Assembly (NCBI RefSeq): GCF_014217805.1
Contig: NZ_CP055156.1
Span: forward strand, 5,648,585-5,712,584
DNA length: 64,000 nt
Reading direction: 5' to 3'
DNA from: Adhaeribacter swui
Lineage (GTDB): Bacteria; Bacteroidota; Bacteroidia; Cytophagales; Hymenobacteraceae
Shown: piece by piece, positions 1 to 64,000 of the stretch
How positions within the stretch are numbered: position 1 is the first letter of the stretch
Layout of the letters: the number at the start of each line of letters is the position of its first letter
The notes under the pieces: model-generated
Told to the model about the DNA's origin: nothing
Databases searched by the model: none
What the model saw: only the letters and a program-made list of their open reading frames with translations
Translations under genes and position numbers: made by a program

Positions 1-366
1 GTAAGGGCCGTGTAAAGCCAAAAATGCAAAATCAAAATATTCTTTAAACTGGTGGGGCAAAATGCGTTTACCTACCCGGTTAATAATGCTGTCTTGCTCT
101 TCGGTGCTCAGTTCGCCCAACGATTCAATGTAAATCTGCAATTGGTGGATGGATGGCGGCAAAGCTTCTACGGGTGGGTAGAAATCGCGAATAGTGCCTT
201 TATAAATATAATGCCAGTCGAGTAAAATAAAATTGCCCAGGCTATCCACAAAAACCGGGATGGCCTCGAACAATGACTTATCTAAATTATCGTAAACCGT
301 ACGACCACCAGCAAACGAAATCTCCCGTTCGCGCGATGGTCCGCCAAATATGATTCCTACTTTCAT
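1..366 (-). CDS. D-alanine--D-alanine ligase-like ATP-grasp protein, N-terminal part (cut by window edge)
   Basis: An open frame starts at ATG 366 and runs off the left edge, giving 122 residues. The N-terminus reads KVGIIFGGPSREREIS, the glycine-rich GG-S-E-E-S loop that opens the N-terminal domain of D-Ala-D-Ala ligases. The last visible residues, LALHGPY, match the start of the conserved substrate-binding stretch of that family. Ligases of this kind join two D-alanines in the cytoplasm for peptidoglycan, using ATP. The ATP-grasp domain lies outside the window, so substrate and exact subfamily cannot be confirmed; a ligase-like enzyme with another substrate is possible. The gene is divergent from pgk. 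Confidence 0.7.
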   Translation of the reverse strand, partial: MKVGIIFGGPSREREISFAGGRTVYDNLDKSLFEAIPVFVDSLGNFILLDWHYIYKGTIRDFYPPVEALPPSIHQLQIYIESLGELSTEEQDSIINRVGKRILPHQFKEYFDFAFLALHGPY

Positions 367-579
367 CTCTGCAAAGATATTCTAAAATGTGGAAATTGGA
401 GAAGCCCAAATTTTTAAAATTAGGCCTGCCTAACTCCTGCCTTAAAACTGTTCTTACAACGCCAGCCACGGGCAAAACGTTTATTCTGGTAATGTACCTT
501 AAATGCTTTTCCGGGTAAGGCAGGCGCTTAAATTAAGCTGTGGTTTTTACCGAAGTATTTTCTTATTCCCAAAATCATT

Positions 580-587
580 TAACTTTG
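580..587 (+). promoter_or_regulatory. Putative -7 element (TAACTTTG) for pgk
   Basis: TAACTTTG fits the Bacteroidota -7 consensus TAnnTTTG. No clean TTTG lies 19 bp upstream; the closest match is a TTTT at 558-561. Transcription from here would give pgk a leader of about 170 nt made mostly of short-period repeats. Confidence 0.4.
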
Positions 588-604
588 CCCGGCTGTTGTG
601 TTAT

Positions 605-752
605 AAAGTTGGAAAGTTTAAAAGTTTAAAGGTTGTTTTGTTTAAGGAATAATCTATAAATCTTTCTGCTATTTTAACAGTATAACAGCCCAACAATCCA
701 ACACAAAACAATCTAACAAGAAATCCATCGTCTATCGACCATGGATTGTGGA
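605..752. repeat. Three degenerate short-period arrays in the pgk leader
   Basis: At 605-646 an 8-bp unit like AAAGTTTA recurs about five times (AAAGTTGG, AAAGTTTA, AAAGTTTA, AAGGTTGT, TTTGTTTA). At 676-721 an 8-bp unit like AACAATCC recurs about six times, with one 7-bp step. At 725-752 a 7-bp unit occurs four times (CCATCGT, CTATCGA, CCATGGA, TTGTGGA). The first two blocks are partly complementary: 633-641 can pair with 703-711, and 608-613 with 697-702. The rest of the gap 367-767 holds no gene that I can support. Confidence 0.6.
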
Positions 753-767
753 CCAAATAAAACCACT

Positions 768-1961
768 ATGAAAACAGTAGATGATTATAATTTTGCCGGC
801 AAAAAAGCCTTAGTGCGGGTAGATTTTAACGTTCCCTTGAACGAAGAATTTCAGATTACCGATGATACCCGTATCCGGGCGGCGGTGCCCACTATTCAAA
901 AGATTTTAAAAGATGGCGGTTCGGCTATTCTTATGTCGCACCTGGGCCGGCCCAAAGGCGGGCCCAGCGATAAGTATTCGCTGCGCCACATTGTAGATGC
1001 ACTTTCTAAAGCTTTTGGCACCGAAGTTAAATTTGCCCCCGATTGCATTGGCGCCGAAGCAACCGAACTGGCCCAAAATTTAAAACCCGGCGAAATATTG
1101 CTACTGGAGAATCTACGTTTTTACCCCGAAGAAGAAAAAGGCGATGCCACTTTTGCCGAAAAGTTAAGCAAACTGGGTGATGTTTACGTGAACGATGCTT
1201 TTGGTACGGCTCACCGCGCGCACGCTTCTACGGCCATTATTGCCCAGTATTTTCCCGGCGACGCTAAAATGACCGGTTACGTAATGCAGGCAGAGTTAGA
1301 AAACGCGAAAAAAGTGCTCGAAAATCCGGAACGGCCTTTTACCGCCATTATGGGGGGCGCCAAAATCTCCGACAAAATTTTAATTATTGAGCGATTACTC
1401 GACAAAGTAGATAACCTGATTATTGGCGGCGGCATGAGCTACACTTTTGCCAAAGCGCAAGGCGGTACCGTGGGCGATTCGTTGCTGGAAGCCGATAAGT
1501 TGGATTTAGTGCTGAGCTTAATGGATAAGGCTAAAGAAAAAGGCGTGAAACTGTATTTACCTCAGGATACCGTTATTGCCGATAAATTCGCCAACGATGC
1601 TACCTCGGATACAGTAACCAGCGGCACCATTCCGGATAACTGGATGGGCCTGGACATAGGACCCGAAACCCGCGCTACTTTTGGCGAAGTAGTAAGGAAA
1701 TCCCGCACGATATTATGGAATGGCCCCATGGGTGTATTTGAAATGCCGAACTTTGCAAAAGGCACCTCTGCCATTGCAGAAGCGGTAGTGGCAGCCACCC
1801 GCAACGGCGCTTTCTCTTTAATTGGCGGCGGCGACTCCGCCGCCGCTATCAACCAAGCCGGTTACGGCGATGATGTATCGTACGTTTCTACAGGTGGTGG
1901 CGCTTTGCTGGAATACATGGAAGGCAAAACATTACCAGGCGTAGCTGCTCTGGAAGAATAA
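768..1961 (+). CDS. pgk: Phosphoglycerate kinase
   Basis: This cytoplasmic glycolytic enzyme transfers phosphate between 1,3-bisphosphoglycerate and ADP. The 397-residue product has the family's signature segments in order: RVDFNVPL near residue 17, SHLGRPKG near 57, the [12 protein letters not shown] loop near 110, [13 protein letters not shown] near 143, and the C-terminal GGGDSAAA nucleotide-binding loop and STGGGALLE segment. The length is normal for bacterial PGK. I chose ATG 768 over the in-frame ATG at 741, because the extra nine residues fall inside the short-period repeat and do not resemble PGK, whose N-terminus usually begins with K-T-x-D-D. A strong terminator follows, so it appears to be a single-gene transcript. 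Confidence 0.97.
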
Positions 1962-1984
1962 TTTTTTTTAATAATTATAAATGA

Positions 1985-2016
1985 AACACCCCGGTTAATA
2001 ACAGCCGGGGTGTTTT
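1985..2016 (+). terminator. Rho-independent terminator after pgk
   Basis: A 10-bp GC-rich stem (AACACCCCGG with CCGGGGTGTT) encloses a 10-nt loop and ends in a short T run, 24 bp after the pgk stop. Confidence 0.85.
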
Positions 2017-2232
2017 GGTTTTTACAGTTTATTCTAAATATAATTTTTTAAATTTTTAGATTTTTGACTGCTGCTTTTTCAAATGGTTAGTTCATCTTTC
2101 ATCATAAATTAGTGAATTACAACCCAGGTAAACTTATTAAAATAGTAGATTTACCTGCTACCTCCCTCATTTTAGTTAGAGCGTTTTGTAAAACATTAAC
2201 TATTATTACTTTAAAACTAAAGTTGCTAAACC

Positions 2233-3075
2233 ATGTTCTTAAGAAACCTGGCCTGTATTTGGTGTACCGGATTACTTATTTGCTGCAGTTTCATCAGCCA
2301 GGCTCAAAACAAGGCCAAATCATTTAAGGTAGTGACATTTTATACGGCTAAAAACGACCGGGCGCACATTAGTTTTGTGCACGAAGCCAATACCTGGTTT
2401 TCGAAAATGAGTACCAGCCATCCTTTTAGCTACGACACCACCTCCAACTGGAACAATTTAAATCCGCAATTTTTATCGAATTACCAGGTAGTGGTATTTC
2501 TGGATACCCGGCCCGATTCGCTGCCGCAGCGAGCAGCGTTCGAGAAATACATGCAGCAAGGCGGCGGTTGGATGGGGTTTCATTTTGCGGCTTTCGCCCT
2601 GACGCCTTCGGCTTACCCGCAAAACTGGGATTGGTACCATAACCAGTTTCTGGGCTCGGGGCAATATGGCAGCAATACCTGGCCACCAACCTCAGCTATC
2701 CTGAAAGTCGAAAATCCGAAACACCCGGTTACTAAAAACCTGCCACGCACCTGGAAATCGGCACCTAACGAATGGTACCGGTGGCAAAACGATTTGCGTA
2801 AGAACCCCCATATCCAGATTTTATTAGCTATCGATTCCACGAGTTTTCCGTTGGGCACCGGACCCAAACCCCACGAAATCTGGCACAGCGGCTACTACCC
2901 GGTAGCCTGGACCAACCGCCAATACAACATGGTTTATTTTAACATGGGCCACAACGACATTGATTACGAACACGGCACCAACCGCGAAATGTCGTTTACC
3001 TTTCAGAATGAAATCCAGAACAAACTTGTATTGCAAGCTTTATTGTGGCTGGGAAATAAGGTTAAAAGCAAGTAA
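2233..3075 (+). CDS. Secreted ThuA-like domain protein
   Basis: The 280-residue protein has an N-terminal signal peptide (hydrophobic residues about 8-23, cleavage probably after SQA-Q). A ThuA-like fold follows: KVVTFYTAKNDRAHISFVHEA, then YQVVVFLDTRP, then a GGGWMGFHFAAF segment corresponding to the amidotransferase-like nucleophile elbow, and a late GHNDIDYE stretch. ThuA-like proteins are glutamine-amidotransferase-fold proteins common in Bacteroidota sugar-utilization loci; their reaction is largely uncharacterised, and the elbow here lacks the catalytic cysteine of true amidotransferases. It probably acts in the periplasm. Neighbours give no functional hint. Confidence 0.8.
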   Translation: MFLRNLACIWCTGLLICCSFISQAQNKAKSFKVVTFYTAKNDRAHISFVHEANTWFSKMSTSHPFSYDTTSNWNNLNPQFLSNYQVVVFLDTRPDSLPQRAAFEKYMQQGGGWMGFHFAAFALTPSAYPQNWDWYHNQFLGSGQYGSNTWPPTSAILKVENPKHPVTKNLPRTWKSAPNEWYRWQNDLRKNPHIQILLAIDSTSFPLGTGPKPHEIWHSGYYPVAWTNRQYNMVYFNMGHNDIDYEHGTNREMSFTFQNEIQNKLVLQALLWLGNKVKSK

Positions 3076-3271
3076 ACATTCCTTAAACTGCATTTTTTCA
3101 GGAATTCATCTGCCGTTATTTTTTAAAGTATTGCATTCACTAATATTAACTGCGCTCATTGTAATTCCCGGAAATGCAAAAATTTAAAAATTTTATAAGA
3201 AGATGCCCTTTTATACTACCAAAAAGGCAAGCATAGAAGTACCATAAATTCAGCAGTTACTAAAGCCAAAC

Positions 3272-3661
3272 ATGAAAGACCAATTCACTGCCCGAGAAGA
3301 AATTATAAAAAATTACCTGGCAGGCTACAATTCATTGAACATCGAACATATGGTGCAGGACCTGGATGAACAAATTGTTTTTGAAAACATCCAAAACGGA
3401 GAAGTTACTTTAACTTTAACCGGTTTACCGGCATTTACACAACAAGCCGAACAAGCAATAGCGTATTTTTCCGAAAGAACGCAAACAATAAAATCGATGA
3501 ACCACGTAGGTAACACTACCGAGGTTGAAATTGATTACCGCGCCATTTTAGCCGTAGATTTACCAAACGGCATGAAGAGCGGCGAGGAATTAAAGCTAAT
3601 GGGTAAATCCATTTTTCAATTTACCGGCGACCGTATTGTACAAATAACGGATATTAGTTAA
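3272..3661 (+). CDS. NTF2-like / SnoaL-like protein
   Basis: This 129-residue protein has the cone-shaped NTF2-like pattern: an N-terminal helix (EEIIKNYLAGYNSLNIEHMVQDL), a short strand carrying E-N-I-Q-N-G-E, and a C-terminal sheet with EVEIDYRAIL and GKSIFQFTGDRIVQITDIS. It has no signal peptide. NTF2-like proteins range from isomerases and hydrolases to binding domains, so no substrate can be assigned. It stands alone, with about 195 bp before it and 225 bp after it. Confidence 0.7.
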   Translation: MKDQFTAREEIIKNYLAGYNSLNIEHMVQDLDEQIVFENIQNGEVTLTLTGLPAFTQQAEQAIAYFSERTQTIKSMNHVGNTTEVEIDYRAILAVDLPNGMKSGEELKLMGKSIFQFTGDRIVQITDIS

Positions 3662-3698
3662 GTTTCTTATTTTTACAAATGGCTGGATTGCTGCTGAT

Positions 3699-3722
3699 TA
3701 AAATTTAAAAAATTTAAAAATT
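3699..3722. repeat. A/T-only intergenic motif (member of dispersed family)
   Basis: A run built from AAATTTAAAAAATTTAAAAATT. Similar stretches of AAATTTTT/AAAAATTT recur in more than 20 gaps of this window. Confidence 0.5.
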
Positions 3723-3888
3723 GGCGGTAATACGACGCACAATAGATGAATTTGATAGCGCCGCAATGTTATTTTTAAACTCGCCTATTGACCAGGAGTA
3801 TCAACAACCATTTCATAATTTCAGAAGATTTTTAAATTTTGATAGTTTTAAACTTTTCAAGAAATCTTTTATCGCTTAATCCAAAACA

Positions 3889-4107
3889 ATGTCCTTTCAA
3901 GCGTACCTCGACAACATTAAAACTAAAACCGGTAAAACTCCCGAAGATTTTAAAAAATTAGCCGAAGCTAAAGGTTTTATCCAAAGCGGTGAATTAGTAA
4001 AAACCGTAAAGGCCACCGAAATTACCAATTGGTTAAAACAAGATTTTGATTTAGGGCACGGGCACGCCATGGCTATTTATGCTACTTTTAAAAGTAAACC
4101 CGAGTAA
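3889..4107 (+). CDS. DUF4287-type small protein
   Basis: The 72-residue acidic/basic protein begins MSFQAYLDNIKTKTGKTPEDFKKLA and ends LGHGHAMAIYATFKSK. This matches the DUF4287 pattern of an N-terminal helix, the K-T-G-K-T-P segment and a GHGHAMA-I motif. No enzymatic role is established for the family; the fold suggests a small helical protein, sometimes found as a module beside DUF5655-type domains. No signal peptide. Confidence 0.75.
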   Translation: MSFQAYLDNIKTKTGKTPEDFKKLAEAKGFIQSGELVKTVKATEITNWLKQDFDLGHGHAMAIYATFKSKPE

Positions 4108-4256
4108 AATTCGATTCCATTTACTTGAAGATTTCTGGCACACTGCCAATACTTTAACTTAGGTCTGCTACCCCGCGGCGGCATCCGTTTACTAACCTTA
4201 ACCAGCTAATATTTTAAACGCAAATAGCTTAAGTACAATCTTGTTATCTCGCCGCT

Positions 4257-5093
4257 ATGAAATACTTGTTTCTGCTTCTGTTATTGATAGGTTTACATTC
4301 TACTGAATTCCAGGATGATCCCACCCGTACCCAAAACTTTCCGAAGGCAGAAGTGCGGGTGAAAGATTTACCTAAAAAAGAAAAAGTTTGGGTTTTTATC
4401 TTAGCGGGTCAATCGAACATGGCAGGTCGCGGACAAGTAGAGCCGCAAGATACCATTCCCAATTCCCGGATATTCACGATTAATAAACAAAACCAGTTAA
4501 TTCTGGCTAAAGAACCTTTGCACTTTTACGAGCCTAACTTAACCGGTCTGGATTGCGGACTTTCCTTTGGCCGAACTTTACTTCCGCAAATCCCTCCGGA
4601 TGTAAGTATTCTGTTAGTTCCTACGGCGGTAGGTGGCAGCTCCATTAGCCAGTGGCTCGGCGACTCAACGCACCGGCAGGTACCCTTGTTAACTAATTTT
4701 AAAGAGAAAGTAGCCCTGGCCCAAAAGCTCGGCAAAATACAAGGTATTTTGTGGCACCAGGGTGAAAGCGACGCTAACCCCAAGGATATACCTCTTTACC
4801 AGAGCCGGTTAACCAGCCTTTTTGCGCAACTACGTACTATTACAAAAAACAAAAACTTACCCATTGTGGCAGGTGAACTGGGTCTATTTTCCCAGAACCC
4901 AGAAAGTTGGCTTAAAATAAATCAGCAATTGCGCAACTATGCTAAAATTGATAAGAACTACCGGATAGTAAGCACCGCCGATTTAAGCCACAAAGGCGAT
5001 AGTATTCATTTTAACTCTACTGGGCAAAGAATATTGGGCCAACGCTTCGCGCAGGAATATCTAAAATTTAAAAAAATTAATTCTGCTAATTAG
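4257..5093 (+). CDS. Secreted sialate O-acetylesterase-like (SASA domain) esterase
   Basis: A 278-residue protein with a short signal peptide (YLFLLLLLIGLHSTEF). The SASA/SGNH catalytic elements appear in order: ILAGQSNMAGRG near residue 50 (Ser nucleophile in GQSNM), AVGGSSISQWLGDS near 125 (Gly/Ser block), GILWHQGESDA near 162, and DLSHKGDSIHFNSTGQ near the end, supplying the Asp/His pair. Family members remove acetyl groups from sialic acids or xylan-type sugars in the periplasm. The substrate cannot be read from sequence. Single gene. Confidence 0.85.
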   Translation: MKYLFLLLLLIGLHSTEFQDDPTRTQNFPKAEVRVKDLPKKEKVWVFILAGQSNMAGRGQVEPQDTIPNSRIFTINKQNQLILAKEPLHFYEPNLTGLDCGLSFGRTLLPQIPPDVSILLVPTAVGGSSISQWLGDSTHRQVPLLTNFKEKVALAQKLGKIQGILWHQGESDANPKDIPLYQSRLTSLFAQLRTITKNKNLPIVAGELGLFSQNPESWLKINQQLRNYAKIDKNYRIVSTADLSHKGDSIHFNSTGQRILGQRFAQEYLKFKKINSAN

Positions 5094-5262
5094 CTTTCGC
5101 TTAATTATTTACTGTTTACTTTATTTCTTAAAGCCAGGTTAAGTGCCGCTGTAGCTTTCTATTGTAAAACCAATTAACTTACAAGGCTTGGTGGTAAGAA
5201 TTGCCGGTAATACTTTAGGAGCTACTTAGCTAACAAACACCCAAGCCTTTACATTTTAAAAG

Positions 5263-5874
5263 ATGTACATTCCTAAGCTCAATGCCATGACCGATAAAGC
5301 CGAAATTATAGGCTTTATGAAACAATATAGCTTTGCTACCCTTATTACCGCCCAGGATAATGTACCCTCGGCCTCGCATTTACCTTTTATTATTGAAGAG
5401 CGGGAAGATTCAATTTTTTTAATCTCGCATTTTGCCAAAGCAAATCCTCAGTGGGAAGAAATAACCCAAAACCAGGTTTTAGTAATTTTTACCGAGCCGC
5501 ACGCCTATATTTCGCCGCAGCACTACGACCACGAACTTAACGTGCCCACCTGGAATTATTTGGCAGTGCATGCGTACGGCCAAGGCCGCTTAATTACCGA
5601 ACAAGTTAAAGCATTTGCGGCTCTCGAAACCATGATTAACACCTACGAGGCCGCTTACCAAACGCAATGGCAGCAATTACCTCCGGATTTTAAAACAAAA
5701 TTGCTAAACCGCATTGTAGCGTTCGAAATAGAAATTACCGATTTACAAGCCAAAAAGAAATTAAGTCGAAACAAATCCTCAACTGAAAAACAACGCATCA
5801 TTACGGCTTTGGAAAATAGCCCCCACGGTGTAGAGAAAGAAATTGGGCAATACATGCAAAAAGAATATTATTAA
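5263..5874 (+). CDS. PaiB-like FMN-binding protein
   Basis: The 203-residue protein has the PaiB family layout: MYIPKLNAM at the N-terminus, FATLITAQDNVPSASHLPF, a HFAKANPQW block, AYISPQHYDHELNVPTWNYLAVHAYG near the middle, and a C-terminal helix IVAFEIEITDLQAKKKLSRNKS. In Bacillus, PaiB is described as a negative regulator of sporulation and protease genes and has a split-barrel FMN-binding fold. In non-sporulating Bacteroidota the role is probably flavin-dependent or detoxifying rather than sporulation control. Single cytoplasmic gene. Confidence 0.85.
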   Translation: MYIPKLNAMTDKAEIIGFMKQYSFATLITAQDNVPSASHLPFIIEEREDSIFLISHFAKANPQWEEITQNQVLVIFTEPHAYISPQHYDHELNVPTWNYLAVHAYGQGRLITEQVKAFAALETMINTYEAAYQTQWQQLPPDFKTKLLNRIVAFEIEITDLQAKKKLSRNKSSTEKQRIITALENSPHGVEKEIGQYMQKEYY

Positions 5875-5934
5875 AATATGAATTAAACTGTAGCCAATCT
5901 GATATTTATAAATAACCGAATTACTGAAACTACT

Positions 5935-6774
5935 ATGCGCCGATATTTTTTTAAAAAATTCGTTTTTTTCTGTTGCTGGTTTGCCCTGTCGACTGCCGCT
6001 TTCTCCCAAACAACTCCGTTGACCACAACCAAATCCGAAGGCAAGTATTTTACTTCGTTTGACGGCGCTAAAATTTATTACGAGGTGCAAGGTCAGGGCC
6101 AACCGGTAATTTTGCTGCACGGTTTCCGGAACACAATGCAAAACTGGAAAACCAAGCTTTTGTACCAAGATTTAATTAAAAATAATTTTAAAGTAGTGGT
6201 GCTGGATTTACGCGGAAACGGCCAATCGGAAAAACCGAAAACCGTAGCGGGTTACGAAAAAGATGCGGAAGCCCGCGATGTAATGGGTTTAGCTACGGCC
6301 CTTGGTTTTAAAAGCTACCAGATTGCCGGCTATTCGCGGGGGGCTATTGTTACTGCGAAGTTGCTTACGCTAGACAAACGCATTAGCGCGGCCGTGCTAG
6401 GCGGTATGGGCGAAGCTTTCACGAACCCCAATTGGCCCCGGCGCTTGGCTTTTGTAAATGCCTTAAGCGGGAAAGAAACCAACCCGGAATTTGAAGAATT
6501 TAAAAAATCGGCCAGGGAACAAGGCCTGGATCTGCAAACCTTACTTTTTCAGCAGCAAGCCCAACCCAGCACCTCCCCGGCAGAGTTAGCTAAAGTACAA
6601 ATACCCGTGCTGGTAATTTCGGGTCAGGAAGATAACGACAATGGTTCGGCGGAAGAACTTGCCAAATTATTTAAAACTGCTACCGTTAAGCGCGTACCCG
6701 GCGTGCACAACAATGCATGGCAGAATGCTCAATTTGCAGAAGCGGTACTAACCTTTTTGCAGCAGAATAAATAA
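5935..6774 (+). CDS. Exported alpha/beta-fold hydrolase
   Basis: A 279-residue protein with a signal peptide (FFKKFVFFCCWFALSTAAFSQ). The alpha/beta hydrolase features are the oxyanion motif VILLHGFRNTMQNW near residue 58, VVLDLRGNGQSEKP near 98, the nucleophile elbow GYSRGA near 137 (Ser in G-Y-S-R-G), a candidate acid in SGQEDND near 230, and the catalytic His in PGVHNNAW near 262. Substrate unknown; esterase, lipase-like or haloalkane-type activities would all fit. It is followed by a hairpin shared with the convergent ribBA. Confidence 0.88.
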   Translation: MRRYFFKKFVFFCCWFALSTAAFSQTTPLTTTKSEGKYFTSFDGAKIYYEVQGQGQPVILLHGFRNTMQNWKTKLLYQDLIKNNFKVVVLDLRGNGQSEKPKTVAGYEKDAEARDVMGLATALGFKSYQIAGYSRGAIVTAKLLTLDKRISAAVLGGMGEAFTNPNWPRRLAFVNALSGKETNPEFEEFKKSAREQGLDLQTLLFQQQAQPSTSPAELAKVQIPVLVISGQEDNDNGSAEELAKLFKTATVKRVPGVHNNAWQNAQFAEAVLTFLQQNK

Positions 6775-6841
6775 AACCTTCCTTTTGCAACAGAAATGAA
6801 TGTTACGAGCTGCAAGCTCGCAGCAGCAAGTAGATTAAATC

Positions 6842-6873
6842 AAAAATGCCAGCTACATTGCTGGCATTTTTGA
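6842..6873. terminator. Bidirectional terminator between hydrolase gene and ribBA
   Basis: A 12-bp stem (AAAAATGCCAGC with GCTGGCATTTTT) with a 6-nt loop and T runs on both strands lies between convergent genes, so it can end both transcripts. Confidence 0.85.
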
Positions 6874-6885
6874 TTTAGCAGAAAT

Positions 6886-8088
6886 CTATTTTTTTAAAAT
6901 AGTATGCCCTAACTTATCACGTTTGGTGGTCAGGTAACGTTGGTTGTACTCATTAGGCTCAATTTCGATGGGCACATTCTCTACCACTTCCAAACCGTAG
7001 CCAATCAAACCGGTGCGCTTTTTTGGGTTATTAGAAATTAAGCGCATTTTGGTTACACCTAAATCCCGGAGAATTTGCGCGCCAACGCCGTAATCGCGTT
7101 CGTCCATTTCAAAGCCTAACTCCAGGTTAGCTTCCACGGTGTCGCGGCCTTGCTCCTGCAGTTTGTAGGCTCGTAGTTTATTTAATAAACCAATGCCCCG
7201 GCCTTCCTGGTTCATGTACACAATTACGCCCTGCCCGGCTTGTTCAATTATTTGCATGGCTTTGTGCAACTGCGGACCGCAATCGCAACGGCACGAGCCA
7301 AAGATATCGCCGGTTACGCACGACGAATGCACCCTTACCAGCACCGGTTCATCTTCGGCCCAGGTACCTTTTACCAAGGCCAGGTGTTTAGCGCCGTTGC
7401 TGCGCTGCGTGAAAGCGTATAAATCAAACTTACCGTATTCGGTGGGCATCTCTACCGCTATTTCGCGGGTTATTAAGCTTTCCTGCTGCAGGCGGTATTT
7501 AATTAAATCTTTAATCGAAATCAGTTTTAAATTAAACCGCTCCGCTACTTTTTCTAAATCGGGCAGGCGGGCCATGGAGCCATCTTCGTTCATGATTTCG
7601 ACTAAGACCCCAGCCGCTTCGAAACCGGCTAAACGGGCTAAATCAACAGCCGCTTCGGTGTGGCCCGCTCGACGGATAACACCTTCTTTCTTAGCTCTTA
7701 ACGGAAAAATATGTCCCGGTTTACCTAAAGACTCGGGATCAGTTTTAGGGTCTACTAAAGCCAGAATGGTTTTGGCGCGGTCGCTGGCCGAAATACCCGT
7801 GGTACAGCCGTGGCCGATTAAATCAACCGAAACGGTAAAAGGGGTGGCGTGTAAGGCCGTGTTCCGGCCCACCATTAATTGCAGTCCCAATTCGTCGCAG
7901 CGCTCTTCAATAAGCGGTACACAAATAAGGCCCCGGCCGTGGGTGGCCATAAAATTCACAATTTCGGGGGTAATGGCGCGGGCGGCGCAAATAAAATCTC
8001 CCTCGTTTTCGCGGTCTTCGTCGTCCACCACAATCACGACTTTGCCCGCTTTTATATCCGCAATGGCTTCTTCAATGGTATTGAACAT
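6886..8088 (-). CDS. ribBA: Bifunctional 3,4-dihydroxy-2-butanone-4-phosphate synthase / GTP cyclohydrolase II
   Basis: This fusion makes both riboflavin precursors. The N-terminal half (about 1-200) is RibB, with the acidic [10 protein letters not shown] loop at 22-31, [13 protein letters not shown] and RRAGHTEAA, forming dihydroxybutanone phosphate from ribulose 5-phosphate. The C-terminal half is RibA, with the zinc cysteines in [17 protein letters not shown] and [14 protein letters not shown], opening GTP. Both active sites look intact. I chose ATG 8088 (400 residues, preceded by AAGGA seven bases upstream) over a TTG at 8136, because [15 protein letters not shown] is the usual RibB start. 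No FMN riboswitch is visible upstream. Confidence 0.96.
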
Positions 8089-8133
8089 AATGAAATCCTT
8101 GTTAATAATCCGGAAATGCTCCGTATTATAAAA

Positions 8134-8141
8134 CAAAGTTA
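8134..8141 (-). promoter_or_regulatory. Putative -7 element (TAACTTTG) for ribBA
   Basis: TAACTTTG on the minus strand, 46 bp before the chosen ribBA start and just downstream of the glycosyltransferase stop, fits TAnnTTTG. No TTTG is seen at the -33 spacing. Confidence 0.35.
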
Positions 8142-8142
8142 C

Positions 8143-9333
8143 TCAAGAATGTTCTACGTTTTCGTATTCGGGGTCAAATACTTGTTCCAGATAAGCTACA
8201 GCCTTGTTCCAGGTATAGTTTTCGTGCACGAAATCCAGGGCTCTTTTGGTTAACTGCTCCGTTAATTGCTGGTTGGTGAGCAACGAAGTAATGTGCTGCG
8301 CAAACTCGGTGGGCGAATTGGCTACCAGCAAATGGCAATTATTAGCGGCTCCTACCCCATTGTTTACTAATTGTGTGGTTACGCACGGCACTTTCATGGC
8401 CATGGCTTCCAGCACTTTATTCTGTACTCCGGACCCAATAAATAAGGGCGCCACAAAAACGCGGGAACTGGCGTAAGCTTCCCGGATGTCGGGCATCCAA
8501 CCACTTACCGTTACGTTGGCCGATTCTAAGGTTTGTACCTGGTAACTGGGGTTAGCGCCGGCCAGTAATAGTTTTATTTCCGGAAACTGCTTTTTTACCA
8601 AGGGCAAAACTTTTTTTACCAGGTAGGTAGCAGCTTCAATATTGGGCGCGTAGTTCATGTTGCCGGTAAAAACCAGGTCGTATTGCTGCGGTAAATTTAA
8701 GGGGTAAAAGTAGCTGGTCTGGATGCCGTTGGGCACAATGGCAATGTCTTTATGGCGCGGGTGCGCAATTAAATCACGGTCTTGCCGCGAAATGATGGTT
8801 TTATACCGGAAATCCGCGAAAACAGCGGCTTCGTACTTTTTAAGGCGTAGCGCTTCCAGCGCAAATACGGGTTTCAGGTAAAAAGGCGCAATCTCGGCCC
8901 GACGCTGCATGCCCTTGGAAAAGGCATCCATGTAATCGAGCGTTTTCGGAATGCTTTTTACGTGGCGCACGTACTCGGCCATGCGGATTAACTGGCAGTA
9001 AATATGATCGGGTTGGTGTTCGGCAATAAGTTGGTTTATTTGCTTTTGCGCTTTAGCATCATAAAAATAATTTACCTGAATGGGCTTTTTGTTGCGGAAA
9101 GCGCCGGCCAGATTTCGAAAAATGCTGACTTTAGGCCGCAAGAACAAGTGCACCTCGCGACAATATTTTTGCAACTCCGCGGTAGCTTCTACTAAAGCAT
9201 CGGTTTCCTCGGCTAAGGCAAATAAGATTATTTCGTGTTTCTCCGCTAATTTCTGCAGTTGATAAAAGGCTCGTAATTTATCTCCTTTATCCAGCAGATA
9301 AGGCACGCGCGATAACAACATCAGTATTTTCAT
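8143..9333 (-). CDS. Glycosyltransferase (GT4/TIGR03087-like)
   Basis: The 396-residue protein starts MKILMLLSRVPYLLDKGDKLRAFYQLQKLA, the pattern of group-1 glycosyltransferases resembling the TIGR03087 exopolysaccharide family (PYPPNKGDKIR). The C-terminal half carries the GT-B donor domain: LVFTGNMNYAPNIEAATYL near 220, VSGWMPDIREAYASSRVFVAPLFIGSGVQNKVLEAMAMKVPCVTT (sugar-nucleotide site with the E-x7-E-like pair). It should transfer a sugar at the cytoplasmic membrane face for a surface polysaccharide or glycan. It lies 54 bp upstream of ribBA, which seems to have its own promoter. Donor and acceptor unknown. Confidence 0.88.
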   Translation of the reverse strand: MKILMLLSRVPYLLDKGDKLRAFYQLQKLAEKHEIILFALAEETDALVEATAELQKYCREVHLFLRPKVSIFRNLAGAFRNKKPIQVNYFYDAKAQKQINQLIAEHQPDHIYCQLIRMAEYVRHVKSIPKTLDYMDAFSKGMQRRAEIAPFYLKPVFALEALRLKKYEAAVFADFRYKTIISRQDRDLIAHPRHKDIAIVPNGIQTSYFYPLNLPQQYDLVFTGNMNYAPNIEAATYLVKKVLPLVKKQFPEIKLLLAGANPSYQVQTLESANVTVSGWMPDIREAYASSRVFVAPLFIGSGVQNKVLEAMAMKVPCVTTQLVNNGVGAANNCHLLVANSPTEFAQHITSLLTNQQLTEQLTKRALDFVHENYTWNKAVAYLEQVFDPEYENVEHS

Positions 9334-9528
9334 TAATTGGGTGGTGCTTAGTTAAATAGAACTTATTAAAGTATTACAATTAACTATCCTAACGAACAAT
9401 GTTTTAATTTGTTGAAATTGCTAGGGCTATATAATTACATAAAGCCGTACCCAATTCATTCATTAAAACTAACAACAACCAAATGGGAGATAAGAATTGC
9501 TACTAACTTCGCTAATATAGTTAATTTT

Positions 9529-10728
9529 TTAAATTTTACTAGAAGCCATAGAATTATAAAGCTTCAGGTATTTCGTAATTACTATTTTGTTGTCGTATTG
9601 TTGTTGAATAAGGTGCGCCGCATTTTGCGCGATGTTTTGAATAGGCAACTTACCGGCTAAGTAATTACGCAACACCTGCAACCACTCCGCCGCTGTTTCG
9701 GCAATTAAAATGTTATGATCTGGTGTTACCTGAATGCCTTCGGCTCCTACCGGTGTGGTTAAAATGCACTTGCCAAAACCCATGCCTTCCACAATTTTAA
9801 TGCGCATGCCCCCTCCGGACAAAAGAGGAACCAACATCAACTCGTATTGTTGCATAAAAGCGGCGGCATCGGGCACAAAGCCGTGGATCGTTACCCGGGG
9901 TATCTGCAAAGCCAACATATGTGGCGGTGGCGACGAACCGGCAATGTGTAGTTCCAGCTCCGGGTCTTCCTGGCTGATGACGGACCAAACATTATCCAGA
10001 AACCAGGTAATGCCTTCCTGGTTCGGGAGCCAGTTGAGAGAGCCAATCATAAACAAAGTTTTATCCTGCGGAGCATCTGCGGGTTTACGAGCAAACCGGC
10101 TCATTTCTACTCCCGCTGGAATCACCTCAATCTGGGTAGTTACGCCTAACTCTTCAATGCGTTTTTTATCGTCGGGCGTGATGGCCGCAATAGCATCAAA
10201 CTGTTGAAAATAAGTTTTCTCAAAACGGCGAACTTCCCGGGCGGTATAGTGTAAATAGATTTTTTTTAAAAAATTTTGCTCGTGGCGGGCCAAACGCTGC
10301 CAAATGGTATATTCTACGTTATGCGCCCGCAACACAATGGGAGCTTTGGAATATTGCCTAATGGTAGGAACGTACCAGGCCATCTGGCTGCCTTCTACTT
10401 GTATTATGTCAAATGTTTCGGTTTGCAGCAACTGAATCAACCGACTGGTGTAAGCCGGCGACACAAACCGTTCGAAAATATACGGAATAGTGGTAAACAG
10501 ATTAAAAAAAGCCTTGACCACCGAAATATTGGTGTTTACAAAAACCGTAATTAAACGCGCCCGCTCTTGCAGCACATCGTCTGGCTGAAAATGCTTGGGC
10601 GTGTTAATGGCCAGCACGGTAACATCGGCGCCCTGCGCGGCCAAATTACTAACGATGTCGTAGATGCCAATGGCGCCACCATCGTGCGGGGGAAAAGGTA
10701 CGCGGTTACAAAGATGAAGGGTTTTCAA
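9529..10728 (-). CDS. Glycosyltransferase (GT4 family), TTG start
   Basis: The 399-residue protein begins KTLHLCNRVPFPPHDGGAIGIYDIV, a typical GT-B acceptor-domain start with the G-G-A/I loop. Later come IVLRAHNVEYTIWQR, LFMIGSLNWLPNQEGITWFLDNV near 240, and VTIHGFVPDAAAFMQQYELMLVPLLSGGGMRIKIVEGMGFGKCILTT near 290, the donor-binding block. The only start that keeps the conserved N-terminus is TTG at 10728, as no in-frame ATG lies nearby. It resembles its neighbour at 8143-9333 in layout; together they suggest sequential sugar additions, but no other polysaccharide genes are in view. The 195-bp gap between the two holds an A/T-rich tract at 9524-9538 and nothing else I can name. Confidence 0.87.
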   Translation of the reverse strand: MKTLHLCNRVPFPPHDGGAIGIYDIVSNLAAQGADVTVLAINTPKHFQPDDVLQERARLITVFVNTNISVVKAFFNLFTTIPYIFERFVSPAYTSRLIQLLQTETFDIIQVEGSQMAWYVPTIRQYSKAPIVLRAHNVEYTIWQRLARHEQNFLKKIYLHYTAREVRRFEKTYFQQFDAIAAITPDDKKRIEELGVTTQIEVIPAGVEMSRFARKPADAPQDKTLFMIGSLNWLPNQEGITWFLDNVWSVISQEDPELELHIAGSSPPPHMLALQIPRVTIHGFVPDAAAFMQQYELMLVPLLSGGGMRIKIVEGMGFGKCILTTPVGAEGIQVTPDHNILIAETAAEWLQVLRNYLAGKLPIQNIAQNAAHLIQQQYDNKIVITKYLKLYNSMASSKI

Positions 10729-10814
10729 TCAAGCGAGTTTAACTGTAATGCGGCAAAAAATTTAACCTGGAATTAAAATGCCTGCAAGAAAATCAATTTT
10801 TTAAAAATTTTAAA

Positions 10815-12764
10815 TTACCGGGCTACTACTGTACCTAATTGTTCAGAGAACTGATCTTCGTAGGCTTTCAGGGTTTTTAAAATCTCTAGTTGACTTTGAA
10901 TATCCGCCATGTCGGTCAGGTTTTTAAGCAGCTCCATGTTTTCTTTAATCATTTGTTGCACGTTGCAGCGCTTCAGGCGCAGCAAGGCCGTATCGGCGGC
11001 GTATTGCAACTGGTCGGTTTCGCGGGGTACGAAAATCTGGTGCGATTGCCAGTTTTCGCTTAACTCGTATTTCTGGCTCATTAAGTTTATAGCGGCGGTC
11101 CGGACTTCGGAACGCGGATGGTTGATAAAATCATCTGAAGTAGGATATTGCCCATCCGCCATTTTTTGCCGGCTAAAATCAATTATTTCCTGAAAAACCG
11201 GCGTGTGAAAAGTAGTATCGTCAAGCTGCTCCAATAAGTATGGCAGCATAAAAACTTCGGCCTCCGAAAGCGGGTGCGTGGGATAGGTAAGCGCCAACCG
11301 GATTACTTCTTTTTCGTGGTGGTACAGTACATCCACTTCCGGGTCGGGTTCTGAAGCAGCTTCCGATTCGGCAGCGTAGGCTTCAGCTTCCGCCAGTTCT
11401 TCGTCAGTCAGGGGCCGCGATGGGGCCGCATTACTCGCTTGCTTTTGCTGTTGCTGCCGGTTCTGCTGGTAGATTTTATTAAACTCGGCTACCAAAACTT
11501 CTTCATCGATGCCGAAAATGGCACTACATTGTTTCAGGAAAACCTGGCGTTTAATGGAATCCGGAATTTTAGCAATGCTGCTCACAATTTCCCGGATCGC
11601 CTCGGCTTTTTTTACCGGATTATCTTTCGCGTCGCGGGCGTACAGGTTGGTTTTAAACGAAATAAAATCCTGGGCATGAGCCTCCACGTATTCTTTAAAC
11701 GCCACATCGCCCACTTTGCGAATGTACGAATCCGGGTCGTCGCCCTGCGGAAAGGTAACCACGTTTACGTTCAGGCCGCCTTCCAGAATTAAATCTATCC
11801 CGCGCAACGATGCTTTAATCCCGGCGGCATCACCATCGTACAGCACGGTAATATTTTTAGTGTAGCGCCCAATGAGCTTAATCTGACCTTCGGTGAGCGA
11901 GGTACCCGATGAAGCCACCACGTTTTCCAGTCCACCTTGGCTTAGGGACAAAACATCTAAATAGCCTTCAACTAAATAACATACATCCTGCCCCCGGATA
12001 GCATTTTTCGCCTGAAACAAACCGTAAAGCACATCGCTTTTGTGGTAAATTTCCGATTCCGGCGAGTTTAAATATTTAGGCGTTTTATCATTCGATTTTA
12101 AAGTACGCGCCCCAAAGCCAATGACCCTGCCCGAAACGTTGTGAATAGGAAACATGACCCGGGCCCGAAAGCGGTCGTATTTTTTATCTTCTTTTACAAT
12201 GGTTAAGCCGGTACTTTCCAGGAATTTTTGCTGATAGCCTTGCGCCAAAGCTTTGCTGGTAAACCCATCCCAGGCTTCGAGACTGTAACCCAGTTCAAAT
12301 TTTTTAATTAAGGGTAATCCTAAGCCGCGGTGTTGTAAATACGGTAAACCAATGCTTTTGCCTTGTTCGTGGTTAAATAAAATATCCTGGTAATAGTTTT
12401 TGGCAAAATCTGATAAGATAAACTGGCTGTCGCGGTCGTTCTGCGCTTTAGTAGCTTCGGGAGTAGTTTCTTCGGCTATTTCAATGCCAAATTTTTTGGC
12501 CAGGTACTTCAGGGCTTCCACGTAACTGGTGCCCTCTACATCCATAATAAACTGCACCGAGTTGCCCGCTTTACCGCAGCCAAAGCACTTATAAATACCT
12601 TTGGCCGGAGATACCGAAAACGACGGTGACTTCTCGTTATGAAAAGGGCAAGGCGCCCACATGTTCTGCCCTTTTTTCTTTAAAGACACAAAATCACTCA
12701 CCACCTCTACAATATCTGCCTGAGCTAGAATCTGATCAACGGTTTCTTTTTTTATCAGGGCCAT
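10815..12764 (-). CDS. dnaG: DNA primase
   Basis: DnaG makes RNA primers at the replication fork. The 649-residue product has the N-terminal CHC2 zinc finger (C39, H42, C60, C63 in CPFHNEKSPSF...CFGCGKAG), the RNA polymerase core domain (GFGARTLKSNDKTPKYLNSPE) and a TOPRIM domain (VCYLVEGYLDVLSL and LYDGDAAG, the acidic metal-binding residues). A C-terminal helicase-interaction region follows a Gln/Ala/Glu-rich linker near residue 440-480. I chose ATG 12764, since MALIKKETVDQIL is the usual start; a TTG 30 bp upstream extends it without support. It runs in the same direction as the glycosyltransferases but is separated by 86 bp with an A/T-only motif. Confidence 0.96.
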   Translation of the reverse strand: MALIKKETVDQILAQADIVEVVSDFVSLKKKGQNMWAPCPFHNEKSPSFSVSPAKGIYKCFGCGKAGNSVQFIMDVEGTSYVEALKYLAKKFGIEIAEETTPEATKAQNDRDSQFILSDFAKNYYQDILFNHEQGKSIGLPYLQHRGLGLPLIKKFELGYSLEAWDGFTSKALAQGYQQKFLESTGLTIVKEDKKYDRFRARVMFPIHNVSGRVIGFGARTLKSNDKTPKYLNSPESEIYHKSDVLYGLFQAKNAIRGQDVCYLVEGYLDVLSLSQGGLENVVASSGTSLTEGQIKLIGRYTKNITVLYDGDAAGIKASLRGIDLILEGGLNVNVVTFPQGDDPDSYIRKVGDVAFKEYVEAHAQDFISFKTNLYARDAKDNPVKKAEAIREIVSSIAKIPDSIKRQVFLKQCSAIFGIDEEVLVAEFNKIYQQNRQQQQKQASNAAPSRPLTDEELAEAEAYAAESEAASEPDPEVDVLYHHEKEVIRLALTYPTHPLSEAEVFMLPYLLEQLDDTTFHTPVFQEIIDFSRQKMADGQYPTSDDFINHPRSEVRTAAINLMSQKYELSENWQSHQIFVPRETDQLQYAADTALLRLKRCNVQQMIKENMELLKNLTDMADIQSQLEILKTLKAYEDQFSEQLGTVVAR

Positions 12765-13345
12765 ACGTGCAATCTGCTTTACTCTACTCAACAAAGATAA
12801 CTTTTTAAACTAATTTTTGAATTTTCGCGTAACAGCAACAAGCCCGAATTTTCTAAAAAAATTTCAACTGCATGCAACCAAAGTACCCGTAAGGGTATCT
12901 TTAGAGGTAAATTAAAACCATTATAGTAGCCGCAAAATATTCAGTAAACACTTTGATTATATGGGTGAATAAATTATAATTGCCTGATATTTACAACATT
13001 GAACAACTATTACCCTGGCACTCCCCTAACGCTTCTATATTCTATAAGAAAGAAAGGTACGGGTGAAAGCGTTGTTCATTCCGGTTTTTAACTCCTGATA
13101 ACCGGCCCAAACCTATAGTAATTGCGGGTACGCTGTTGTTTGTTGCCATTACAAACCCAATTCATTAACAGCTCCAACTTTAGTACCTCCGGCCGACCAA
13201 TTACCCCGGCCCTGCTCCCCAGCGCAGTCTAGCACGCACGATTGCCTTAGTGCCCTTTGATTTACGAAAGATACTTTAACTTCTTCGCCTAAATAATGAG
13301 ATTTCATGCTATACCAGTTCTTACTTTTTCGCTAACCAAATACTT
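12765..13345. other. 581-bp gap; dnaG -7 element and one long-range inverted repeat
   Basis: TATCTTTG on the minus strand at 12792-12799 fits the -7 consensus for dnaG, 28 bp from its start. Further on, TGAACAAC at 13000-13007 is repeated inverted as GTTGTTCA at 13071-13078, with ACCC and GGGT facing each other just inside. This could fold as a long imperfect hairpin, but there is no conserved RNA that I recognise. I see no gene here; the rest is probably the upstream region of the secreted protein at 13346. Confidence 0.4.
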
Positions 13346-16300
13346 ATGAAAAAAACATTTACTGTTGCTGTTGCCCTTACCAAAGTAGTAAGAGCTAAAT
13401 GGGGGGTTGTTGTGGGGCTTGCTTTCCTAACCTGCCTGCAAGTTTACTTTCCGGGTTATTCTTTCCGGAGTAATATTAAAAAAAAGGTCTATAACCCATT
13501 AACTTTTGACGAGCAGGCCCAGGTTATCAGCTTTAATTTGATTAACGCCAACTCCGATCAGCCCATTCTGAACCTCACTGATGGAGCGGTGTTGAACTTA
13601 GCCACTTTACCCACACGTAAATTAAACATTCAGGCGGTAACTAATCCCGAAAACGTAGGCAGTGTGGTTCTTCAATTGTCGGGCCGGGTAAACCGGAAGA
13701 AAAAAGAAAATGCCGCTCCGTATGCTTTATACAGCGAAAATAAAGGCAATTACCTGGCCTGGACTCCTCCCGTAGGCAATTACACGCTGATCGCTACGCC
13801 CTACTCTGGCTCAAATGGCACCGGGATCTCCGGCACCCCGTTGTCCATAAATTTTAGCGTTATTAACAAAGCCCAGTACACCTTAACGATACATGCCACT
13901 GAGGCCGGTATTGTTGGTAAATCACCGGACCAGGCTACCTACAACAAAGGCGATGCGGTGTCACTTACGGCGATTCCGGCACCGGGCTATCAGTTTAATG
14001 GTTGGAGTGGCCATGCTTCCGGACGAGTAAATCCCCTGAACCTAACTATTAATGGAAACAAGTCCATTCAGGCTAACTTTGGTCCGCAACAACCCGAGGG
14101 TTCGGTTATTACGTATTTATCTACCCAGTCGGATCGCCCTTATGCTTTATCAATACTGGAAGAAGGCACCAATTTATACACCGACCGACCTTACTTAGCT
14201 ACTTCGGTACCTGACTTTTTACGGGGAGCCACTTTTATTAAAACCCCCAACGATGATAAAGCTAACCGCCTCGGCGAAGTTGTTTCTTTTGAACTAACCA
14301 AAGCCGCTACTGTTTACGTAGCTTACGACCCGGTAGCCCTTATTTTACCAAAATGGTTACAAAGTTGGGAGAAAATGACAGAAGGCATTGGTATAAACGA
14401 CCCGCGCATTGATCATTTGGTTTTATACCGCAAGTATTTTCCGGCTGGTCTAGTAAAAATCGGGGGTAATTTAGCCCGACCGGCTTTAGGTTCCAAAAAC
14501 ACGTATGTGGTAGTGGTGCAGCCACCAATTACCCTGCGGCCTTTTGTAACCGAAGTAAGACCCGCCAACGGCGCCGTCAACGTGCCTTTAGATCAATCTA
14601 TCTCGGTAGATTTAAAATACCCGAGTGGCCGTTCCATTGATGGTACTACGGTAAACAGCAACACGGTAAAATTGTATACCATAGCCCCCGATAACCAACG
14701 GATTCCGGTAGAAGGAACGGCCGTTAACTCCACCGCGGGTGGCGATGCCATTACGCTTTCGGCCACTTTAAAACCCAGCACTACCTACGAGTTTTTAATA
14801 ACTGACGGCGTGCAGGATGGCTATGCTAACCCTATTGTTCCGTTTACTTCGCGGTTTACCACTACAACAGTTGTTGGCGAAGTACCCACCGATTTGGCGG
14901 GCATTTCTTTTACCGAACAAACTTTAATAGATAACAGCTTTGGCCAGGATGGTTTTACTACCTTGGTCATTGGCCCGGATCACCGGCTTTACGCGGCCAC
15001 TTCGGGGGGTAAAATAGAACGTTGGGATATAAACCCGGATGGTTCTATTACCAACCACGTAACCATGGCCCCCTTTGAACCTACCCGCCGCTTGCTCATT
15101 GGTTTCCGCTTTGACCCGGGAGCTACTGCTGGTAACCTGGTAGCCTGGATCAGTCATTCTTCCGGCGCTTTTAATAACGTAAACGACTGGACCGGCAAAA
15201 TCTCTAAAATCAACCTGAACGATCCGGCCCAGCCGCTGGTAACGGATTACGTCATTAACTTACCGCGTTCGTACAAAGACCATTCTACCAATTCACTGGA
15301 CTTTGGTCCGGACGGCGCTTTGTATTTTCCGCAAGGCAGCCACTCGGCCATGGGCTTGCCCGATGCTGCTTGGGGTTACCGGCCCGAAAGACTACTTACA
15401 GCCGCCATTTTGCGCCTGGATATTGGCTTAGCCCAGCAACAAGCTTTGCCCATTGATGTTAAAACCCAGGACGGCGGCAGTTACAATCCGTACGCGTATA
15501 ATGCACCTTTAAAAATTTACGCTACTGGTGTACGCAATGCTTATGATTTGGTGTGGCATAGCAACGGGCAATTATACGTACCTACTAATGGCTCAGCAGC
15601 CGGTGGCAACACTTTACCTTTAAAATCCGGTACCATCTGGTCTAATGGCCAACCTTATACCGGCCCGGATATTGCGGCAATGTCGGATGTGCGCGACACA
15701 CAGAACGATTATTTGTTCCGGGTAGTAGCCGGTGGTTATTACGGGCACCCCAACCCACTCCGCAACGAGTACATTTTAAACGGAGGCAACCCAACCGCCG
15801 GCGTTGATCCGGGCGAAATAACCTGGACGCTGAATGGCCAAACCTACGGTTATCCGGTAGGCACGCCAGTAGAGCCTAATTACCGCGGCTGGGCCTATGA
15901 TTTTGGCGGCAACATTTCGCCGAACGGAATAATTGAGTTTAAGAGCAATGCGTTTTACGGCAAATTAAAAGGCAAATTACTCGTGTGCCGCTTTAGCGGC
16001 GGCGACGATATCATGGTGCTGGAACCCGGCATTTATACCGGCGATATTATTCAGGCTACTGAGGGCATTAAAATTCCGGGCTTGCGCCGGCCGTTTGCTA
16101 ATCCTTTAGATATAATTGAAGACGTGCAATCCGGTAACTTATACATTTCGGAATACTACGACGGCAACGGCGACGGCAAACCCCGCATTACTTTACTTAA
16201 GGCCAATATTCCTGCTACGGCTACCGCAGCCCGCTTTAACGCTGCGCCCGCAACCACCGTTGCTCCGGAAACTTCCTTAGCGGTTTTTCCTAACCCCAAC

Positions 16301-16531
16301 GATGGAAACCAGATAACAGTAAGTATAAAAGGTTTTGCCGCCCAGGAACAAGTAACGCTTACCCTGCACGATGCCACTGGCCTGGAAGTAGAAAAATTAA
16401 AAATTACCACGGATCAGCAAGGAAATGCCCAAACCGAAATTGCGAAAGGCAAACGCCTGAAAGCTGGTTTATACCTGGTTAATGCCACGGCCGGTTCCGA
16501 TAAACAACAAGCTAAATTGCTGGTAAAGTAA
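13346..16531 (+). CDS. T9SS-secreted multidomain protein with Glc/sorbosone-dehydrogenase-like propeller
   Basis: A 1061-residue exported protein. In order: signal/hydrophobic segment about residues 20-38; a beta-rich domain (ISFNLINANSDQPI) 52-170; a divergent InlB-type B repeat 177-245 (Y-T-L-T-I, ATYNKGDAVSLTAIPAPGYQFNGWSG); a second beta domain 250-395; a Big_5-type Ig domain 400-510 (VRPANGAVNVPLDQSISV); a six-bladed-propeller-like region 520-948 with LVIGPDHRLYAAT and NSLDFGPDGALYFPQG motifs, like soluble glucose/sorbosone dehydrogenases; and a C-terminal T9SS type A sorting domain 977-1061 (VFPNPNDGN...GLYLVNA). The product should be exported, cleaved and displayed or released at the cell surface. 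Carbohydrate binding or oxidation is plausible but unproven. Confidence 0.85.
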   Translation: MKKTFTVAVALTKVVRAKWGVVVGLAFLTCLQVYFPGYSFRSNIKKKVYNPLTFDEQAQVISFNLINANSDQPILNLTDGAVLNLATLPTRKLNIQAVTNPENVGSVVLQLSGRVNRKKKENAAPYALYSENKGNYLAWTPPVGNYTLIATPYSGSNGTGISGTPLSINFSVINKAQYTLTIHATEAGIVGKSPDQATYNKGDAVSLTAIPAPGYQFNGWSGHASGRVNPLNLTINGNKSIQANFGPQQPEGSVITYLSTQSDRPYALSILEEGTNLYTDRPYLATSVPDFLRGATFIKTPNDDKANRLGEVVSFELTKAATVYVAYDPVALILPKWLQSWEKMTEGIGINDPRIDHLVLYRKYFPAGLVKIGGNLARPALGSKNTYVVVVQPPITLRPFVTEVRPANGAVNVPLDQSISVDLKYPSGRSIDGTTVNSNTVKLYTIAPDNQRIPVEGTAVNSTAGGDAITLSATLKPSTTYEFLITDGVQDGYANPIVPFTSRFTTTTVVGEVPTDLAGISFTEQTLIDNSFGQDGFTTLVIGPDHRLYAATSGGKIERWDINPDGSITNHVTMAPFEPTRRLLIGFRFDPGATAGNLVAWISHSSGAFNNVNDWTGKISKINLNDPAQPLVTDYVINLPRSYKDHSTNSLDFGPDGALYFPQGSHSAMGLPDAAWGYRPERLLTAAILRLDIGLAQQQALPIDVKTQDGGSYNPYAYNAPLKIYATGVRNAYDLVWHSNGQLYVPTNGSAAGGNTLPLKSGTIWSNGQPYTGPDIAAMSDVRDTQNDYLFRVVAGGYYGHPNPLRNEYILNGGNPTAGVDPGEITWTLNGQTYGYPVGTPVEPNYRGWAYDFGGNISPNGIIEFKSNAFYGKLKGKLLVCRFSGGDDIMVLEPGIYTGDIIQATEGIKIPGLRRPFANPLDIIEDVQSGNLYISEYYDGNGDGKPRITLLKANIPATATAARFNAAPATTVAPETSLAVFPNPNDGNQITVSIKGFAAQEQVTLTLHDATGLEVEKLKITTDQQGNAQTEIAKGKRLKAGLYLVNATAGSDKQQAKLLVK

Positions 16532-16552
16532 CCTGCTACACCTATAAATTAA

Positions 16553-16589
16553 AAAAAAGCAGCTGCCCCATCGGGCAGCTGCTTTTTTA
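16553..16589 (+). terminator. Terminator after the T9SS-secreted protein gene
   Basis: A 10-bp stem GCAGCTGCCC / GGGCAGCTGC with a 4-nt loop, A run before and T run after, about 20 bp downstream of the stop. Confidence 0.9.
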
Positions 16590-16653
16590 ATAATAGCGGT
16601 TAAAGTCAGATTTAAATGCTTTTCCTTAAAAGTTAGTGTTAATAGTATCTGAC

Positions 16654-17829
16654 TTACTTTAAAACTACTGCGAATATTTCCTTTTGCATTTCATCTACCA
16701 ATTCGGTAAACGGGCCTTCAATTAATAAGCCTAAATTAACTCCCACAAACACGGTAATATCCTTTTCGGGGAAATAATACAGCAAACAACCAGCTCCTAA
16801 CCCGGATCCACTGTGCCCATAACCATAGGTATTGTTTTTAACCGTATAATCTAATCCTAACCCGTAAGCTGGTTCGCCTTTACTATCGTTTACCCAGGCA
16901 GTCATTAAAGCTAAAGTTTCTTTTTTTAAAATTTTGCCTTGGCGCAAGGCTTCCAGAAAATGAACATAATCCTGGGGAGTAGCCACCAGCCCATCGTCGC
17001 CAATCATGGATTTTACATTATTTACCTGGGCCCGGGTCACGTTTTCAATTTTATGATCGCTGCGCCGGTTTAAATAACAATTTACCAGTTCCGAATAATG
17101 GAGGTAATTGGGCTCGTTATGGTAATAGGTGTGGTTTAGGTTCAAGGGTTTAAAAATGCGCTCGGTCATCATTACGCTATGGTCCTGACCGGTAATCTGG
17201 TTTACTATTAAAGCCAGTAAAACATAGTTGGTATTGCTGTAATCGTATTTACTACCGGGGGTAAACTGCAAATCTTTCCCGTACACGTAATCTAAAAAAT
17301 GGTGGTAATTAAAGGTTTTGTTTTGGTTACTGAGCAAGTCGGTGGCATAGGCGTAATCGTAGGCATAGTCAAAAATGCCGGAAGTATGGTTTAGCAACAT
17401 GCGCACCGTAACCTCATCAATTCCTTTTAAATTTTTAGCAATATCAACCGGCAAATAATCCTTTATAGAATTATCCAGTTGTATTTTCCCTTCTTCGTAA
17501 AGCATCATCACCAAAACCCCGGTATAAGTTTTAGCTAAACTCTGGGCATATTGTAAATGACAAATCTGCATAGGCACTTTGCCTTCAATGCGGGCGTAAC
17601 CCGAAGCCCCTGCCCACTCTTGGGTAGCGGTTTTCAAGCCCATACTTACGCCGGGTACGCCCAAAGCCGTGTACTTGTCCAGAATTGCTTGAACTTCGGC
17701 AGCTTTATCGTAAGTAAAAGTTGGATTGGGGTTGTTGCAGGTAGCAACGGGTTCTACCCAATCTACCTCATCGCAGGCGAACAAAAAACCTAAAGGAATT
17801 AATAGTAATAGTTGAAATAAACGGATCAT
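16654..17829 (-). CDS. Serine hydrolase lipoprotein, beta-lactamase class C/DD-peptidase family
   Basis: The 391-residue protein has a lipoprotein signal (LLLLIPLGFLFAC, Cys 19). The class C beta-lactamase fold motifs are present: S97-x-x-K100 in QSLAKTYTG (nucleophile and base), Y-S-N in KYDYSNTNY near 195 and HSGSG near 335. Such proteins include D-Ala-D-Ala carboxypeptidases, esterases and D-aminopeptidases; the substrate cannot be read from sequence, and true cephalosporinase activity is unlikely for a lipoprotein of this type. It probably sits on the periplasmic side of a membrane. The next gene on this strand lies 81 bp upstream. Confidence 0.88.
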   Translation of the reverse strand: MIRLFQLLLLIPLGFLFACDEVDWVEPVATCNNPNPTFTYDKAAEVQAILDKYTALGVPGVSMGLKTATQEWAGASGYARIEGKVPMQICHLQYAQSLAKTYTGVLVMMLYEEGKIQLDNSIKDYLPVDIAKNLKGIDEVTVRMLLNHTSGIFDYAYDYAYATDLLSNQNKTFNYHHFLDYVYGKDLQFTPGSKYDYSNTNYVLLALIVNQITGQDHSVMMTERIFKPLNLNHTYYHNEPNYLHYSELVNCYLNRRSDHKIENVTRAQVNNVKSMIGDDGLVATPQDYVHFLEALRQGKILKKETLALMTAWVNDSKGEPAYGLGLDYTVKNNTYGYGHSGSGLGAGCLLYYFPEKDITVFVGVNLGLLIEGPFTELVDEMQKEIFAVVLK

Positions 17830-17910
17830 GAAATTAGAAATTAAGATTGATTTTAGAAGTTAAGAGCAAACCGGAACTTGCCGGTTAAGGAGATGCGAAT
17901 TGGAAAAATT

Positions 17911-18510
17911 TTAAAATTTTAAACGGCAGCCCGCGTGAATGAAAGAAGTAGGCAATAGCGGAATGGTTTTGTTGTAGCCCGCTACACCCACAATTTCGTA
18001 TTGCACAAACGGCGAAACGTCCACTTGGCTCCTGGTTAAATTATGGTATTGCAAACCCAAGCTGCCGTGTACCTGAAAAGCGGTTTTACCGGTGTTAGTG
18101 GCTTGTTTCCAGTTACCTTTGCCATCGGTTTCCAGGGGTTTGGTGGGCAGGTAAATATTGGCAAAACCCGGCCCCAATTTAAACTCCGGGCCAAAACCCT
18201 TGTACAAATTAGGCCGGTAACCAAATTCACTGTTTAGGTAAATGCCATCGCCGTTTAAACGGTTGCGGTAGTATCCCACATTTACTGTTTGAAATAAGTT
18301 ACCTTTTTTATTGTAAGGCAGTTCGGTACCTACGCGCAGACCCAAATTTTTTAAATTATTGCCTGGCTTATGGAAGGGAGTAGAAACAGCGTTAAAGTTT
18401 ACAGAAACAACAAGCGGAAACTTGTTGGAGCGGGCTGTTTTGGGATGTGATTCCTGCGCCCAGGCAATTTGGGTGCAGCCGAGAAAAAGTAAAAAAATTA
18501 GTTTTTTCAT
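17911..18510 (-). CDS. Small outer-membrane beta-barrel-like protein
   Basis: The 199-residue protein starts MKKLIFLLFLGCTQIAWAQ, a clear signal peptide cleaved after AWA. The mature part is rich in alternating polar/hydrophobic strands with aromatic residues (LPLVVSVNFNAVSTPFHKPG-like, NLFQTVNVGYYRNRLNGDG, GPEFKLGPGFANIYLP, QVHGSLGLQYHNLTRSQVDVSPFVQYEIVG) and ends in HAGCRLKF, a terminal aromatic typical of outer-membrane barrels. I do not recognise a named family. ATG 18510 is chosen because it gives a clean signal peptide. It lies between the LytTR regulator and the serine hydrolase on the same strand, which may mean co-expression. Confidence 0.7.
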   Translation of the reverse strand: MKKLIFLLFLGCTQIAWAQESHPKTARSNKFPLVVSVNFNAVSTPFHKPGNNLKNLGLRVGTELPYNKKGNLFQTVNVGYYRNRLNGDGIYLNSEFGYRPNLYKGFGPEFKLGPGFANIYLPTKPLETDGKGNWKQATNTGKTAFQVHGSLGLQYHNLTRSQVDVSPFVQYEIVGVAGYNKTIPLLPTSFIHAGCRLKF

Positions 18511-18620
18511 TAGCGTGTTTATTTTGACCGGGACAAAAATAGACACGCATTATCTTACAAAAACACCCCAGAATGGCTCCAAAAGGGTGAAATGCTATAA
18601 AATGCGGGGTGAAATGTAGC

Positions 18621-19493
18621 TTAAACCAGAGAACTGTTACTTAACCATTGCTTAAATGCAGTAGCCCGCAAGCGGCTAATGGTGATCGTTTCGGGTTGGC
18701 CGGGTACCGGAATCAGGTTCACCAGAAGTTTACCGTCTTTTTCGCGGGTTACCTGGGCTACTAATTCCCGGGTAATAATACATTGCCGGTTAGCCCGGAA
18801 AAACTGCATTGGTTCCAGCAAAGTTTCCAGTTTTTCTAAGGTATAATCAGGAATAATCTGGGTGCCCTGGTTAGTTACCGCTCGCACGTAATCATGCTCA
18901 ATACAAAAAGATTTTACATCGCGCAGATAGATTAATTTTTGCTTGTTCCCGGTTTTAGTAATGATATATGGATCAGAATTAACAAGTATCTCTGCCGGCA
19001 AATTTGTTACGGCATTAGTTGTTTCATCTTGAGGGTGCGTTACTTTTTGGTACAGATAAATGCCCAGGTACACGCCGTTCAACACCAAAGACCAGATAAC
19101 AAATAAGAAAATATCGTGGGTATAAAAATCCATAGGCACGGGTTCGTCCCGGGCAATAGCATTTATTATTTCGGTACAACCAATTATTACCGCTAAAACC
19201 GCAATGGCCACTGCCGGTATTTGGAGTACCAACCGCCGCCAGCCTGTCCGCTCCCACGGGTATCTTTTATCAAATTCCAGCACCACCACCCGACCGGCGT
19301 ACCAGGCCAGATAACCTTCCAAAGTATCTACGGTAAACGTTATTAAGGTATGCGCATCGGCTTGAATGTCAGGATAGGTGAGATAATAATTGATAACGTT
19401 AATTAACGGAATACCTATTAAAATTAGCCAGCGATCGCGGTACAGCATAACGGATGGAAGATCCGCCTCTTTGCTTAGCCTTAAATCAGTCAT
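18621..19493 (-). CDS. Membrane-anchored LytTR-domain transcriptional regulator
   Basis: In this 290-residue protein the N-terminal half holds about four membrane segments (WLILIGIPLINVINYYL, TLEGYLAWYAGRVVVL, LVLQIPAVAIAVLAVIIG, IFLFVIWSLVLNGVYLGIYLY). The C-terminal 105 residues form a LytTR DNA-binding domain: IYLRDVKSFCIEHDYVRAVTNQGTQIIPDYTLEKLETLL, then FFRANRQCIITRELVAQV and a final TISRLRATAFKQWL. It resembles the one-component membrane LytTR regulators of Bacteroidota, where signal input through the membrane part controls nearby genes. ATG 19493 is preferred over an upstream TTG. Its targets may be the outer-membrane protein and hydrolase next to it (inference). Confidence 0.85.
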   Translation of the reverse strand: MTDLRLSKEADLPSVMLYRDRWLILIGIPLINVINYYLTYPDIQADAHTLITFTVDTLEGYLAWYAGRVVVLEFDKRYPWERTGWRRLVLQIPAVAIAVLAVIIGCTEIINAIARDEPVPMDFYTHDIFLFVIWSLVLNGVYLGIYLYQKVTHPQDETTNAVTNLPAEILVNSDPYIITKTGNKQKLIYLRDVKSFCIEHDYVRAVTNQGTQIIPDYTLEKLETLLEPMQFFRANRQCIITRELVAQVTREKDGKLLVNLIPVPGQPETITISRLRATAFKQWLSNSSLV

Positions 19494-20001
19494 TTTTAAA
19501 ATCAAGTAAAGCCACGCTAAATTAATCGGAGTAGTTTATATATAAAGCAAGCCGCTTCAAATTTAATTTTCCTCAAAATTATTTTAAAAATTACGGTTAA
19601 AATCAAGATTACACAATAGGTGAAGTATTGCCCAAATGCTAGAATAAGAGAATTATTCTAACAGCTATGTCCAACCCAATTAGGTGAATTGTTTAGTTAC
19701 GTTATTAAATCTAATTTCTTATTTTCCTTTTAATTGGTACTTAAAATGGATATATACCTGCCACAAAGCTGCCCGATTTTTAATTATATTGGGGAAACTA
19801 GCATCTGTTTACGCTACAGTTGATCAGACTTTTAAAATTAAAAATTATGTTCTACATAAAAATAAGTAAACTAAATCATTAAAAATCAATTTAGTTTAAA
19901 TCTTTTCCGGTACTTGCTTGTTAGATTATAAGCGGCCATACCGTAGTATTCTATTCATTTGTTTGTACCTTTGCGCCGCCTTAAAAACAGGTAAATAGAT
20001 T
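19494..20001. other. 508-bp gap upstream of mrp
   Basis: A very A/T-rich stretch between divergent genes. A 61-codon open frame at 19684-19869 has no family resemblance and is probably chance. TACCTTTG at 19966-19973 fits the -7 consensus for mrp, 28 bp before its ATG, with no TTTG at the usual -33 spacing. Nothing else recognisable. Confidence 0.4.
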
Positions 20002-21105
20002 ATGGCAATTACCCAACAAGATGTATTAAAAGCATTAAGTTATGTTGAAGAACCCGATCTGGGAAAAGATTTGGTTACCTTAAACATGATTGAAGATATT
20101 CAGATTAACGGCAAACAAGTTTCTTTTACGGTTATTTTAACCACGCCAGCTTGCCCTTTAAAAGATTTAATCCGCAACGCATGCGTTAACGCCATTACTT
20201 TAATGGTAGATAAGGAAGCGCAAGTTACGGTAAATATGACCTCGCGGGTAACTTCGGGCCGAGGTAATAATTCCGCTATTTTGGGTGGTATCAAAAATAT
20301 TATTGCGGTGGCTTCGGGTAAAGGCGGCGTAGGTAAATCTACGGTTACTTCTAACCTGGCCATTGCCTTAGCCGAGTCCGGCGCCAAAGTGGGCTTGATT
20401 GATGCCGATATTTCTGGCCCTTCTATTCCGGTAATGTTTGGCGTAGAAGACGAGCGTCCGCACGTGTTCCGCACCCCCGATGGTAAAAACCTGATTCAAC
20501 CGGTAGAAAAATTCGGCATTAAAATGATGTCGATTGGTTTTCTGGCTCCCGCTGAAAGTGCGGTAGTTTGGCGGGGACCTATGGCGAGTTCGGCTTTAAA
20601 GCAGTTTATTACCGAAACCGATTGGGGCGAACTGGATTATTTACTGATTGATTTGCCTCCGGGAACCAGCGACATTCATTTAACGTTGGTACAAACAGTA
20701 CCGGTTACTGGTGTTATAATTGTAACTACGCCGCAAAAAGTAGCTTTGGCCGATGCGCAAAAAGGCTTGCAGATGTTCCGGCAGCCGCAAATAAACGTAC
20801 CGGTGTTGGGCATTATCGAAAATATGGCTTACTTTACTCCCGCCGAACTTCCGCAAAATAAATATTTTATTTTTGGCCAAGGGGGCGCCGAAAGTTTAGC
20901 GGCCCGCTGGGAAGTACCGGTGCTGGGGCACATTCCGTTGGTGCAAAGTATCCGGGAAAGTGGCGATGCCGGCACCCCGGAGATTATGAATACCGGATCA
21001 GCGGCGGCAGTCGTTTTTAAAGAGGTAGCTCAAGTGGTGGCACAAGCCATATCGGTGCGAAATGCGGGCCTGGAAAAAACCAAAATAGTACCTATTACGC
21101 GATAA
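20002..21105 (+). CDS. mrp: Mrp/NBP35-type iron-sulfur carrier ATPase
   Basis: This 367-residue protein carries Fe-S clusters to apo-proteins in the cytoplasm. An N-terminal MIP18/DUF59 domain (about 1-85, with LTTPACPLKDLI) precedes a P-loop ATPase whose deviant Walker A SGKGGVGKST sits at about 105-114. Then come the switch regions DADISGPSIP and DYLLIDLPPGTSD. The cysteine pair that follows ENM in many Mrp proteins is absent (ENMAYFTPAELPQNKYFIFG), which I recall as common in Bacteroidota homologues. It is three bases from the downstream nfu gene, so the two form an operon. Confidence 0.93.
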   Translation: MAITQQDVLKALSYVEEPDLGKDLVTLNMIEDIQINGKQVSFTVILTTPACPLKDLIRNACVNAITLMVDKEAQVTVNMTSRVTSGRGNNSAILGGIKNIIAVASGKGGVGKSTVTSNLAIALAESGAKVGLIDADISGPSIPVMFGVEDERPHVFRTPDGKNLIQPVEKFGIKMMSIGFLAPAESAVVWRGPMASSALKQFITETDWGELDYLLIDLPPGTSDIHLTLVQTVPVTGVIIVTTPQKVALADAQKGLQMFRQPQINVPVLGIIENMAYFTPAELPQNKYFIFGQGGAESLAARWEVPVLGHIPLVQSIRESGDAGTPEIMNTGSAAAVVFKEVAQVVAQAISVRNAGLEKTKIVPITR

Positions 21106-21108
21106 ATT

Positions 21109-21378
21109 ATGGTAACAAATCAAATTAGCAGTACTTTTCTCGACCGGATTGAGTATGCCCTAAACCAAATCCGTCCGTACCTGGAAGCGGATGGGGGCAA
21201 CGTAAAAGTGTTGGAACTTACCGACGAAATGGTACTGAAACTGGAATTTTTAGGTGCTTGCGGTTCGTGCACCATGTCTACCATGACCTTAAAAGCCGGG
21301 GTTGAACAAGCCGTGAAACGCGAAGTTCCGGAAATACGGGCGGTAGAGGCGGTAAATCTTACTTTGCCGGTAGCCTAA
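21109..21378 (+). CDS. NifU-like (Nfu) iron-sulfur scaffold protein
   Basis: An 89-residue single-domain Nfu protein with the C-x2-C cluster motif in LGACGSCTMSTMTLKAGVE at about residues 51-54. The N-terminal helix (FLDRIEYALNQIRPYLEADGGNVKVLEL) is typical. It assembles or transfers 4Fe-4S clusters and starts three bases after mrp, indicating shared transcription and a joint role in cluster delivery. Confidence 0.93.
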   Translation: MVTNQISSTFLDRIEYALNQIRPYLEADGGNVKVLELTDEMVLKLEFLGACGSCTMSTMTLKAGVEQAVKREVPEIRAVEAVNLTLPVA

Positions 21379-21412
21379 GCAAATTTTTAAATTTTTACTA
21401 GAATATAGCCGT

Positions 21413-21455
21413 AAACTGCTGCTATTTTGCTCCATTGGAGTAATAGCAGCAGTTT
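21413..21455 (+). terminator. Hairpin after nfu, possible terminator
   Basis: A 14-bp stem (AAACTGCTGCTATT with AATAGCAGCAGTTT) with a smaller CTCC/GGAG helix inside, 35 bp after the nfu stop. The following T run is weak (GTGTTTT). Confidence 0.5.
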
Positions 21456-21569
21456 GTGTTTTAAGAAAGCTCATTTTTTAAATTTCTTAAATTAGCGGGA
21501 GTTCGAGATAAGAAAAGTATACCGTATTGTTTTTTATGGAGAAAGGCACTTAACTCGAATGTTCGTTAT

Positions 21570-21676
21570 ATTAGCTTAACCTCTTCATTTATAAGCTAAT
21601 GCTGTTTAAGAATGGTGATTGGAGGGCTAAAAAGCGATGTTGCAGCCGGAGTATTTATAGCTTCGGCTTTTTTTAT
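21570..21676 (+). promoter_or_regulatory. Two-hairpin leader or small RNA ahead of fahA, ending in an intrinsic terminator
   Basis: Hairpin 1 is a perfect 9-bp stem (ATTAGCTTA 21570-21578 with TAAGCTAAT 21592-21600). Hairpin 2 (AGCCGGAG 21644-21651 with CTTCGGCT 21661-21668, one G-U pair) runs straight into seven T residues, an intrinsic terminator shape. It lies about 55 bp before the fahA ATG and 265 bp after nfu, too far to be a simple nfu terminator. It may be an attenuator for fahA or the end of a small RNA. No known riboswitch class is recognised. The rest of the gap 21379-21730 is featureless. Confidence 0.5.
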
Positions 21677-21730
21677 TTCGTATTTTAGCTTATTCCGGTA
21701 CCCTTACGTCTAATTTTTAGATTTTAAGTT

Positions 21731-23002
21731 ATGCTTAAAGCAAACGACCCGAACCTGCATTCCTGGATTCAAATTTCTCCGACCAGCGAATTTCCGATTC
21801 AGAATTTACCTTTTGGAGTTTTTAGCGTGGGCGAGCAAGATCCGCGGGTGGGCGTGGCCCTTGGCGATTATATTCTGGATTTATGTGTTCTGGGTCAGGA
21901 GGGTTTGTTTGATTTGCTAAACCTGGACCCCAATGTATTTAACCGCTCTTTTCTGAACGATTTTATTGCTCTGGGCAAACCATGTTGGCGGGCGGTCCGC
22001 GACCGGGTTTCTATTTTGCTGCGCAACGATAACGCCGAAATCCGCGATAACCCGGATTTGATGCGGCGCTGCCTGGTGAAACAAGTAGATGCCCAACTGC
22101 ATTTACCCGTAAAAATCAGCAATTACACCGACTTTCATACTAGCCTGGAATCGGCTACCAACGTTGGGCTATTATTCCGCGACCCGGAAAACGCCCTTTC
22201 CCCGAACTGGAAACATTTGCCGGTGGGCTATCATGGCCGGGCTTCTTCTATCGTAGTTTCGGGTACTTCCATTCACCGGCCGAAAGGGCAGGTAAAAATT
22301 GACGGTTCGCCCTTACCCGCTTTTATGCCCACCCAACAACTCGATTTTGAATTGGAAATTGGCTTTATCACCGGTGCTAGTACTGCCTTAGGCACCAGCA
22401 TTACCGCTAATCAAGCCGACGATTACCTATTTGGTTTGGTATTATTTAACGATTGGTCAGCGCGCGACATTCAGCGTTGGGAACAGCAGCCTTTAGGCCC
22501 GTTTTTGGGTAAAAGTTTTGCTTCGGCTATTTCGCCGTGGGTAGTTACCCTGGATGCCCTCGAACCATTCCGGGTAGCAGGACCTACACAATCGCCCGCG
22601 GTACTGCCTTACCTGGAAACAGCCGGTAATAAGCACTTCGACATTAGTTTAAAAGTATACCTGCAGGCACCCCAGCAACCTTCCGTGCTCATAAGCCAAA
22701 CCAATCCGCGTTATCTTTACTGGAACATTAATCAACAACTGGCGCACCAAACCAGCAACGGCTGCAACCTGCAAGTCGGCGATTTATATGCTTCCGGCAC
22801 CATTAGCGGTTCAGAACCCGACTCCTACGGCTCTTTGCTGGAATTAACCTGGAATGGCAGCAAGCCCATTGTACTACCCGACGAATCGACGCGTACTTAT
22901 TTGCAGGATGGCGATACCATTATATTTAAAGGTTGCGCCGAACGTAACGGTGTGCGCATTGGTTTTGGCGAACTGCGCAACAAGATTTTACCGGCTGTTT
23001 AA
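21731..23002 (+). CDS. fahA: Fumarylacetoacetase
   Basis: The last enzyme of tyrosine/homogentisate breakdown, splitting fumarylacetoacetate into fumarate and acetoacetate. The 423-residue length matches eukaryote-type FAH. The N-terminal SH3-like domain (FPIQNLPFGVFS, VGVALGDYILDL) is followed by the catalytic domain with YTDFHTSLESATNVGLLFRD (metal Asp and catalytic His), HLPVGYHGRASSIVVSG, DFELEIGFITG, LFNDWSARDIQRWEQQPLGPFLGKSF and the late GTISGSEPDSYGSLLELTWNG. No other tyrosine-degradation gene is beside it. Confidence 0.95.
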   Translation: MLKANDPNLHSWIQISPTSEFPIQNLPFGVFSVGEQDPRVGVALGDYILDLCVLGQEGLFDLLNLDPNVFNRSFLNDFIALGKPCWRAVRDRVSILLRNDNAEIRDNPDLMRRCLVKQVDAQLHLPVKISNYTDFHTSLESATNVGLLFRDPENALSPNWKHLPVGYHGRASSIVVSGTSIHRPKGQVKIDGSPLPAFMPTQQLDFELEIGFITGASTALGTSITANQADDYLFGLVLFNDWSARDIQRWEQQPLGPFLGKSFASAISPWVVTLDALEPFRVAGPTQSPAVLPYLETAGNKHFDISLKVYLQAPQQPSVLISQTNPRYLYWNINQQLAHQTSNGCNLQVGDLYASGTISGSEPDSYGSLLELTWNGSKPIVLPDESTRTYLQDGDTIIFKGCAERNGVRIGFGELRNKILPAV

Positions 23003-23169
23003 CGCAAGCTGGTTGTATTATAGCGCAAAGAAACGCTGCCAGGAAATTAAAATTTTTAAAAATTATCATTTTCAATAGTCCTTAACCTTATTCGCATTTC
23101 GCAGGAATGGTTGTACCACAACTTCCGGAACGAACTTCAGCAGACCAGAAAAAATTTTAAATTTTTACC

Positions 23170-23778
23170 ATGAAAGCTTTACTTTTAATTGATATTCAGA
23201 ATGATTTTTTGCCGGGTGGCGCTTTAGCCGTGCCAGCCGGCGACGAAATAATTCCGGTAGTAAACCAATTGCAACCGCATTTTGATCTGGTGGTAGCTAC
23301 CCAGGACTGGCACCCGGCGGTACACAAAAGTTTTGCTTCGCAGCACCCCGGCCAGGCCGTATTTTCCAGCATCGATTTAAACGGTTTGCTCCAGGTACTC
23401 TGGCCCGACCACTGCGTACAAGGCACTCCGGGCGCCGAATTTGCCACAGCTTTAGATCAACCAAAAATAGAAGCTATTTTCCGGAAAGGCACCGACCCGG
23501 AGATTGACTCCTACAGTGGTTTTTACGACAATGGCCACCGCAAAAGCACCGGCCTCGCCGATTACCTGCGGGGCAAGCAAGTACGCCAGGTTTTTGTAGC
23601 GGGTTTAGCCGCTGATTACTGTGTATTTTACTCCATTAAAGATGCTTTGCAGGAAAACTTTAAAACTTTTCTGATTGAAGATGCCACCCGCGCGATTAGC
23701 GCAGAAGGCTTTGAAAAAGCTAAAACAGAAATACACGAACGTGGCGGTAAAATTATCCAAAGCGGCGCTTTATTATAA
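23170..23778 (+). CDS. pncA: Nicotinamidase (pyrazinamidase-type)
   Basis: The 202-residue isochorismatase-fold enzyme should convert nicotinamide to nicotinate for NAD salvage. Catalytic and metal residues are visible: the Asp in LLIDIQNDFLPGGAL (residue 8-11), the metal site in TQDWHPAVHKSFASQHPG (Asp/His/His), the Lys in FRKGTDPEIDSYSGF, and the nucleophilic Cys in VAGLAADYCVFYSIKDA near 157. Length and motifs match PncA rather than generic isochorismatases. A 160-bp spacer with two A/T-only motifs separates it from fahA. Confidence 0.93.
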   Translation: MKALLLIDIQNDFLPGGALAVPAGDEIIPVVNQLQPHFDLVVATQDWHPAVHKSFASQHPGQAVFSSIDLNGLLQVLWPDHCVQGTPGAEFATALDQPKIEAIFRKGTDPEIDSYSGFYDNGHRKSTGLADYLRGKQVRQVFVAGLAADYCVFYSIKDALQENFKTFLIEDATRAISAEGFEKAKTEIHERGGKIIQSGALL

Positions 23779-23813
23779 GATTTTGATTATTGAATTATCT
23801 GCTTATAAAATAC

Positions 23814-23849
23814 AAAAAACGGGTGGCAACTACTTGCCACCCGTTTTTT
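23814..23849. terminator. Bidirectional terminator after pncA
   Basis: A 16-bp perfect stem (AAAAAACGGGTGGCAA with TTGCCACCCGTTTTTT) around a 4-nt loop, between convergent genes, with T runs on both strands. Confidence 0.92.
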
Positions 23850-23923
23850 GTACCTAATGAATTTAACCGTTTATAGCTTAGTTAAAAACGAAAAAATTTA
23901 AAAATTTACTTTTCCCAGCAGGG

Positions 23924-24814
23924 CTATTGCGGCGGGGCAGCAGCAATATCTTTGGTAATAACGGGCCATATGCCCGGTGCCGGAACGCTTACTCCTTTGT
24001 TGTTGCCGCGGGTATTGGCATCCGGCCCGAAGTAATACAAAGGCCAGCCTTTATAGGTAAGTTGCTTTTTGCCGAATACATCGGTGGTACTAAATAAGGC
24101 TTTATCCAGGGTAGATGGCACTACTACTTTATCGGTTTCGTAAATGGGCCATACCGAGTTATTCGAGAAATCGGGTTTGGTGTACGTATTCTTGTTGGCT
24201 TTATCGGGTTTAAAACCGTAGAGGGTTAAGCCTTTGCCATCGGTAAAGTAAATGGTTTTACCTTCTCCTTCGGTATAATCCGATTTGTAATTTTTCCCGT
24301 CGTTGCCCACTAACTGGGCATTTACCAGCATAATGGTGTAATCGGGTTTAGCCACAAACCACACTCCTCCTACTCCTTCGCCGGTAGTTTGGTTCGGCGC
24401 TTCCAGGGTATTGGTGCCGTTGGTAGCTGGGGCGTAGTAATACAAGGGCCATGATTTATAAGTTAATTGTTTTTTACCATTAGCGGCCGTAATGGTAGCA
24501 AAATCGGATAAATCTAAACCATCGCCTAACTTATCGGCGGTTAAATTATCTACGTTAAAGTAAGGCCAAAGCGCTTCGCAGCCGCCCGCGCAGTTATTTT
24601 GACCATTGGCATCATTAGAAAAGTAATACAAGGTTCTGCCATCTTTATCTACGAGGTAGCTGCCCAGGGAAGCACTGTTTTGTAATTTAATCTGGGTTGT
24701 ATCAGCGGGTGGATCGGGCGTATTGTTGCTGTCGTCGTCGCTGCAACTAATCAAGAACAACAAGAAAAAAGGCACCAGCAAGCGTAGCCGGTTGCGGAAT
24801 ACATGTTTTAGCAT
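23924..24814 (-). CDS. COG4315-type lipoprotein with secreted repeats
   Basis: A 296-residue lipoprotein (FFLLFLISC, Cys 24) followed by an Asp/Asn/Pro linker. The mature part has two A-B repeat pairs. Unit A is G-R-T-L-Y-Y-F-S-N-D near 58 and G-L-T-L-Y-G-F-K-P-D near 198, the first with a CAGGCEALWP cysteine pair. Unit B is GKKQLTYKSWPLYYYAP near 118 and GKKQLTYKGWPLYYFGPD near 248. This is the secreted repeat of unknown function (PF03640-like), common in lipoproteins of many phyla; its role is unknown, and binding of metal or redox partners is only a guess. Confidence 0.85.
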   Translation of the reverse strand: MLKHVFRNRLRLLVPFFLLFLISCSDDDSNNTPDPPADTTQIKLQNSASLGSYLVDKDGRTLYYFSNDANGQNNCAGGCEALWPYFNVDNLTADKLGDGLDLSDFATITAANGKKQLTYKSWPLYYYAPATNGTNTLEAPNQTTGEGVGGVWFVAKPDYTIMLVNAQLVGNDGKNYKSDYTEGEGKTIYFTDGKGLTLYGFKPDKANKNTYTKPDFSNNSVWPIYETDKVVVPSTLDKALFSTTDVFGKKQLTYKGWPLYYFGPDANTRGNNKGVSVPAPGIWPVITKDIAAAPPQ

Positions 24815-24981
24815 AAGAGTAAATTAATTAGTTAAAATGTTTAGAATAGAAATTTTAAATCAGACGGATGAACCGGGCGGAATCACTAACAGGTCGGAAT
24901 AAACCGGCGAATGGTTGCCTCGCTTTTAAAAAATTTTAAAAATTTCTTCGGATAGTACCTTTATTTTTATCCGCAGCAGTA

Positions 24982-25009
24982 AAAAACAAAAGCTCCCGGA
25001 AGGAGCTTG
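24982..25009 (-). terminator. Terminator on the minus strand, after the recQ-like gene
   Basis: On the minus strand AAGCTCC-TTCC-GGGAGCTT is followed by TTGTTTTTT, about 100 bp after the helicase stop. Confidence 0.65.
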
Positions 25010-25106
25010 ATTGGTGGTAGTTTTAGCTTGTGATTTTTGGGGCGGAGTTGCCCCGCCACGTAAAGTTTACACGTTCTAATTTTCGGCAGAAAAGTATCAG
25101 GTACAA

Positions 25107-27023
25107 TTAGCCTTTCATCAAGTGTAGTTTACCTTCTTCGTCGTATTGCAGAATTCCCTGATCCAGTAGTTCGCGGATAAGGCCGGTAAGTTCGGCCTTG
25201 TATTTTGGTTCAAACCGGGTAGTAAGCGCCTGCGGATGCCAGGATTGTTGGGTAAGCTGTTGCAGCAATTGCTCGCGCAGCATTTTATCGTTTTTTTCCT
25301 GGCGTTTCAACTTTTTGCGCGCCAGGCAATAATCGCAAACCCGGCAATATTCGTCGGTAAACTCCCCGAAATACGCCAGTAATAATTGCGTGCGGCAGCG
25401 GTCGGTTGTTTGCAAATAATTAACTACCGCTTTGGCTTTCTGCAGGGCCGTTTTCCGGAACTGGGCTAATTTTTTATAATCCAGCGGTAGGTTAGCAGCA
25501 TCGTAGCGGGGAGTGGTAAAAACAATTTGCGGCGCTTCCCGCTGCGGCTCGTACTCCACAATGTTTCGTTGGTGCAGGTATTCTAACGATTTGCGAACAG
25601 CTGCATCAGAAGTGCTTAAAAAACCGGCCAGTTGTTTTTCATTGATTTTCACAAAACTGGTGTACAAATTACCGCCGTATAATCTTAGTAAAGCTTTAAT
25701 TAGAGGATCAAACTCGGGTTGCGCCACCTGAAATTTGTAAATTTCTTCGTGATTAACCGCGAAAAAAACTTTTGAAGGCGCAAAATAAGCTTCGTTTAAC
25801 TGCAGCAAACCTTCGGTTTCCAGTTTCCGGATGGCGTGGTGTACTTCCAGGGCTTTTAACTTATATGTGCGGGTAAAATCATCAATTTCAAAATTGTGCG
25901 ATACCAACTCGCCGCTGCCCACCGCCATTTGGTAGTAATTGGCTAAAGCCTGGTACACCCGTTTTAAAGTTTCTATGGGCGGATACGCTTCATCTACTTT
26001 AGCTAACAAATCCGTGGCATCGGCCGGGCCTAACAAAACGGTAGCGTACGAATACCGGCCATCGCGCCCGGCGCGGCCAGCTTCCTGGTAATAAGCTTCC
26101 AGGGTTTCGGGTAAATCCAGATGTACTACCAAACGCACATCCGGTTTATCAATCCCCATTCCAAAGGCGTTGGTAGCTACTATTATCCGGGTTTTATTTT
26201 CAATCCAGTTTTGTTGGGCCTTGTTGCGCTCGGCGTATGATAAGCCGGCGTGGTACACCCCCACCGTTATTCCCTGCCGGTGCAGCCACTTGGCCGTTTC
26301 CACGGTTTGCCGCCGGCTGCGCACGTACACAATACCGCTGCCGGGCACGTTTTTTAAAATTCCTAATAACCGGCCGTTCTTATCTTCGGTGGGTAAGCAG
26401 GAGTACGACAAATTGGCCCGCGCAAAGCTTTGCTGAAAAACTCGGGCATTGGTAAATAACAATTTTTCCTGAATGTCGCGCTTAACCTCTTCCGTAGCAG
26501 TGGCGGTCAGGGCTAAAACCGGCACGCCGGGCAGCAACTCGCGCAAAGTGGCAATTTGCAAATACGGGGGCCGAAAGTCGTAGCCCCACTGCGAAATACA
26601 ATGCGCTTCGTCGATGGCCAGCAAAGCAACCCGCATGCGCTTTACACGTTCCCGAAAAATATCGGTTTGGAGCCGTTCCGGCGATAAATACAAAAACTTA
26701 ATTTGCCCAAACACACAATTGTCCAACGCAATATCAATTTCGTGTTTACTCAAGCCCGAATGTATAGCTACGGCAGCAATGTTTCTTTTTTGCAGTTGCT
26801 CTACCTGGTCTTTCATGAGCGCAATTAACGGCGATATAACCAGGCAAATACCTTCGCGGGCTAAAGCCGGCACCTGAAAGCAAATCGACTTTCCCCCACC
26901 CGTGGGCAACAAAGCTAACGTATCGTGGCCCGCCAACACCGCTTGTATAATATCTTCCTGTAAAGGTCGAAAAGCGTTGTATTGCCAGTACTGTTGTAAA
27001 ATCTGATGAATGGTCAACTTCAC
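25107..27023 (-). CDS. recQ: ATP-dependent DNA helicase, RecQ family
   Basis: A 638-residue 3'-5' DNA helicase for recombination and repair. The helicase core shows LLPTGGGKSICFQVPAL (Walker A, near 37), AIDEAHCISQWGYDFRP (motif II with the RecQ aromatic loop), TATATEEV, ATNAFGMGIDKPDVRLVVH and QEAGRAGRDG. The RecQ zinc site follows, with cysteines in CRTQLLLAYF and YCRVCDYCLARKK near 555-580. No HRDC domain is visible, so it is a short RecQ; a second, longer RecQ elsewhere in the genome is likely in Bacteroidota. Translation appears to begin at GTG 27023. Confidence 0.92.
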   Translation of the reverse strand: MKLTIHQILQQYWQYNAFRPLQEDIIQAVLAGHDTLALLPTGGGKSICFQVPALAREGICLVISPLIALMKDQVEQLQKRNIAAVAIHSGLSKHEIDIALDNCVFGQIKFLYLSPERLQTDIFRERVKRMRVALLAIDEAHCISQWGYDFRPPYLQIATLRELLPGVPVLALTATATEEVKRDIQEKLLFTNARVFQQSFARANLSYSCLPTEDKNGRLLGILKNVPGSGIVYVRSRRQTVETAKWLHRQGITVGVYHAGLSYAERNKAQQNWIENKTRIIVATNAFGMGIDKPDVRLVVHLDLPETLEAYYQEAGRAGRDGRYSYATVLLGPADATDLLAKVDEAYPPIETLKRVYQALANYYQMAVGSGELVSHNFEIDDFTRTYKLKALEVHHAIRKLETEGLLQLNEAYFAPSKVFFAVNHEEIYKFQVAQPEFDPLIKALLRLYGGNLYTSFVKINEKQLAGFLSTSDAAVRKSLEYLHQRNIVEYEPQREAPQIVFTTPRYDAANLPLDYKKLAQFRKTALQKAKAVVNYLQTTDRCRTQLLLAYFGEFTDEYCRVCDYCLARKKLKRQEKNDKMLREQLLQQLTQQSWHPQALTTRFEPKYKAELTGLIRELLDQGILQYDEEGKLHLMKG

Positions 27024-27285
27024 TTGCCGGTATGTTTGGAAACCAAAATTAAGAATTTAAAACCTTAGTTCTTTAGAAGTAATACAGCATAAAATTTTAA
27101 AAATTTTATTTTAAAAGCCTTTGTTGAGGCAAGCTTCGCCCGTATCTTTTTAGATCAGCTAATTTTAAAGCAGCTAAACCGCCGGAATTATAGTTCCTGT
27201 AAATTTTAAATATCAGCTAATATTTCTGAATGGGGCTCTTTCTTATTTCTGATTCCAAAAGTATCTTAAGCCAAAATAAATACCC

Positions 27286-28923
27286 ATGAACAGACGCTAC
27301 TTTTTAAAAAATACAACCCTGGCCGGTTTAGCTTTGCCCACTATTTTGGTAAGTTCCTGCCAATCGGGTGCGGGTAATCAAAAATCAACTACCCACACCG
27401 ATGCCCAAGCGCCAGATGATTTTGAGTTAAACGAAATTACCATTGCGGATTTGCAAAAGAAAATGGCTGACGGCACCTATACTTCCCGTTCGATTACCGA
27501 GCTGTACCTGAACCGGATTAAAGCCATCGACCAGGCGGGTCCGCGCCTGCACTCCGTAATTGAAGTAAACCCCGATGCCTTAACCATAGCCGATGCCCTG
27601 GACCAGGAACGAAAAGCCGGAAAAACCAGAGGACCCTTGCACGGTATTCCGGTTTTAATAAAAGACAACATAGATACTGCCGATAAAATGGCAACATCGG
27701 CGGGCTCGGTGGCTTTGGCCGAAAACCATGCCACAAAAGACGCTTTTGTTACCGCCCGTTTGCGCGAAGCTGGCGCCGTTATTTTGGGTAAAACCAACCT
27801 GAGCGAATGGGCTAATTTCCGGTCTACCCGGTCGGCGAGTGGTTGGAGTAGCCGCGGTGGCCAAACCAAAAACCCGTATGTGCTGGATCGTAGCCCCTGC
27901 GGCTCCAGTTCGGGTTCGGGAGTGGCAGTGGCGGCCAACCTGTGCGCAATAGCCGTAGGCACCGAAACCGATGGTTCAATTGTTTGTCCGGCCGCTATTA
28001 ACAGTGCCGTGGGCATTAAACCTACCGTGGGTTTAGTAAGCCGTTCGGGTATTATTCCTATTTCTAAAACTCAGGACACTGCCGGACCGATTGCACGCAC
28101 TGTGCGCGATGCCGCTATTTTGTTGGGTGCCCTTACCGGCACTGATCCAGCCGATGTTATTACCGAAGAAAGTACCGGTAAAGCCTTAAAAGATTATACC
28201 CCTTTTCTGGATGCGAATGGGTTACAAGGTAAACGCATTGGCGTAGAAAAAGCTTTTCTGACGGGCCACGAAGATGTAACAGCCTTACTCCAAGTGGCCC
28301 TGAAAGTACTTAAAAGCAAAGGAGCTACCATTGTGGAAGTAGAAATAATTAAAAAAATGCGGGAACTCGGCGACGACGAATTTAAAGTTTTGCAATACGA
28401 GTTTAAAGATGGCTTAAATAAATACCTGGCGCAAACCCAAGGTCCGGTAAAATCATTAAAAGAGCTTATTGCCTATAACCTGCAAAATGAAGATAAAGCC
28501 ATGCCGTATTTTAAACAGGAAATACTGGAAAGTTCCGAAGCCTTAGGCGACCTTACCAGCCAGGAATACCAAAAAGCTGTAAAGAAAAACCTAACCACCA
28601 GCCGCAACATTATTCAAACGGTAATGCGCGAAAACAACCTGCAAGCTATTTCGGGCCCTACTTACGGGCCATCGTGGTGCATTGATCTCATTAACGGCGA
28701 CTCTTCTTCTGCTTCAGGTTACAGTTTGTCTTCCCCGGCTGCTATCTCGGGTTTCCCGCACATAACGGTGCCCATGGGCCAGGTAGATGGTTTACCCATT
28801 GGGCTATCTTTTTTTGGCACCGCCTACACCGAGCCCGAATTAATTAAGCTGGCCTACGCTTACGAACAAGCTTCGAAGAAACGTGTACCACCTACTTTTA
28901 AGAAAACGACTAATCCTGTTTAA
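27286..28923 (+). CDS. Exported amidase (amidase signature family)
   Basis: The 545-residue protein begins NRRYFLKNTTLAGLALPTILVSSC, a twin-arginine-like motif plus a lipobox Cys at about 25, suggesting an exported folded lipoprotein. The amidase-signature triad is visible: Lys in VLIKDNID near 125, then the Ser block GSSSGSGVAVAANLCAIAVGTETDGSIVCPA near 204-235 with the cis-Ser and nucleophilic Ser. C-terminal PSWCIDLINGDSSSASGYSLSSPAAISGFPHITVPMG completes the fold. Substrate unknown (amide, acyl-amino acid or peptide amide). Single gene. Confidence 0.92.
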   Translation: MNRRYFLKNTTLAGLALPTILVSSCQSGAGNQKSTTHTDAQAPDDFELNEITIADLQKKMADGTYTSRSITELYLNRIKAIDQAGPRLHSVIEVNPDALTIADALDQERKAGKTRGPLHGIPVLIKDNIDTADKMATSAGSVALAENHATKDAFVTARLREAGAVILGKTNLSEWANFRSTRSASGWSSRGGQTKNPYVLDRSPCGSSSGSGVAVAANLCAIAVGTETDGSIVCPAAINSAVGIKPTVGLVSRSGIIPISKTQDTAGPIARTVRDAAILLGALTGTDPADVITEESTGKALKDYTPFLDANGLQGKRIGVEKAFLTGHEDVTALLQVALKVLKSKGATIVEVEIIKKMRELGDDEFKVLQYEFKDGLNKYLAQTQGPVKSLKELIAYNLQNEDKAMPYFKQEILESSEALGDLTSQEYQKAVKKNLTTSRNIIQTVMRENNLQAISGPTYGPSWCIDLINGDSSSASGYSLSSPAAISGFPHITVPMGQVDGLPIGLSFFGTAYTEPELIKLAYAYEQASKKRVPPTFKKTTNPV

Positions 28924-28984
28924 TTTTTATTTTTTTAATTACTACAAACGCAGCCACTTACCTGCATGGCCTTTTTAATTTGAG

Positions 28985-29007
28985 TAAAATTTTAAAAAAT
29001 TTAAAAA
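28985..29007. repeat. A/T-only intergenic motif
   Basis: AAAATTTTAAAAAATTTAAAA between the amidase and the tRNA, another member of the dispersed family; it lies immediately upstream of the tRNA promoter. Confidence 0.45.
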
Positions 29008-29013
29008 AGAAGT

Positions 29014-29044
29014 TTTGAAAAATTAAACAGTTCTTCTACATTTG
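29014..29044 (+). promoter_or_regulatory. Promoter of tRNA-Glu with full Bacteroidota consensus
   Basis: TTTG at 29014-29017, a spacer of exactly 19 bp, then TACATTTG at 29037-29044 reproduces TTTG-N19-TAnnTTTG without a mismatch. The predicted start is a few bases before the tRNA 5' end at 29061. Confidence 0.85.
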
Positions 29045-29060
29045 CACCACTTAAACGGAC

Positions 29061-29132
29061 GGCCCGTTCGTCTAGGGGTTAGGACATCAGATTTTCATTC
29101 TGGTAACAGGGGTTCGATTCCCCTACGGGCTA
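29061..29132 (+). tRNA. tRNA-Glu (anticodon UUC)
   Basis: A 72-nt cloverleaf. The acceptor stem GGCCCGT pairs with ACGGGCT (one G-U at the end), the D arm holds TCTAGGGGTTAGGA, the anticodon loop TTTTCAT gives UUC, and the T arm is AGGGG-TTCGATT-CCCCT. The discriminator base is A, and CCA is not encoded (CTT follows). It is a lone tRNA with its own promoter and terminator. Confidence 0.96.
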
Positions 29133-29135
29133 CTT

Positions 29136-29166
29136 AAAAGGAAGTGTAAAACACTTCCTTTTTTTA
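29136..29166 (+). terminator. Terminator of tRNA-Glu
   Basis: AAAAGGAAGTGT-AAA-ACACTTCCTTTT stem-loop followed by a T run directly after the tRNA. Confidence 0.9.
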
Positions 29167-29514
29167 TGCTCATCCCTCATCAAAAACCCATCTTATTTTA
29201 GCGGCGCGTATTGTCAAAGAATCTTATTAAAAATCATGTAGTATTAAGCAGGATTTTATAAGTTTCGTACATTAAAAAATGAATAGAGGTACGCAAGTCA
29301 AAGCTTGGTAAAAAAGAAAGATCAACATCTTTTTATAAATAACGATGCTAAAAAGTGCTCTTATTAAAGAATTCAGCATAAATAACCAGATCTTAAACAG
29401 CGAGTAATTATACGGCAGCATTAAAACTGATTAGTAATTAATAGAAGAGAAACCTTATCCTGATTCTTCCGAAAGAATTGGTAAAGCGTTTTAGTATTTT
29501 TTAAAATTTGCCAC
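29167..29514. other. 348-bp gap upstream of the Crp/Fnr gene
   Basis: A/T-rich sequence without a supportable gene. I looked for the GTGA-N6-TCAC operator found downstream and do not see it here, so autoregulation through that motif is not supported. An A/T tract sits just before the start codon. Confidence 0.4.
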
Positions 29515-30162
29515 ATGGCCCAGGACACCAAAGAGGTAATTCAACAAAAATTCAGGCACTTAGAGGAATCTTTAGTGACCGAAATAAGTCAGGAGAGCGT
29601 AATACGGCAGTTAGATGAAGGGGAAAACGTGTTGCAAACCGGACAGTTTATCCGCTCTACCATTCTGGTGGCGGACGGGCTATTGAAAGTGTACCGCGAG
29701 GATGAAGAAGGCAATGATTTTTTGATGTACTACCTGCAACCTGGTGATGCCTGTGCCCTATCGATGATGTGTACCGTACGTAACGACCAGAGTGGCATCA
29801 TGGCACGGGCAGTAGTACCGACCGAAGTAATTTTAATACCAGCGCACCTGACCGAGAGTTGGTTAGGTAAATATAAAACCTGGAACCATTTTGTAATTTC
29901 TTCCTATCGGCAGCGGTTCGAAGAATTGCTCCAAACCCTGGATAGCGTGGCTTTTAAAGCCTTGGACGAACGCTTATTGTTTTACCTGAAACGCTACCAG
30001 AAAGTGCAAGGCAACGAAGTAAAATTGTCGCACCAGCAAATAGCCGAAGAGCTTAACAGTTCGCGGGAAGTAATTTCACGGTTACTCAAAAAACTAGAAC
30101 AGCGGGGTGCCCTGCAATTACACCGTAACTACATCGAAATTATTAAGCTCCCGGTGACTTGA
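29515..30162 (+). CDS. Crp/Fnr-family transcriptional regulator of the sulfur locus
   Basis: The 215-residue regulator has an N-terminal cyclic-nucleotide-binding-like barrel (about 25-120, LQTGQFIRSTILVADGLLKVYREDEEGNDFLMYYLQPGDACALSM), a dimerisation helix and a C-terminal helix-turn-helix at 171-198 (LSHQQIAEELNSSREVISRLLKKLEQRG). The recognition helix holds R184, E185 and R189 in SSREVISR, matching the R-E-x3-R arrangement with which Crp reads GTGA. The barrel lacks the Crp cAMP-binding R-S pair but has C80 and C86 in a Cys-x5-Cys pair that could sense oxidants or persulfides (inference). Its stop codon lies inside the operator of the next gene. Confidence 0.9.
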   Translation: MAQDTKEVIQQKFRHLEESLVTEISQESVIRQLDEGENVLQTGQFIRSTILVADGLLKVYREDEEGNDFLMYYLQPGDACALSMMCTVRNDQSGIMARAVVPTEVILIPAHLTESWLGKYKTWNHFVISSYRQRFEELLQTLDSVAFKALDERLLFYLKRYQKVQGNEVKLSHQQIAEELNSSREVISRLLKKLEQRGALQLHRNYIEIIKLPVT

Positions 30163-30197
30163 GTCACTGAACGCCTTTTTATAACCCAGTACCTTTG
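30154..30197 (+). promoter_or_regulatory. Crp-type operator plus -7 element for the TauE/SafE gene
   Basis: GTGACTTGAGTCAC at 30154-30167 is a 14-bp palindrome (GTGAC-N4-GTCAC), followed by TGAAC. The -7 element TACCTTTG starts at 30190, exactly 36 bp after the palindrome start. No TTTG occupies the -33 position; the palindrome edge lies there instead. That geometry centres the operator near -41 and predicts class II activation. The palindrome encodes the last two residues and stop of the regulator gene. Confidence 0.75.
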
Positions 30198-30215
30198 TAC
30201 TTATAAAAAATAGTC

Positions 30216-31016
30216 ATGGAAATACTGGGATATCTGGCCTCGGCCTTCATAGGAATTTCGTTGGGTTTAATTGGTGGTGGAGGCTCTATTCTTACCGTAC
30301 CTGTAATAGTTTACCTGTTTAACACCCCACCTTTACTGGCCACCTCCTACTCCCTTTTTATTGTTGGTTCCACCAGTTTAATTGGGTCCATTACTAACTA
30401 CCGTAAGGGATTGGTTAACCTGAAAGCGGCCCTTTATTTTGGCACCTCCTCCATTGTTACCGTTTTTATAACGCGTAAGTTTTTGGTGCCTGCTATTCCC
30501 AAAGAAATTGTAAAAATCGGTGGATTTACTCTTACCGAGTCTTTTTTAACCATGGTATTATTTGGGATGCTGATGCTCATGGCCTCCATGAGCATGATTA
30601 AAAAGCCCAAAGTAACCGCACCTGAGCGAGAATGCACGGATTGTGTCAGGTTTTTAAAGCTAGTAGGCTATGGAATAGCAATCGGATTGGTTACTGGCTT
30701 ATTAGGTGCCGGCGGTGGTTTTCTGTTAATCCCGGCTTTGGTGCTTTTAGTAAAGCTACCGATGAAGAAAGCCGTTGGCACCTCGCTAATGATCATTGCG
30801 CTTAATTCTCTGATAGGCTTTGCCGGCGATATCGGGCATTTTCCTATTCAATGGTCTTTTCTGCTTAGCATTACCTTTATTGCCATTGTTGGTATTTTCC
30901 TGGGCGGCTTACTGAGCAAAAAGATCCCCGGTAAAAAGCTAAAGAAAGGTTTTGGCTGGTTTGTTTTGTTAATGGGAATTTATATCCTTATCAAAGAGCT
31001 TTTACCTAATTTTTAA
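30216..31016 (+). CDS. Sulfite exporter TauE/SafE family membrane protein
   Basis: A 266-residue protein with about eight membrane segments in two homologous halves, each starting with a glycine-rich loop: ISLGLIGGGGSILTVPVIVYL near 16 and IGLVTGLLGAGGGFLLIPALVLL near 155. This is the TauE/SafE pattern of exporters for sulfite or sulfur-containing organic acids. It has its own Crp-type operator and lies between the regulator and the persulfide dioxygenase fusion. In Staphylococcus the cst sulfide operon also contains a TauE protein, which supports a role in sulfite or thiosulfate efflux here (inference). Confidence 0.9.
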   Translation: MEILGYLASAFIGISLGLIGGGGSILTVPVIVYLFNTPPLLATSYSLFIVGSTSLIGSITNYRKGLVNLKAALYFGTSSIVTVFITRKFLVPAIPKEIVKIGGFTLTESFLTMVLFGMLMLMASMSMIKKPKVTAPERECTDCVRFLKLVGYGIAIGLVTGLLGAGGGFLLIPALVLLVKLPMKKAVGTSLMIIALNSLIGFAGDIGHFPIQWSFLLSITFIAIVGIFLGGLLSKKIPGKKLKKGFGWFVLLMGIYILIKELLPNF

Positions 31017-31030
31017 TATTTCCAGCTTGT

Positions 31031-31074
31031 GTGATAAACATCACTGAACAGGGGTGCAGGAGAATATAAATTTG
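31031..31074 (+). promoter_or_regulatory. Crp-type operator plus -7 element for the persulfide dioxygenase-rhodanese gene
   Basis: GTGATAAACATCAC at 31031-31044 is a GTGAT-N4-ATCAC palindrome followed by TGAAC, as in the upstream operator. TAAATTTG (-7) starts at 31067, again exactly 36 bp after the palindrome start. It lies 91 bp before the gene start and 15 bp after the TauE stop. Confidence 0.78.
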
Positions 31075-31134
31075 TATTAAAATGGAAAAGGCATTAAAAT
31101 TTTAAAAATTTCATTTTTATAAAGTAGTTAACGC

Positions 31135-32478
31135 ATGAAAATACAACAGTTTGAAGATAAAGGATTAGCCCAATTCGGCTACGCCATCTTAAGTGAAAGT
31201 ACTAACGAAATCGTATTAATAGATCCGGCCCGGAATCCGCAGCCTTATTATGATTTTGCTGAAAAGAACAACGCCAAAATTGTAGGGGTAATAGAAACCC
31301 ACCCGCATGCCGATTTTGTAAGTTCGCACCTGGAAATACACCAGCAAACCGGAGCTATTATTTATGCCCATAGCCTGGTAGGTGCCGATTACCCGCATCA
31401 GACTTTTGACGAAGGAGCCGTACTTCCGATCGGGGAAGTTAAACTAAAATCGCTGCATACGCCCGGCCACTCTCCGGATGGCATCAGTATTATATTAGAG
31501 CACGACGGCCAAAACGTAGCGGTATTTACCGGCGATACCCTTTTTATTGGGGATGTAGGCCGGCCAGATCTCCGCGAAAGTGCGGGCAGCATTACGGCAA
31601 AAAGGGAAGAACTGGCCCGCCAGATGTACCACAGCACCCGGCAAAAATTAATGCAATTAAATGATAGCGTACTGGTGTACCCGGCGCACGGGGCTGGTAC
31701 ACTTTGTGGCAAAGGGCTGAAGGAAGCGAACAGTAGCACCATTGGGGCCGAGAAGCAGACTAACTATGCGCTCCAACCGATGAGTGAAGCAGAATTTGTG
31801 CGGATCATAACGGAAGATCAACCCTTCGTACCTAAATACTTTGGTTACGATGTAGGCCTTAACAAACAAGGCGCACCAGCCTATAAGCAATCTCTGCAAG
31901 AAATAAAAAGACTGGCTGTGAACGAGCTACCGGAAAACCAGAATATTTTAATAGTGGATGGGCGCCCCCAGGATGAGTTCAAAAAAGGCCACCCAAAAGG
32001 AGCGATTAATATTCAGAACGGAAACAAGTTTGAAACTTGGTTGGGCAGTATTGTGGGTCCGGAAGAGAAGTACTATTTAGTAGCTGAAACCGAAGAAAAG
32101 CTTAACGAGTTGCTGGAGAAAGCCGCTAAAATTGGGTACGAGTTGAACGTAGCAGGTGCCTTTGTTTATGATGGAGCCAAGGGGGTAAAAAGCAGCGAAT
32201 TTTCTAAACAAGCTTTCCAAACTAATCAGAAAGATTACACGGTAGTGGATATCCGGAACAGCAGCGAAACTAAGAGCGGAAGGTTTTTTGACCAAGCAAT
32301 CACCATCCCACTACCCGAATTAAGAGAGCGCGCCCATGTAATACCAACGGATAAACCGGTGGTGGTGCATTGTGCCGGGGGCTACCGATCAGCGGCGGGC
32401 AGTAGTATTCTGGAAAGTTTGCTACCCGTAGCGGTACTCGATATGGGTGAAGCGGTAACGGAGTTAAAGCAAATATAA
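31135..32478 (+). CDS. CstB-like persulfide dioxygenase-rhodanese fusion
   Basis: The 447-residue fusion has three parts. An ETHE1-type metallo-beta-lactamase domain (1-245) has T55-H56-P-H58-A-D60, H112, D134 and H185 as non-heme iron ligands and second-sphere residues, plus C191 in GTLCGKG. A degenerate rhodanese domain (268-345) lacks the active-site Cys. A C-terminal rhodanese (365-447) carries C413 in VHCAGGYRSA. This is the layout of Staphylococcus CstB, which oxidises low-molecular-weight persulfides to sulfite and moves sulfane sulfur to make thiosulfate. It should act in the cytoplasm to clear sulfide-derived persulfides. It has its own Crp-type operator. Confidence 0.88.
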   Translation: MKIQQFEDKGLAQFGYAILSESTNEIVLIDPARNPQPYYDFAEKNNAKIVGVIETHPHADFVSSHLEIHQQTGAIIYAHSLVGADYPHQTFDEGAVLPIGEVKLKSLHTPGHSPDGISIILEHDGQNVAVFTGDTLFIGDVGRPDLRESAGSITAKREELARQMYHSTRQKLMQLNDSVLVYPAHGAGTLCGKGLKEANSSTIGAEKQTNYALQPMSEAEFVRIITEDQPFVPKYFGYDVGLNKQGAPAYKQSLQEIKRLAVNELPENQNILIVDGRPQDEFKKGHPKGAINIQNGNKFETWLGSIVGPEEKYYLVAETEEKLNELLEKAAKIGYELNVAGAFVYDGAKGVKSSEFSKQAFQTNQKDYTVVDIRNSSETKSGRFFDQAITIPLPELRERAHVIPTDKPVVVHCAGGYRSAAGSSILESLLPVAVLDMGEAVTELKQI

Positions 32479-32568
32479 ACTCGGGGTAAAAGGCCTTTAC
32501 TTTATCTAGTAAGTAATTTTTTGCCCTTGTAAAAAGGTTTAATTATATCAAATTTTTAAAAAATTAAA

Positions 32569-33126
32569 ATGTTGGAATTGCTTAAACAGCCTTGGCCTTG
32601 GTATACTTCGGGGGCAGCAATTGCTTTTATTATGGTATTACTCCTGTTGTATGGCAAATCATTTGGCGTATCATCTAATCTAAGGACCCTGTGTACGCTA
32701 GCCGGCGCGGGTAAAAAAGTTAAATTTTTTGATTTTAATTGGCGCACTCAGAAATGGAACTTACTCTTTTTATTCGGCTCGGTGCTAGGGGGCATTATTG
32801 CTGCTACCGTCCTGAAAAGTGAGCATCCCTTGCAATTATCAGAAGCTACGGTAAATGACTTACAGACTTTAGGAATTAACTTTGACGGACAATTAAATCC
32901 TGCTCAACTATTTGGACCGGTCTTTTTCTCTTCGCCGAAGGGATTTCTGATCTTGCTTGTTGGGGGCATATTGGTAGGATTTGGTGCCCGGTACGCCGGT
33001 GGTTGCACTTCGGGCCATGCCATCAGTGGCTTATCTAATCTGCAAATTCCTTCTTTGGTGGCAGTGGTAGGTTTTTTCGTTGGCGGCTTAATCATGACGC
33101 ACTTTTTATTACCCTTAATTTTCTAA
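32569..33126 (+). CDS. YeeE/YedE half-transporter, first subunit
   Basis: This 185-residue membrane protein has about four to five segments (WYTSGAAIAFIMVLLLLYG, LLFLFGSVLGGIIAATVL, FLILLVGGILVGFGARYAGG, LVAVVGFFVGGLIMTHFLLPL). It carries the conserved FGARYAGGCTSGHAISGLS loop with C146. Full-length YeeE/YedE proteins import thiosulfate or related sulfur compounds by passing sulfur along paired cysteines; here the protein is half length and followed four bases later by the other half. It sits 90 bp after the persulfide dioxygenase fusion, with an A/T-only motif in between and no separate promoter seen. Confidence 0.88.
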   Translation: MLELLKQPWPWYTSGAAIAFIMVLLLLYGKSFGVSSNLRTLCTLAGAGKKVKFFDFNWRTQKWNLLFLFGSVLGGIIAATVLKSEHPLQLSEATVNDLQTLGINFDGQLNPAQLFGPVFFSSPKGFLILLVGGILVGFGARYAGGCTSGHAISGLSNLQIPSLVAVVGFFVGGLIMTHFLLPLIF

Positions 33127-33129
33127 GAC

Positions 33130-33543
33130 ATGAAAGGATTAAAATATATAACTACGGGTATCCTGTTTGGGATCATCATGGCGAAATCTGAGGCTATTTC
33201 GTGGTACCGCATTCAGGAAATGTTTCGCTTTCAGTCGTTTCATATGTACGGTATTATTGGCACGGCGGTAACCTTGGGCACCATAGCGGTTTATTTAATT
33301 AAAAAGTTTCGCATCAGAGATACCCAAGACAATCTGATAGTTTTTCACGATAAAGACCGAACCTGGTTTAGGTATATTATTGGTGGAACCATATTTGGAT
33401 TAGGTTGGGCCTTAACCGGTGCCTGTCCGGGTCCGATGTTTGTGAATGTAGGCTATGGGTACGGGGCAATGTTGCTTATAATCTTCGGCTCGTTATTGGG
33501 TACCTACTTTTATGGGGTAGTAAAAGATAAAATTCCGCACTAG
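33130..33543 (+). CDS. YeeE/YedE half-transporter, second subunit (DUF6691-like)
   Basis: The 137-residue partner of the preceding gene starts three bases after its stop codon, indicating translational coupling. Membrane segments include YITTGILFGIIMAKSEAI, MYGIIGTAVTLGTIAVYLI, YIIGGTIFGLGWALTGACPG and YGAMLLIIFGSLLGTYFYG. The conserved G-W-A-L-T-G-A-C-P-G-P loop holds C99. The two halves probably assemble into one channel for thiosulfate or another sulfur anion (inference from the YeeE family). Confidence 0.88.
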   Translation: MKGLKYITTGILFGIIMAKSEAISWYRIQEMFRFQSFHMYGIIGTAVTLGTIAVYLIKKFRIRDTQDNLIVFHDKDRTWFRYIIGGTIFGLGWALTGACPGPMFVNVGYGYGAMLLIIFGSLLGTYFYGVVKDKIPH

Positions 33544-33650
33544 GTACCTCTTATTGGCGCCATAATCAAGCACAAAGACCAGAAAGGAGCTTTGGTGTAA
33601 GCCAATTTGCTTACTCCTTAGTTTAGCTTCCCTAATAAATACAACCAAAG

Positions 33651-34277
33651 ATGAATGCTATTACGGAGAACATAAAAAAAATACCAGGGTGGATCATAAC
33701 CGGGATAGTTATTGGGGCACTGTACCTCACCGGGCTGCATACCGAAGTTATTGGTCAGCTGCAAAGAATAATTTTGGCTACAGGTTTCATAAAACCTACT
33801 ATAGAAGAAATAAATGAAAATACCTCTCCCTCCGGCAATACCGCCCCCACCTTGGTTGCTGATTATAATTTTAATCTGCTCTCCCTTAACGGGGAGCAGA
33901 CTTCTCTAGAATCGCTTAAAGGGAAAGTAATATTTTTAAATTTCTGGGCAACCTGGTGCCCGCCGTGCATCGCCGAAATGCCCAATATTCAAAGTTTGTA
34001 CGAAAAGGTCAATTCAGATAAAATAGCGTTTGTAATGGTATCCTTGGATCAAGACCCGACTAAAGCGCAGAAATTTATTCAGAAAAAAGGCTTCACCTTT
34101 CCGGTTTATACCCATAATGGCTCTTTGCCAATAAGCTACGAAACGCAAGTTATCCCAACAACCTTTATTATTTCGCCCGAAGGGCAAATCGTGACCCGCA
34201 AAGACGGCATGGCTGATTACGACAATCAGGAATTCCGGGAATTTTTGCAGCGCCTGACTCAACCAGGTAAAATTTAG
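33651..34277 (+). CDS. Membrane-anchored TlpA-like thioredoxin
   Basis: The 208-residue protein has an N-terminal membrane anchor (WIITGIVIGALYLTGL), a short linker and a TlpA/ResA-type thioredoxin domain from about 70. The active site is C103-P-P-C106 in FLNFWATWCPPCIAEMPNI, and the cis-Pro loop is TQVIPTTFIISPEG. The domain should face the periplasm and reduce disulfides or protein-bound persulfides. Its place 107 bp after the YeeE pair suggests it serves the sulfur locus, though it could also be a general cytochrome-maturation thioredoxin. Confidence 0.88.
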   Translation: MNAITENIKKIPGWIITGIVIGALYLTGLHTEVIGQLQRIILATGFIKPTIEEINENTSPSGNTAPTLVADYNFNLLSLNGEQTSLESLKGKVIFLNFWATWCPPCIAEMPNIQSLYEKVNSDKIAFVMVSLDQDPTKAQKFIQKKGFTFPVYTHNGSLPISYETQVIPTTFIISPEGQIVTRKDGMADYDNQEFREFLQRLTQPGKI

Positions 34278-34431
34278 GAGTAAAACATTAGGGAGCGTAA
34301 ACTGTAAAGCTATTTTGGGAACTTACCTGGTATTACAATTTGTCGCAAATACCCCTGAAACTGTCGGATTCATACCTGCTAGAAATTTCGTTTATAGCTT
34401 TTCTTTGTAGAAACGAAACACTCCTAAAATT

Positions 34432-34866
34432 ATGAGTACATCAAAAACCACTAAAATTATTTACTGGACTTCGACCAGCATCATCTTTTTATTTGAAGGT
34501 GTAATGCCAGCGCTCACCTCCCATACAGATCTGGCTGTCGAAGGAATCCGGCATTTAGGCTATCCGGATTACTTCCGGGTTATGCTTACCATTTTTAAAG
34601 TAGCCGGCGCTTTAGCTTTAATACTTCCCTTTGTAAAAGGACGGTTTAAAGAGTGGGCCTATGCTGGTTTTGGCTTTACCATAATAGCGGCTTTTATCAG
34701 CCATGGCGTAGTTGATGGGCTTAATGGGCAAACTTTTTTTCCTCTGCTCATTTTTGCTATCTTAACTACTTCTTACCTTTCTTATCACAAACTTAGCAAA
34801 TTATCCCAGTCCGATTTTAAGTCTGTTGCATCCAGCAAGTATGCCCTTTCCAGCTTATCTTCATAG
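34432..34866 (+). CDS. DoxX-like membrane protein
   Basis: A 144-residue protein with four membrane segments (IIYWTSTSIIFLFEGVMPAL, YFRVMLTIFKVAGALALIL, WAYAGFGFTIIAAFISHGVV, FFPLLIFAILTTSYLSYHKL). It fits the DoxX-like family, whose pattern includes G-x-A-L-x-L near the second helix and E-W-A-Y-A-G-F. Related DoxD/DoxX proteins take part in thiosulfate oxidation in archaea, but most DoxX-like proteins are uncharacterised. It is separated from the TlpA gene by 154 bp, so inclusion in the sulfur regulon is uncertain. Confidence 0.8.
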   Translation: MSTSKTTKIIYWTSTSIIFLFEGVMPALTSHTDLAVEGIRHLGYPDYFRVMLTIFKVAGALALILPFVKGRFKEWAYAGFGFTIIAAFISHGVVDGLNGQTFFPLLIFAILTTSYLSYHKLSKLSQSDFKSVASSKYALSSLSS

Positions 34867-35014
34867 TAGTACAAGACTGGCAAAGCCCCGTTTAACAGAG
34901 AGCACCAGCCCGGCAAGAAAGATTTACGCTGCGTGAGCGATCGTACCCTGAACGCAGCTAGTTTTAATTAAGAAAACAGTAAATTAAGTCAAATTAAACT
35001 AAGAATTACTCAAT

Positions 35015-35455
35015 ATGGCCCTTATTAATCCGCATATTAATTTTAACGGCAATGCCGAGGAAGCATTCCAGTTTTACCAATCCGTATTTGGCGGGGAATT
35101 CGCAACAATCATACGTTTTCAAGATATATCCAGCCCAGAAAACCCTATACCTGAAAAGGAGGCGAATAAGATCATGCACATTGCTTTGCCTGTTGGTCCA
35201 AACATGTTACTGGGCAATGATGTGCCAGAAAGTTTGGGAAGAGTAAATGAGCAGGAAAACAGGTCTAAGATAGCGATAAGTGCCAAAAGCCAAGAAGAGG
35301 CCGAGAATTTATTTTATGGGCTTTCAGCCGGCGGCAATGTGGAAGTGCCCTTTGACCAGAGTCCTTGGGGTTCTTATTTTGGCATGTTTCGAGATAAATA
35401 TGGGATTGAATGGATGGTAGATTTTGCCCCAAACAAAACGAATAAACCGGTCTAA
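35015..35455 (+). CDS. PhnB-like VOC family protein
   Basis: The 146-residue protein starts with INPHINFNGNAEEAFQFYQSVFGGEF, the beta-alpha-beta unit of PhnB-type vicinal-oxygen-chelate proteins, and ends with FGMFRDKYGIEWMVDFAP, the paired strand with conserved glutamate-like position. No cofactor ligands can be assigned. Members include glyoxalase-like and demethylubiquinone-like proteins of unknown substrate. Single gene followed by a terminator. Confidence 0.85.
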   Translation: MALINPHINFNGNAEEAFQFYQSVFGGEFATIIRFQDISSPENPIPEKEANKIMHIALPVGPNMLLGNDVPESLGRVNEQENRSKIAISAKSQEEAENLFYGLSAGGNVEVPFDQSPWGSYFGMFRDKYGIEWMVDFAPNKTNKPV

Positions 35456-35474
35456 ACACAATGGCAATCATAGG

Positions 35475-35507
35475 AAAAAGTACAACAATAAGGTTGTACT
35501 TTTTCTT
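35475..35507 (+). terminator. Terminator after the VOC gene
   Basis: A 12-bp stem AAAAAGTACAAC / GTTGTACTTTTT with a 6-nt loop, about 20 bp after the stop. Confidence 0.88.
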
Positions 35508-35745
35508 TAAGCCCTACTAAATCTAAGGATCCCAACCATAGCCTGATGGTCGTGCGTTATTGATGCCGTAAGAATACTTATCGCGCCACCGTTAATCGTT
35601 CCTCTTTTTTAATTACCTGCATACCAGCCCCAAACTAGAATTAAAATCATTTACTCGTATGATACAAGTCATGAAAAAAATTAATCTGGAAGCCGACTTT
35701 TGTAACTCAATTGTATCAGCAATTTAAAACTAAATACATAGCACA

Positions 35746-36516
35746 ATGGAAGCAAACGCGCAAAAAGATTTTTCTGGTAAAGTTGCCCTGGTAACCGGAG
35801 CTTCTTCGGGCATTGGCAAAGCAACTGCCCTCCTATATGCCCGCGCAGGCGCCCAGGTAGTGGTTTCGGATATAAACGAGGCGTCCGGCAACCAGGTAGT
35901 AGCTGAAATAAAGAAAAACGGTGGTGATGCTATTTTTGTAAAAGCCGATGTAGCCAAGCCGGAAGATTGTGAAAACCTGGTAAAAGCAACCGTAAAACAG
36001 TATGGCCAGTTGCATATTGCTTTTAATAATGCCGGGATTAGTGGCGAAGCTAACCCAATTGGCGAATTAAGCCTAGAGAGTTGGAACCAGGTAATTGCCG
36101 TGAACCTAAGCAGCGTGTTTTACTGTCTGAAATACCAAATTCAACAAATGCTGCAGAATGGCGGTGGCGCTATTGTAAATAATTCTTCTATCCTGGGTCA
36201 GGTAGGATTTGCTAATTCCGCGGCGTATGTAGCGGCCAAGCATGGTGTGGTGGGGCTCACTAAAAATGCGGCTTTAGAGTACTCGGCTAAGGGTATCCGC
36301 ATTAACGCCGTAGGACCAGCTTTTATAAAAACGCCCCTGCTTACCCAAGCCGGCATGAACGACGAAACTTTTCAGATGCTGGCCGGCTTACATCCGATAG
36401 GCAGATTAGGCGAATCGGAGGAAGTGGCCGAGCTGGTTATCTGGTTAAGTTCTCCAAAAGCCTCTTTTGTTACGGGCGCTTATTACCCCGTAGATGGAGC
36501 ATACCTGGCACAGTAA
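35746..36516 (+). CDS. Short-chain dehydrogenase/reductase
   Basis: The 256-residue protein is a classical SDR with the coenzyme loop TGASSGIGKA (residue 17-26), ADVAKPED, the NNAG motif near 92, catalytic Ser in NNSSILGQ and Y-x3-K in SAAYVAAKHG near 160. C-terminal GRLGESEEVAELVIWLSSPKASFVTGAYYPVDGAYLAQ is typical. The Asp of SDINEA after the second strand suggests NAD(H) preference (inference). Substrate not identifiable. Single gene. Confidence 0.9.
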   Translation: MEANAQKDFSGKVALVTGASSGIGKATALLYARAGAQVVVSDINEASGNQVVAEIKKNGGDAIFVKADVAKPEDCENLVKATVKQYGQLHIAFNNAGISGEANPIGELSLESWNQVIAVNLSSVFYCLKYQIQQMLQNGGGAIVNNSSILGQVGFANSAAYVAAKHGVVGLTKNAALEYSAKGIRINAVGPAFIKTPLLTQAGMNDETFQMLAGLHPIGRLGESEEVAELVIWLSSPKASFVTGAYYPVDGAYLAQ

Positions 36517-36534
36517 GTTTCTTAAAATAAATAA

Positions 36535-36601
36535 GCTTTCCCAAAAATAACTGCTTCCTATTAAATCATGGGCATGCGTCACAGTTTGTTTTTGGGAAAG
36601 C
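36535..36601. repeat. 13-bp inverted repeat after the SDR gene
   Basis: GCTTTCCCAAAAA at 36535-36547 and its exact complement at 36589-36601 flank 41 bases, between convergent genes. It could be a weak bidirectional terminator, although T runs are inside the arms. Confidence 0.5.
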
Positions 36602-36719
36602 CTACCAAATCTATATTGATTACCCCACTACATACGTCAGGCCTGTAGCTGTTGCGCTGGGCTAATGCTATATTTTTAAAATTTTAAAAAATAGCTGTTC
36701 TTATAAGCTCGCAAACTAG

Positions 36720-37331
36720 TTAATAAGAAGTTTTTTCCACATTTGATTTTATAACTTCATCCAGTTGCCGGCTGCTTTCCAACAGCATTTGAATAATATT
36801 TCGTAAATTTTGATCCATGTCCATTCTTTCCAAGACCATGCATAAACCTAATATGCTCGACAAAGGTCCTCGCACCAGGTGAGATTGGCTCCAGGCAATT
36901 TCTTTGAGGATACCATCTTTCTGAGCAACCTGCATTTGAGCATCTAATAATTGTTCGTGCTGCGATATGTACTTGGTAATGTCGTAACCCAGACAAAAAA
37001 TACCCGCCGGTTGTTGATTATCGTCCCACAAAGCTTTGTACTCCCATTGGGTAATTACAAATCCGCCGTGCCCATCGTGCTTGCGAATAGTAGCCGGAAA
37101 AGTTTTATCGGGATGCGTAAAGCACAGCTTCGATACTTCCGCGCAAACTTTCGTATCTTCCGGATGCATGGTTATTTGGTAAGGCTGCCCCACAATAGAC
37201 CCGTACATTGATCCGAAAGATTTGGCGTAATGGTTGTTTACGTAGGAGTAATGACCATCCATGTCTGTAGTAATAATATAGTAGAAGTGCGAATTCTCTA
37301 ATAATCTTTTGGTTTCCTCAAAAGTATCCAT
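36720..37331 (-). CDS. PAS-domain protein with a DHp-like helix but no kinase domain
   Basis: The 203-residue protein has a PAS domain at about 12-125 (FYYIITTDMDGHYSYVNNHYAKSFG, with PAC segment FCLGYDITKYI) and then a helical region at 130-200 containing AWSQSHLVRGPLSSILGL, which closely resembles the H-box of histidine kinases (HxLR-PL). The ATP-binding domain that should follow is absent, and the stop codon comes directly after the second helix. It may be a natural regulator that dimerises with other kinases, or a decayed sensor kinase. I see no downstream remnant of the missing domain. Confidence 0.8.
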   Translation of the reverse strand: MDTFEETKRLLENSHFYYIITTDMDGHYSYVNNHYAKSFGSMYGSIVGQPYQITMHPEDTKVCAEVSKLCFTHPDKTFPATIRKHDGHGGFVITQWEYKALWDDNQQPAGIFCLGYDITKYISQHEQLLDAQMQVAQKDGILKEIAWSQSHLVRGPLSSILGLCMVLERMDMDQNLRNIIQMLLESSRQLDEVIKSNVEKTSY

Positions 37332-37912
37332 TCTATTTAAAGCAAAAATAATACAATTATTAAAACACTTAATTTAATCCGTTAATAAGGCAAATTTAGC
37401 CATCTTTAAAGCATAGAATTAAATCTATTTGATGACTATACTTACCTGTTAACTTAAAAAAATTCTAATCGGCATTAATTTACAAATTTCTAGACAGCAT
37501 GGCTGAACTAAAAGGTTCCACTCCCCAACTGTTAATTTTGATTTATTGTAAAGCAGAATAGGAATGAGAATTTATCTTATACAAATAGAGAAATGCAGGA
37601 GGTTTTGATTTTAAGTAGGTAAGTACGGATTGCGGATTTTTCTTAAGAAAAAATAAAAGTACAACCCGTTTTGAAAACCATAAAAGCCGAAGGGGACTCT
37701 CGATCGAATTACCGAAAGTATTTACGCCTGTTTGGGAATAAAGGATCAGGCGAGTATAGTTTAAAGGTTAACATCAAAATATTTATACCACGAGATTCAA
37801 CTTTAAACCACTATAAACCAATGGTTAAAAGTTGAAATCACGCAATTTTTTAAAAATTTACTTTTAGCTCTCTCCAAAAGTTTAATTTAGATAAAAGGCA
37901 GCAGTTTTTTAT
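37332..37912. other. 581-bp gap with one hairpin
   Basis: A/T-rich, no supportable gene. A near-perfect inverted repeat lies at 37794-37839: CAACTTTAAACCA pairs with TGGTTAAAAGTTG with one mismatch, extended by GATT/AATC, around about 11 bases. It lies 75 bp beyond the 3' end of the transporter gene and may mark its transcript end, although no T run follows on that strand. An A/T-only motif follows at 37844-37860. Confidence 0.4.
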
Positions 37913-39247
37913 TTATGAAGCCGATAACACTTTTGGTTCTTTTTCTTCGGTTAGGATAATAGGTGGTTCAATGTTGCGCACCAGGAACAGGTACGAGCAG
38001 GCTCCAATTAAACCTAAAGCTCCGATAAAAACCAGCGCGGGTTTAAAGTCGCCGTCTTTGGCCAGGTAACCAATTACGATCGGTACGATGATGGAGGCTA
38101 GATTGCCCATAAAATTAAACACGCCCCCGGTTAAGCCAATTAAATGCTTCGGCGACAAAATAGACACAAACACCCAGGAAATTAAGGCCATACCGGCTCC
38201 AAAAAATGCCAGGGCCATGAAGAAAATGATTGCAGTGGTACTGGTGCTGTAATTAGCTCCCACAATACTGGCCGAAACAACCAGCCCAATAATAATGGGG
38301 GTTTTACGGGCCATGGCAATAGATTTACCCTGCCGGATTAAGTAATCCGACACAAAGCCTGATAATAGCAAGCCGGCGCAAGCGGCCAAAAAAGGAATGG
38401 AAGCCAGGTAGCCGGATTTGATAAAATTTAAGCCCCGGTACTGCACCAGGTAAGTCGGGAACCAGGTGAGGAAGAACCAAAGCATGGCATTCATGGCGAA
38501 CTGCCCGATGTACACGCCCCATAAATTGCGGCTGCCAATTACCTGCTTCAGATTAATCCATTTCCAGATAGAGGGTTGGGTTTTGTCTATTTTTTTGCCT
38601 TCGATCAAACCACCTCCTTTTTGAATGTAGTTTAATTCTTCGGCATTTACCCGCGGGTGATCCAGCGGGTCGCGGTAAAAGAAATACCAGATTAAGCCCC
38701 AAATTAAACCTACCAAACCGGTGGTCACGAATAAGCCTTTCCAGCCGGCATAATACTGAATGGTAACCAGCACCGGCGTAAAAAAAGCCAGCCCAATAAA
38801 CTGCCCTGACACGTACAAGGCAATGGCCGAAGCCCGCTCGTGGTTCGGGAACCAACTGGTAACAATACGATTATTTATGGGGTACGAAGGCGCTTCGAAG
38901 GCGCCCGTGGCTAGCCGCAAACCAAACAAACTCACAAAGCCGCGGGCAAAACCCTGGCACACCGTGGCAATGGACCAGGTAATTAAACAAACTGCGTACA
39001 GCACCCGCGGACCAATCCGGTCGGCAATTAAGCCGCCCGGAATTTGCAAAATCGCATACGTCCAGCCAAAGGCCGAAAAAATTAAGCCCATCTGTACCGT
39101 AGATAAACTTAAATCTTTGCTTAATGCCGCTGCTGCCACCGACAGGTTGCTCCGGTCCAGGTAATTAATCATTACATTCACGAAAACGAGCGCCAGCATG
39201 GCGTAACGAACATTGGTTTTACGGATAAGGCCACTCTGTTTTTCCAT
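37913..39247 (-). CDS. MFS transporter, anion:cation symporter (hexuronate/galactonate-like)
   Basis: A 444-residue protein with 12 membrane segments. It has N-MINYLDRSNLSVAAAALSKDLSLS at the start, the family-typical D-R-x-N-L segment, then SAFGWTYAILQIPGGLIADRIGPR (loop 2-3 motif), and FEAPSYPINNRIVTSWFPNHERASA, matching the ACS family of hexuronate, glucarate and galactonate transporters. It should import an acidic sugar or sugar product across the cytoplasmic membrane. It is the last gene of the minus-strand oxidative sugar cluster, 79 bp after the SDR. Confidence 0.9.
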   Translation of the reverse strand: MEKQSGLIRKTNVRYAMLALVFVNVMINYLDRSNLSVAAAALSKDLSLSTVQMGLIFSAFGWTYAILQIPGGLIADRIGPRVLYAVCLITWSIATVCQGFARGFVSLFGLRLATGAFEAPSYPINNRIVTSWFPNHERASAIALYVSGQFIGLAFFTPVLVTIQYYAGWKGLFVTTGLVGLIWGLIWYFFYRDPLDHPRVNAEELNYIQKGGGLIEGKKIDKTQPSIWKWINLKQVIGSRNLWGVYIGQFAMNAMLWFFLTWFPTYLVQYRGLNFIKSGYLASIPFLAACAGLLLSGFVSDYLIRQGKSIAMARKTPIIIGLVVSASIVGANYSTSTTAIIFFMALAFFGAGMALISWVFVSILSPKHLIGLTGGVFNFMGNLASIIVPIVIGYLAKDGDFKPALVFIGALGLIGACSYLFLVRNIEPPIILTEEKEPKVLSAS

Positions 39248-39326
39248 AGGTGCCGCTTGGTTTAGTGATTAATTACACTGATTTTTAAAATTTTAAATTT
39301 TTACCTGGCCATAGAATTGGCCCCAA

Positions 39327-40112
39327 TTAATGGGCTGTCCAGCCTCCGTCAACGGTAAGCATGGAACCCACCATGTAACTACCGGCATCGCTGGCCAGGA
39401 AAATAGCCGCTCCTTGTATTTCCCGCATTTCGGCCCAGCGGCCCAGCGCTGTAGCGCCCACCACAAACTTTTTACCTTCTTCGGTATCGGCAATGGGCAA
39501 ATTCATTTCGGTTAAAAATGGCCCCGGGCATATGGCATTAACATTAATGTTAAAAGGCGCTAATTCCAAGGCCAAAGCCCGGGTCATTTGCACTACCGCC
39601 CCTTTACTGGAAGCGTAGGGCGTACGGTTAGATAAACCTACTAACCCTAAAGTACTGGCCAAATTAATGATGCTACCGCGGCCATTTTGTTTCAGATAAG
39701 GCGTTACGGCGCGACAGCACAACCAGGTACCGTTCACGTTTACTTCCATTACCTTGTTAAAATCGGCGGGTGATACTTCATCAATGGCTCCCCGAATGTT
39801 GATGCCAGCACTGTTAATTAAAATATCAATCTGGCCAAAGGTAGCCATCGCGTTGGTAGCCATGGCTTCGGTTTGGGCTTGGTCGGTAATATCGGCGCTA
39901 AACGAAACGGCTTGCACTCCAAATTCCTGATTTAACTCCCGGGCCGCCTGTGCTCCTTCGTCGGCATTGCGGTTTACCAACATAATATTGGCTCCGGCCG
40001 AGGCTAAACCGGCGGCCATGGCTAAACCTAATCCTTTAGAGCCGCCCGTAACAATGGCTACTTTACCACTTAAATCAAATTGTTTAATACCCGGAAGTAA
40101 TTCTTTATTCAT
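39327..40112 (-). CDS. SDR-family sugar/polyol dehydrogenase (gluconate 5-dehydrogenase-like)
   Basis: The 261-residue SDR has VTGGSKGLGLAMAAGLA (coenzyme loop, about 21-37), NSAGINIRGA near 105, catalytic Ser in NLASTLGLVG near 150, Y-x3-K in TPYASSKGA near 167, and PGPFLTEMN. Sequence flavour (LFDLSGKVAIVTGGSKGLG, GRWAEMREIQGAAIFLASDA) resembles gluconate 5-dehydrogenases and KduD-type ketosteroid-like enzymes that act on sugar acids. It has no export signal and so works in the cytoplasm, downstream of import by the MFS protein (inference). Confidence 0.88.
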   Translation of the reverse strand: MNKELLPGIKQFDLSGKVAIVTGGSKGLGLAMAAGLASAGANIMLVNRNADEGAQAARELNQEFGVQAVSFSADITDQAQTEAMATNAMATFGQIDILINSAGINIRGAIDEVSPADFNKVMEVNVNGTWLCCRAVTPYLKQNGRGSIINLASTLGLVGLSNRTPYASSKGAVVQMTRALALELAPFNINVNAICPGPFLTEMNLPIADTEEGKKFVVGATALGRWAEMREIQGAAIFLASDAGSYMVGSMLTVDGGWTAH

Positions 40113-40199
40113 GCTGTTGAAAAGTACTGGTGTTTCTGTGTTTACTTTTTGAAAAATGAAAAAATTTAAAAATTTGATTGGTAACAGATGTAATTAACC

Positions 40200-41258
40200 T
40201 CAGGATTTTAGCGTGTTCTTGCTGTAGCTCAGGCAAGCCAAAATGTTGTTTTCTTCCGCAGCTAACCTGGCTTCCGGATTTAGCTGCGATACTCTGGGTA
40301 AACCGGCCTCATACTTGTGCTGGCGCACCAGGCGCAGGGTACGGGCCAAATCCGTAGCGGGTACGCCCTGGAAAGTAGCCCAGTAATCATCTTTTAAACA
40401 AGGAATTTCCAAGGGATCGCGGGTAATCATTTCGAGGTTAAAGGTTACCTGCGGATTGTGTTGGCGGCACAAGGCAAACATCTTGGGCAAATCCAGAATA
40501 CCTTTACCCAGCGGCACTTCCGACAATAAAAACCCATCGGCATATTCATCCAGGCCCATGTCTTTTACGTGCGTGGTAAACACATAAGGCACCAAGGTTT
40601 GAATAACTTCCATGGGTTCTTCGAGCAAGGCAATGCTGTTGCCAAAATCTAAAGTTACGCCAATCCATTCGCTGTTTATTTGTTTCAGAAGGGCTACCAA
40701 CTCCGGAGCACGCCAGTCCTTGTGATTTTCCACGGCCAGTTTCATTTTATGCTTGCGCAGCACCGGCTCGGCTAATTTTAAAGAAGCCAAAGCTTTGCTT
40801 TGCAAATCCTTAAATTCCTGAGCCGAATGGTAGGCTTCGTAGCGCCGGCCACTGGAACAAACGGTACGTAACACCTGCATGCCCGCTTCTTTGGCGCTTT
40901 TTACTTCCTGCTCAAACCGGGTCACCTCTTCGGGTTTATTCGGTACGCCAATGGATCCTTCTACGTACAGGCCTAATTTTTCCCGCCGGTCGCGCACTTT
41001 CTTCGTTAAATCCGCAGACCAGTCTTTTACCACCACTTGCATGCCCCCCGCCCCTATCTGGTGACAGTGCTCCAGTAAATCTACCGCATTAACAAACCCC
41101 GGATATTTATTGCTTGCTACCTTGGAGTTCCAGCGAAGGCCGTACGAATGCACCACAATTCCCATAGGCACTTCTTTTGCGAAAGCGGGAAAGTTTCCGG
41201 GAAAAGAAAGAGCCAACGCGCCCACTGTAGCTTTCTGTAAAAAATCTCGTCTGTCCAT
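40200..41258 (-). CDS. Tat-exported xylose-isomerase-like TIM-barrel protein
   Basis: The 352-residue protein begins MDRRDFLQKATVGALALSFPGNFPAFA, a twin-arginine signal. The AP-endonuclease-2/sugar isomerase TIM barrel follows, with metal-ligand positions E in LAVENHKDW near 180, D in VTLDFGNS near 207, H in FTTHVKDMG near 237, and E in VTFNLEMITRDP near 285. Periplasmic location together with Gfo/Idh-type and cytochrome dehydrogenase neighbours suggests a role in processing oxidised sugars (3-keto sugar epimerisation, hydration or elimination in related Bacteroidota pathways); the precise reaction is inference. Confidence 0.82.
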   Translation of the reverse strand: MDRRDFLQKATVGALALSFPGNFPAFAKEVPMGIVVHSYGLRWNSKVASNKYPGFVNAVDLLEHCHQIGAGGMQVVVKDWSADLTKKVRDRREKLGLYVEGSIGVPNKPEEVTRFEQEVKSAKEAGMQVLRTVCSSGRRYEAYHSAQEFKDLQSKALASLKLAEPVLRKHKMKLAVENHKDWRAPELVALLKQINSEWIGVTLDFGNSIALLEEPMEVIQTLVPYVFTTHVKDMGLDEYADGFLLSEVPLGKGILDLPKMFALCRQHNPQVTFNLEMITRDPLEIPCLKDDYWATFQGVPATDLARTLRLVRQHKYEAGLPRVSQLNPEARLAAEENNILACLSYSKNTLKS

Positions 41259-41450
41259 TATAATTTTTTATTTAATAAAAGACTTTTGTAAAAGCAGTAA
41301 TAAAAAATTACCGCCATTCAGGAAGAGCCCATTGGGCTACGAAACAAAATAATTATCTACTGAATAACAGGGTATTTTTATTAAATTACTTATATCAAAG
41401 AGCAAAACTTGCTGCTTTTTTAATTCTAAAAAGACACTATTTAAAATTCC

Positions 41451-44018
41451 TTATTTCGCTTCCGGCGCTTTAGTTTCCAACACGTATTTTTTTAATTCTT
41501 CGGCTTTCCAGGGTACCACGCGGCCCTGTGAGGTTAAGCGCGTGGAGCTAACGGTACGTTTACCAATAGGTCCGGCATTGTTGCCCCACTCATTGCGGAT
41601 GTAAGTTAAAATAGTAGTAATGGCGGCATCGTCCATGGTAGAATGCGCCGGCATTACGGGTAAAATTTCGGGTTTGTCGTACACTTTTCCGGCTACTTCT
41701 ACTGGTCCTTCCATACCGTGCAATACAATTAAGGCCAAGCGTTTCTCATCGCCCAAAACCCAATCGGAGCCCGCCAGCGGTGGGGCAAAACGATTCATGC
41801 CGGCGCCATCGGTGCCGTGGCAGCCGGCGCAGGTGGTTAAGTAATGTTGCCGCCCCAGGGCAAATAATTGCTGTTGCTCTTCGTTCAGGACGTTCTTTTT
41901 AATCGCAGTATTGATATTGGCCGCGGCACTGTGGCCCGGCCACTGGAACAATGCCGAGAAAGCATCTAAGCGGGACGGCTCTATTTTACCTTGCGCTTTT
42001 TGCAGAATAGCGGGTGCGATGGTAAGTTTAATAGGCGCTACAATAGCCTTGCCGCCCCCCATGGATAAACCGGTGATGACGGCTTTATGCCGCCAGCTAA
42101 ACGCTTGGTCTTGTTTATCCAGTAAAGCCACCAAACTGGTTAATTCGGCTAGCTCACGTTTGCGGATGATAGCGGTAGCCAGCATTTCTAAAAATATTTC
42201 TTTGGCAGGGCTGGCGGTTTGCCAATTGGGCGCTTGCCACAGATTTTTTAAAAAATCAAATTCCTGGTTACTCAAACTACTCAGCACCGCATCGCGCATT
42301 AAAGCAGATTCGGCGTACTTGTGGCTGATGGTAGTTAATAAAGAATGCGCTACTTCTGGTTTTAAAGCCGGAGCCGATAGCGCTATCTGCAAGACCTGTT
42401 CCGGGGGAGCCTCTGTTATTACCTGCAGCAATTTCTGTTCGAATTGCGCCTGTACGTTTATATCAGCTTTGGCCAGTGGTTCAAGTAACCGGACTGCTGT
42501 CGTGCTTACCAACGGGTTTTGATCAGAAACTAAAGGAAGCAACACCTCGGGCTTGCCCATTTTTAATCCTTCTAAAGTCCAGAGAGCGTGAAAGCGGCCC
42601 TGCGGATTTGTTCCGTTAGTTGCTAAGTTTTCTAGTGCCGGAACAACACTTAGATCGTTGCGCTCTACGAGTAAGCGGTGGGCTACATCGCGGTACCAGC
42701 CATTGCCGTGCGATAAATAAGGAATTAACTCGGCGGCAGATTGATTGGCTAGTTTCGGGAGTTTGCCTGGCTTCCAGTTTTCCGGCACGATGCGCCAGAT
42801 GCGCCCCCGGTGCACGGGCTGCACGAGTTTCCGCATTAAGGTTTGTTCCCGCAAATAAGGTGTTATGTAAGCGCCGTGCTGCACCAAACCGCGGTACATA
42901 TCGGCTACGTACAAAGCGCCATCGGGGCTATTAGCCAGGTACACCGGCCGGAAGCGTTCGTCCGTGGATGCTAAAAATTCTTTGCCCGGGTGCGGGTCGT
43001 TGGCGGTTAGCAGCAAGCCATTCTCCTCCACCACGTTGCGCTTGATTAAATTACCCGAAGGTTCACACACGAACACGTTGCTGTAAAACTCAGGCGGTAA
43101 TGCATTGCCCCGGTAAACCAGCGGCGAACAGGCCGCCGTAAATTCTAACAATTTTCCTTCTTTGTCTAAAGTACCGGGAATGTAGCCCCGGTTTACGGCC
43201 GGGTTAGGCCGGATGGGGTAAATGCGCCGGTCTACGGTAAGGCCATGATCAATGCCGGTGGTGGGTTTGTGATTTTTGTTACGGTTTAGATAGTTGGGCG
43301 GCACTAAATCGGCATGTAACTGTGACCAGTTATAGTTGTAATACAAGCGGCCTTTATCGTCGTGGCTGATGCCCCATTGCCCCCGAAACTCGGTGCTGTC
43401 GCGTTCCCATTTACCATTCAGCAAGCGGTACCGGAACCTAGATTTAGCATTGTAGTACCAGTTATCCGGGTCGCGCCACAAGCCATTGCCGGAATGTTCG
43501 GGCAAAGGACTGCCCGCGTAAACCGAATCGAGTAAGGTTTTGGAGTCGGCTTTTAAGTCCTGGTTTTGATCCTGGGTCAGCCACAAAGCGCCGTTCTCGG
43601 CAATTAAAGCGCCGCCGGGCACCAGGGCCAAAGCCCGGGGCATGACTAAACTATCTAGGTAAATGGTGCTTTTGTCCATTATACCGTCTAGGTTGGTATC
43701 TTCCAGTACCGATATCCGGCCAATCGGCTCCTGTTCGCCGGCCCCGTCGATGGTGGGCATAAAACCGCGCATTTCTACTGTCCAGAGGCGGCCATCCGGG
43801 TCAAAAGTAATCACCACCGGGTCCTGTACCATCGGTTCCGAAGCAACCAGTTGAATTTTTAAACCGGGTTCCAGTTGAAACGTACGAAGTTCTTCCGCGG
43901 GCGTCAATGGCGGCGAAGGGCCTTCGTCCGGTTTGTTCTTCACGCCCGGATTGGCGCAGCCTATCAGCCCCATCAGGCCGGCCTGAAATAAAAAAATTTT
44001 AAAAAAAAGCTTCCACAT
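41451..44018 (-). CDS. Membrane-bound dehydrogenase lipoprotein with HEAT-like repeats and cytochrome c domain
   Basis: An 855-residue lipoprotein (GLMGLIGC, Cys 21). Residues about 45-420 form a propeller-like PVC-type dehydrogenase domain (VVITFDPDGRLWTVEMRGFMP, RALALVPGGALIAENGALWLTQDQNQD, LYVADMYRGLVQHGAYIT). Helical HEAT-like repeats follow at 450-690 (ALENLATNGTNPQGRFHALWTLEGL). A cytochrome c domain with one C-x2-C-H heme motif in TTCAGCHGTDGAG near 728 and a candidate axial Met near the end (LPVMPAHSTMDD) closes it. It probably oxidises a sugar on the periplasmic side and passes electrons to the respiratory chain. Third gene of the cluster in order of transcription. Confidence 0.87.
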   Translation of the reverse strand: MWKLFFKIFLFQAGLMGLIGCANPGVKNKPDEGPSPPLTPAEELRTFQLEPGLKIQLVASEPMVQDPVVITFDPDGRLWTVEMRGFMPTIDGAGEQEPIGRISVLEDTNLDGIMDKSTIYLDSLVMPRALALVPGGALIAENGALWLTQDQNQDLKADSKTLLDSVYAGSPLPEHSGNGLWRDPDNWYYNAKSRFRYRLLNGKWERDSTEFRGQWGISHDDKGRLYYNYNWSQLHADLVPPNYLNRNKNHKPTTGIDHGLTVDRRIYPIRPNPAVNRGYIPGTLDKEGKLLEFTAACSPLVYRGNALPPEFYSNVFVCEPSGNLIKRNVVEENGLLLTANDPHPGKEFLASTDERFRPVYLANSPDGALYVADMYRGLVQHGAYITPYLREQTLMRKLVQPVHRGRIWRIVPENWKPGKLPKLANQSAAELIPYLSHGNGWYRDVAHRLLVERNDLSVVPALENLATNGTNPQGRFHALWTLEGLKMGKPEVLLPLVSDQNPLVSTTAVRLLEPLAKADINVQAQFEQKLLQVITEAPPEQVLQIALSAPALKPEVAHSLLTTISHKYAESALMRDAVLSSLSNQEFDFLKNLWQAPNWQTASPAKEIFLEMLATAIIRKRELAELTSLVALLDKQDQAFSWRHKAVITGLSMGGGKAIVAPIKLTIAPAILQKAQGKIEPSRLDAFSALFQWPGHSAAANINTAIKKNVLNEEQQQLFALGRQHYLTTCAGCHGTDGAGMNRFAPPLAGSDWVLGDEKRLALIVLHGMEGPVEVAGKVYDKPEILPVMPAHSTMDDAAITTILTYIRNEWGNNAGPIGKRTVSSTRLTSQGRVVPWKAEELKKYVLETKAPEAK

Positions 44019-44250
44019 AACACCTCGTCCGGCTTAACTGAACTAGTAACCAATATTGATAAATGGCAAAAAGGCGAAAGCAAAAAGAATAGCCGGATAA
44101 CCGGAATTAGGTTTTATTTTAAAGCTAAGATGACGCGAAAAGCAAAACCTTAAATGCAGCTAGAAATTAAATCCGGGAAACCAGCCGGCATACATAGCAG
44201 AGCAAACCGGCTGGTTTTAGGATTTTTTAAACTTTTGGGTATAAAGCTAG

Positions 44251-45639
44251 TTAAACCCGCACCGGATCCGGGTGCACGTAAGGTGCCCGGTAATCACGTT
44301 TGAGCAAAGCAGTGGCCTCGGCATCTCCTACTATCTCCCGCTTTTTCGGGTCGTACACTACCGGTCGACCTATTTTCATGGAGATATTGGCCAGAATACA
44401 ACTAGCCGTGGAAATATGACCTTCTTCGATGTCAGCTACGGGGCGGCTGTTTTTTTCGATAGCTTCCAGGAAGTTGCGCATGTGCAGGCGGGTAGCCGGC
44501 GCCGCGTTTAATTCTATTTTGGGTTCGGTGGGTTCGGTTAAATCTTCGGGGTACTTTTCTTTTTCGTACACCACGTCTTTGTGGATTTTTTTACTATCGG
44601 CATTTTCCCCGACGGGCACAAAATCGTACTGCATGGTAGAGGCAAACAAGGTACCTTTATCGCCGTAAATGGTTAACGACCACGGATACTCCGGATTGGC
44701 CGGTCCACCCCAAGAGCGGTGCTGCCATACGCAGTTCAGGTCATCAAACTCAAACAAGGCGGTTTGAGTATCGCTGATATTGGATTTACCTTCTTTTTGC
44801 ACGTAAATGCCGCCGGTAGAAGTTACCTTTTTGGGCCAGCCTAATTTTAGCATCCAGCGGGCAGTATCGAGCATGTGCACGCACATATCGCCCACAATGC
44901 CGTTGCCGTATTCCATAAAAGTACGCCACCAGCGCACGTGCGGCAAACCATCGTAAGGCCGTAAAGGAGCCGGACCGGTCCACATATCATAATCCAGGAA
45001 AGCGGGTACGGGTTGCTCCGGCGGGTTGCCGTTGTTGCGCATATGGAAATAACAGCACATTTCTACGTGCGATATTTTACCGAGTAAGCCGGCATCTACA
45101 ATATTGGTTTTGGCATCAATTAAATGGGGCGTGCTTTTGCGCTGGGTTCCTACCTGCACTACTTTGTTGTACTTGCGGGCGGCAGCCACCATGGCTTCGC
45201 CTTCCATTACATCCACGCTAATGGGTTTTTGCACGTACACGTGGGCGCCGGCTTTAATAGCATCAATGGTTTGCAAGGCGTGCCAGTGATCGGGGGTGCC
45301 AATTACCACAATATCCAGCTTGTTCTCGGCCAGCATTTTTTTATAGTCGCCGTAGAGCTTGGGTTTCTTTTTGGATTGCTGGCGTTGGCTTACCAGTTGG
45401 GCGGCGGCTTCCAGCATGTTTTTATCAACGTCACATAGCGCTACTACATTAACCGGCTCTACCTGAATCAGGCGCAGCAGATCGCTTTTACCGTACCAAC
45501 CCGTGCCTATTAAAGCTACCCGTAAAGGTTTTTTGGGGGCAGCGGCAAAACTCATACCCTGCGCTCCCAAAGCCGTGAGAGCAAGCGACGCCGAAGCTCC
45601 CTTCAAAAAACGACGCCGATTTAAAGTAAAATCACTCAT
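44251..45639 (-). CDS. Tat-exported Gfo/Idh/MocA family oxidoreductase
   Basis: The 462-residue protein starts FTLNRRRFLKGASASLALTALGAQGMSFAA, a clear twin-arginine signal. The NAD(P)-binding domain has VALIGTGWYGKSDLLR, VVALCDVDKN, VIGTPDHWHALQTIDAIKAGAHVYVQKPIS (the EKP motif is QKP here), and the C-terminal alpha/beta domain has MWTGPAPLRPY, VRWWRTFMEYGNGIVGDMCVHMLDTARWML. Exported members bind the cofactor tightly and redox-cycle it; in Bacteroides related enzymes oxidise glycosides at C3. It is first in the 37913-45639 set, 232 bp upstream of the cytochrome dehydrogenase gene. Confidence 0.9.
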   Translation of the reverse strand: MSDFTLNRRRFLKGASASLALTALGAQGMSFAAAPKKPLRVALIGTGWYGKSDLLRLIQVEPVNVVALCDVDKNMLEAAAQLVSQRQQSKKKPKLYGDYKKMLAENKLDIVVIGTPDHWHALQTIDAIKAGAHVYVQKPISVDVMEGEAMVAAARKYNKVVQVGTQRKSTPHLIDAKTNIVDAGLLGKISHVEMCCYFHMRNNGNPPEQPVPAFLDYDMWTGPAPLRPYDGLPHVRWWRTFMEYGNGIVGDMCVHMLDTARWMLKLGWPKKVTSTGGIYVQKEGKSNISDTQTALFEFDDLNCVWQHRSWGGPANPEYPWSLTIYGDKGTLFASTMQYDFVPVGENADSKKIHKDVVYEKEKYPEDLTEPTEPKIELNAAPATRLHMRNFLEAIEKNSRPVADIEEGHISTASCILANISMKIGRPVVYDPKKREIVGDAEATALLKRDYRAPYVHPDPVRV

Positions 45640-45911
45640 GTAAATAAATATATTTAAGGTTAGTTGATCCTACGGGGTAATAAAGCCAGGAAGTAAAGCA
45701 CAGGCAAGAAACCTATTTTAAAAAAATTTCCATCCTTCCAATCAGCAATATACAAATAATCTTTATGGAACAAACAGAAATGGAAAGTTTATGCGCTTAC
45801 GAAAAGATTATCTTGCTTAATCGTTCACCCATAACTAATTGCTCATTTTAACAGTTGGCGCCATAGACAAATTTTTAAAAATAAGCCACAACCCCAGGTA
45901 CTGAACTGCCC

Positions 45912-46928
45912 TTAAATGTACCAGCCAGCTTCGGGTGCGAGGGTAATTTGGATAGAGTCGCCGACATTAAAATCTGCGGACTCGGCTTTTATCGTCAGAT
46001 CGGTTTTCAAGGCCGTTACTTCCAGCTCGTAGTACGAACCATAGTAAGCTACTTTCTTTACTTCTGCGGCAACTCCTACGCCTTTCAGATCAGAACTAAT
46101 TTTAAATTCTTCCGGCCGGAGCAAGAGCTTTTTGCGCGACCGCGATTGAAGCCCCAGGGTTTCGGCAAAAACTTGGGCTTTGGCGGCAGGTATTAAGTTG
46201 TATTTGCCGAAAAGACCGGCGGCGTAAGCGTTTACGGGTTGCTGGTAAATTTGCGCGGGAGTACCTTGCTGGATAAGCTTACCGGCTTGCATAATCATAA
46301 TTTCGTCGGCCCAGGGTAGCGTATCCAGAGGGTCGTGGGAGATTAAAATGCAGGAGATTTTTAGTAATTCGGTAATATCGGCAATTACTTTTTTTAAAAT
46401 ATTTTTATGCATTACATCCAGGTTCGAGAACGGCTCGTCGAGCAATAACAAACGGGGCGACGAAAGCACCAATCGCGCCAGGGCAATGCGCTGCCGTTCC
46501 CCACCCGACAAATGATCGGTGCGCCGGGAAAGTAAATGCGAAATACGACATACCTCGTACAGCTTTTCGACTATTTTGGGTTCTAACTTATTGGCGTATT
46601 GCAAAATCTGCTCTACCCGCAAAAACTGAGGCAACTCAAATTGCTGCGATAAATACGCAATGCCCGGATGACCCGGAATTAAATGTTCCTGCGGGCCTTT
46701 CACTCTTTTTTGCGCAAACCGCACCTCACCGGAACTGGGCTGCACCAAACCCGCAATAGTTTGCAGCAAAGTACTTTTGCCCGAACCGGTTTCGCCCGCA
46801 ATGGCTAGCTTACTAAACTCGGCCTGGGTAAAACTAATATCCTGCAGCACCTGATGCCCCGTCTCCAGCAAACTTATACGGGATACTTGTAAGAATTCAG
46901 AAGAAACAGCACTTGCTTTTTCCGGCAT
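45912..46928 (-). CDS. Lone ABC transporter ATPase (molybdate/sulfate-like)
   Basis: The 338-residue ATPase has Walker A GETGSGKST near 46, the signature LSGGERQRIALARLVLSSPRLLLLDEPFSNLD (signature plus Walker B) near 143, H-loop in ILISHDPLD near 200, and a C-terminal TOBE-like domain (KLLLRPEEFKISSDL...VAAEVKKVAYYGSYYELEV). This is the CysA/ModC/PotA layout of importer ATPases. No permease or binding protein gene is in view on either side. Substrate unknown. Confidence 0.87.
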   Translation of the reverse strand: MPEKASAVSSEFLQVSRISLLETGHQVLQDISFTQAEFSKLAIAGETGSGKSTLLQTIAGLVQPSSGEVRFAQKRVKGPQEHLIPGHPGIAYLSQQFELPQFLRVEQILQYANKLEPKIVEKLYEVCRISHLLSRRTDHLSGGERQRIALARLVLSSPRLLLLDEPFSNLDVMHKNILKKVIADITELLKISCILISHDPLDTLPWADEIMIMQAGKLIQQGTPAQIYQQPVNAYAAGLFGKYNLIPAAKAQVFAETLGLQSRSRKKLLLRPEEFKISSDLKGVGVAAEVKKVAYYGSYYELEVTALKTDLTIKAESADFNVGDSIQITLAPEAGWYI

Positions 46929-46932
46929 ACGT

Positions 46933-46956
46933 AAATTTTTAAATTTTTAAATTTTT
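46933..46956. repeat. Three tandem AAATTTTT octamers
   Basis: Three exact copies of AAATTTTT followed by AAAAAAG, directly upstream of the ABC ATPase start. This is the clearest tandem member of the dispersed A/T motif family. The remaining gap to 47219 shows nothing else. Confidence 0.65.
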
Positions 46957-47219
46957 AAAAAAGCGGTTAATCTGCCCCGAAAGTAAACCCTGCTTTTTAG
47001 ATTAGAAGCTATACCGCCGTATTTTATGCTAAAAAATTAAGAAACCATTGTTTTGGGTAGAAGTTATTGCCTGAGTAACTCCTTACAAGAAAAGCTTTAA
47101 TTTGTGTTTTAAATTTAGCCCAAAAGGAGAATGCATTCTCCGCAATATTTTCCTGGGGTAAGGCTGGTATAAATCCGGATTGCTGCTCAACTTGCAAATA
47201 AAAATAACCCCAAAATTGT

Positions 47220-48326
47220 ATGCTTTTAAAATACTTCCGGCTAGCCGTTTTATTTCTATTTTTATGCGCCAGTTGTGCTTCGCCTAAGGTTAAGAGCGAA
47301 ACTTCTAATTCTTTACTGGCCACGGACTTAAAACCTTTTGGGCGGTATTTAATCAACCCATCCCAGCACCTGGAGTTAATTAGTTCGGCGGCGCATTTTG
47401 GATTTAGTTTTGAAGGTCCGGGTTGCGCCATTTTTGCTTCTATCCCTAACGCCGAAGGCCACGATTACTTACAATACGAACTGGACGGCGTTTATCAGAA
47501 AAGAATTAAAGTAAAGGGCAACGCCAAAGAACCGCTAATTATCAGCTCGCCGGGTCCAGGAAAACACACCCTTTGGATATATAAAGCTACCGAAGCGCAC
47601 ACGGGCCCAATCGTAATCCGGTCCATTAACGGTACCAACTTAAAGCCGCTTGCCCGGCCGACAGCTCCGATTATTGAATTTATTGGCAACAGCATTACCT
47701 GTGGGGCCGCCGCTGACCCGTCGGAGGTGCCCTGCGGCACGGGCGCGTACCACGACCAACACAATGCCTATCAAGCTTACGGCCCGCGGGTAGCCCGGGC
47801 CTTGAACGTAAATTTTGTTTTAAGCAGCGTGAGCGGTATTGGCGTGTACCGCAACTGGAACAGCGACGGCCCCACCATGCCGCAGGTTTACGAGAAAACT
47901 GATTTTCAGGCGAACAGTTCGCAGCTTTGGAATTTTAAAACGTACTCGCCCAAAGTAGTAAGTATTGCCCTGGGCACCAACGATTTCAGCAAAGGCGATG
48001 GCAAAAAAGCAAGGTTACCTTTTGATAGTGCCAATTTTGTGAACACCTACGTGCAATTTGTGCAAGTGGTAAAAAGCAAATACCCCGGCTCACAGATTGC
48101 CTTATTAAGCAGCCCCATGATTAACGGGGCTAACCGCACGCTCTTGCAAAACTGCTTAACCAGCGTAAAAACCCAAATAGATGCTTTAAACCCGACCGCT
48201 AAACCTGTGGAACTATTCTTCTTCCAGCCGATGCAGGCCCGCGGTTGCGCCGGGCACCCCAACGTAGAAGATCATGCTATGCTGGCGCAGGAATTAGAAC
48301 CATTTTTTAACAAATTGCTGCAATAA
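47220..48326 (+). CDS. Lipoprotein SGNH esterase (CE2-like)
   Basis: The 368-residue lipoprotein has the signal LAVLFLFLCASC (Cys 20). A jelly-roll domain (about 40-145, FGFSFEGPGCAIFASI, YLQYELDGVYQKRIKVKG) precedes the SGNH domain with IEFIGNSITCGAAA near 156 (nucleophilic Ser), AYGPRVARALNVNFVLSSVSGIGVYRNW, VSIALGTNDFSKGDG near 243 (block with Asn/Asp), and the catalytic His in ARGCAGHPNVEDHAML near 343. This matches carbohydrate esterase family 2, which removes acetyl groups from xylan or other glycans; some members also bind cellulose through the active site. Single gene. Confidence 0.9.
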   Translation: MLLKYFRLAVLFLFLCASCASPKVKSETSNSLLATDLKPFGRYLINPSQHLELISSAAHFGFSFEGPGCAIFASIPNAEGHDYLQYELDGVYQKRIKVKGNAKEPLIISSPGPGKHTLWIYKATEAHTGPIVIRSINGTNLKPLARPTAPIIEFIGNSITCGAAADPSEVPCGTGAYHDQHNAYQAYGPRVARALNVNFVLSSVSGIGVYRNWNSDGPTMPQVYEKTDFQANSSQLWNFKTYSPKVVSIALGTNDFSKGDGKKARLPFDSANFVNTYVQFVQVVKSKYPGSQIALLSSPMINGANRTLLQNCLTSVKTQIDALNPTAKPVELFFFQPMQARGCAGHPNVEDHAMLAQELEPFFNKLLQ

Positions 48327-48382
48327 CCAAATCAGCAGAAGCGGAGAGTTGTTCATTATTCGCTTTTCGTAGTTCGACTCAT

Positions 48383-48431
48383 ACCTCAAAAGAAAACCCC
48401 GAAGTTAAACTCCGGGGTTTTCTTTTGAGGT
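48383..48431. terminator. Long bidirectional terminator
   Basis: A 19-bp perfect stem (48383-48401 with 48413-48431; inner part CCCCG/CGGGG, T/A runs outside it) between convergent genes. Confidence 0.9.
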
Positions 48432-48441
48432 AGTAGTTAAT

Positions 48442-48627
48442 TTATTCTTTCGGGGAAGTCTGAATAGCTTCGTACAGAATGGGGCTAAAAAAACCTAAGT
48501 TTTCCAGCATACAGGCCATGCTATAAAATTTTTCGGGAGCTACCTCGGGGTGTTCGGCCATGTGCACCAACACCAAATCTATCGTTTCCTGAAAAGAATG
48601 TTCTAATTCTTCCTTGCTTAAATTCAT
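48442..48627 (-). CDS. Small acidic helical protein, unknown function
   Basis: A 61-residue protein, MNLSKEELEHSFQETIDLVLVHMAEHPEVAPEKFYSMACMLENLGFFSP and so on. It looks all-helical and amphipathic, with no signal peptide or known motif. It lies 113 bp downstream of the M23 peptidase on the same strand and directly before a terminator, which together with good codon use supports it as a real gene. I do not recognise a family. Confidence 0.65.
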   Translation of the reverse strand: MNLSKEELEHSFQETIDLVLVHMAEHPEVAPEKFYSMACMLENLGFFSPILYEAIQTSPKE

Positions 48628-48740
48628 TCATTTAAAGGTTAATCTACCTTATAACCCGCTCCGGCTAAATTTAATTTCCGGGTAGCTTCAAGAATTTGTA
48701 ATGCGTAAATTTTAAATTTTTAAATTTTTCAGCAATAACT

Positions 48741-50075
48741 TTATCCATTCTTTTCTTCGGCTGGTTTATCGGCAGCCAGTAAATCAGCGTTTTTATTGTT
48801 AGGCTGCAAGGCCTCCATTCTTTTCACAATTTCATCCTTCATGGCCATAAAAGAATCTTTGTTTTTGCGGTTAATGGGTTCGGCCAGCGGCAATTTAACC
48901 CGCAGGGCATCTACCTGGCGGCCATCTTTCCATAAACGGTAACACAGGTGCGGCCCCGTAGAAAGACCAGTGCTGCCGACGTACCCAATGGTTTGCCCTT
49001 GCATTACCGATCTGCCGCGTCGGATACCTTTGGCAAAACGCGATAAGTGCAGGTACTGCGTGGTAAAAGTTTTATTATGTTGGATTTTAACAAAGTACCC
49101 ATTGCCCCGGTTATAAGCCGCCTCCACTATAACACCTTCGCCTACGCTCCGGATGGGAGTACCCCGGGGAGCGGCAAAGTCGGTTCCCAGGTGGGCTTTA
49201 AACCGGCGTTGTACCGGGTGAAACCGTTTTAGGTTATAGCGCGAGCTAATGCGGGTATACTCCAGGGGTTCTTTTAAGAAAGCTTTTTTAAAACTCTTTC
49301 CGTCCTGATCGTAATAAGTAAGGCCTTTGCCTTGATCAAAACCTATGGCGTAAAGCGGTTGGCCATTATGTTCAAAAAAAGCAGCTTTTAGATCACCATA
49401 GTCATAAGTATTGCCATCAATCTGTTTTTCTTCAAAAATTAATTTAAACTGATCGCCGGGTTGTAAGTGGTTTAAATTTAAACGCCAGGCATAGATATCG
49501 GCTAGTTTGTTTACCAATTGCGCCGAACCACCCGCGGCTAAAATTGATTCGTACAAAGAACCTTTAATTTCGCCGGAAAGCTCCCGCTCTATGACCTGAA
49601 TGTCGCGTTGGTGGCGAGTAACGGCCAAGGTATCACGTAAATCGTAAATGATGTACTCCGAGCCGTTGGGTTCATAAATAAAATACTGGGCCGTTTGGGC
49701 CGAGTCGCGGGCGTGCAGCAACACGTAATTTCGTTGCGATTGAATGCGCTTGACGTTAAAAACCGACTTAGCTTTTTGGGCCAGATTATGAACTGTAGTG
49801 GCAGAAATATTATAGGCATCCAGAATGTCCGAAATGCTCTCGCCTCTTTCTACTACGCCATTTACTACCTCCAACGAATCGGTGGCAATGCCATACAATG
49901 TAGGGGCTAGTTTTTTTAAATTTTTAACGGGATCAGGTGGAGTAATTACCTCGGGCGGCTGGGAATCGAGGGGCAAAAACCGGCTGACGTTGAATTGCAA
50001 AGATTGCGCAGCCGAAAAGAAAATTAATAAAGATAAAGCAAGAATTAGAACTAAACCTTTTTTTTGCTGAAGCAT
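48741..50075 (-). CDS. M23-family peptidase with a Cys in the second zinc motif
   Basis: A 444-residue protein with an N-terminal signal/anchor (GLVLILALSLLIFFSAAQSL). A LysM-like or coiled middle region (VERGESISDILDAYNISATTVHNLAQKA, about 80-110) precedes the LytM domain with HLGTDFAAPRGTP near 300 (zinc His/Asp), GYFVKIQHNKTFTTQYLHLSRF (catalytic His region) and STGPHLCYRLWKDGRQVD. In most family members this last motif is H-x-H; here it is H-L-C. I checked the codons CAC CTG TGT. Cys could act as a zinc ligand. The enzyme should cut or remodel peptidoglycan cross-links. Confidence 0.88.
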   Translation of the reverse strand: MLQQKKGLVLILALSLLIFFSAAQSLQFNVSRFLPLDSQPPEVITPPDPVKNLKKLAPTLYGIATDSLEVVNGVVERGESISDILDAYNISATTVHNLAQKAKSVFNVKRIQSQRNYVLLHARDSAQTAQYFIYEPNGSEYIIYDLRDTLAVTRHQRDIQVIERELSGEIKGSLYESILAAGGSAQLVNKLADIYAWRLNLNHLQPGDQFKLIFEEKQIDGNTYDYGDLKAAFFEHNGQPLYAIGFDQGKGLTYYDQDGKSFKKAFLKEPLEYTRISSRYNLKRFHPVQRRFKAHLGTDFAAPRGTPIRSVGEGVIVEAAYNRGNGYFVKIQHNKTFTTQYLHLSRFAKGIRRGRSVMQGQTIGYVGSTGLSTGPHLCYRLWKDGRQVDALRVKLPLAEPINRKNKDSFMAMKDEIVKRMEALQPNNKNADLLAADKPAEEKNG

Positions 50076-50355
50076 AGGCTAGGTACCGGGGTTTAATTTT
50101 TAAACAAGCTGCAAAACTAGGCTCTAAGTTTTAGAAATAAAAATCAAATTTTATACAATAAAACAGAATAATTGCGCAATATAACGCGGGTGTAAATCTA
50201 ATGAGGCCCATACAGCTAAATTGTAAAATTTTAATTAAATAATAAATTTCCGGGAAAACCTTTATAATTAGATGGAATGAGGAAAGCTAATCATTAAGAG
50301 TACAGTCCTTAGGAAATACCAGCAACCATTCATTCACTATAAACCTAGCATAAAA

Positions 50356-50387
50356 AAAGGCCATTTCTAGTTAAGAAAATGGCCTTT
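50356..50387 (-). terminator. Terminator after the TonB-type receptor gene
   Basis: An 11-bp stem AAAGGCCATTT / AAATGGCCTTT with a 9-base loop; on the minus strand the stem runs into seven T residues. The gap 50076-50403 shows nothing else besides an AAAATTTTAATT tract near 50225. Confidence 0.88.
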
Positions 50388-50403
50388 AATTTTAAAATTA
50401 ATT

Positions 50404-52845
50404 TTAATTGCCGTCGGCCCGGTTTAATTCTTCCAGGTTGGTATTGCGTTTTTTGGCTTCAAATTTTTCGCCTTTGTTAAAGTTATACCGCAGGTTTAAA
50501 CGCACGCTTTGCTGGGCAAAATACTGGTTTATCTGGTTTACGTTGTTGTTTACGTTAGCCGTACCGGCAAAGCGGCGCGTCCGGAAAATATCGGTAACGT
50601 TAGCCGAAACTTCCAATTGCTTGTTCAGGAACGACCGTTTTAAACCGGCATCCATAGCCCAGTTTTGTTTAATCTTATACGCGGCATATACTCGTGGCCC
50701 TTGGTAATCCAAGTTTACTTCTAACCGGATATTCTGCGGTAACAGAATGTTGTTAGAAGAACGGGCGTAGGTAAATAGCTGTTTGTTCTGAATGGTTTGG
50801 TTTTGTTCCGGAATGGCAATTTGGTAGCTTTGGTAACCCACGGTAAAGTTATTGTTCATGTCCCATTTCGGGGTAATTTTTATGGGCGCTACTAAGGCGG
50901 CGTTTACATCTTTAAACGAATCGCCGTTACGCTGCTGAAACACCAGGGTGTTGGTTTGGTTGTTTTGCACCGGTACTTCGGCCATTACGTCGCGGGTGGT
51001 AGAATAACCTATGGTTAAAATATAAGTATCTTTCACGGATTGCGTTACCTGAAACGAATGCGTGTACTGCGGACGTAAATACGGGTTACCCTGCGCCGAG
51101 GTATACGGATCGATGTAGAAGATAAAAGGATTTAAATTGCCGTAGTACGGGCGGTTAATGCGGCGGCTGTAATTATAAGTAACTTTGTAGTTCTTATTTA
51201 CCTGCTGCATCACAAACAAACTCGGAAACAAGTTAAGGTAATTACGGGTATTCACGGAATCTTTGGTAATAGATTTGCCTTCGGCCACGGTTTTCTCGGC
51301 GCGTAAACCGCCTTGTACTTTCCATTTTTCACCCAAGTTGGTGCTAAAGTTTGCGTAAGCGGCGTAAATGTTTTCGCGGTACAAAAAATGGTTGCTGCGT
51401 TTTTCGTCTAAATACCGTTGCTCATCGGCTAATCTAAAAAACTGCAATTCATTATCCGATTGAACGTAACTGGCTTTAGCTCCGGCTTCTAACTTGGTAT
51501 TTTTTGTAAAGGGTTTGGTATAATCTACTTTGGCCGAATAAATACTAAAAGTGCTGGGGTTATTGCTGGCTAAATCCACGAGGCTATCGGGCCGGGCTCC
51601 GGATAAATAAGTAAAGATGTTACCGTAAGTGGCTTTATCACGGTCGTATAACCGCACGTAATCTAGGTCGGCGGCTAAGGTGGTGCCCAGGGTATCCAAC
51701 TTACCTAAATAGTGCGCATTCAGGGTGGCGTTAGCAAAAGTACCATCGATTAAGTTCCGGTTACGTACTAATTTATTATTAGCCGGATTGGGATGATTTT
51801 CTACTAAATCGGAATTAAAGTTACTGTTCATATCCTGATACACCACGTTGGCCATTACCCCCACACTGTGGTTTTTATTTAAATCGTAGTCCGTACCTAA
51901 CCGCACTGAGGGTGCTACCCGGATTGCTTTTTCTTTGGCTGACTGCGTAAATTTAGTGCTGCTTTCGGGCGTATTAAACTCGCGGTAAAGGTTGGCATCC
52001 CGGATAAATATGCGGCGTGCTACGTCGGCATTCACAAACGAATTCCATTTGCCCTTTTTAACGTTTACATTGCCTCCGGTAGAATACGCATGCCAGTTGT
52101 TGTACTGGTAGCCGGCGTATAAACTGCCGTTCATCCCCCGCATGATATTCTTTTTTAAATTTATGTTAATGATTCCGGCCGTACCCTCGGCATCGTACTT
52201 TGAAGAGGGGTTGGTGATTAATTCCAGATCTTTTAAATTTTCGGCAGCCATACCTTGCAACATGGTTTGTAGTTCCTTGCCCGATAAGTAGGTTAATTTA
52301 CCATCGATCATGATACGTACCCCCGATTTACCGTTTAGCTGAATGTTGCCGTCCTGGTCTACGAACACACCCGGCGATTTGAGCAGTACTTCGTAAGCGG
52401 TATTACCCGAAGAAAGCGCTGTTCCTTCTACGCTCACTACCATTTTATCGGGGTGGTTTACAATGTTGGGGCGCAAAGCCTGCACATTTACTTCTTTTAA
52501 CAGCTTGGTGTCTTCTTTTAAAGTTAGAACCCCCAAATTTTTCCCGGGATTAGATTCAAAAACTGGCGTTTCTAAGCTTGTGTAGCCCACAGCGCTTACC
52601 CGCAAACGGTAGTTACCGGCCGCCGATAACTTAATTTTAAAACTTCCATTTTCTTCTGAAACAGTGCCGGTAACAATGGCGCTGGTAGTAGCCGACAATA
52701 CCGCTACGTTGGCAAAACCAATGGCACTGCCTTTTTCATCTTTTAAGATTCCGGTTATCTCCGCAGCGGTTTGCGCCACTACCGGCGGTTGACCTACTAT
52801 GATGATGATATAGGTCAGGAGTAAAAGTTTAAATACATTTTTCAT
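50404..52845 (-). CDS. TonB-dependent receptor-like outer-membrane protein
   Basis: The 813-residue protein has a signal peptide (LLLLTYIIIIVGQPPVVAQ), a CarboxypepD_reg-like domain at about 27-110 (ITGILKDEKGSAIGFANVAVLSA, YRLRVSAVGYTS), a plug domain at 115-235 (EVLLKSPGVFVDQDGNIQLNGKSGVRIMIDGKLTYLSG, LITNPSSKYDAEGTAGIININLKK), and a long beta-barrel ending RLNLRYNFNKGEKFEAKKRN. This is the outer-membrane beta-barrel family related to TonB receptors but lacking an adjacent SusD partner. Cargo unknown. It is transcribed toward its own terminator. Confidence 0.9.
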   Translation of the reverse strand: MKNVFKLLLLTYIIIIVGQPPVVAQTAAEITGILKDEKGSAIGFANVAVLSATTSAIVTGTVSEENGSFKIKLSAAGNYRLRVSAVGYTSLETPVFESNPGKNLGVLTLKEDTKLLKEVNVQALRPNIVNHPDKMVVSVEGTALSSGNTAYEVLLKSPGVFVDQDGNIQLNGKSGVRIMIDGKLTYLSGKELQTMLQGMAAENLKDLELITNPSSKYDAEGTAGIININLKKNIMRGMNGSLYAGYQYNNWHAYSTGGNVNVKKGKWNSFVNADVARRIFIRDANLYREFNTPESSTKFTQSAKEKAIRVAPSVRLGTDYDLNKNHSVGVMANVVYQDMNSNFNSDLVENHPNPANNKLVRNRNLIDGTFANATLNAHYLGKLDTLGTTLAADLDYVRLYDRDKATYGNIFTYLSGARPDSLVDLASNNPSTFSIYSAKVDYTKPFTKNTKLEAGAKASYVQSDNELQFFRLADEQRYLDEKRSNHFLYRENIYAAYANFSTNLGEKWKVQGGLRAEKTVAEGKSITKDSVNTRNYLNLFPSLFVMQQVNKNYKVTYNYSRRINRPYYGNLNPFIFYIDPYTSAQGNPYLRPQYTHSFQVTQSVKDTYILTIGYSTTRDVMAEVPVQNNQTNTLVFQQRNGDSFKDVNAALVAPIKITPKWDMNNNFTVGYQSYQIAIPEQNQTIQNKQLFTYARSSNNILLPQNIRLEVNLDYQGPRVYAAYKIKQNWAMDAGLKRSFLNKQLEVSANVTDIFRTRRFAGTANVNNNVNQINQYFAQQSVRLNLRYNFNKGEKFEAKKRNTNLEELNRADGN

Positions 52846-53445
52846 GGTTTTAAGATGTAAAGCTTTGCAATTCCAGTATTATAGAGTTTATCACTTAAAT
52901 TTTCTGAAGCTCTTAAATTGATTTTGCGGCCTCAGGTAGAAGAATGAGACAAATATAATCTAAGGTACTATGCAAAGCAAGGTACCAAGCAAAAAATAGT
53001 TCTATATACTTACAAAAAGAGGCTAAAAGCTTGATTTAAGCCATTTTTAGCATAAAATTTTTTGAAAATATTTATATAGACCTTGAAACAGCAGCCATTC
53101 TGGTGAGGAGAAATACCTAAAAACAGAGATATTTTAGTTATGAAGAAAAGAAAGATAAAATAGAAGGAAGCAGGATTTTATATGGAGAATGCATCTTTAC
53201 AAAGGTGCATCAGTAATCATTTGATTTAATATTTAAAGAATTTGGTATGTGGGATTTTGAATAGCTTTTATGATTTATTATTTAAATTTAAAGTTAAAAT
53301 TCTAATTTAAGTATTTGCCGCAGCAGTCTTTTATTCATAAATGCTTACTTTTGCCACGTTCATTTTGATATTTAAAGCATTATTTATAAATTACTTATCT
53401 TTTTTTATTCTTTAAATTGTTCTATTTACCCGAAAGGTTGTTGTT
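52846..53445. other. 600-bp divergent intergenic region with two promoters
   Basis: TATATTTG on the minus strand at 52950-52957 fits the -7 consensus for the receptor gene, with a partial TTG-like -33 about 20 bp beyond. TACTTTTG at 53346-53353 on the plus strand fits the GAF gene, 93 bp from its ATG. A small stem (ATGCATCTTT/AAAGGTGCAT, 53189-53210) sits between them. No gene can be supported; the region is very A/T-rich. Confidence 0.45.
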
Positions 53446-54195
53446 ATGAGTACTTTTTACCCCAATATGGGTGCTTCGTCTACCATTGATCCCGAAACCA
53501 AAAGATTGCAGGCCCTCGACGAATACCAAGTTCTGGATACTGAAGATGAGGAACAGTATAATAATTTAGTTGCTTTAGCTTCCTACATCTGCGGTACCCC
53601 CATTTCTTTGATTAGCTTAATTACGCATAACCGGCAGTGGTTTAAAGCCAAAGTGGGGCTCCCTATTTCAGAAACTCCCCGCTCCCACTCTTTTTGCCAG
53701 TTTGCCATTGAAAGCGATGATGTTTTAGAAATTCCAGATGCTTTAGAAGATATTCGGTTTTATAGTAATCCTTTAGTTACTGGTAATCCAAATATCCGCT
53801 TTTACGCTGGCGCTCCTTTAGTTAACTCGGAAGGACATCGCCTTGGAACTTTATGCGTGATTGATACGGAGCCACGCGAACTCTCGGAAGCGCAGAAGTT
53901 AGCCTTGGCTACCTTATCGGAACAAGTAGTGGCTCATTTTGAACTTCGAAAGAAAAAGAAAGAACTGGAACAGGAAAAACAACAGCTACACGCGGCAAAT
54001 CAAAAGCTAGACGAATTAATGTTATTCGTGAATTCGCAATTACCCGAAGCCATTACTAAGTTAGAGCACGCGGAACAACATCTTTCGCAGAATGCCCAGG
54101 ACCAGCATTGTTTTGAGAATAAAAGCCTCCAATTTTTGCAAGAGAACCTCGCGCATTTAAAAAATATTCACGCCACCATTAACCAAGATGCTTAA
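53446..54195 (+). CDS. GAF-domain protein with C-terminal coiled coil, no output domain
   Basis: In the 249-residue protein residues about 20-175 form a GAF domain (RLQALDEYQVLDTEDEEQYNNLVALASYICGTPISLISLI, SFCQFAIESDDVLEIPDALED, FYAGAPLVNSEGHRLGTLCVID). A long charged helix follows (HFELRKKKKELEQEKQQLHAANQKLDELM, 178-245), resembling a coiled coil with a truncated DHp-like helix. No kinase, cyclase or DNA-binding domain is present. It may signal by partner contact. Ligand unknown. Confidence 0.85.
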   Translation: MSTFYPNMGASSTIDPETKRLQALDEYQVLDTEDEEQYNNLVALASYICGTPISLISLITHNRQWFKAKVGLPISETPRSHSFCQFAIESDDVLEIPDALEDIRFYSNPLVTGNPNIRFYAGAPLVNSEGHRLGTLCVIDTEPRELSEAQKLALATLSEQVVAHFELRKKKKELEQEKQQLHAANQKLDELMLFVNSQLPEAITKLEHAEQHLSQNAQDQHCFENKSLQFLQENLAHLKNIHATINQDA

Positions 54196-54380
54196 GTATC
54201 CTGCTACCCAATTACCATAATAATTCTAAAAATTTAAAAATTAAAAATTTCAGAAATTGCTACCCAGCAAAGTTGGTTTACAGGAATTTACTTATCCCAA
54301 AGAACAAAATAAAAAAAAAGAACAACCTTTCTGTTAAATTTCAGCTAAAAGCTTTCGTAGTTCTTTTAAAGCTTTTTAGC

Positions 54381-55457
54381 ATGAATCATTTATTTAATCC
54401 GCTTACTATAAAATCCCTTACTTTTAAAAACCGGATTGTGGTGTCGCCGATGTGCCAGTATTCGGCCACGGATGGTTTTGCCAACGATTGGCACCTGGTA
54501 CATTTAGGCAGTCGGGCCGTTGGGGGAGCTGCCTTAGTAATTGCCGAAGCTACGGCCGTAAACCCGGAGGGCCGCATTACGCCGCACGATCTGGGTTTGT
54601 GGCAAGACGAGCACATTACTTTTTTGCAGCGAATTACCGCATTTATTCACCAGCAAGGTTCGTTAGCGGGCGTGCAATTAGCCCACGCGGGTCGTAAGGC
54701 CAGCAAAAGTTCGCCGTGGACGGGTAACCAGCACCTTTCGACCAACGAAGGTGGCTGGGATAACGTAATGGCGCCGAGCGCTATAGCCCTTAATCCCGAC
54801 ACGCCGGCACCGCAGGAATTAACCACTGAGCAAATAAAACAAGTAGTTCTGGATTTTAAATCGGCGGCAGCCCGGGCCTTAAAAGCCGGGTTTAAAGTAA
54901 TTGAAATTCATGGGGCGCACGGTTATTTACTGCACGAGTTTGTTTCGCCGCTTACCAATACCCGCACCGACGACTATGGCGGTTCTTTTGAAAACCGCAC
55001 CCGTATTGTGCGGGAAGTAGTGCAGGCCGTGCAGGAAGTGTGGCCCACCGATTTACCCTTGTTTGTGCGTTTATCAGCCACCGACTGGGTACCCGACGAA
55101 AACTCCTGGCGCCTGGAAGACTCCGTTGAACTTGCCCGGCAGCTAAAAACTTTGGGCGTTGATTTGATTGATTGTTCTTCGGGCGGGAACGTGCCGGTGC
55201 AGCAAATTAAACCGGGACCAGGTTACCAAACCCCTTTTGCCCAAGCCATCCGGAACCAGGCTGGTATTTTAACCGGCGCCGTAGGTTTAATTTCTTCTCC
55301 TCTACAAGCTGACCATATTATTCGGACTGAACAAGCCGATATGGTATTTATTGCCCGGGAATTTTTGCGCGATCCATATTTTGGCTTAACCGCCGCCTCG
55401 GAACTGCGCCAACCTATTACCTGGCCGGTACAATACGAACGGGCAAAACCCCGGTAA
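54381..55457 (+). CDS. NADH:flavin oxidoreductase, old yellow enzyme (YqjM/NamA-like)
   Basis: The 358-residue FMN-dependent TIM barrel has LFNPLTIKSLTFKNRIVVSPMCQYSATDGFANDWHLVHLGSRAVGGAALVIAEATAV at the start (Cys-Gln-Tyr typical of YqjM-type), GVQLAHAGRKAS, FKVIEIHGAHGYLLHEFVSPLTNTRTDDYGGSFENRTR (His/His substrate pair) and LDLIDCSSGG-like and ADMVFIAREFLRDPYF near the end. It should reduce activated alkenes with NADPH. ATG 54381 is chosen because the upstream extension (from 54273) is Lys/Asn-rich without family match. Confidence 0.92.
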   Translation: MNHLFNPLTIKSLTFKNRIVVSPMCQYSATDGFANDWHLVHLGSRAVGGAALVIAEATAVNPEGRITPHDLGLWQDEHITFLQRITAFIHQQGSLAGVQLAHAGRKASKSSPWTGNQHLSTNEGGWDNVMAPSAIALNPDTPAPQELTTEQIKQVVLDFKSAAARALKAGFKVIEIHGAHGYLLHEFVSPLTNTRTDDYGGSFENRTRIVREVVQAVQEVWPTDLPLFVRLSATDWVPDENSWRLEDSVELARQLKTLGVDLIDCSSGGNVPVQQIKPGPGYQTPFAQAIRNQAGILTGAVGLISSPLQADHIIRTEQADMVFIAREFLRDPYFGLTAASELRQPITWPVQYERAKPR

Positions 55458-55658
55458 GCCAAACTATCGAATCAACTATTTTTAAAATTATCTTCTCCCG
55501 GAGCATTATTTAAAAATAAAATGACAGAAGTACCTGAAAAGTGAGGGGCCTACTGCCGCAACTTTCGGGTACTTTTTTTGTATAAAGCGGATTTATTTAT
55601 CGGTAAAAATGTACCACAGAAGGTAGTTTTTGTCCCACCTTTGGCTGTTTAGGTAGTG

Positions 55659-55666
55659 TAACTTTG
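55659..55666 (+). promoter_or_regulatory. Putative -7 element (TAACTTTG) for the DUF983 gene
   Basis: TAACTTTG 30 bp upstream of the DUF983 start fits TAnnTTTG. No TTTG is found at the 19-bp spacing. Confidence 0.4.
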
Positions 55667-55695
55667 TGGCACCATTAAACTCAAAGTTAACAATT

Positions 55696-56085
55696 ATGAA
55701 CAGCTATAAATATTCCTGGTTAAACAGTATAATTACCGTGAAATGCCCCCGGTGCCGGGAAGGAAAAATGTTTCCGAAAGGAACTTTGTACAGCCGGCGT
55801 TTTGCCGATATGCATAAAAATTGCGCTTGCTGCGGCCAAGATTTTGAACCGGAGCCAGGCTATTACTACGGCGCTATGTTCGTGAGTTACGCCATTAGCA
55901 CGGCTATTTTCCTGGCGGTAATTCTGGGCTTAAGTTTTTTAGTGAAAGAGGTAACTACTACTATGGTATTAGTGAGTATTCTGGTTATTGTAGTGGGTTT
56001 ATTGCCCATAACTTTCCGGTTATCGCGGGTACTCTGGATTAATATATTTGTACGGTATGCGGGTTCAAACAAAGTTATTGGTTAA
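55696..56085 (+). CDS. DUF983 small zinc-ribbon membrane protein
   Basis: A 129-residue protein. The N-terminal CPRCREGKMF and CACCGQDFEPEPGYYYGAMFVSYAIS segments give two C-x2-C pairs typical of DUF983. Two membrane segments follow (ISTAIFLAVILGLSFLV, MVLVSILVIVVGLLPITF). The cysteines probably bind zinc or iron. DUF983 proteins are unstudied. GTG 55666 would lengthen the protein by ten residues without support, so ATG 55696 is used. Confidence 0.85.
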   Translation: MNSYKYSWLNSIITVKCPRCREGKMFPKGTLYSRRFADMHKNCACCGQDFEPEPGYYYGAMFVSYAISTAIFLAVILGLSFLVKEVTTTMVLVSILVIVVGLLPITFRLSRVLWINIFVRYAGSNKVIG

Positions 56086-56177
56086 AATTAAATCCAGGTA
56101 AATTAACCGGATAAGTTGATTTTCAGGGTATAGGATAACGAATAGTGGTATATTTGAGTTTGAATAAACAAGCTCGT

Positions 56178-57047
56178 ATGCCGGAGAAATTGCTGCCCGT
56201 TTACCAGATTCAGGATTTTGACCAGTTAGTTACAACTAAAAACTCAGATTTTTATTTAAATACTTTTGAAAACCATTTGCGGGAGCACACCTTTATTCAG
56301 AAACCGCACAAGCACGATTTTTTTATTATATTATTAATCACACAAGGCACGGGTACGCACACCATCGATTTTGTAACGTACCCGGTAGCTCCCCAAATGG
56401 CTTTTTTTCTTAGCCCCGGCCAGGTACACGCCTGGCAACTGTCCGACGATACGCGTGGCCATATTTTATTTTTCAGCCTCGATTTTTACCGGACCCAACA
56501 GCATCTGCAAAATCCCAGACTTTTTCCTTTTTTCCATGGTTTGTTTCAAAAGCCCGTTTTACAAATTCCACTAGAGCAACTTACGCCTTTAATGGACATT
56601 GTTACCCAACTAAAACAAGAGCTTACCCACAAAGAATGGCAATGGCCCGAGGTTATTAGAGAATACCTGATGATATTACTGGTGAAGCTAAGCCGGATTT
56701 ATAAAGTACAATATACAAACTTACCAGTGAGTAATTCGCTGTGGGAGCAACTCGAAATTTTAATCGAACAAAACTTTAAAAAGCACCAACCCGTTAGCTT
56801 TTACGCCGAAAATTTAAACCTCACCGAAAAACAATTAAACGAAGCCTGTAAAAACACTTTTAATAAAACTACCTCCGCCTTAATTCAGGAACGGGTATTG
56901 TTAGAAGCCCAGCGGTTGTTAACGCATTCCAATTTAACCATTACTCAGATTGCCGCCGAATTGGGGTATTTTGATAATTCGTATTTTGGCCGATTTTTTA
57001 AAAAACACACCGGCCAAACCCCGGAGCAGTTCCGGTTAAATGCTTAA
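56178..57047 (+). CDS. AraC-family transcriptional regulator
   Basis: In the 289-residue protein the N-terminal cupin domain (about 30-140) has KPHKHDFFIILLITQGTGTHTIDFVTYPVAPQMAFFLSPGQVHAWQLSDD. The C-terminal AraC double helix-turn-helix (about 190-289) has PVSFYAENLNLTEKQLNEACKNTFNKTTSALIQERVLLEAQRLLTHSNLTITQIAAELGYFDNSYFGRFFKKHTGQTPEQFR, a near-ideal family signature. The effector is probably a small molecule bound in the cupin pocket. I choose ATG 56178 rather than GTG 56145. Targets not evident; its own neighbours are unrelated. Confidence 0.93.
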   Translation: MPEKLLPVYQIQDFDQLVTTKNSDFYLNTFENHLREHTFIQKPHKHDFFIILLITQGTGTHTIDFVTYPVAPQMAFFLSPGQVHAWQLSDDTRGHILFFSLDFYRTQQHLQNPRLFPFFHGLFQKPVLQIPLEQLTPLMDIVTQLKQELTHKEWQWPEVIREYLMILLVKLSRIYKVQYTNLPVSNSLWEQLEILIEQNFKKHQPVSFYAENLNLTEKQLNEACKNTFNKTTSALIQERVLLEAQRLLTHSNLTITQIAAELGYFDNSYFGRFFKKHTGQTPEQFRLNA

Positions 57048-57085
57048 CGCTGTTAAATTTAGTTTTTACGCAGGTTCAGGAGAAC

Positions 57086-57754
57086 TTAGTCTGACCTACC
57101 TTTATCGGTATACAATTTATTTAAAAAACTGGGGTAGGAATACGATTGTTGGGCTTTTAAATTTTGACCTGGTATTTCGGGGAGCAGCATATTTAATACA
57201 AAACGCAAATTCCCGGATTCCTGGTGCGATTTACTAAAAGCTTCCAGGCCAAAGGTATAATAGGTTTGCTCGTTAATTTTAACTTTCGTCAGTTCCACGC
57301 CGCATCCTTCCTCGGGCCAAGCATCGGGAGCAATGGGCTGTATATGTTTTTCGGCTAAGTTGATAGCGTATTTTTGCAGGAGCCGTTCTTTATCTACCCG
57401 CACCCATAAGTCGTTTTCCGTTTTTAAAGTTGCCGAACTGAACTGCTGCAACAGCTTTTTATTTTCTTCATCTGATTCCTGCAATCCAAAACTATACTTT
57501 ACCCAGTCATTGGCCAACCCGGAATTCTCTGCTGCCAAAGGCCACTCGCCCTTATCGGCCAGCAAAACTTTTACCTCTACTTTTCCCTCCCTAATTTTTA
57601 TGCCGAGCTTTTCTAAACCCGGTTGCCACAAGTAAATATCCGCCCGGTCCCAGTTACCCGCAAAAAACAAGTTTCGGGAATTAAACCATTTTTCCAGGGC
57701 ATTTACTTCGGTTAAATTGTTAAAAAACCAGCGAATTTCGGCGCTATATACCAT
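57086..57754 (-). CDS. Unknown protein, possibly CYTH-like
   Basis: The 222-residue soluble protein begins MVYSAEIRWFFNNLTEVNALEKWF. A charged Glu/Lys-rich tract (LGIKIREGKVEVKVLLADKG) follows a YLWQPGLEKLG segment; the alternating E-x-K-x pattern resembles the substrate strands of CYTH-like triphosphate-tunnel proteins, but I would not assign the family on this alone. Later parts (WVRVDKERLLQKYAI, GVELTKVKINEQTYYTFGLEAFS) are strand-rich. An upstream frame extension to 57820 overlaps the purE terminator, so ATG 57754 is preferred. Single gene. Confidence 0.6.
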   Translation of the reverse strand: MVYSAEIRWFFNNLTEVNALEKWFNSRNLFFAGNWDRADIYLWQPGLEKLGIKIREGKVEVKVLLADKGEWPLAAENSGLANDWVKYSFGLQESDEENKKLLQQFSSATLKTENDLWVRVDKERLLQKYAINLAEKHIQPIAPDAWPEEGCGVELTKVKINEQTYYTFGLEAFSKSHQESGNLRFVLNMLLPEIPGQNLKAQQSYSYPSFLNKLYTDKGRSD

Positions 57755-57790
57755 GAAAACAGTTTGATAATGGCAAATTTTTAAAAAATT

Positions 57791-57820
57791 AAAAAAATGC
57801 GCCGGTATTTGCCGGCGCAT
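57791..57820 (-). terminator. Terminator of the purK-purE operon
   Basis: On the minus strand ATGCGCCGG pairs with CCGGCGCAT around a 6-base loop and runs into seven T residues. It lies 80 bp after the purE stop. Confidence 0.93.
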
Positions 57821-57900
57821 CGTTAGGCTATTAAGTCATCCTGAAGCTCATTATAGCCGAAAAAATCAAAATCCTGTTGGATTTATCCAGATCAAAGCAA

Positions 57901-58434
57901 TTAATCATCGTCGCGATCGCCGCGGCGAAGTTCGTCCACGGACCGCATTACTTTTTCGCGTAACGAATTCCGGTATTTATCCAGGCGGTCGGCGATGGCC
58001 GCGTTAAATGTACCAAGAATTTGCGCCGCCAGTAAACCGGCATTTTGGGCTCCGTTTAGAGCCACCGTAGCAACGGGTATGCCACCCGGCATTTGCAGGA
58101 TAGACAGGATAGAATCCCAACCATCAATAGAATTACTCGACCGAACTGGTACCCCGATTACGGGTAAAGTGGTGAGGGCAGCTACCATACCGGGCAAATG
58201 AGCTGCTCCGCCGGCACCAGCAATAATCACGCGCAAGCCGCGCTTGCGCGCATTTTCGGCGTATTCTACCATGCGGTGGGGCGTGCGGTGCGCTGACACA
58301 ATGGTTAACTCAAACGGAATATTCATGGTTTCTAGCATTTCGGCCGCCGGTTCCATAACTTTTAAATCGGATTGGCTGCCCATAATAATTCCAACCAAAG
58401 GAGTAGATTGGCTGTTGGTGGGTGTTTCGGTCAT
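57901..58434 (-). CDS. purE: N5-carboxyaminoimidazole ribonucleotide mutase
   Basis: The 177-residue class I PurE moves the carboxyl group of N5-CAIR to give CAIR in purine synthesis. It contains [21 protein letters not shown] near 13 (phosphate loop), [14 protein letters not shown] (catalytic His), [28 protein letters not shown] and [30 protein letters not shown]. Its start overlaps the purK stop by ATGA, so the pair is translationally coupled and makes the two-step CAIR route. Confidence 0.97.
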
Positions 58435-59561
58435 GCTTTTACTTTAATTACTTCTTTAACCTGATTTGCTTTTTGCGTAGCCTCTGCTACCGTGTTGGCC
58501 GTAATGGTAACGTGACCCATTTTGCGAGCAGGCCGCGTAATTTTTTTGCCGTATAAATGAATGCTTACTCCCGGTAAGGCTAATGCTTCTTGCAAACCTT
58601 CGTACTGCGCTAATCCGGAGTAACCGGGTTCCCCGAGTAAATTTAACATAACAGCCGCACTATGGCTTTGGGTATTACCCAGAGGCAAATTTAAAATAGC
58701 TCGCAAATGCTGTTCAAACTGCGAGGTAAGATTGGCTTTATACGTATGATGCCCACTATTGTGCGGCCGCGGCGCTACCTCGTTTACTAAAATTTCCCCG
58801 TCTTTAGTCAAGAACATTTCTACGGCTAGCAAACCTACCATGTTTAAGGCTTGTATTACGCGCTTGGCTACTTTCTGGGCTTTTTGTTCCACTTCCGGCG
58901 ATATGGCCGCCGGCGAAAACAGGTAATCTACCAGATTATGAACCGGATGAAAAACCAATTCTACCGCCGGAAAGCAACTTACCTCCCCATTGGGATTACG
59001 CGCCACAATAACCGACAGCTCTTTTTCGTAATCTACTAGTTTTTCTAACACCGTGGGCGCTTCAAAACTTTTCTCGAAATCGGCTGAACTGGTTAACCGG
59101 GTTACGCCGCGGCCATCGTAGCCCAAAGTGCGTAATTTTTGAAATGCCGGTAAAAAATCCGCATTTTCAATTAATTCAGCTTTATTTTGCAGTAAACGGA
59201 AGTCGGCGGTAGGAATACCATTGTGGCAGTAAAACTCTTTTTGCAAGCCTTTATCCTGAATGATTTTAATGACTTCCGGCTCTGGAAATACCTTTACTCC
59301 TTCTTGTTTTAACTTTAATAAGGCATCGGTGTTTACGTGTTCAATTTCAATGGTTACCACGTCGCACTTTTTACCGAAGTTGTAAACGGTATCGTAATCG
59401 GCGAAGCTGCCCACAAAAAATTCGTCGCACAACGATTTACAGGGGGCTTCGGCGTCCGGGTCCAGAATTAAAGTATATAAATTTAAATCAATCCCGGCCT
59501 GCAGCAGCATACGACCTAATTGGCCGCCGCCCAAAATACCGAGTCTAATTTCTCCTTGCAT
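58431..59561 (-). CDS. purK: N5-carboxyaminoimidazole ribonucleotide synthase
   Basis: The 376-residue ATP-grasp enzyme carboxylates AIR with bicarbonate and ATP. It has [18 protein letters not shown] at the N-terminus, [77 protein letters not shown] (metal/ATP segment) and [20 protein letters not shown] at the C-terminus. The gene precedes purE in one transcript. Confidence 0.97.
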
Positions 59562-59590
59562 GTTTTATTTTTAATTTACCAGATAAAGGT

Positions 59591-59598
59591 CAAAAGTA
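59591..59598 (-). promoter_or_regulatory. Putative -7 element (TACTTTTG) for purK-purE
   Basis: TACTTTTG on the minus strand, 29 bp upstream of the purK start, fits TAnnTTTG; the -33 TTTG is not obvious. Confidence 0.4.
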
Positions 59599-59640
59599 AG
59601 CAATTTATTTATTTGCTCCAGTAACCACCCGTTACATTTA

Positions 59641-59682
59641 GATGTTAGATATTGGATATTGGATATTAGATTTTAGACTTTG
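59641..59682. repeat. Six degenerate heptamers (GATATTR) upstream of the marC-like gene
   Basis: In phase: GATGTTA, GATATTG, GATATTG, GATATTA, GATTTTA, GACTTTG. The array lies in the gap between purK and the MarC-like gene, which also has A/T-only tracts (59766-59782 and 59883-59898). Confidence 0.75.
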
Positions 59683-59869
59683 GGCTAATGCGGTCGGAAC
59701 AAGCCAGACTATATTATTACTAATCCAATCTGGCGTATAGTAAATAAATGTTAGCTAACAGAAAGTAATTTTTTAAATTTTCTTTATTCCACCTTTTAAG
59801 TTAAACCTTTACCCCAGAATAAAAAACACCATAATAAAACCACCGTATGTGGCATGTACATACAATGAT

Positions 59870-59877
59870 TACCTTTG
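59870..59877 (+). promoter_or_regulatory. Putative -7 element (TACCTTTG) for the marC-like gene
   Basis: TACCTTTG 35 bp upstream of the start codon fits TAnnTTTG; TATG occurs about 20 bp upstream, so the -33 box is weak. Confidence 0.4.
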
Positions 59878-59912
59878 CTCAAATTTTTTAAATTTTAATC
59901 AAGCGGCGAACT

Positions 59913-60530
59913 ATGGAAATTTTACTGGCTACTTTTTCGGCTCTGTTTTCGGTGGTTAATCCATTCGGGGCCATGCCAGTATTTTTAACCCTTACCCAGG
60001 ACGATACTCCCGAACGCCGGCGTCAGCAAGCCTTAAAAGCTTGCTTTTACATGATTGGTATTTTAACGGTCTTTTTCCTGGCCGGTCAGTATATTTTAAA
60101 TTTTTTCGGTTTACGTATTCACGATTTGCGCATTGCCGGCGGCATTATGATTTTAAAAGCCGGGGCCGATTTAATTACCCCCAAATCAGATCCTGGCCGA
60201 AAAGTTTCTAAAGAATCGGTGGAAGAAAGTATTGCTAAACCGGATATTTCTTTTACGCCGCTGGCTATGCCGATGCTTTCGGGGCCCGGCGCCATTGCGG
60301 TAAGTATTGGTTTATTTACCCAATCTTTATCCTACGCCGATATGGGCTTGATTATTCTGGCCATTATGTTGCTGGCCATACCTACCTATTACATTTTAAT
60401 TTTTTCGCCCCGGCTTATTCAAATTATGGGTAAAGCCGGCCTGGAGGCTTTATCTAAAATCATGGGTTTTATTGTGCTCTCCCTGGGTGTAAACTTTATT
60501 ACCTCCGCTTTAATTGCTTTGTTTAAATAG
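59913..60530 (+). CDS. MarC-family integral membrane protein
   Basis: A 205-residue protein with six membrane segments (ILLATFSALFSVVNPFGAMPVFLTL at the start carries the family N-P-F-G-A-x-P motif; FYMIGILTVFFLAGQYIL; LRIAGGIMILKAG; PLAMPMLSGPGAIAVSIGLF; MGLIILAIMLLAIPTYYIL; LEALSKIMGFIVLSLGVNFI). The family was once linked to multiple antibiotic resistance, but that role is not supported; function is unknown, perhaps small-molecule transport. Single gene. Confidence 0.9.
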   Translation: MEILLATFSALFSVVNPFGAMPVFLTLTQDDTPERRRQQALKACFYMIGILTVFFLAGQYILNFFGLRIHDLRIAGGIMILKAGADLITPKSDPGRKVSKESVEESIAKPDISFTPLAMPMLSGPGAIAVSIGLFTQSLSYADMGLIILAIMLLAIPTYYILIFSPRLIQIMGKAGLEALSKIMGFIVLSLGVNFITSALIALFK

Positions 60531-60711
60531 TTGATGGTCGATGGATTATATTAAAAGATGTACGGTTTAAAAGTTAATAACTTATTTTTTTAAAATTATT
60601 CATTTTCCAGCAGCGCTAACTCCGTGCTAGTTCTTAACTCTAAGCCTCTTTAGATTTACCTATAAATTATTTACCTGTAACACCTGAATCCATAAAGTAC
60701 AAACCATATAC

Positions 60712-60753
60712 AATGAACTATGAACTAGGGTTTATCGACTATGGACTCTGAAC
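60712..60753. repeat. Six degenerate heptamers (TATGRAC) upstream of hemE
   Basis: In phase: AATGAAC, TATGAAC, TAGGGTT, TATCGAC, TATGGAC, TCTGAAC. A related pair GTTGATG GTCGATG lies at 60531-60546. The array ends 9 bp before the presumed hemE -7 element. Confidence 0.7.
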
Positions 60754-60762
60754 TAATTCTAT

Positions 60763-60770
60763 TACCTTTG
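60763..60770 (+). promoter_or_regulatory. Putative -7 element (TACCTTTG) almost touching hemE
   Basis: TACCTTTG fits TAnnTTTG and ends only four bases before the hemE ATG at 60775, so transcription from here would give a leaderless or nearly leaderless mRNA. Confidence 0.4.
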
Positions 60771-60774
60771 CCGC

Positions 60775-61830
60775 ATGGAGTTAAAGAATGATTTAATTTT
60801 ACGCGCCGCTCTGGGCGAACCTACCGAACGCACCCCCGTTTGGTTAATGCGGCAGGCTGGACGTATTTTACCGGAATACCGCGCGGTACGCAGCAGTGTG
60901 AGCGGCTTTAAAGAATTAGTAGAAACCCCGGAATTAGCTTCGGAAGTTACCATCCAACCGGTGGATATTCTGGGCGTAGATGCCGCCATTATTTTTTCGG
61001 ATATTCTGGTTGTGCCGGAAGCCATGGGTTGCACCTACGAAATGATAGAACAACGCGGCCCCATTTTTCCTAGAACTATTCAAACCGCCGAAGATATTAA
61101 CCAATTGCGCGTAGACGATGCTCATTTTCAGTTACATTACGTGTACGAGGCACTCAGAATAACTAAACGCGCCCTGAACGGCCGGGTTCCTTTAATTGGT
61201 TTTGCCGGCGCTCCCTGGACTATTCTGGCTTATATGGTAGAAGGCAGCGGCTCTAAAACGTTTAGCAAAGCCCGCAAGTTTTTGTATACCTCGCCGGAAT
61301 TAGCGCACACGTTGCTCGATAAAATTACTACCGTAACCATAAACTACTTACAGGCCCAGGTAGAAGCCGGCGCCGCTATGTTGCAAATTTTTGATTCCTG
61401 GGCAGGTATATTGCCACCGGCACATTATCACGAATTTTCGACGCGCTACATTTCCCGCATTTGTGAAGTCATTACGGCTGTACCTATTACGGTATTTGCC
61501 AAAGGCGCCTTTTTTGCGTTAGCTGATTTTGCCCAGTTGGATTGCCAAACCATTGGCTTAGACTGGAACATGAACATTGCCGACTCCCGGGCCACGGTTG
61601 GATTAAATAAAACACTGCAAGGTAACCTGGATCCCTGCGCTTTATATGGTTCTTTTGATAGTATCCGGAACGAAACCATTGCCATGTTGCAGGCCTTTGG
61701 CCCTACCCGGCACATTGCCAATTTAGGCCACGGCGTTTACCCCGATACCGATCCGGATAAAGTAAAATGCTTTATTGATACCGTAAAAGAATACAGCACT
61801 AAAATAAACGCACCACAAACCATTACTTAA
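60775..61830 (+). CDS. hemE: Uroporphyrinogen decarboxylase
   Basis: This heme-pathway enzyme removes four carboxyl groups from uroporphyrinogen III. The 351-residue protein has the family signatures [18 protein letters not shown] near 20 (substrate Arg), [17 protein letters not shown] (catalytic Asp), [20 protein letters not shown] near 142, [17 protein letters not shown] and [17 protein letters not shown] at the end. Cytoplasmic. No other heme gene is beside it. The next gene on the opposite strand is separated by a strong terminator. Confidence 0.97.
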
Positions 61831-61868
61831 ATCTAATTTTTTAAAATTTTAAATTTCAGAAGTTATTT

Positions 61869-61926
61869 GCTCCTATAAAACCAGAAAAGCCGCTTGTTAC
61901 AGCGGCTTTTCTGGTTTTATAGGAGC
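61869..61926. terminator. 26-bp perfect inverted repeat, bidirectional terminator
   Basis: Arms 61869-61894 and 61901-61926 are exact complements around a 6-base loop (TGTTAC). The inner part is AGCCGCT/AGCGGCT and outer parts contain AAAA and TTTT runs, so it can end hemE and the convergent SirB1-type gene, whose stop is at 61934. Confidence 0.92.
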
Positions 61927-61933
61927 GGTAAGT

Positions 61934-62854
61934 TTAATCTATTATATCATCGTCTTCTCCGGATTCAAAATCACTTTCATTTTCTTCGTTGCCCAATTCC
62001 CGGGGGATGGTCAATCCGGATTCGTCGGTAACGGCATCAATTAATTTGTTTACCTCGGTGGCTTTTTCGGCTTCGTTTAATTTTTCGAAAGAAACGGCTA
62101 AGTTCCGTAAGGCCCGTTTTACAATATCCAGGTTAGAGCAAGGTTCGTAAAAAATATCTACCGGGTGCAGGTTTAATTGCAAAATATACGAATCGATGTC
62201 GGTTTTAGATAAAATTAAACCGCGGTTATACACATTAATATAAAACTGATAATTATCCTTTTTATAAGTCAGAATAAATAAATTGGGCAGGTTAACGCCG
62301 TAAACGGGTAAGCCTAATTTTTGGGCTATGGTCAGGTATATAACGCACAAAGTTAAAGGATTACCCCGTTGCGTTTCCAAAGCCAGGTGCAACATGGAGT
62401 TGGCTGGCGAATGAAAATTTTTGGTATTGGCCGAAAATTTGTAAATCCGGAATAAAACGTGATTCAACGCCTTAATCTGGTCGTAGGGGTGCATATCTGG
62501 TTTTATATGTAACCAGGCTTCGTAGTAAATTTGGTCCAGCGTTTTGTTGATTATTGCCAAGTCGGCGTCGGGGTATTGGTAGGTATTTACCAGCCACATG
62601 CCTTCGATTAAGTTTTCGGCGCCGCTTTTCCGCCAATTAGCCAGCCGGTTGGTCAACGACTCGTATTGCAGCTTATGTATTAAATCTTCAATTTTTTTCT
62701 GTACATCGGGGTTAATGCTTTCTTCCCAGTGTTCTTCTAAAAAAGGAATTACCGGCTCACCCAACGACACCAATTTATCTTCAACGTGCACCGCAATTTC
62801 CTGGTCTTCGTCGTCTAATAAAGATATTAAAGCTTTTATTTCTTGATTTGTCAC
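61934..62854 (-). CDS. SirB1/transglutaminase-like family protein
   Basis: The 306-residue protein has an N-terminal HEAT-like region (ALISLLDDEDQEIAVHVEDKLVSLGEPVIPFLEEHW), then a SirB1 transglutaminase-like domain (about 95-250) with RGNPLTLCVIYLTIAQKLGLPVYGVNLPNLFIL. The Cys at about 189 in TLCV lies at the position where many SirB1 proteins have a Ser/Cys. A Glu/Asp-rich tail ends the protein (ENESDFESGEDDDIID). Role unknown; family members are often near peptidoglycan or heme genes. Translation probably begins at GTG 62854. Confidence 0.85.
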   Translation of the reverse strand: MTNQEIKALISLLDDEDQEIAVHVEDKLVSLGEPVIPFLEEHWEESINPDVQKKIEDLIHKLQYESLTNRLANWRKSGAENLIEGMWLVNTYQYPDADLAIINKTLDQIYYEAWLHIKPDMHPYDQIKALNHVLFRIYKFSANTKNFHSPANSMLHLALETQRGNPLTLCVIYLTIAQKLGLPVYGVNLPNLFILTYKKDNYQFYINVYNRGLILSKTDIDSYILQLNLHPVDIFYEPCSNLDIVKRALRNLAVSFEKLNEAEKATEVNKLIDAVTDESGLTIPRELGNEENESDFESGEDDDIID

Positions 62855-62881
62855 TCTTACAAATTAATTATGAATTAAAAT

Positions 62882-63047
62882 TAGAAATCAGAAATAAATC
62901 CAAAGTTTCTTATTTCTGACTGTACTAACAAATTTATCAATGCACCGCGTTTCCTTTTGCGGCTTTACTTAAAAGAATTCTGGTTGATTTATGTTTAGGG
63001 AACAGGCGCAAATTTCTAATTTTTAAAATTTAATTTCTAATTTATTT
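62882..63047. repeat. Short-period array and inverted repeat between two minus-strand genes
   Basis: TCAGAAATAA at 62888-62897 and its exact complement at 62910-62919 form a 10-bp inverted repeat. At 63013-63047 a 7-bp unit recurs: TTTCTAA, TTTTTAA, AATTTAA, TTTCTAA, TTTATTT. The gap 62855-63048 holds no gene. Confidence 0.55.
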
Positions 63048-63048
63048 C

Positions 63049-64000
63049 TCAGGTTTGAATTACGCCCACATTAAACGCTTTTTCTAGCGGAGCTTGATTG
63101 GCGGCGGCAATGCCCATGGATATTACCTGGCGCGTTTCCAGGGGATCAATTATGCCATCTACCCACAAGCGGGCTGCGGCATAATACGGCGACAGTTGCT
63201 CGTTGTACGTGGAAGTAATTTTTTCTAAAAGTTCTTTTTCGGCTTCGGGGGTAATGGTTTCGCCTTTACTTTTTAAAGAAGCAACTTGTATTTGCAATAG
63301 CGTGTTTGCCGCAGCGGCACCACTCATCACGGCCATTTGCGCGGTAGGCCAAGCGAATATTAATCTGGGATCGTAGGCCTTGCCGCACATGGCGTAATTG
63401 CCGGCCCCGTACGAATTGCCAATGATAATGGTAAGCTTTGGCACCACGGAGTTAGCCATGGCATTTACCATTTTAGCCCCGTCTTTAATAATACCGCCGT
63501 GTTCGGCTTTGCTGCCTACCATAAACCCGGAAACATCCTGCAAAAACACCAAAGGAATTTTCTTCTGGTTACAGTTCATAATAAACCGTGCTGCTTTATC
63601 CGCCGAATCGGAGTAAATAACGCCACCCATTTGCAATTCGCCTTTTTTAGTTTTTACTATTTTGCGTTGGTTCGCAACAATGCCAACGGCCCAACCATCA
63701 ATCCGGGCCAACCCGCAGATTAAAGTTTGCCCGTAAAGCTCTTTGTAAGGTTCAAATTCCGAATTATCTACCAGGCGATAAATCAGCTCCATCATGTCGT
63801 AAGGTTTTACCCGGTCGGCGGGCAAATAGCCGTATATTTCCGCAGGATTTAATTTGGGTGGCAAGGGTGCAACCCGATTAAAGCCGGCTTTTGGGGGCTC
63901 CCCTATTTTATCAAAAATATTGCGAATAGCGTCCAGGCATTCCTGATCAGTTTTAAACTTATAATCCGTTACCCCAGAGATTTCGGAGTGGGTGGTAGCG
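63049..64000 (-). CDS. Acyl-CoA carboxylase carboxyltransferase (beta) subunit, C-terminal part
   Basis: The open frame continues to the right edge, giving 316 residues with the N-terminus outside the window. It starts GATTHSEISGVTDYKF-like, followed by PPKLNPAEIYGYLPADRVKPYDMMELIYRLVDNSEFEPYKELYGQTLICGLARIDG, then FLQDVSGFMVGSKAEHGGIIKDGAKMVNAMANSVVPKLTIIIGNSYGAGNYAMCGKAYDPRLIFAWPTAQMAVM. The crotonase-like carboxyltransferase fold and GAGNYAMCG match methylcrotonyl-CoA/propionyl-CoA-type carboxylases; it transfers a carboxyl group from biotin to an acyl-CoA. Which substrate cannot be decided from this part. The frame has no start in the window; TTG at 63864 is internal. Confidence 0.9.
   Translation of the reverse strand, partial: ATTHSEISGVTDYKFKTDQECLDAIRNIFDKIGEPPKAGFNRVAPLPPKLNPAEIYGYLPADRVKPYDMMELIYRLVDNSEFEPYKELYGQTLICGLARIDGWAVGIVANQRKIVKTKKGELQMGGVIYSDSADKAARFIMNCNQKKIPLVFLQDVSGFMVGSKAEHGGIIKDGAKMVNAMANSVVPKLTIIIGNSYGAGNYAMCGKAYDPRLIFAWPTAQMAVMSGAAAANTLLQIQVASLKSKGETITPEAEKELLEKITSTYNEQLSPYYAAARLWVDGIIDPLETRQVISMGIAAANQAPLEKAFNVGVIQT

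Follow-up and report, generated by a model that had tools for sequence, protein, structure and literature searches.

We analyzed a window of DNA (the whole stretch studied here, 64,000 nucleotides) from contig NZ_CP055156.1 of Adhaeribacter swui, a member of the Bacteroidota. It contains a gene for a Crp/Fnr-type regulator followed on the same strand by genes of sulfur-handling families, with two palindromic operators among them:

29515..30162, + strand, Crp/Fnr-family regulator, 215 aa (PF13545 and PF00027 above cut-off)
29752..29772, + strand, codons Cys80 to Cys86 of the regulator (Cys-x5-Cys), in the nucleotide-pocket region of other Crp proteins
30154..30167, + strand, operator 1, GTGACTTGAGTCAC, 5' of the TauE gene, spanning the regulator stop codon
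30167..30169, + strand, CTG, proposed degenerate -33 element of promoter 1 (from base conservation)
30190..30197, + strand, -7 element of promoter 1, TACCTTTG, start predicted near 30202
30216..31016, + strand, TauE/SafE-family exporter, 266 aa (PF01925, E 2.9e-41)
31031..31044, + strand, operator 2, GTGATAAACATCAC, 5' of the dioxygenase fusion
31044..31046, + strand, CTG, proposed degenerate -33 element of promoter 2 (likewise)
31067..31074, + strand, -7 element of promoter 2, TAAATTTG, start predicted near 31079
31135..32478, + strand, MBL-fold protein of the persulfide dioxygenase type with two rhodanese domains, 447 aa (PF00753, two PF00581 stretches)
32569..33126, + strand, YeeE/YedE half A, sulfur transport (PF04143; same neighbourhood in relatives)
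33130..33543, + strand, YeeE/YedE half B, sulfur transport (PF04143; same neighbourhood in relatives)
33651..34277, + strand, TlpA-like thioredoxin (PF08534, PF00578; near the cluster in several relatives)

The TlpA-like thioredoxin gene is possibly the last member of the group. For the dioxygenase/rhodanese fusion the nearest solved structures were 3tp9 (residues 2-427) and 3r2u (residues 3-429); the structure record of the latter names it simply "metallo-beta-lactamase family protein", and we take it to be CstB of Staphylococcus aureus. Upstream of the regulator there is a tRNA-Glu (TTC) gene (window 29061-29133). A mini-ORF of seven codons (window 31082-31105) lies in the dioxygenase leader, just downstream of the predicted start, and none was found at the corresponding place in one relative (G002). 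A scan for sigma-70-type promoters gave 7 sites against 10.0 in shuffled sequence, and one for terminators 6 against 6.1.

A preliminary description of this DNA had pointed to two GTGA-N6-TCAC palindromes, both followed by TGAAC, to a TAnnTTTG element starting exactly 36 bp after the start of each palindrome (30190 and 31067), and to the position of the first palindrome across the TGA stop codon of the regulator (30160-30162). All of these are found on direct reading of the sequence. The overlap with the stop codon was considered as a mechanism and set aside as incidental, since just 3 of the 36 TauE sites of the named relatives (second set, below) overlap a stop. The claim that the -33 box is missing held in part: TTTG is absent at both promoters, but a conserved TG that directly follows the palindrome, 20 nt ahead of the -7 element, has the look of a degenerate -33 box. 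In the 54 sites of the first comparative set (below), T was found at position 15 in 40 and G at position 16 in 49, while the mirror bases upstream of the palindrome were A in 3 and C in 11 of the 54; because these mirror bases rarely match, the conserved TG is not a matter of palindrome symmetry. We read it as a relic of a -33 TTG box, with a weaker conservation in the second set (57% and 59%).

In the class II promoters of Escherichia coli CRP, the GTGA-N6-TCAC site is centred at about -41.5. According to an excerpt of PMC9723704, TAnnTTTG sits at -12 to -5 in Flavobacterium, and because of this the centre of the A. swui palindromes would fall at -41.5. The spacing thus agrees with that of a class II activator site provided that TAnnTTTG occupies -12 to -5, the start sites being predictions. 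From these predicted starts the leaders would be of 14 nt (promoter 1) and 56 nt (promoter 2). The 49th base from the palindrome start is a purine in 46 of the 54 sites; the predicted start 1 (30202) is a T, one base ahead of an A, which counts against it. As for autoregulation in the window, no site with up to two mismatches and a -7 element at +36 was found in the intergenic stretches leading to the regulator, YeeE A, TlpA, DoxX and VOC genes. Exact palindromes 5' of the regulator were seen in three relatives (L045, L058 and L214). The last of them, Chitinophaga rupis, has at 4894 the palindrome GTGATAAAAATCAC, followed at +36 by TAGCTTTG and placed 41 bp ahead of the regulator open frame, and this arrangement makes autoregulation possible there.

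The exact GTGAN6TCAC occurs twice in the window (mean of 0.24 in shuffled sequences, with 1 of 100 shuffles reaching two). With the rate of TAnnTTTG in the window (81 per 128,000 positions), the probability that the second site matches the offset of the first is about 6e-4. For both sites at a preset +36 it would be 4e-7; the offset, however, was chosen post hoc, and for this reason the weight is carried by conservation. By itself the palindrome shows no enrichment in the 6.2-Mb genome of A. swui, where it was found at 14 places against 26 for a reversed control pattern. In a search of the genome, GTGAN6TCAC-N16..28-TAnnTTTG gave two matches, both at this locus, and the reversed control none; for the other 12 genomic palindromes, neither strand had a -7 element at +36. 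The surroundings of two of the palindromes, G000:C1:41782 and G000:C3:4575909, are identical over the bases compared, and may be part of a repeated element present on two contigs.

We compared the locus with 58 genomes of relatives. A gap-tolerant pattern gave 59 matches in the 59 genomes (A. swui included), 43 of which have gap 22, where the other gap lengths average 1.3 and the reversed control has 10 matches in all; the gap-22 matches came from 21 genomes, every one with a match to the regulator. The strict form (TCACTG, fixed gap) was found at 32 sites in 17 of the 59 genomes, and its control at none. Thirty-eight stretches were then taken around regulator homologs and some outlying motif matches, and exact palindromes up to 250 bp before an open reading frame of the same strand were counted. 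Of the resulting 73 distinct palindromes, 54 (two of them the window's own) precede labelled genes: TauE in 24 cases, dioxygenase in 24, YeeE A in 3, the regulator in 2 and TlpA in 1. These 54 sites were not selected by the -7 element, except for three from motif-fetched stretches and the TlpA one, whose stretch had been lengthened toward a motif match. All 54 show nAnnTTT at +36 (A at 38, TTT at 41 to 43), and in 52 the following G is present. The first base of the element was T in 36, G in 14 and C in 4; GAnnTTTG at +36, as in G003, G004 and both cluster promoters of G001, was missed by the strict pattern. Among the 19 palindromes before unlabelled genes, the +36 element was present in 10 (genes of 108 aa among them) and absent in 9. 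Several relatives have a further operator before a gene of about 108 aa beside YeeE, a rhodanese where scanned (L037, whose neighbours include a DoxX/DsrE protein and a peroxiredoxin). The paired operators that the preliminary description expected at orthologous loci do therefore recur with the offset unchanged. Exporter and dioxygenase each have a site of their own in front, also in the relatives, consistent with the separate control proposed for them. Operators before genes of the persulfide dioxygenase, TauE and YeeE/YedE types are what we took to define a reactive-sulfur regulon.

A second set was obtained by scanning named genomes with the regulator alignment alone and keeping the best 80 of at least 535 confirmed relatives; it includes Pontibacter, Telluribacter, Niastella, Pedobacter, Chitinophaga, Aquirufa, Hymenobacter, Flavobacterium and others, and has no 44-mer in common with the first set. 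A TauE or dioxygenase gene lies within the fetched stretch in 72 of the 80 loci. The upstream regions of Flavobacterium often carry GTGA-N6-TTAC, and with the relaxed operator GTRAN6TYAC we found 99 sites before labelled genes in the 80 loci. In 66 of them (18 of the GTGA-N6-TTAC form) [TGC]AnnTTTG stands at +36, in four instances it lies at 25, 29, 37 and 50, once each, and in 31 there is none from 20 to 60. A +36 site with the relaxed operator is present in 53 of the 80 loci, and the 27 loci that have none count against the proposal; this share is not blind, the relaxed forms having been chosen after seeing the first set and the Flavobacterium upstream regions, whereas the distribution of offsets is independent of that choice. 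Five altered palindromes gave 10 sites in all, none with the element at 36, a weak control with too few sites.

Homologs of the dioxygenase (E 1e-60) are present in 54 of the 59 genomes of the first set, frequently as paralogs, and these provide a control for the linkage of operator and regulator. We took about 480 bases upstream of 68 further dioxygenase genes, chosen blind to the motif, and counted as a site a palindrome, exact or with one mismatch, with [TGC]AnnTTTG at +36. No site was found at the 22 unlinked dioxygenases of genomes with the regulator (21 with a close homolog, and one in G033), nor at the 32 dioxygenases of genomes lacking a regulator match; where a genome has a distant regulator homolog alone, 1 of 14 had a site (L132, with one mismatch). 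Two exact palindromes (L096, L141) were not accompanied by the element. In loci whose regulator matches at 60% or above, the site is found before 18 of the 24 dioxygenases and, among TauE genes, before 19 of 20, so that it is missing at 6 linked dioxygenases and 1 linked TauE gene, which counts against the proposal; in those whose regulator matches at 36 to 59% it stands at 5 of 5 dioxygenases and 3 of 3 TauE genes, and seven further stretches of this class contain no TauE or dioxygenase gene of 200 aa. The contrast between 18 of 24 linked and 0 of 54 elsewhere has a Fisher p of 6e-13 (8e-12 if the gene of G009 is counted as unlinked with a site), and of the 34 genomes that have a regulator match 17 contain the strict motif, versus 0 of the 25 that have none (p 2e-5), although all of these p values are too small, the genomes being related.

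Two motif-fetched stretches, of G009 and G046, do not enter the linkage counts. That of G009 holds a second cluster, located 240 kb away from the regulator (L064:6472-7418), in which TauE and dioxygenase both have the site; in that of G046 it is found at TauE and at neither of two dioxygenases. In G001 a TlpA gene 12 kb from the regulator is preceded by an operator with the +36 element (L067:5137). Because the G009 cluster and the G001 TlpA site are far from the regulator, action in trans is suggested. Six distant homologs (L054, L055, L059, L060, L062 and L063) had no adjoining palindrome among the matches listed. One unlinked dioxygenase copy (G025:C1:2757084-2758418) carries one in-frame TAG, which could reflect a pseudogene or a fault in the assembly.

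Pfam, an AlphaFold2 model (mean pLDDT 87, pTM 0.65) and Foldseek agree that the regulator has the N-terminal cyclic-nucleotide-type barrel and the Crp-type helix-turn-helix of the Crp/Fnr superfamily. The nearest solved structure is 3dv8, a Crp/Fnr protein of Eubacterium rectale. R184, E185 and R189, named in the preliminary description, are correct in the translation, and over 27 aligned regulators C80, C86, R184, I187 and R189 are invariant and E185 nearly so. All 80 named regulators have R-E-x3-R, and together with the GTGA-N6-TCAC-type operators this would place the protein among the GTGA-reading type. It does not look like a cAMP-dependent CRP. Taking E72 and R82 to be the cAMP contacts of E. 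coli CRP, the Glu falls at a gap in the profile alignment, and at the Arg position the 80 have R in 3 cases, K in 33 and T in 21, with others in the rest. The best family and fold matches are all Crp/Fnr, and none places the protein in the CstR, SqrR/BigR or FisR families (CsoR, ArsR and sigma-54 activator folds). The two cysteines of the pair are the only ones in the regulator; in the model Cys80 lies just ahead of helix 81-89 and Cys86 inside it, and this helix aligns with the pocket region of CRP. The Cys-x5-Cys is present in 79 of the 80 named loci. Regulators of the cst, bigR and fisR kind are marked by a dithiol that turns into a di- to tetrasulfide with the inducer, and the pair is a candidate for such a dithiol. 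The exception, Hymenobacter piscis (L174, regulator at about 5001-5612), has the first cysteine alone and keeps the operator with the -7 element at +36, and provides a natural test of the two-cysteine idea.

On these sequence data we propose that the two GTGA-N6-TCAC palindromes, with centres near -41.5, would be bound by the Crp/Fnr-type protein, which would activate two housekeeping-sigma promoters with TAnnTTTG at -12 to -5 and a vestigial -33 box. That the neighbouring regulator does bind both palindromes and activate both promoters seems to us quite probable. Transcript 1 would carry the TauE exporter, and transcript 2 the CstB-like dioxygenase/rhodanese, probably together with both YeeE halves; the dioxygenase would produce sulfite and the exporter would remove it. 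Because of the gene content, the most likely signal would be reactive sulfur (persulfide or polysulfide), and the proposed sensor is the pair Cys80 and Cys86, which lie where other Crp proteins hold their ligand. Granted binding and activation by this regulator, we consider a sulfur signal rather likely. A wider proposal, which we hold with about equal belief and doubt, is that a Bacteroidota clade of Crp/Fnr proteins has turned the pocket into a Cys-x5-Cys persulfide/polysulfide sensor and acts as a class II activator with the -33 box folded into its operator. If true, this would be a further protein family with evolved reactive-sulfur sensing, and an activating one working on the main sigma factor.

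The alternative that survives best keeps binding and activation by the regulator, which would act from -41.5 in response to something else: general redox, a metal, an iron-sulfur cluster, nitric oxide, sulfite or thiosulfate. Cysteines of Crp/Fnr proteins do serve other signals, it is the gene content and nothing else that points to sulfur, and the H. piscis member has a single cysteine; yet the identified target genes belong to sulfur-handling families, and two cysteines are few for a four-ligand iron-sulfur cluster. We regard this as possible but clearly the weaker choice. It is unlikely that the regulator is instead a repressor, in the manner of CstR and BigR, with the palindrome covering the -33 region and blocking the polymerase until sulfur stress. 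The operator does extend to the -33 position, but repressors tolerate shifts of their operators, and the fixed offset and the poor -33 box fit an activator better.

Even less probable is that the palindromes are bound by another Crp-type protein of the cell, with no part for the neighbouring regulator. Many members of the family use GTGA half-sites, and HcpR, which shares the Crp/Fnr fold (HcpR of Porphyromonas gingivalis, 9day, matches the regulator by fold at 14% identity), has in Desulfovibrio the CRP-like consensus wTGTGAnnnnnnTCACAw (excerpt of PMC1274295). HcpR is defined by its control of hcp in nitrosative stress. The same excerpt gives a different HcpR2 motif for Bacteroides, GTAAC-N4-GTTAC, and ties HcpR to hcp, whereas the operators of the A. 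swui type precede mostly sulfur genes. Against such a protein, the operators follow the studied regulator across genomes, mostly at its own locus. Besides, PF13545 at E 0.001 finds in the A. swui genome just the regulator, a response-regulator/Crp fusion with K-E-x3-R and one protein that is GntR-like by eye, although a Crp protein with a weaker domain could escape. As for chance palindromes, the lack of enrichment of the palindrome alone speaks for them, but the common offset and, chiefly, the conservation across families rule them out for practical purposes.

The gene content resembles that of the cst, fisR and bigR systems, and the layout resembles that of CRP class II promoters. The cst operon of S. 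aureus contains a TauE-type exporter and CstB, and with CstR it likewise combines a dithiol regulator, a TauE-type exporter and an MBL/rhodanese fusion. CstR is a CsoR-type repressor (excerpt of PMC9774590), whereas the A. swui regulator is of Crp type and probably an activator. In Acinetobacter baumannii, persulfide dioxygenases, TauE and YeeE/YedE are under the sulfur-sensing regulators FisR and BigR, as described in the available portion of PMC7315123. FisR is a sigma-54 activator and BigR an ArsR-family repressor, and the regulator studied here is neither. The same portion reports a Crp protein of A. baumannii that is heavily persulfidated with unknown consequence; it is a relative of the global CRP/Vfr, and no tie to the FisR/BigR operon is reported there. 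E. coli CRP class II promoters are alike in GTGA-N6-TCAC and in the R-E-x3-R helix of the protein, and differ in that the cAMP contacts are not conserved in A. swui and that the Bacteroidota -7 element replaces the -10 box. Finally, 3dv8 has Cys-x5-Cys at the equivalent place in a record that gives no function, and from this case the Cys-x5-Cys kind of Crp protein may reach beyond the Bacteroidota.

The open literature yielded no Crp-type reactive-sulfur regulator of Bacteroidota among the matches listed, with subscription papers largely outside this search, and a prior description of the regulator is possible. One review names CstR, SqrR, BigR, PigS and FisR (PMC9774590, in excerpt), and the term "Bacteroid" is absent from its text. 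Little was found on the sensing and removal of sulfide-derived species in Bacteroidota, and for them the locus supplies a regulator with its operator, start sites as predicted and the hypothesis of a two-cysteine sensor, which is testable since the same locus is present in culturable hosts (Pontibacter, Pedobacter, Flavobacterium).

The strict spacing between operator and promoter also opens a test of Crp activation at the TAnnTTTG promoters of this phylum. Over 395 genomes of the phylum, GTGAYN4RTCAC followed by the element at gaps of 12 to 32 gave 102 matches, 42 of them at gap 22 and 19 at gap 23, with a mean of 3.0 per gap other than 22 (gap 23 included). Given the matches at gap 23, close spacing of operator and promoter appears not to be unique to the studied regulator, and part of the signal probably comes from other Crp-type regulators. 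The palindrome GTGACTTTTATCAC was seen at gap 23 from TAnnTTTG in several species of a single genus (g36 of family f24; G070, G151, G264, G319, G331 and G362), possibly as another Crp-type regulon.
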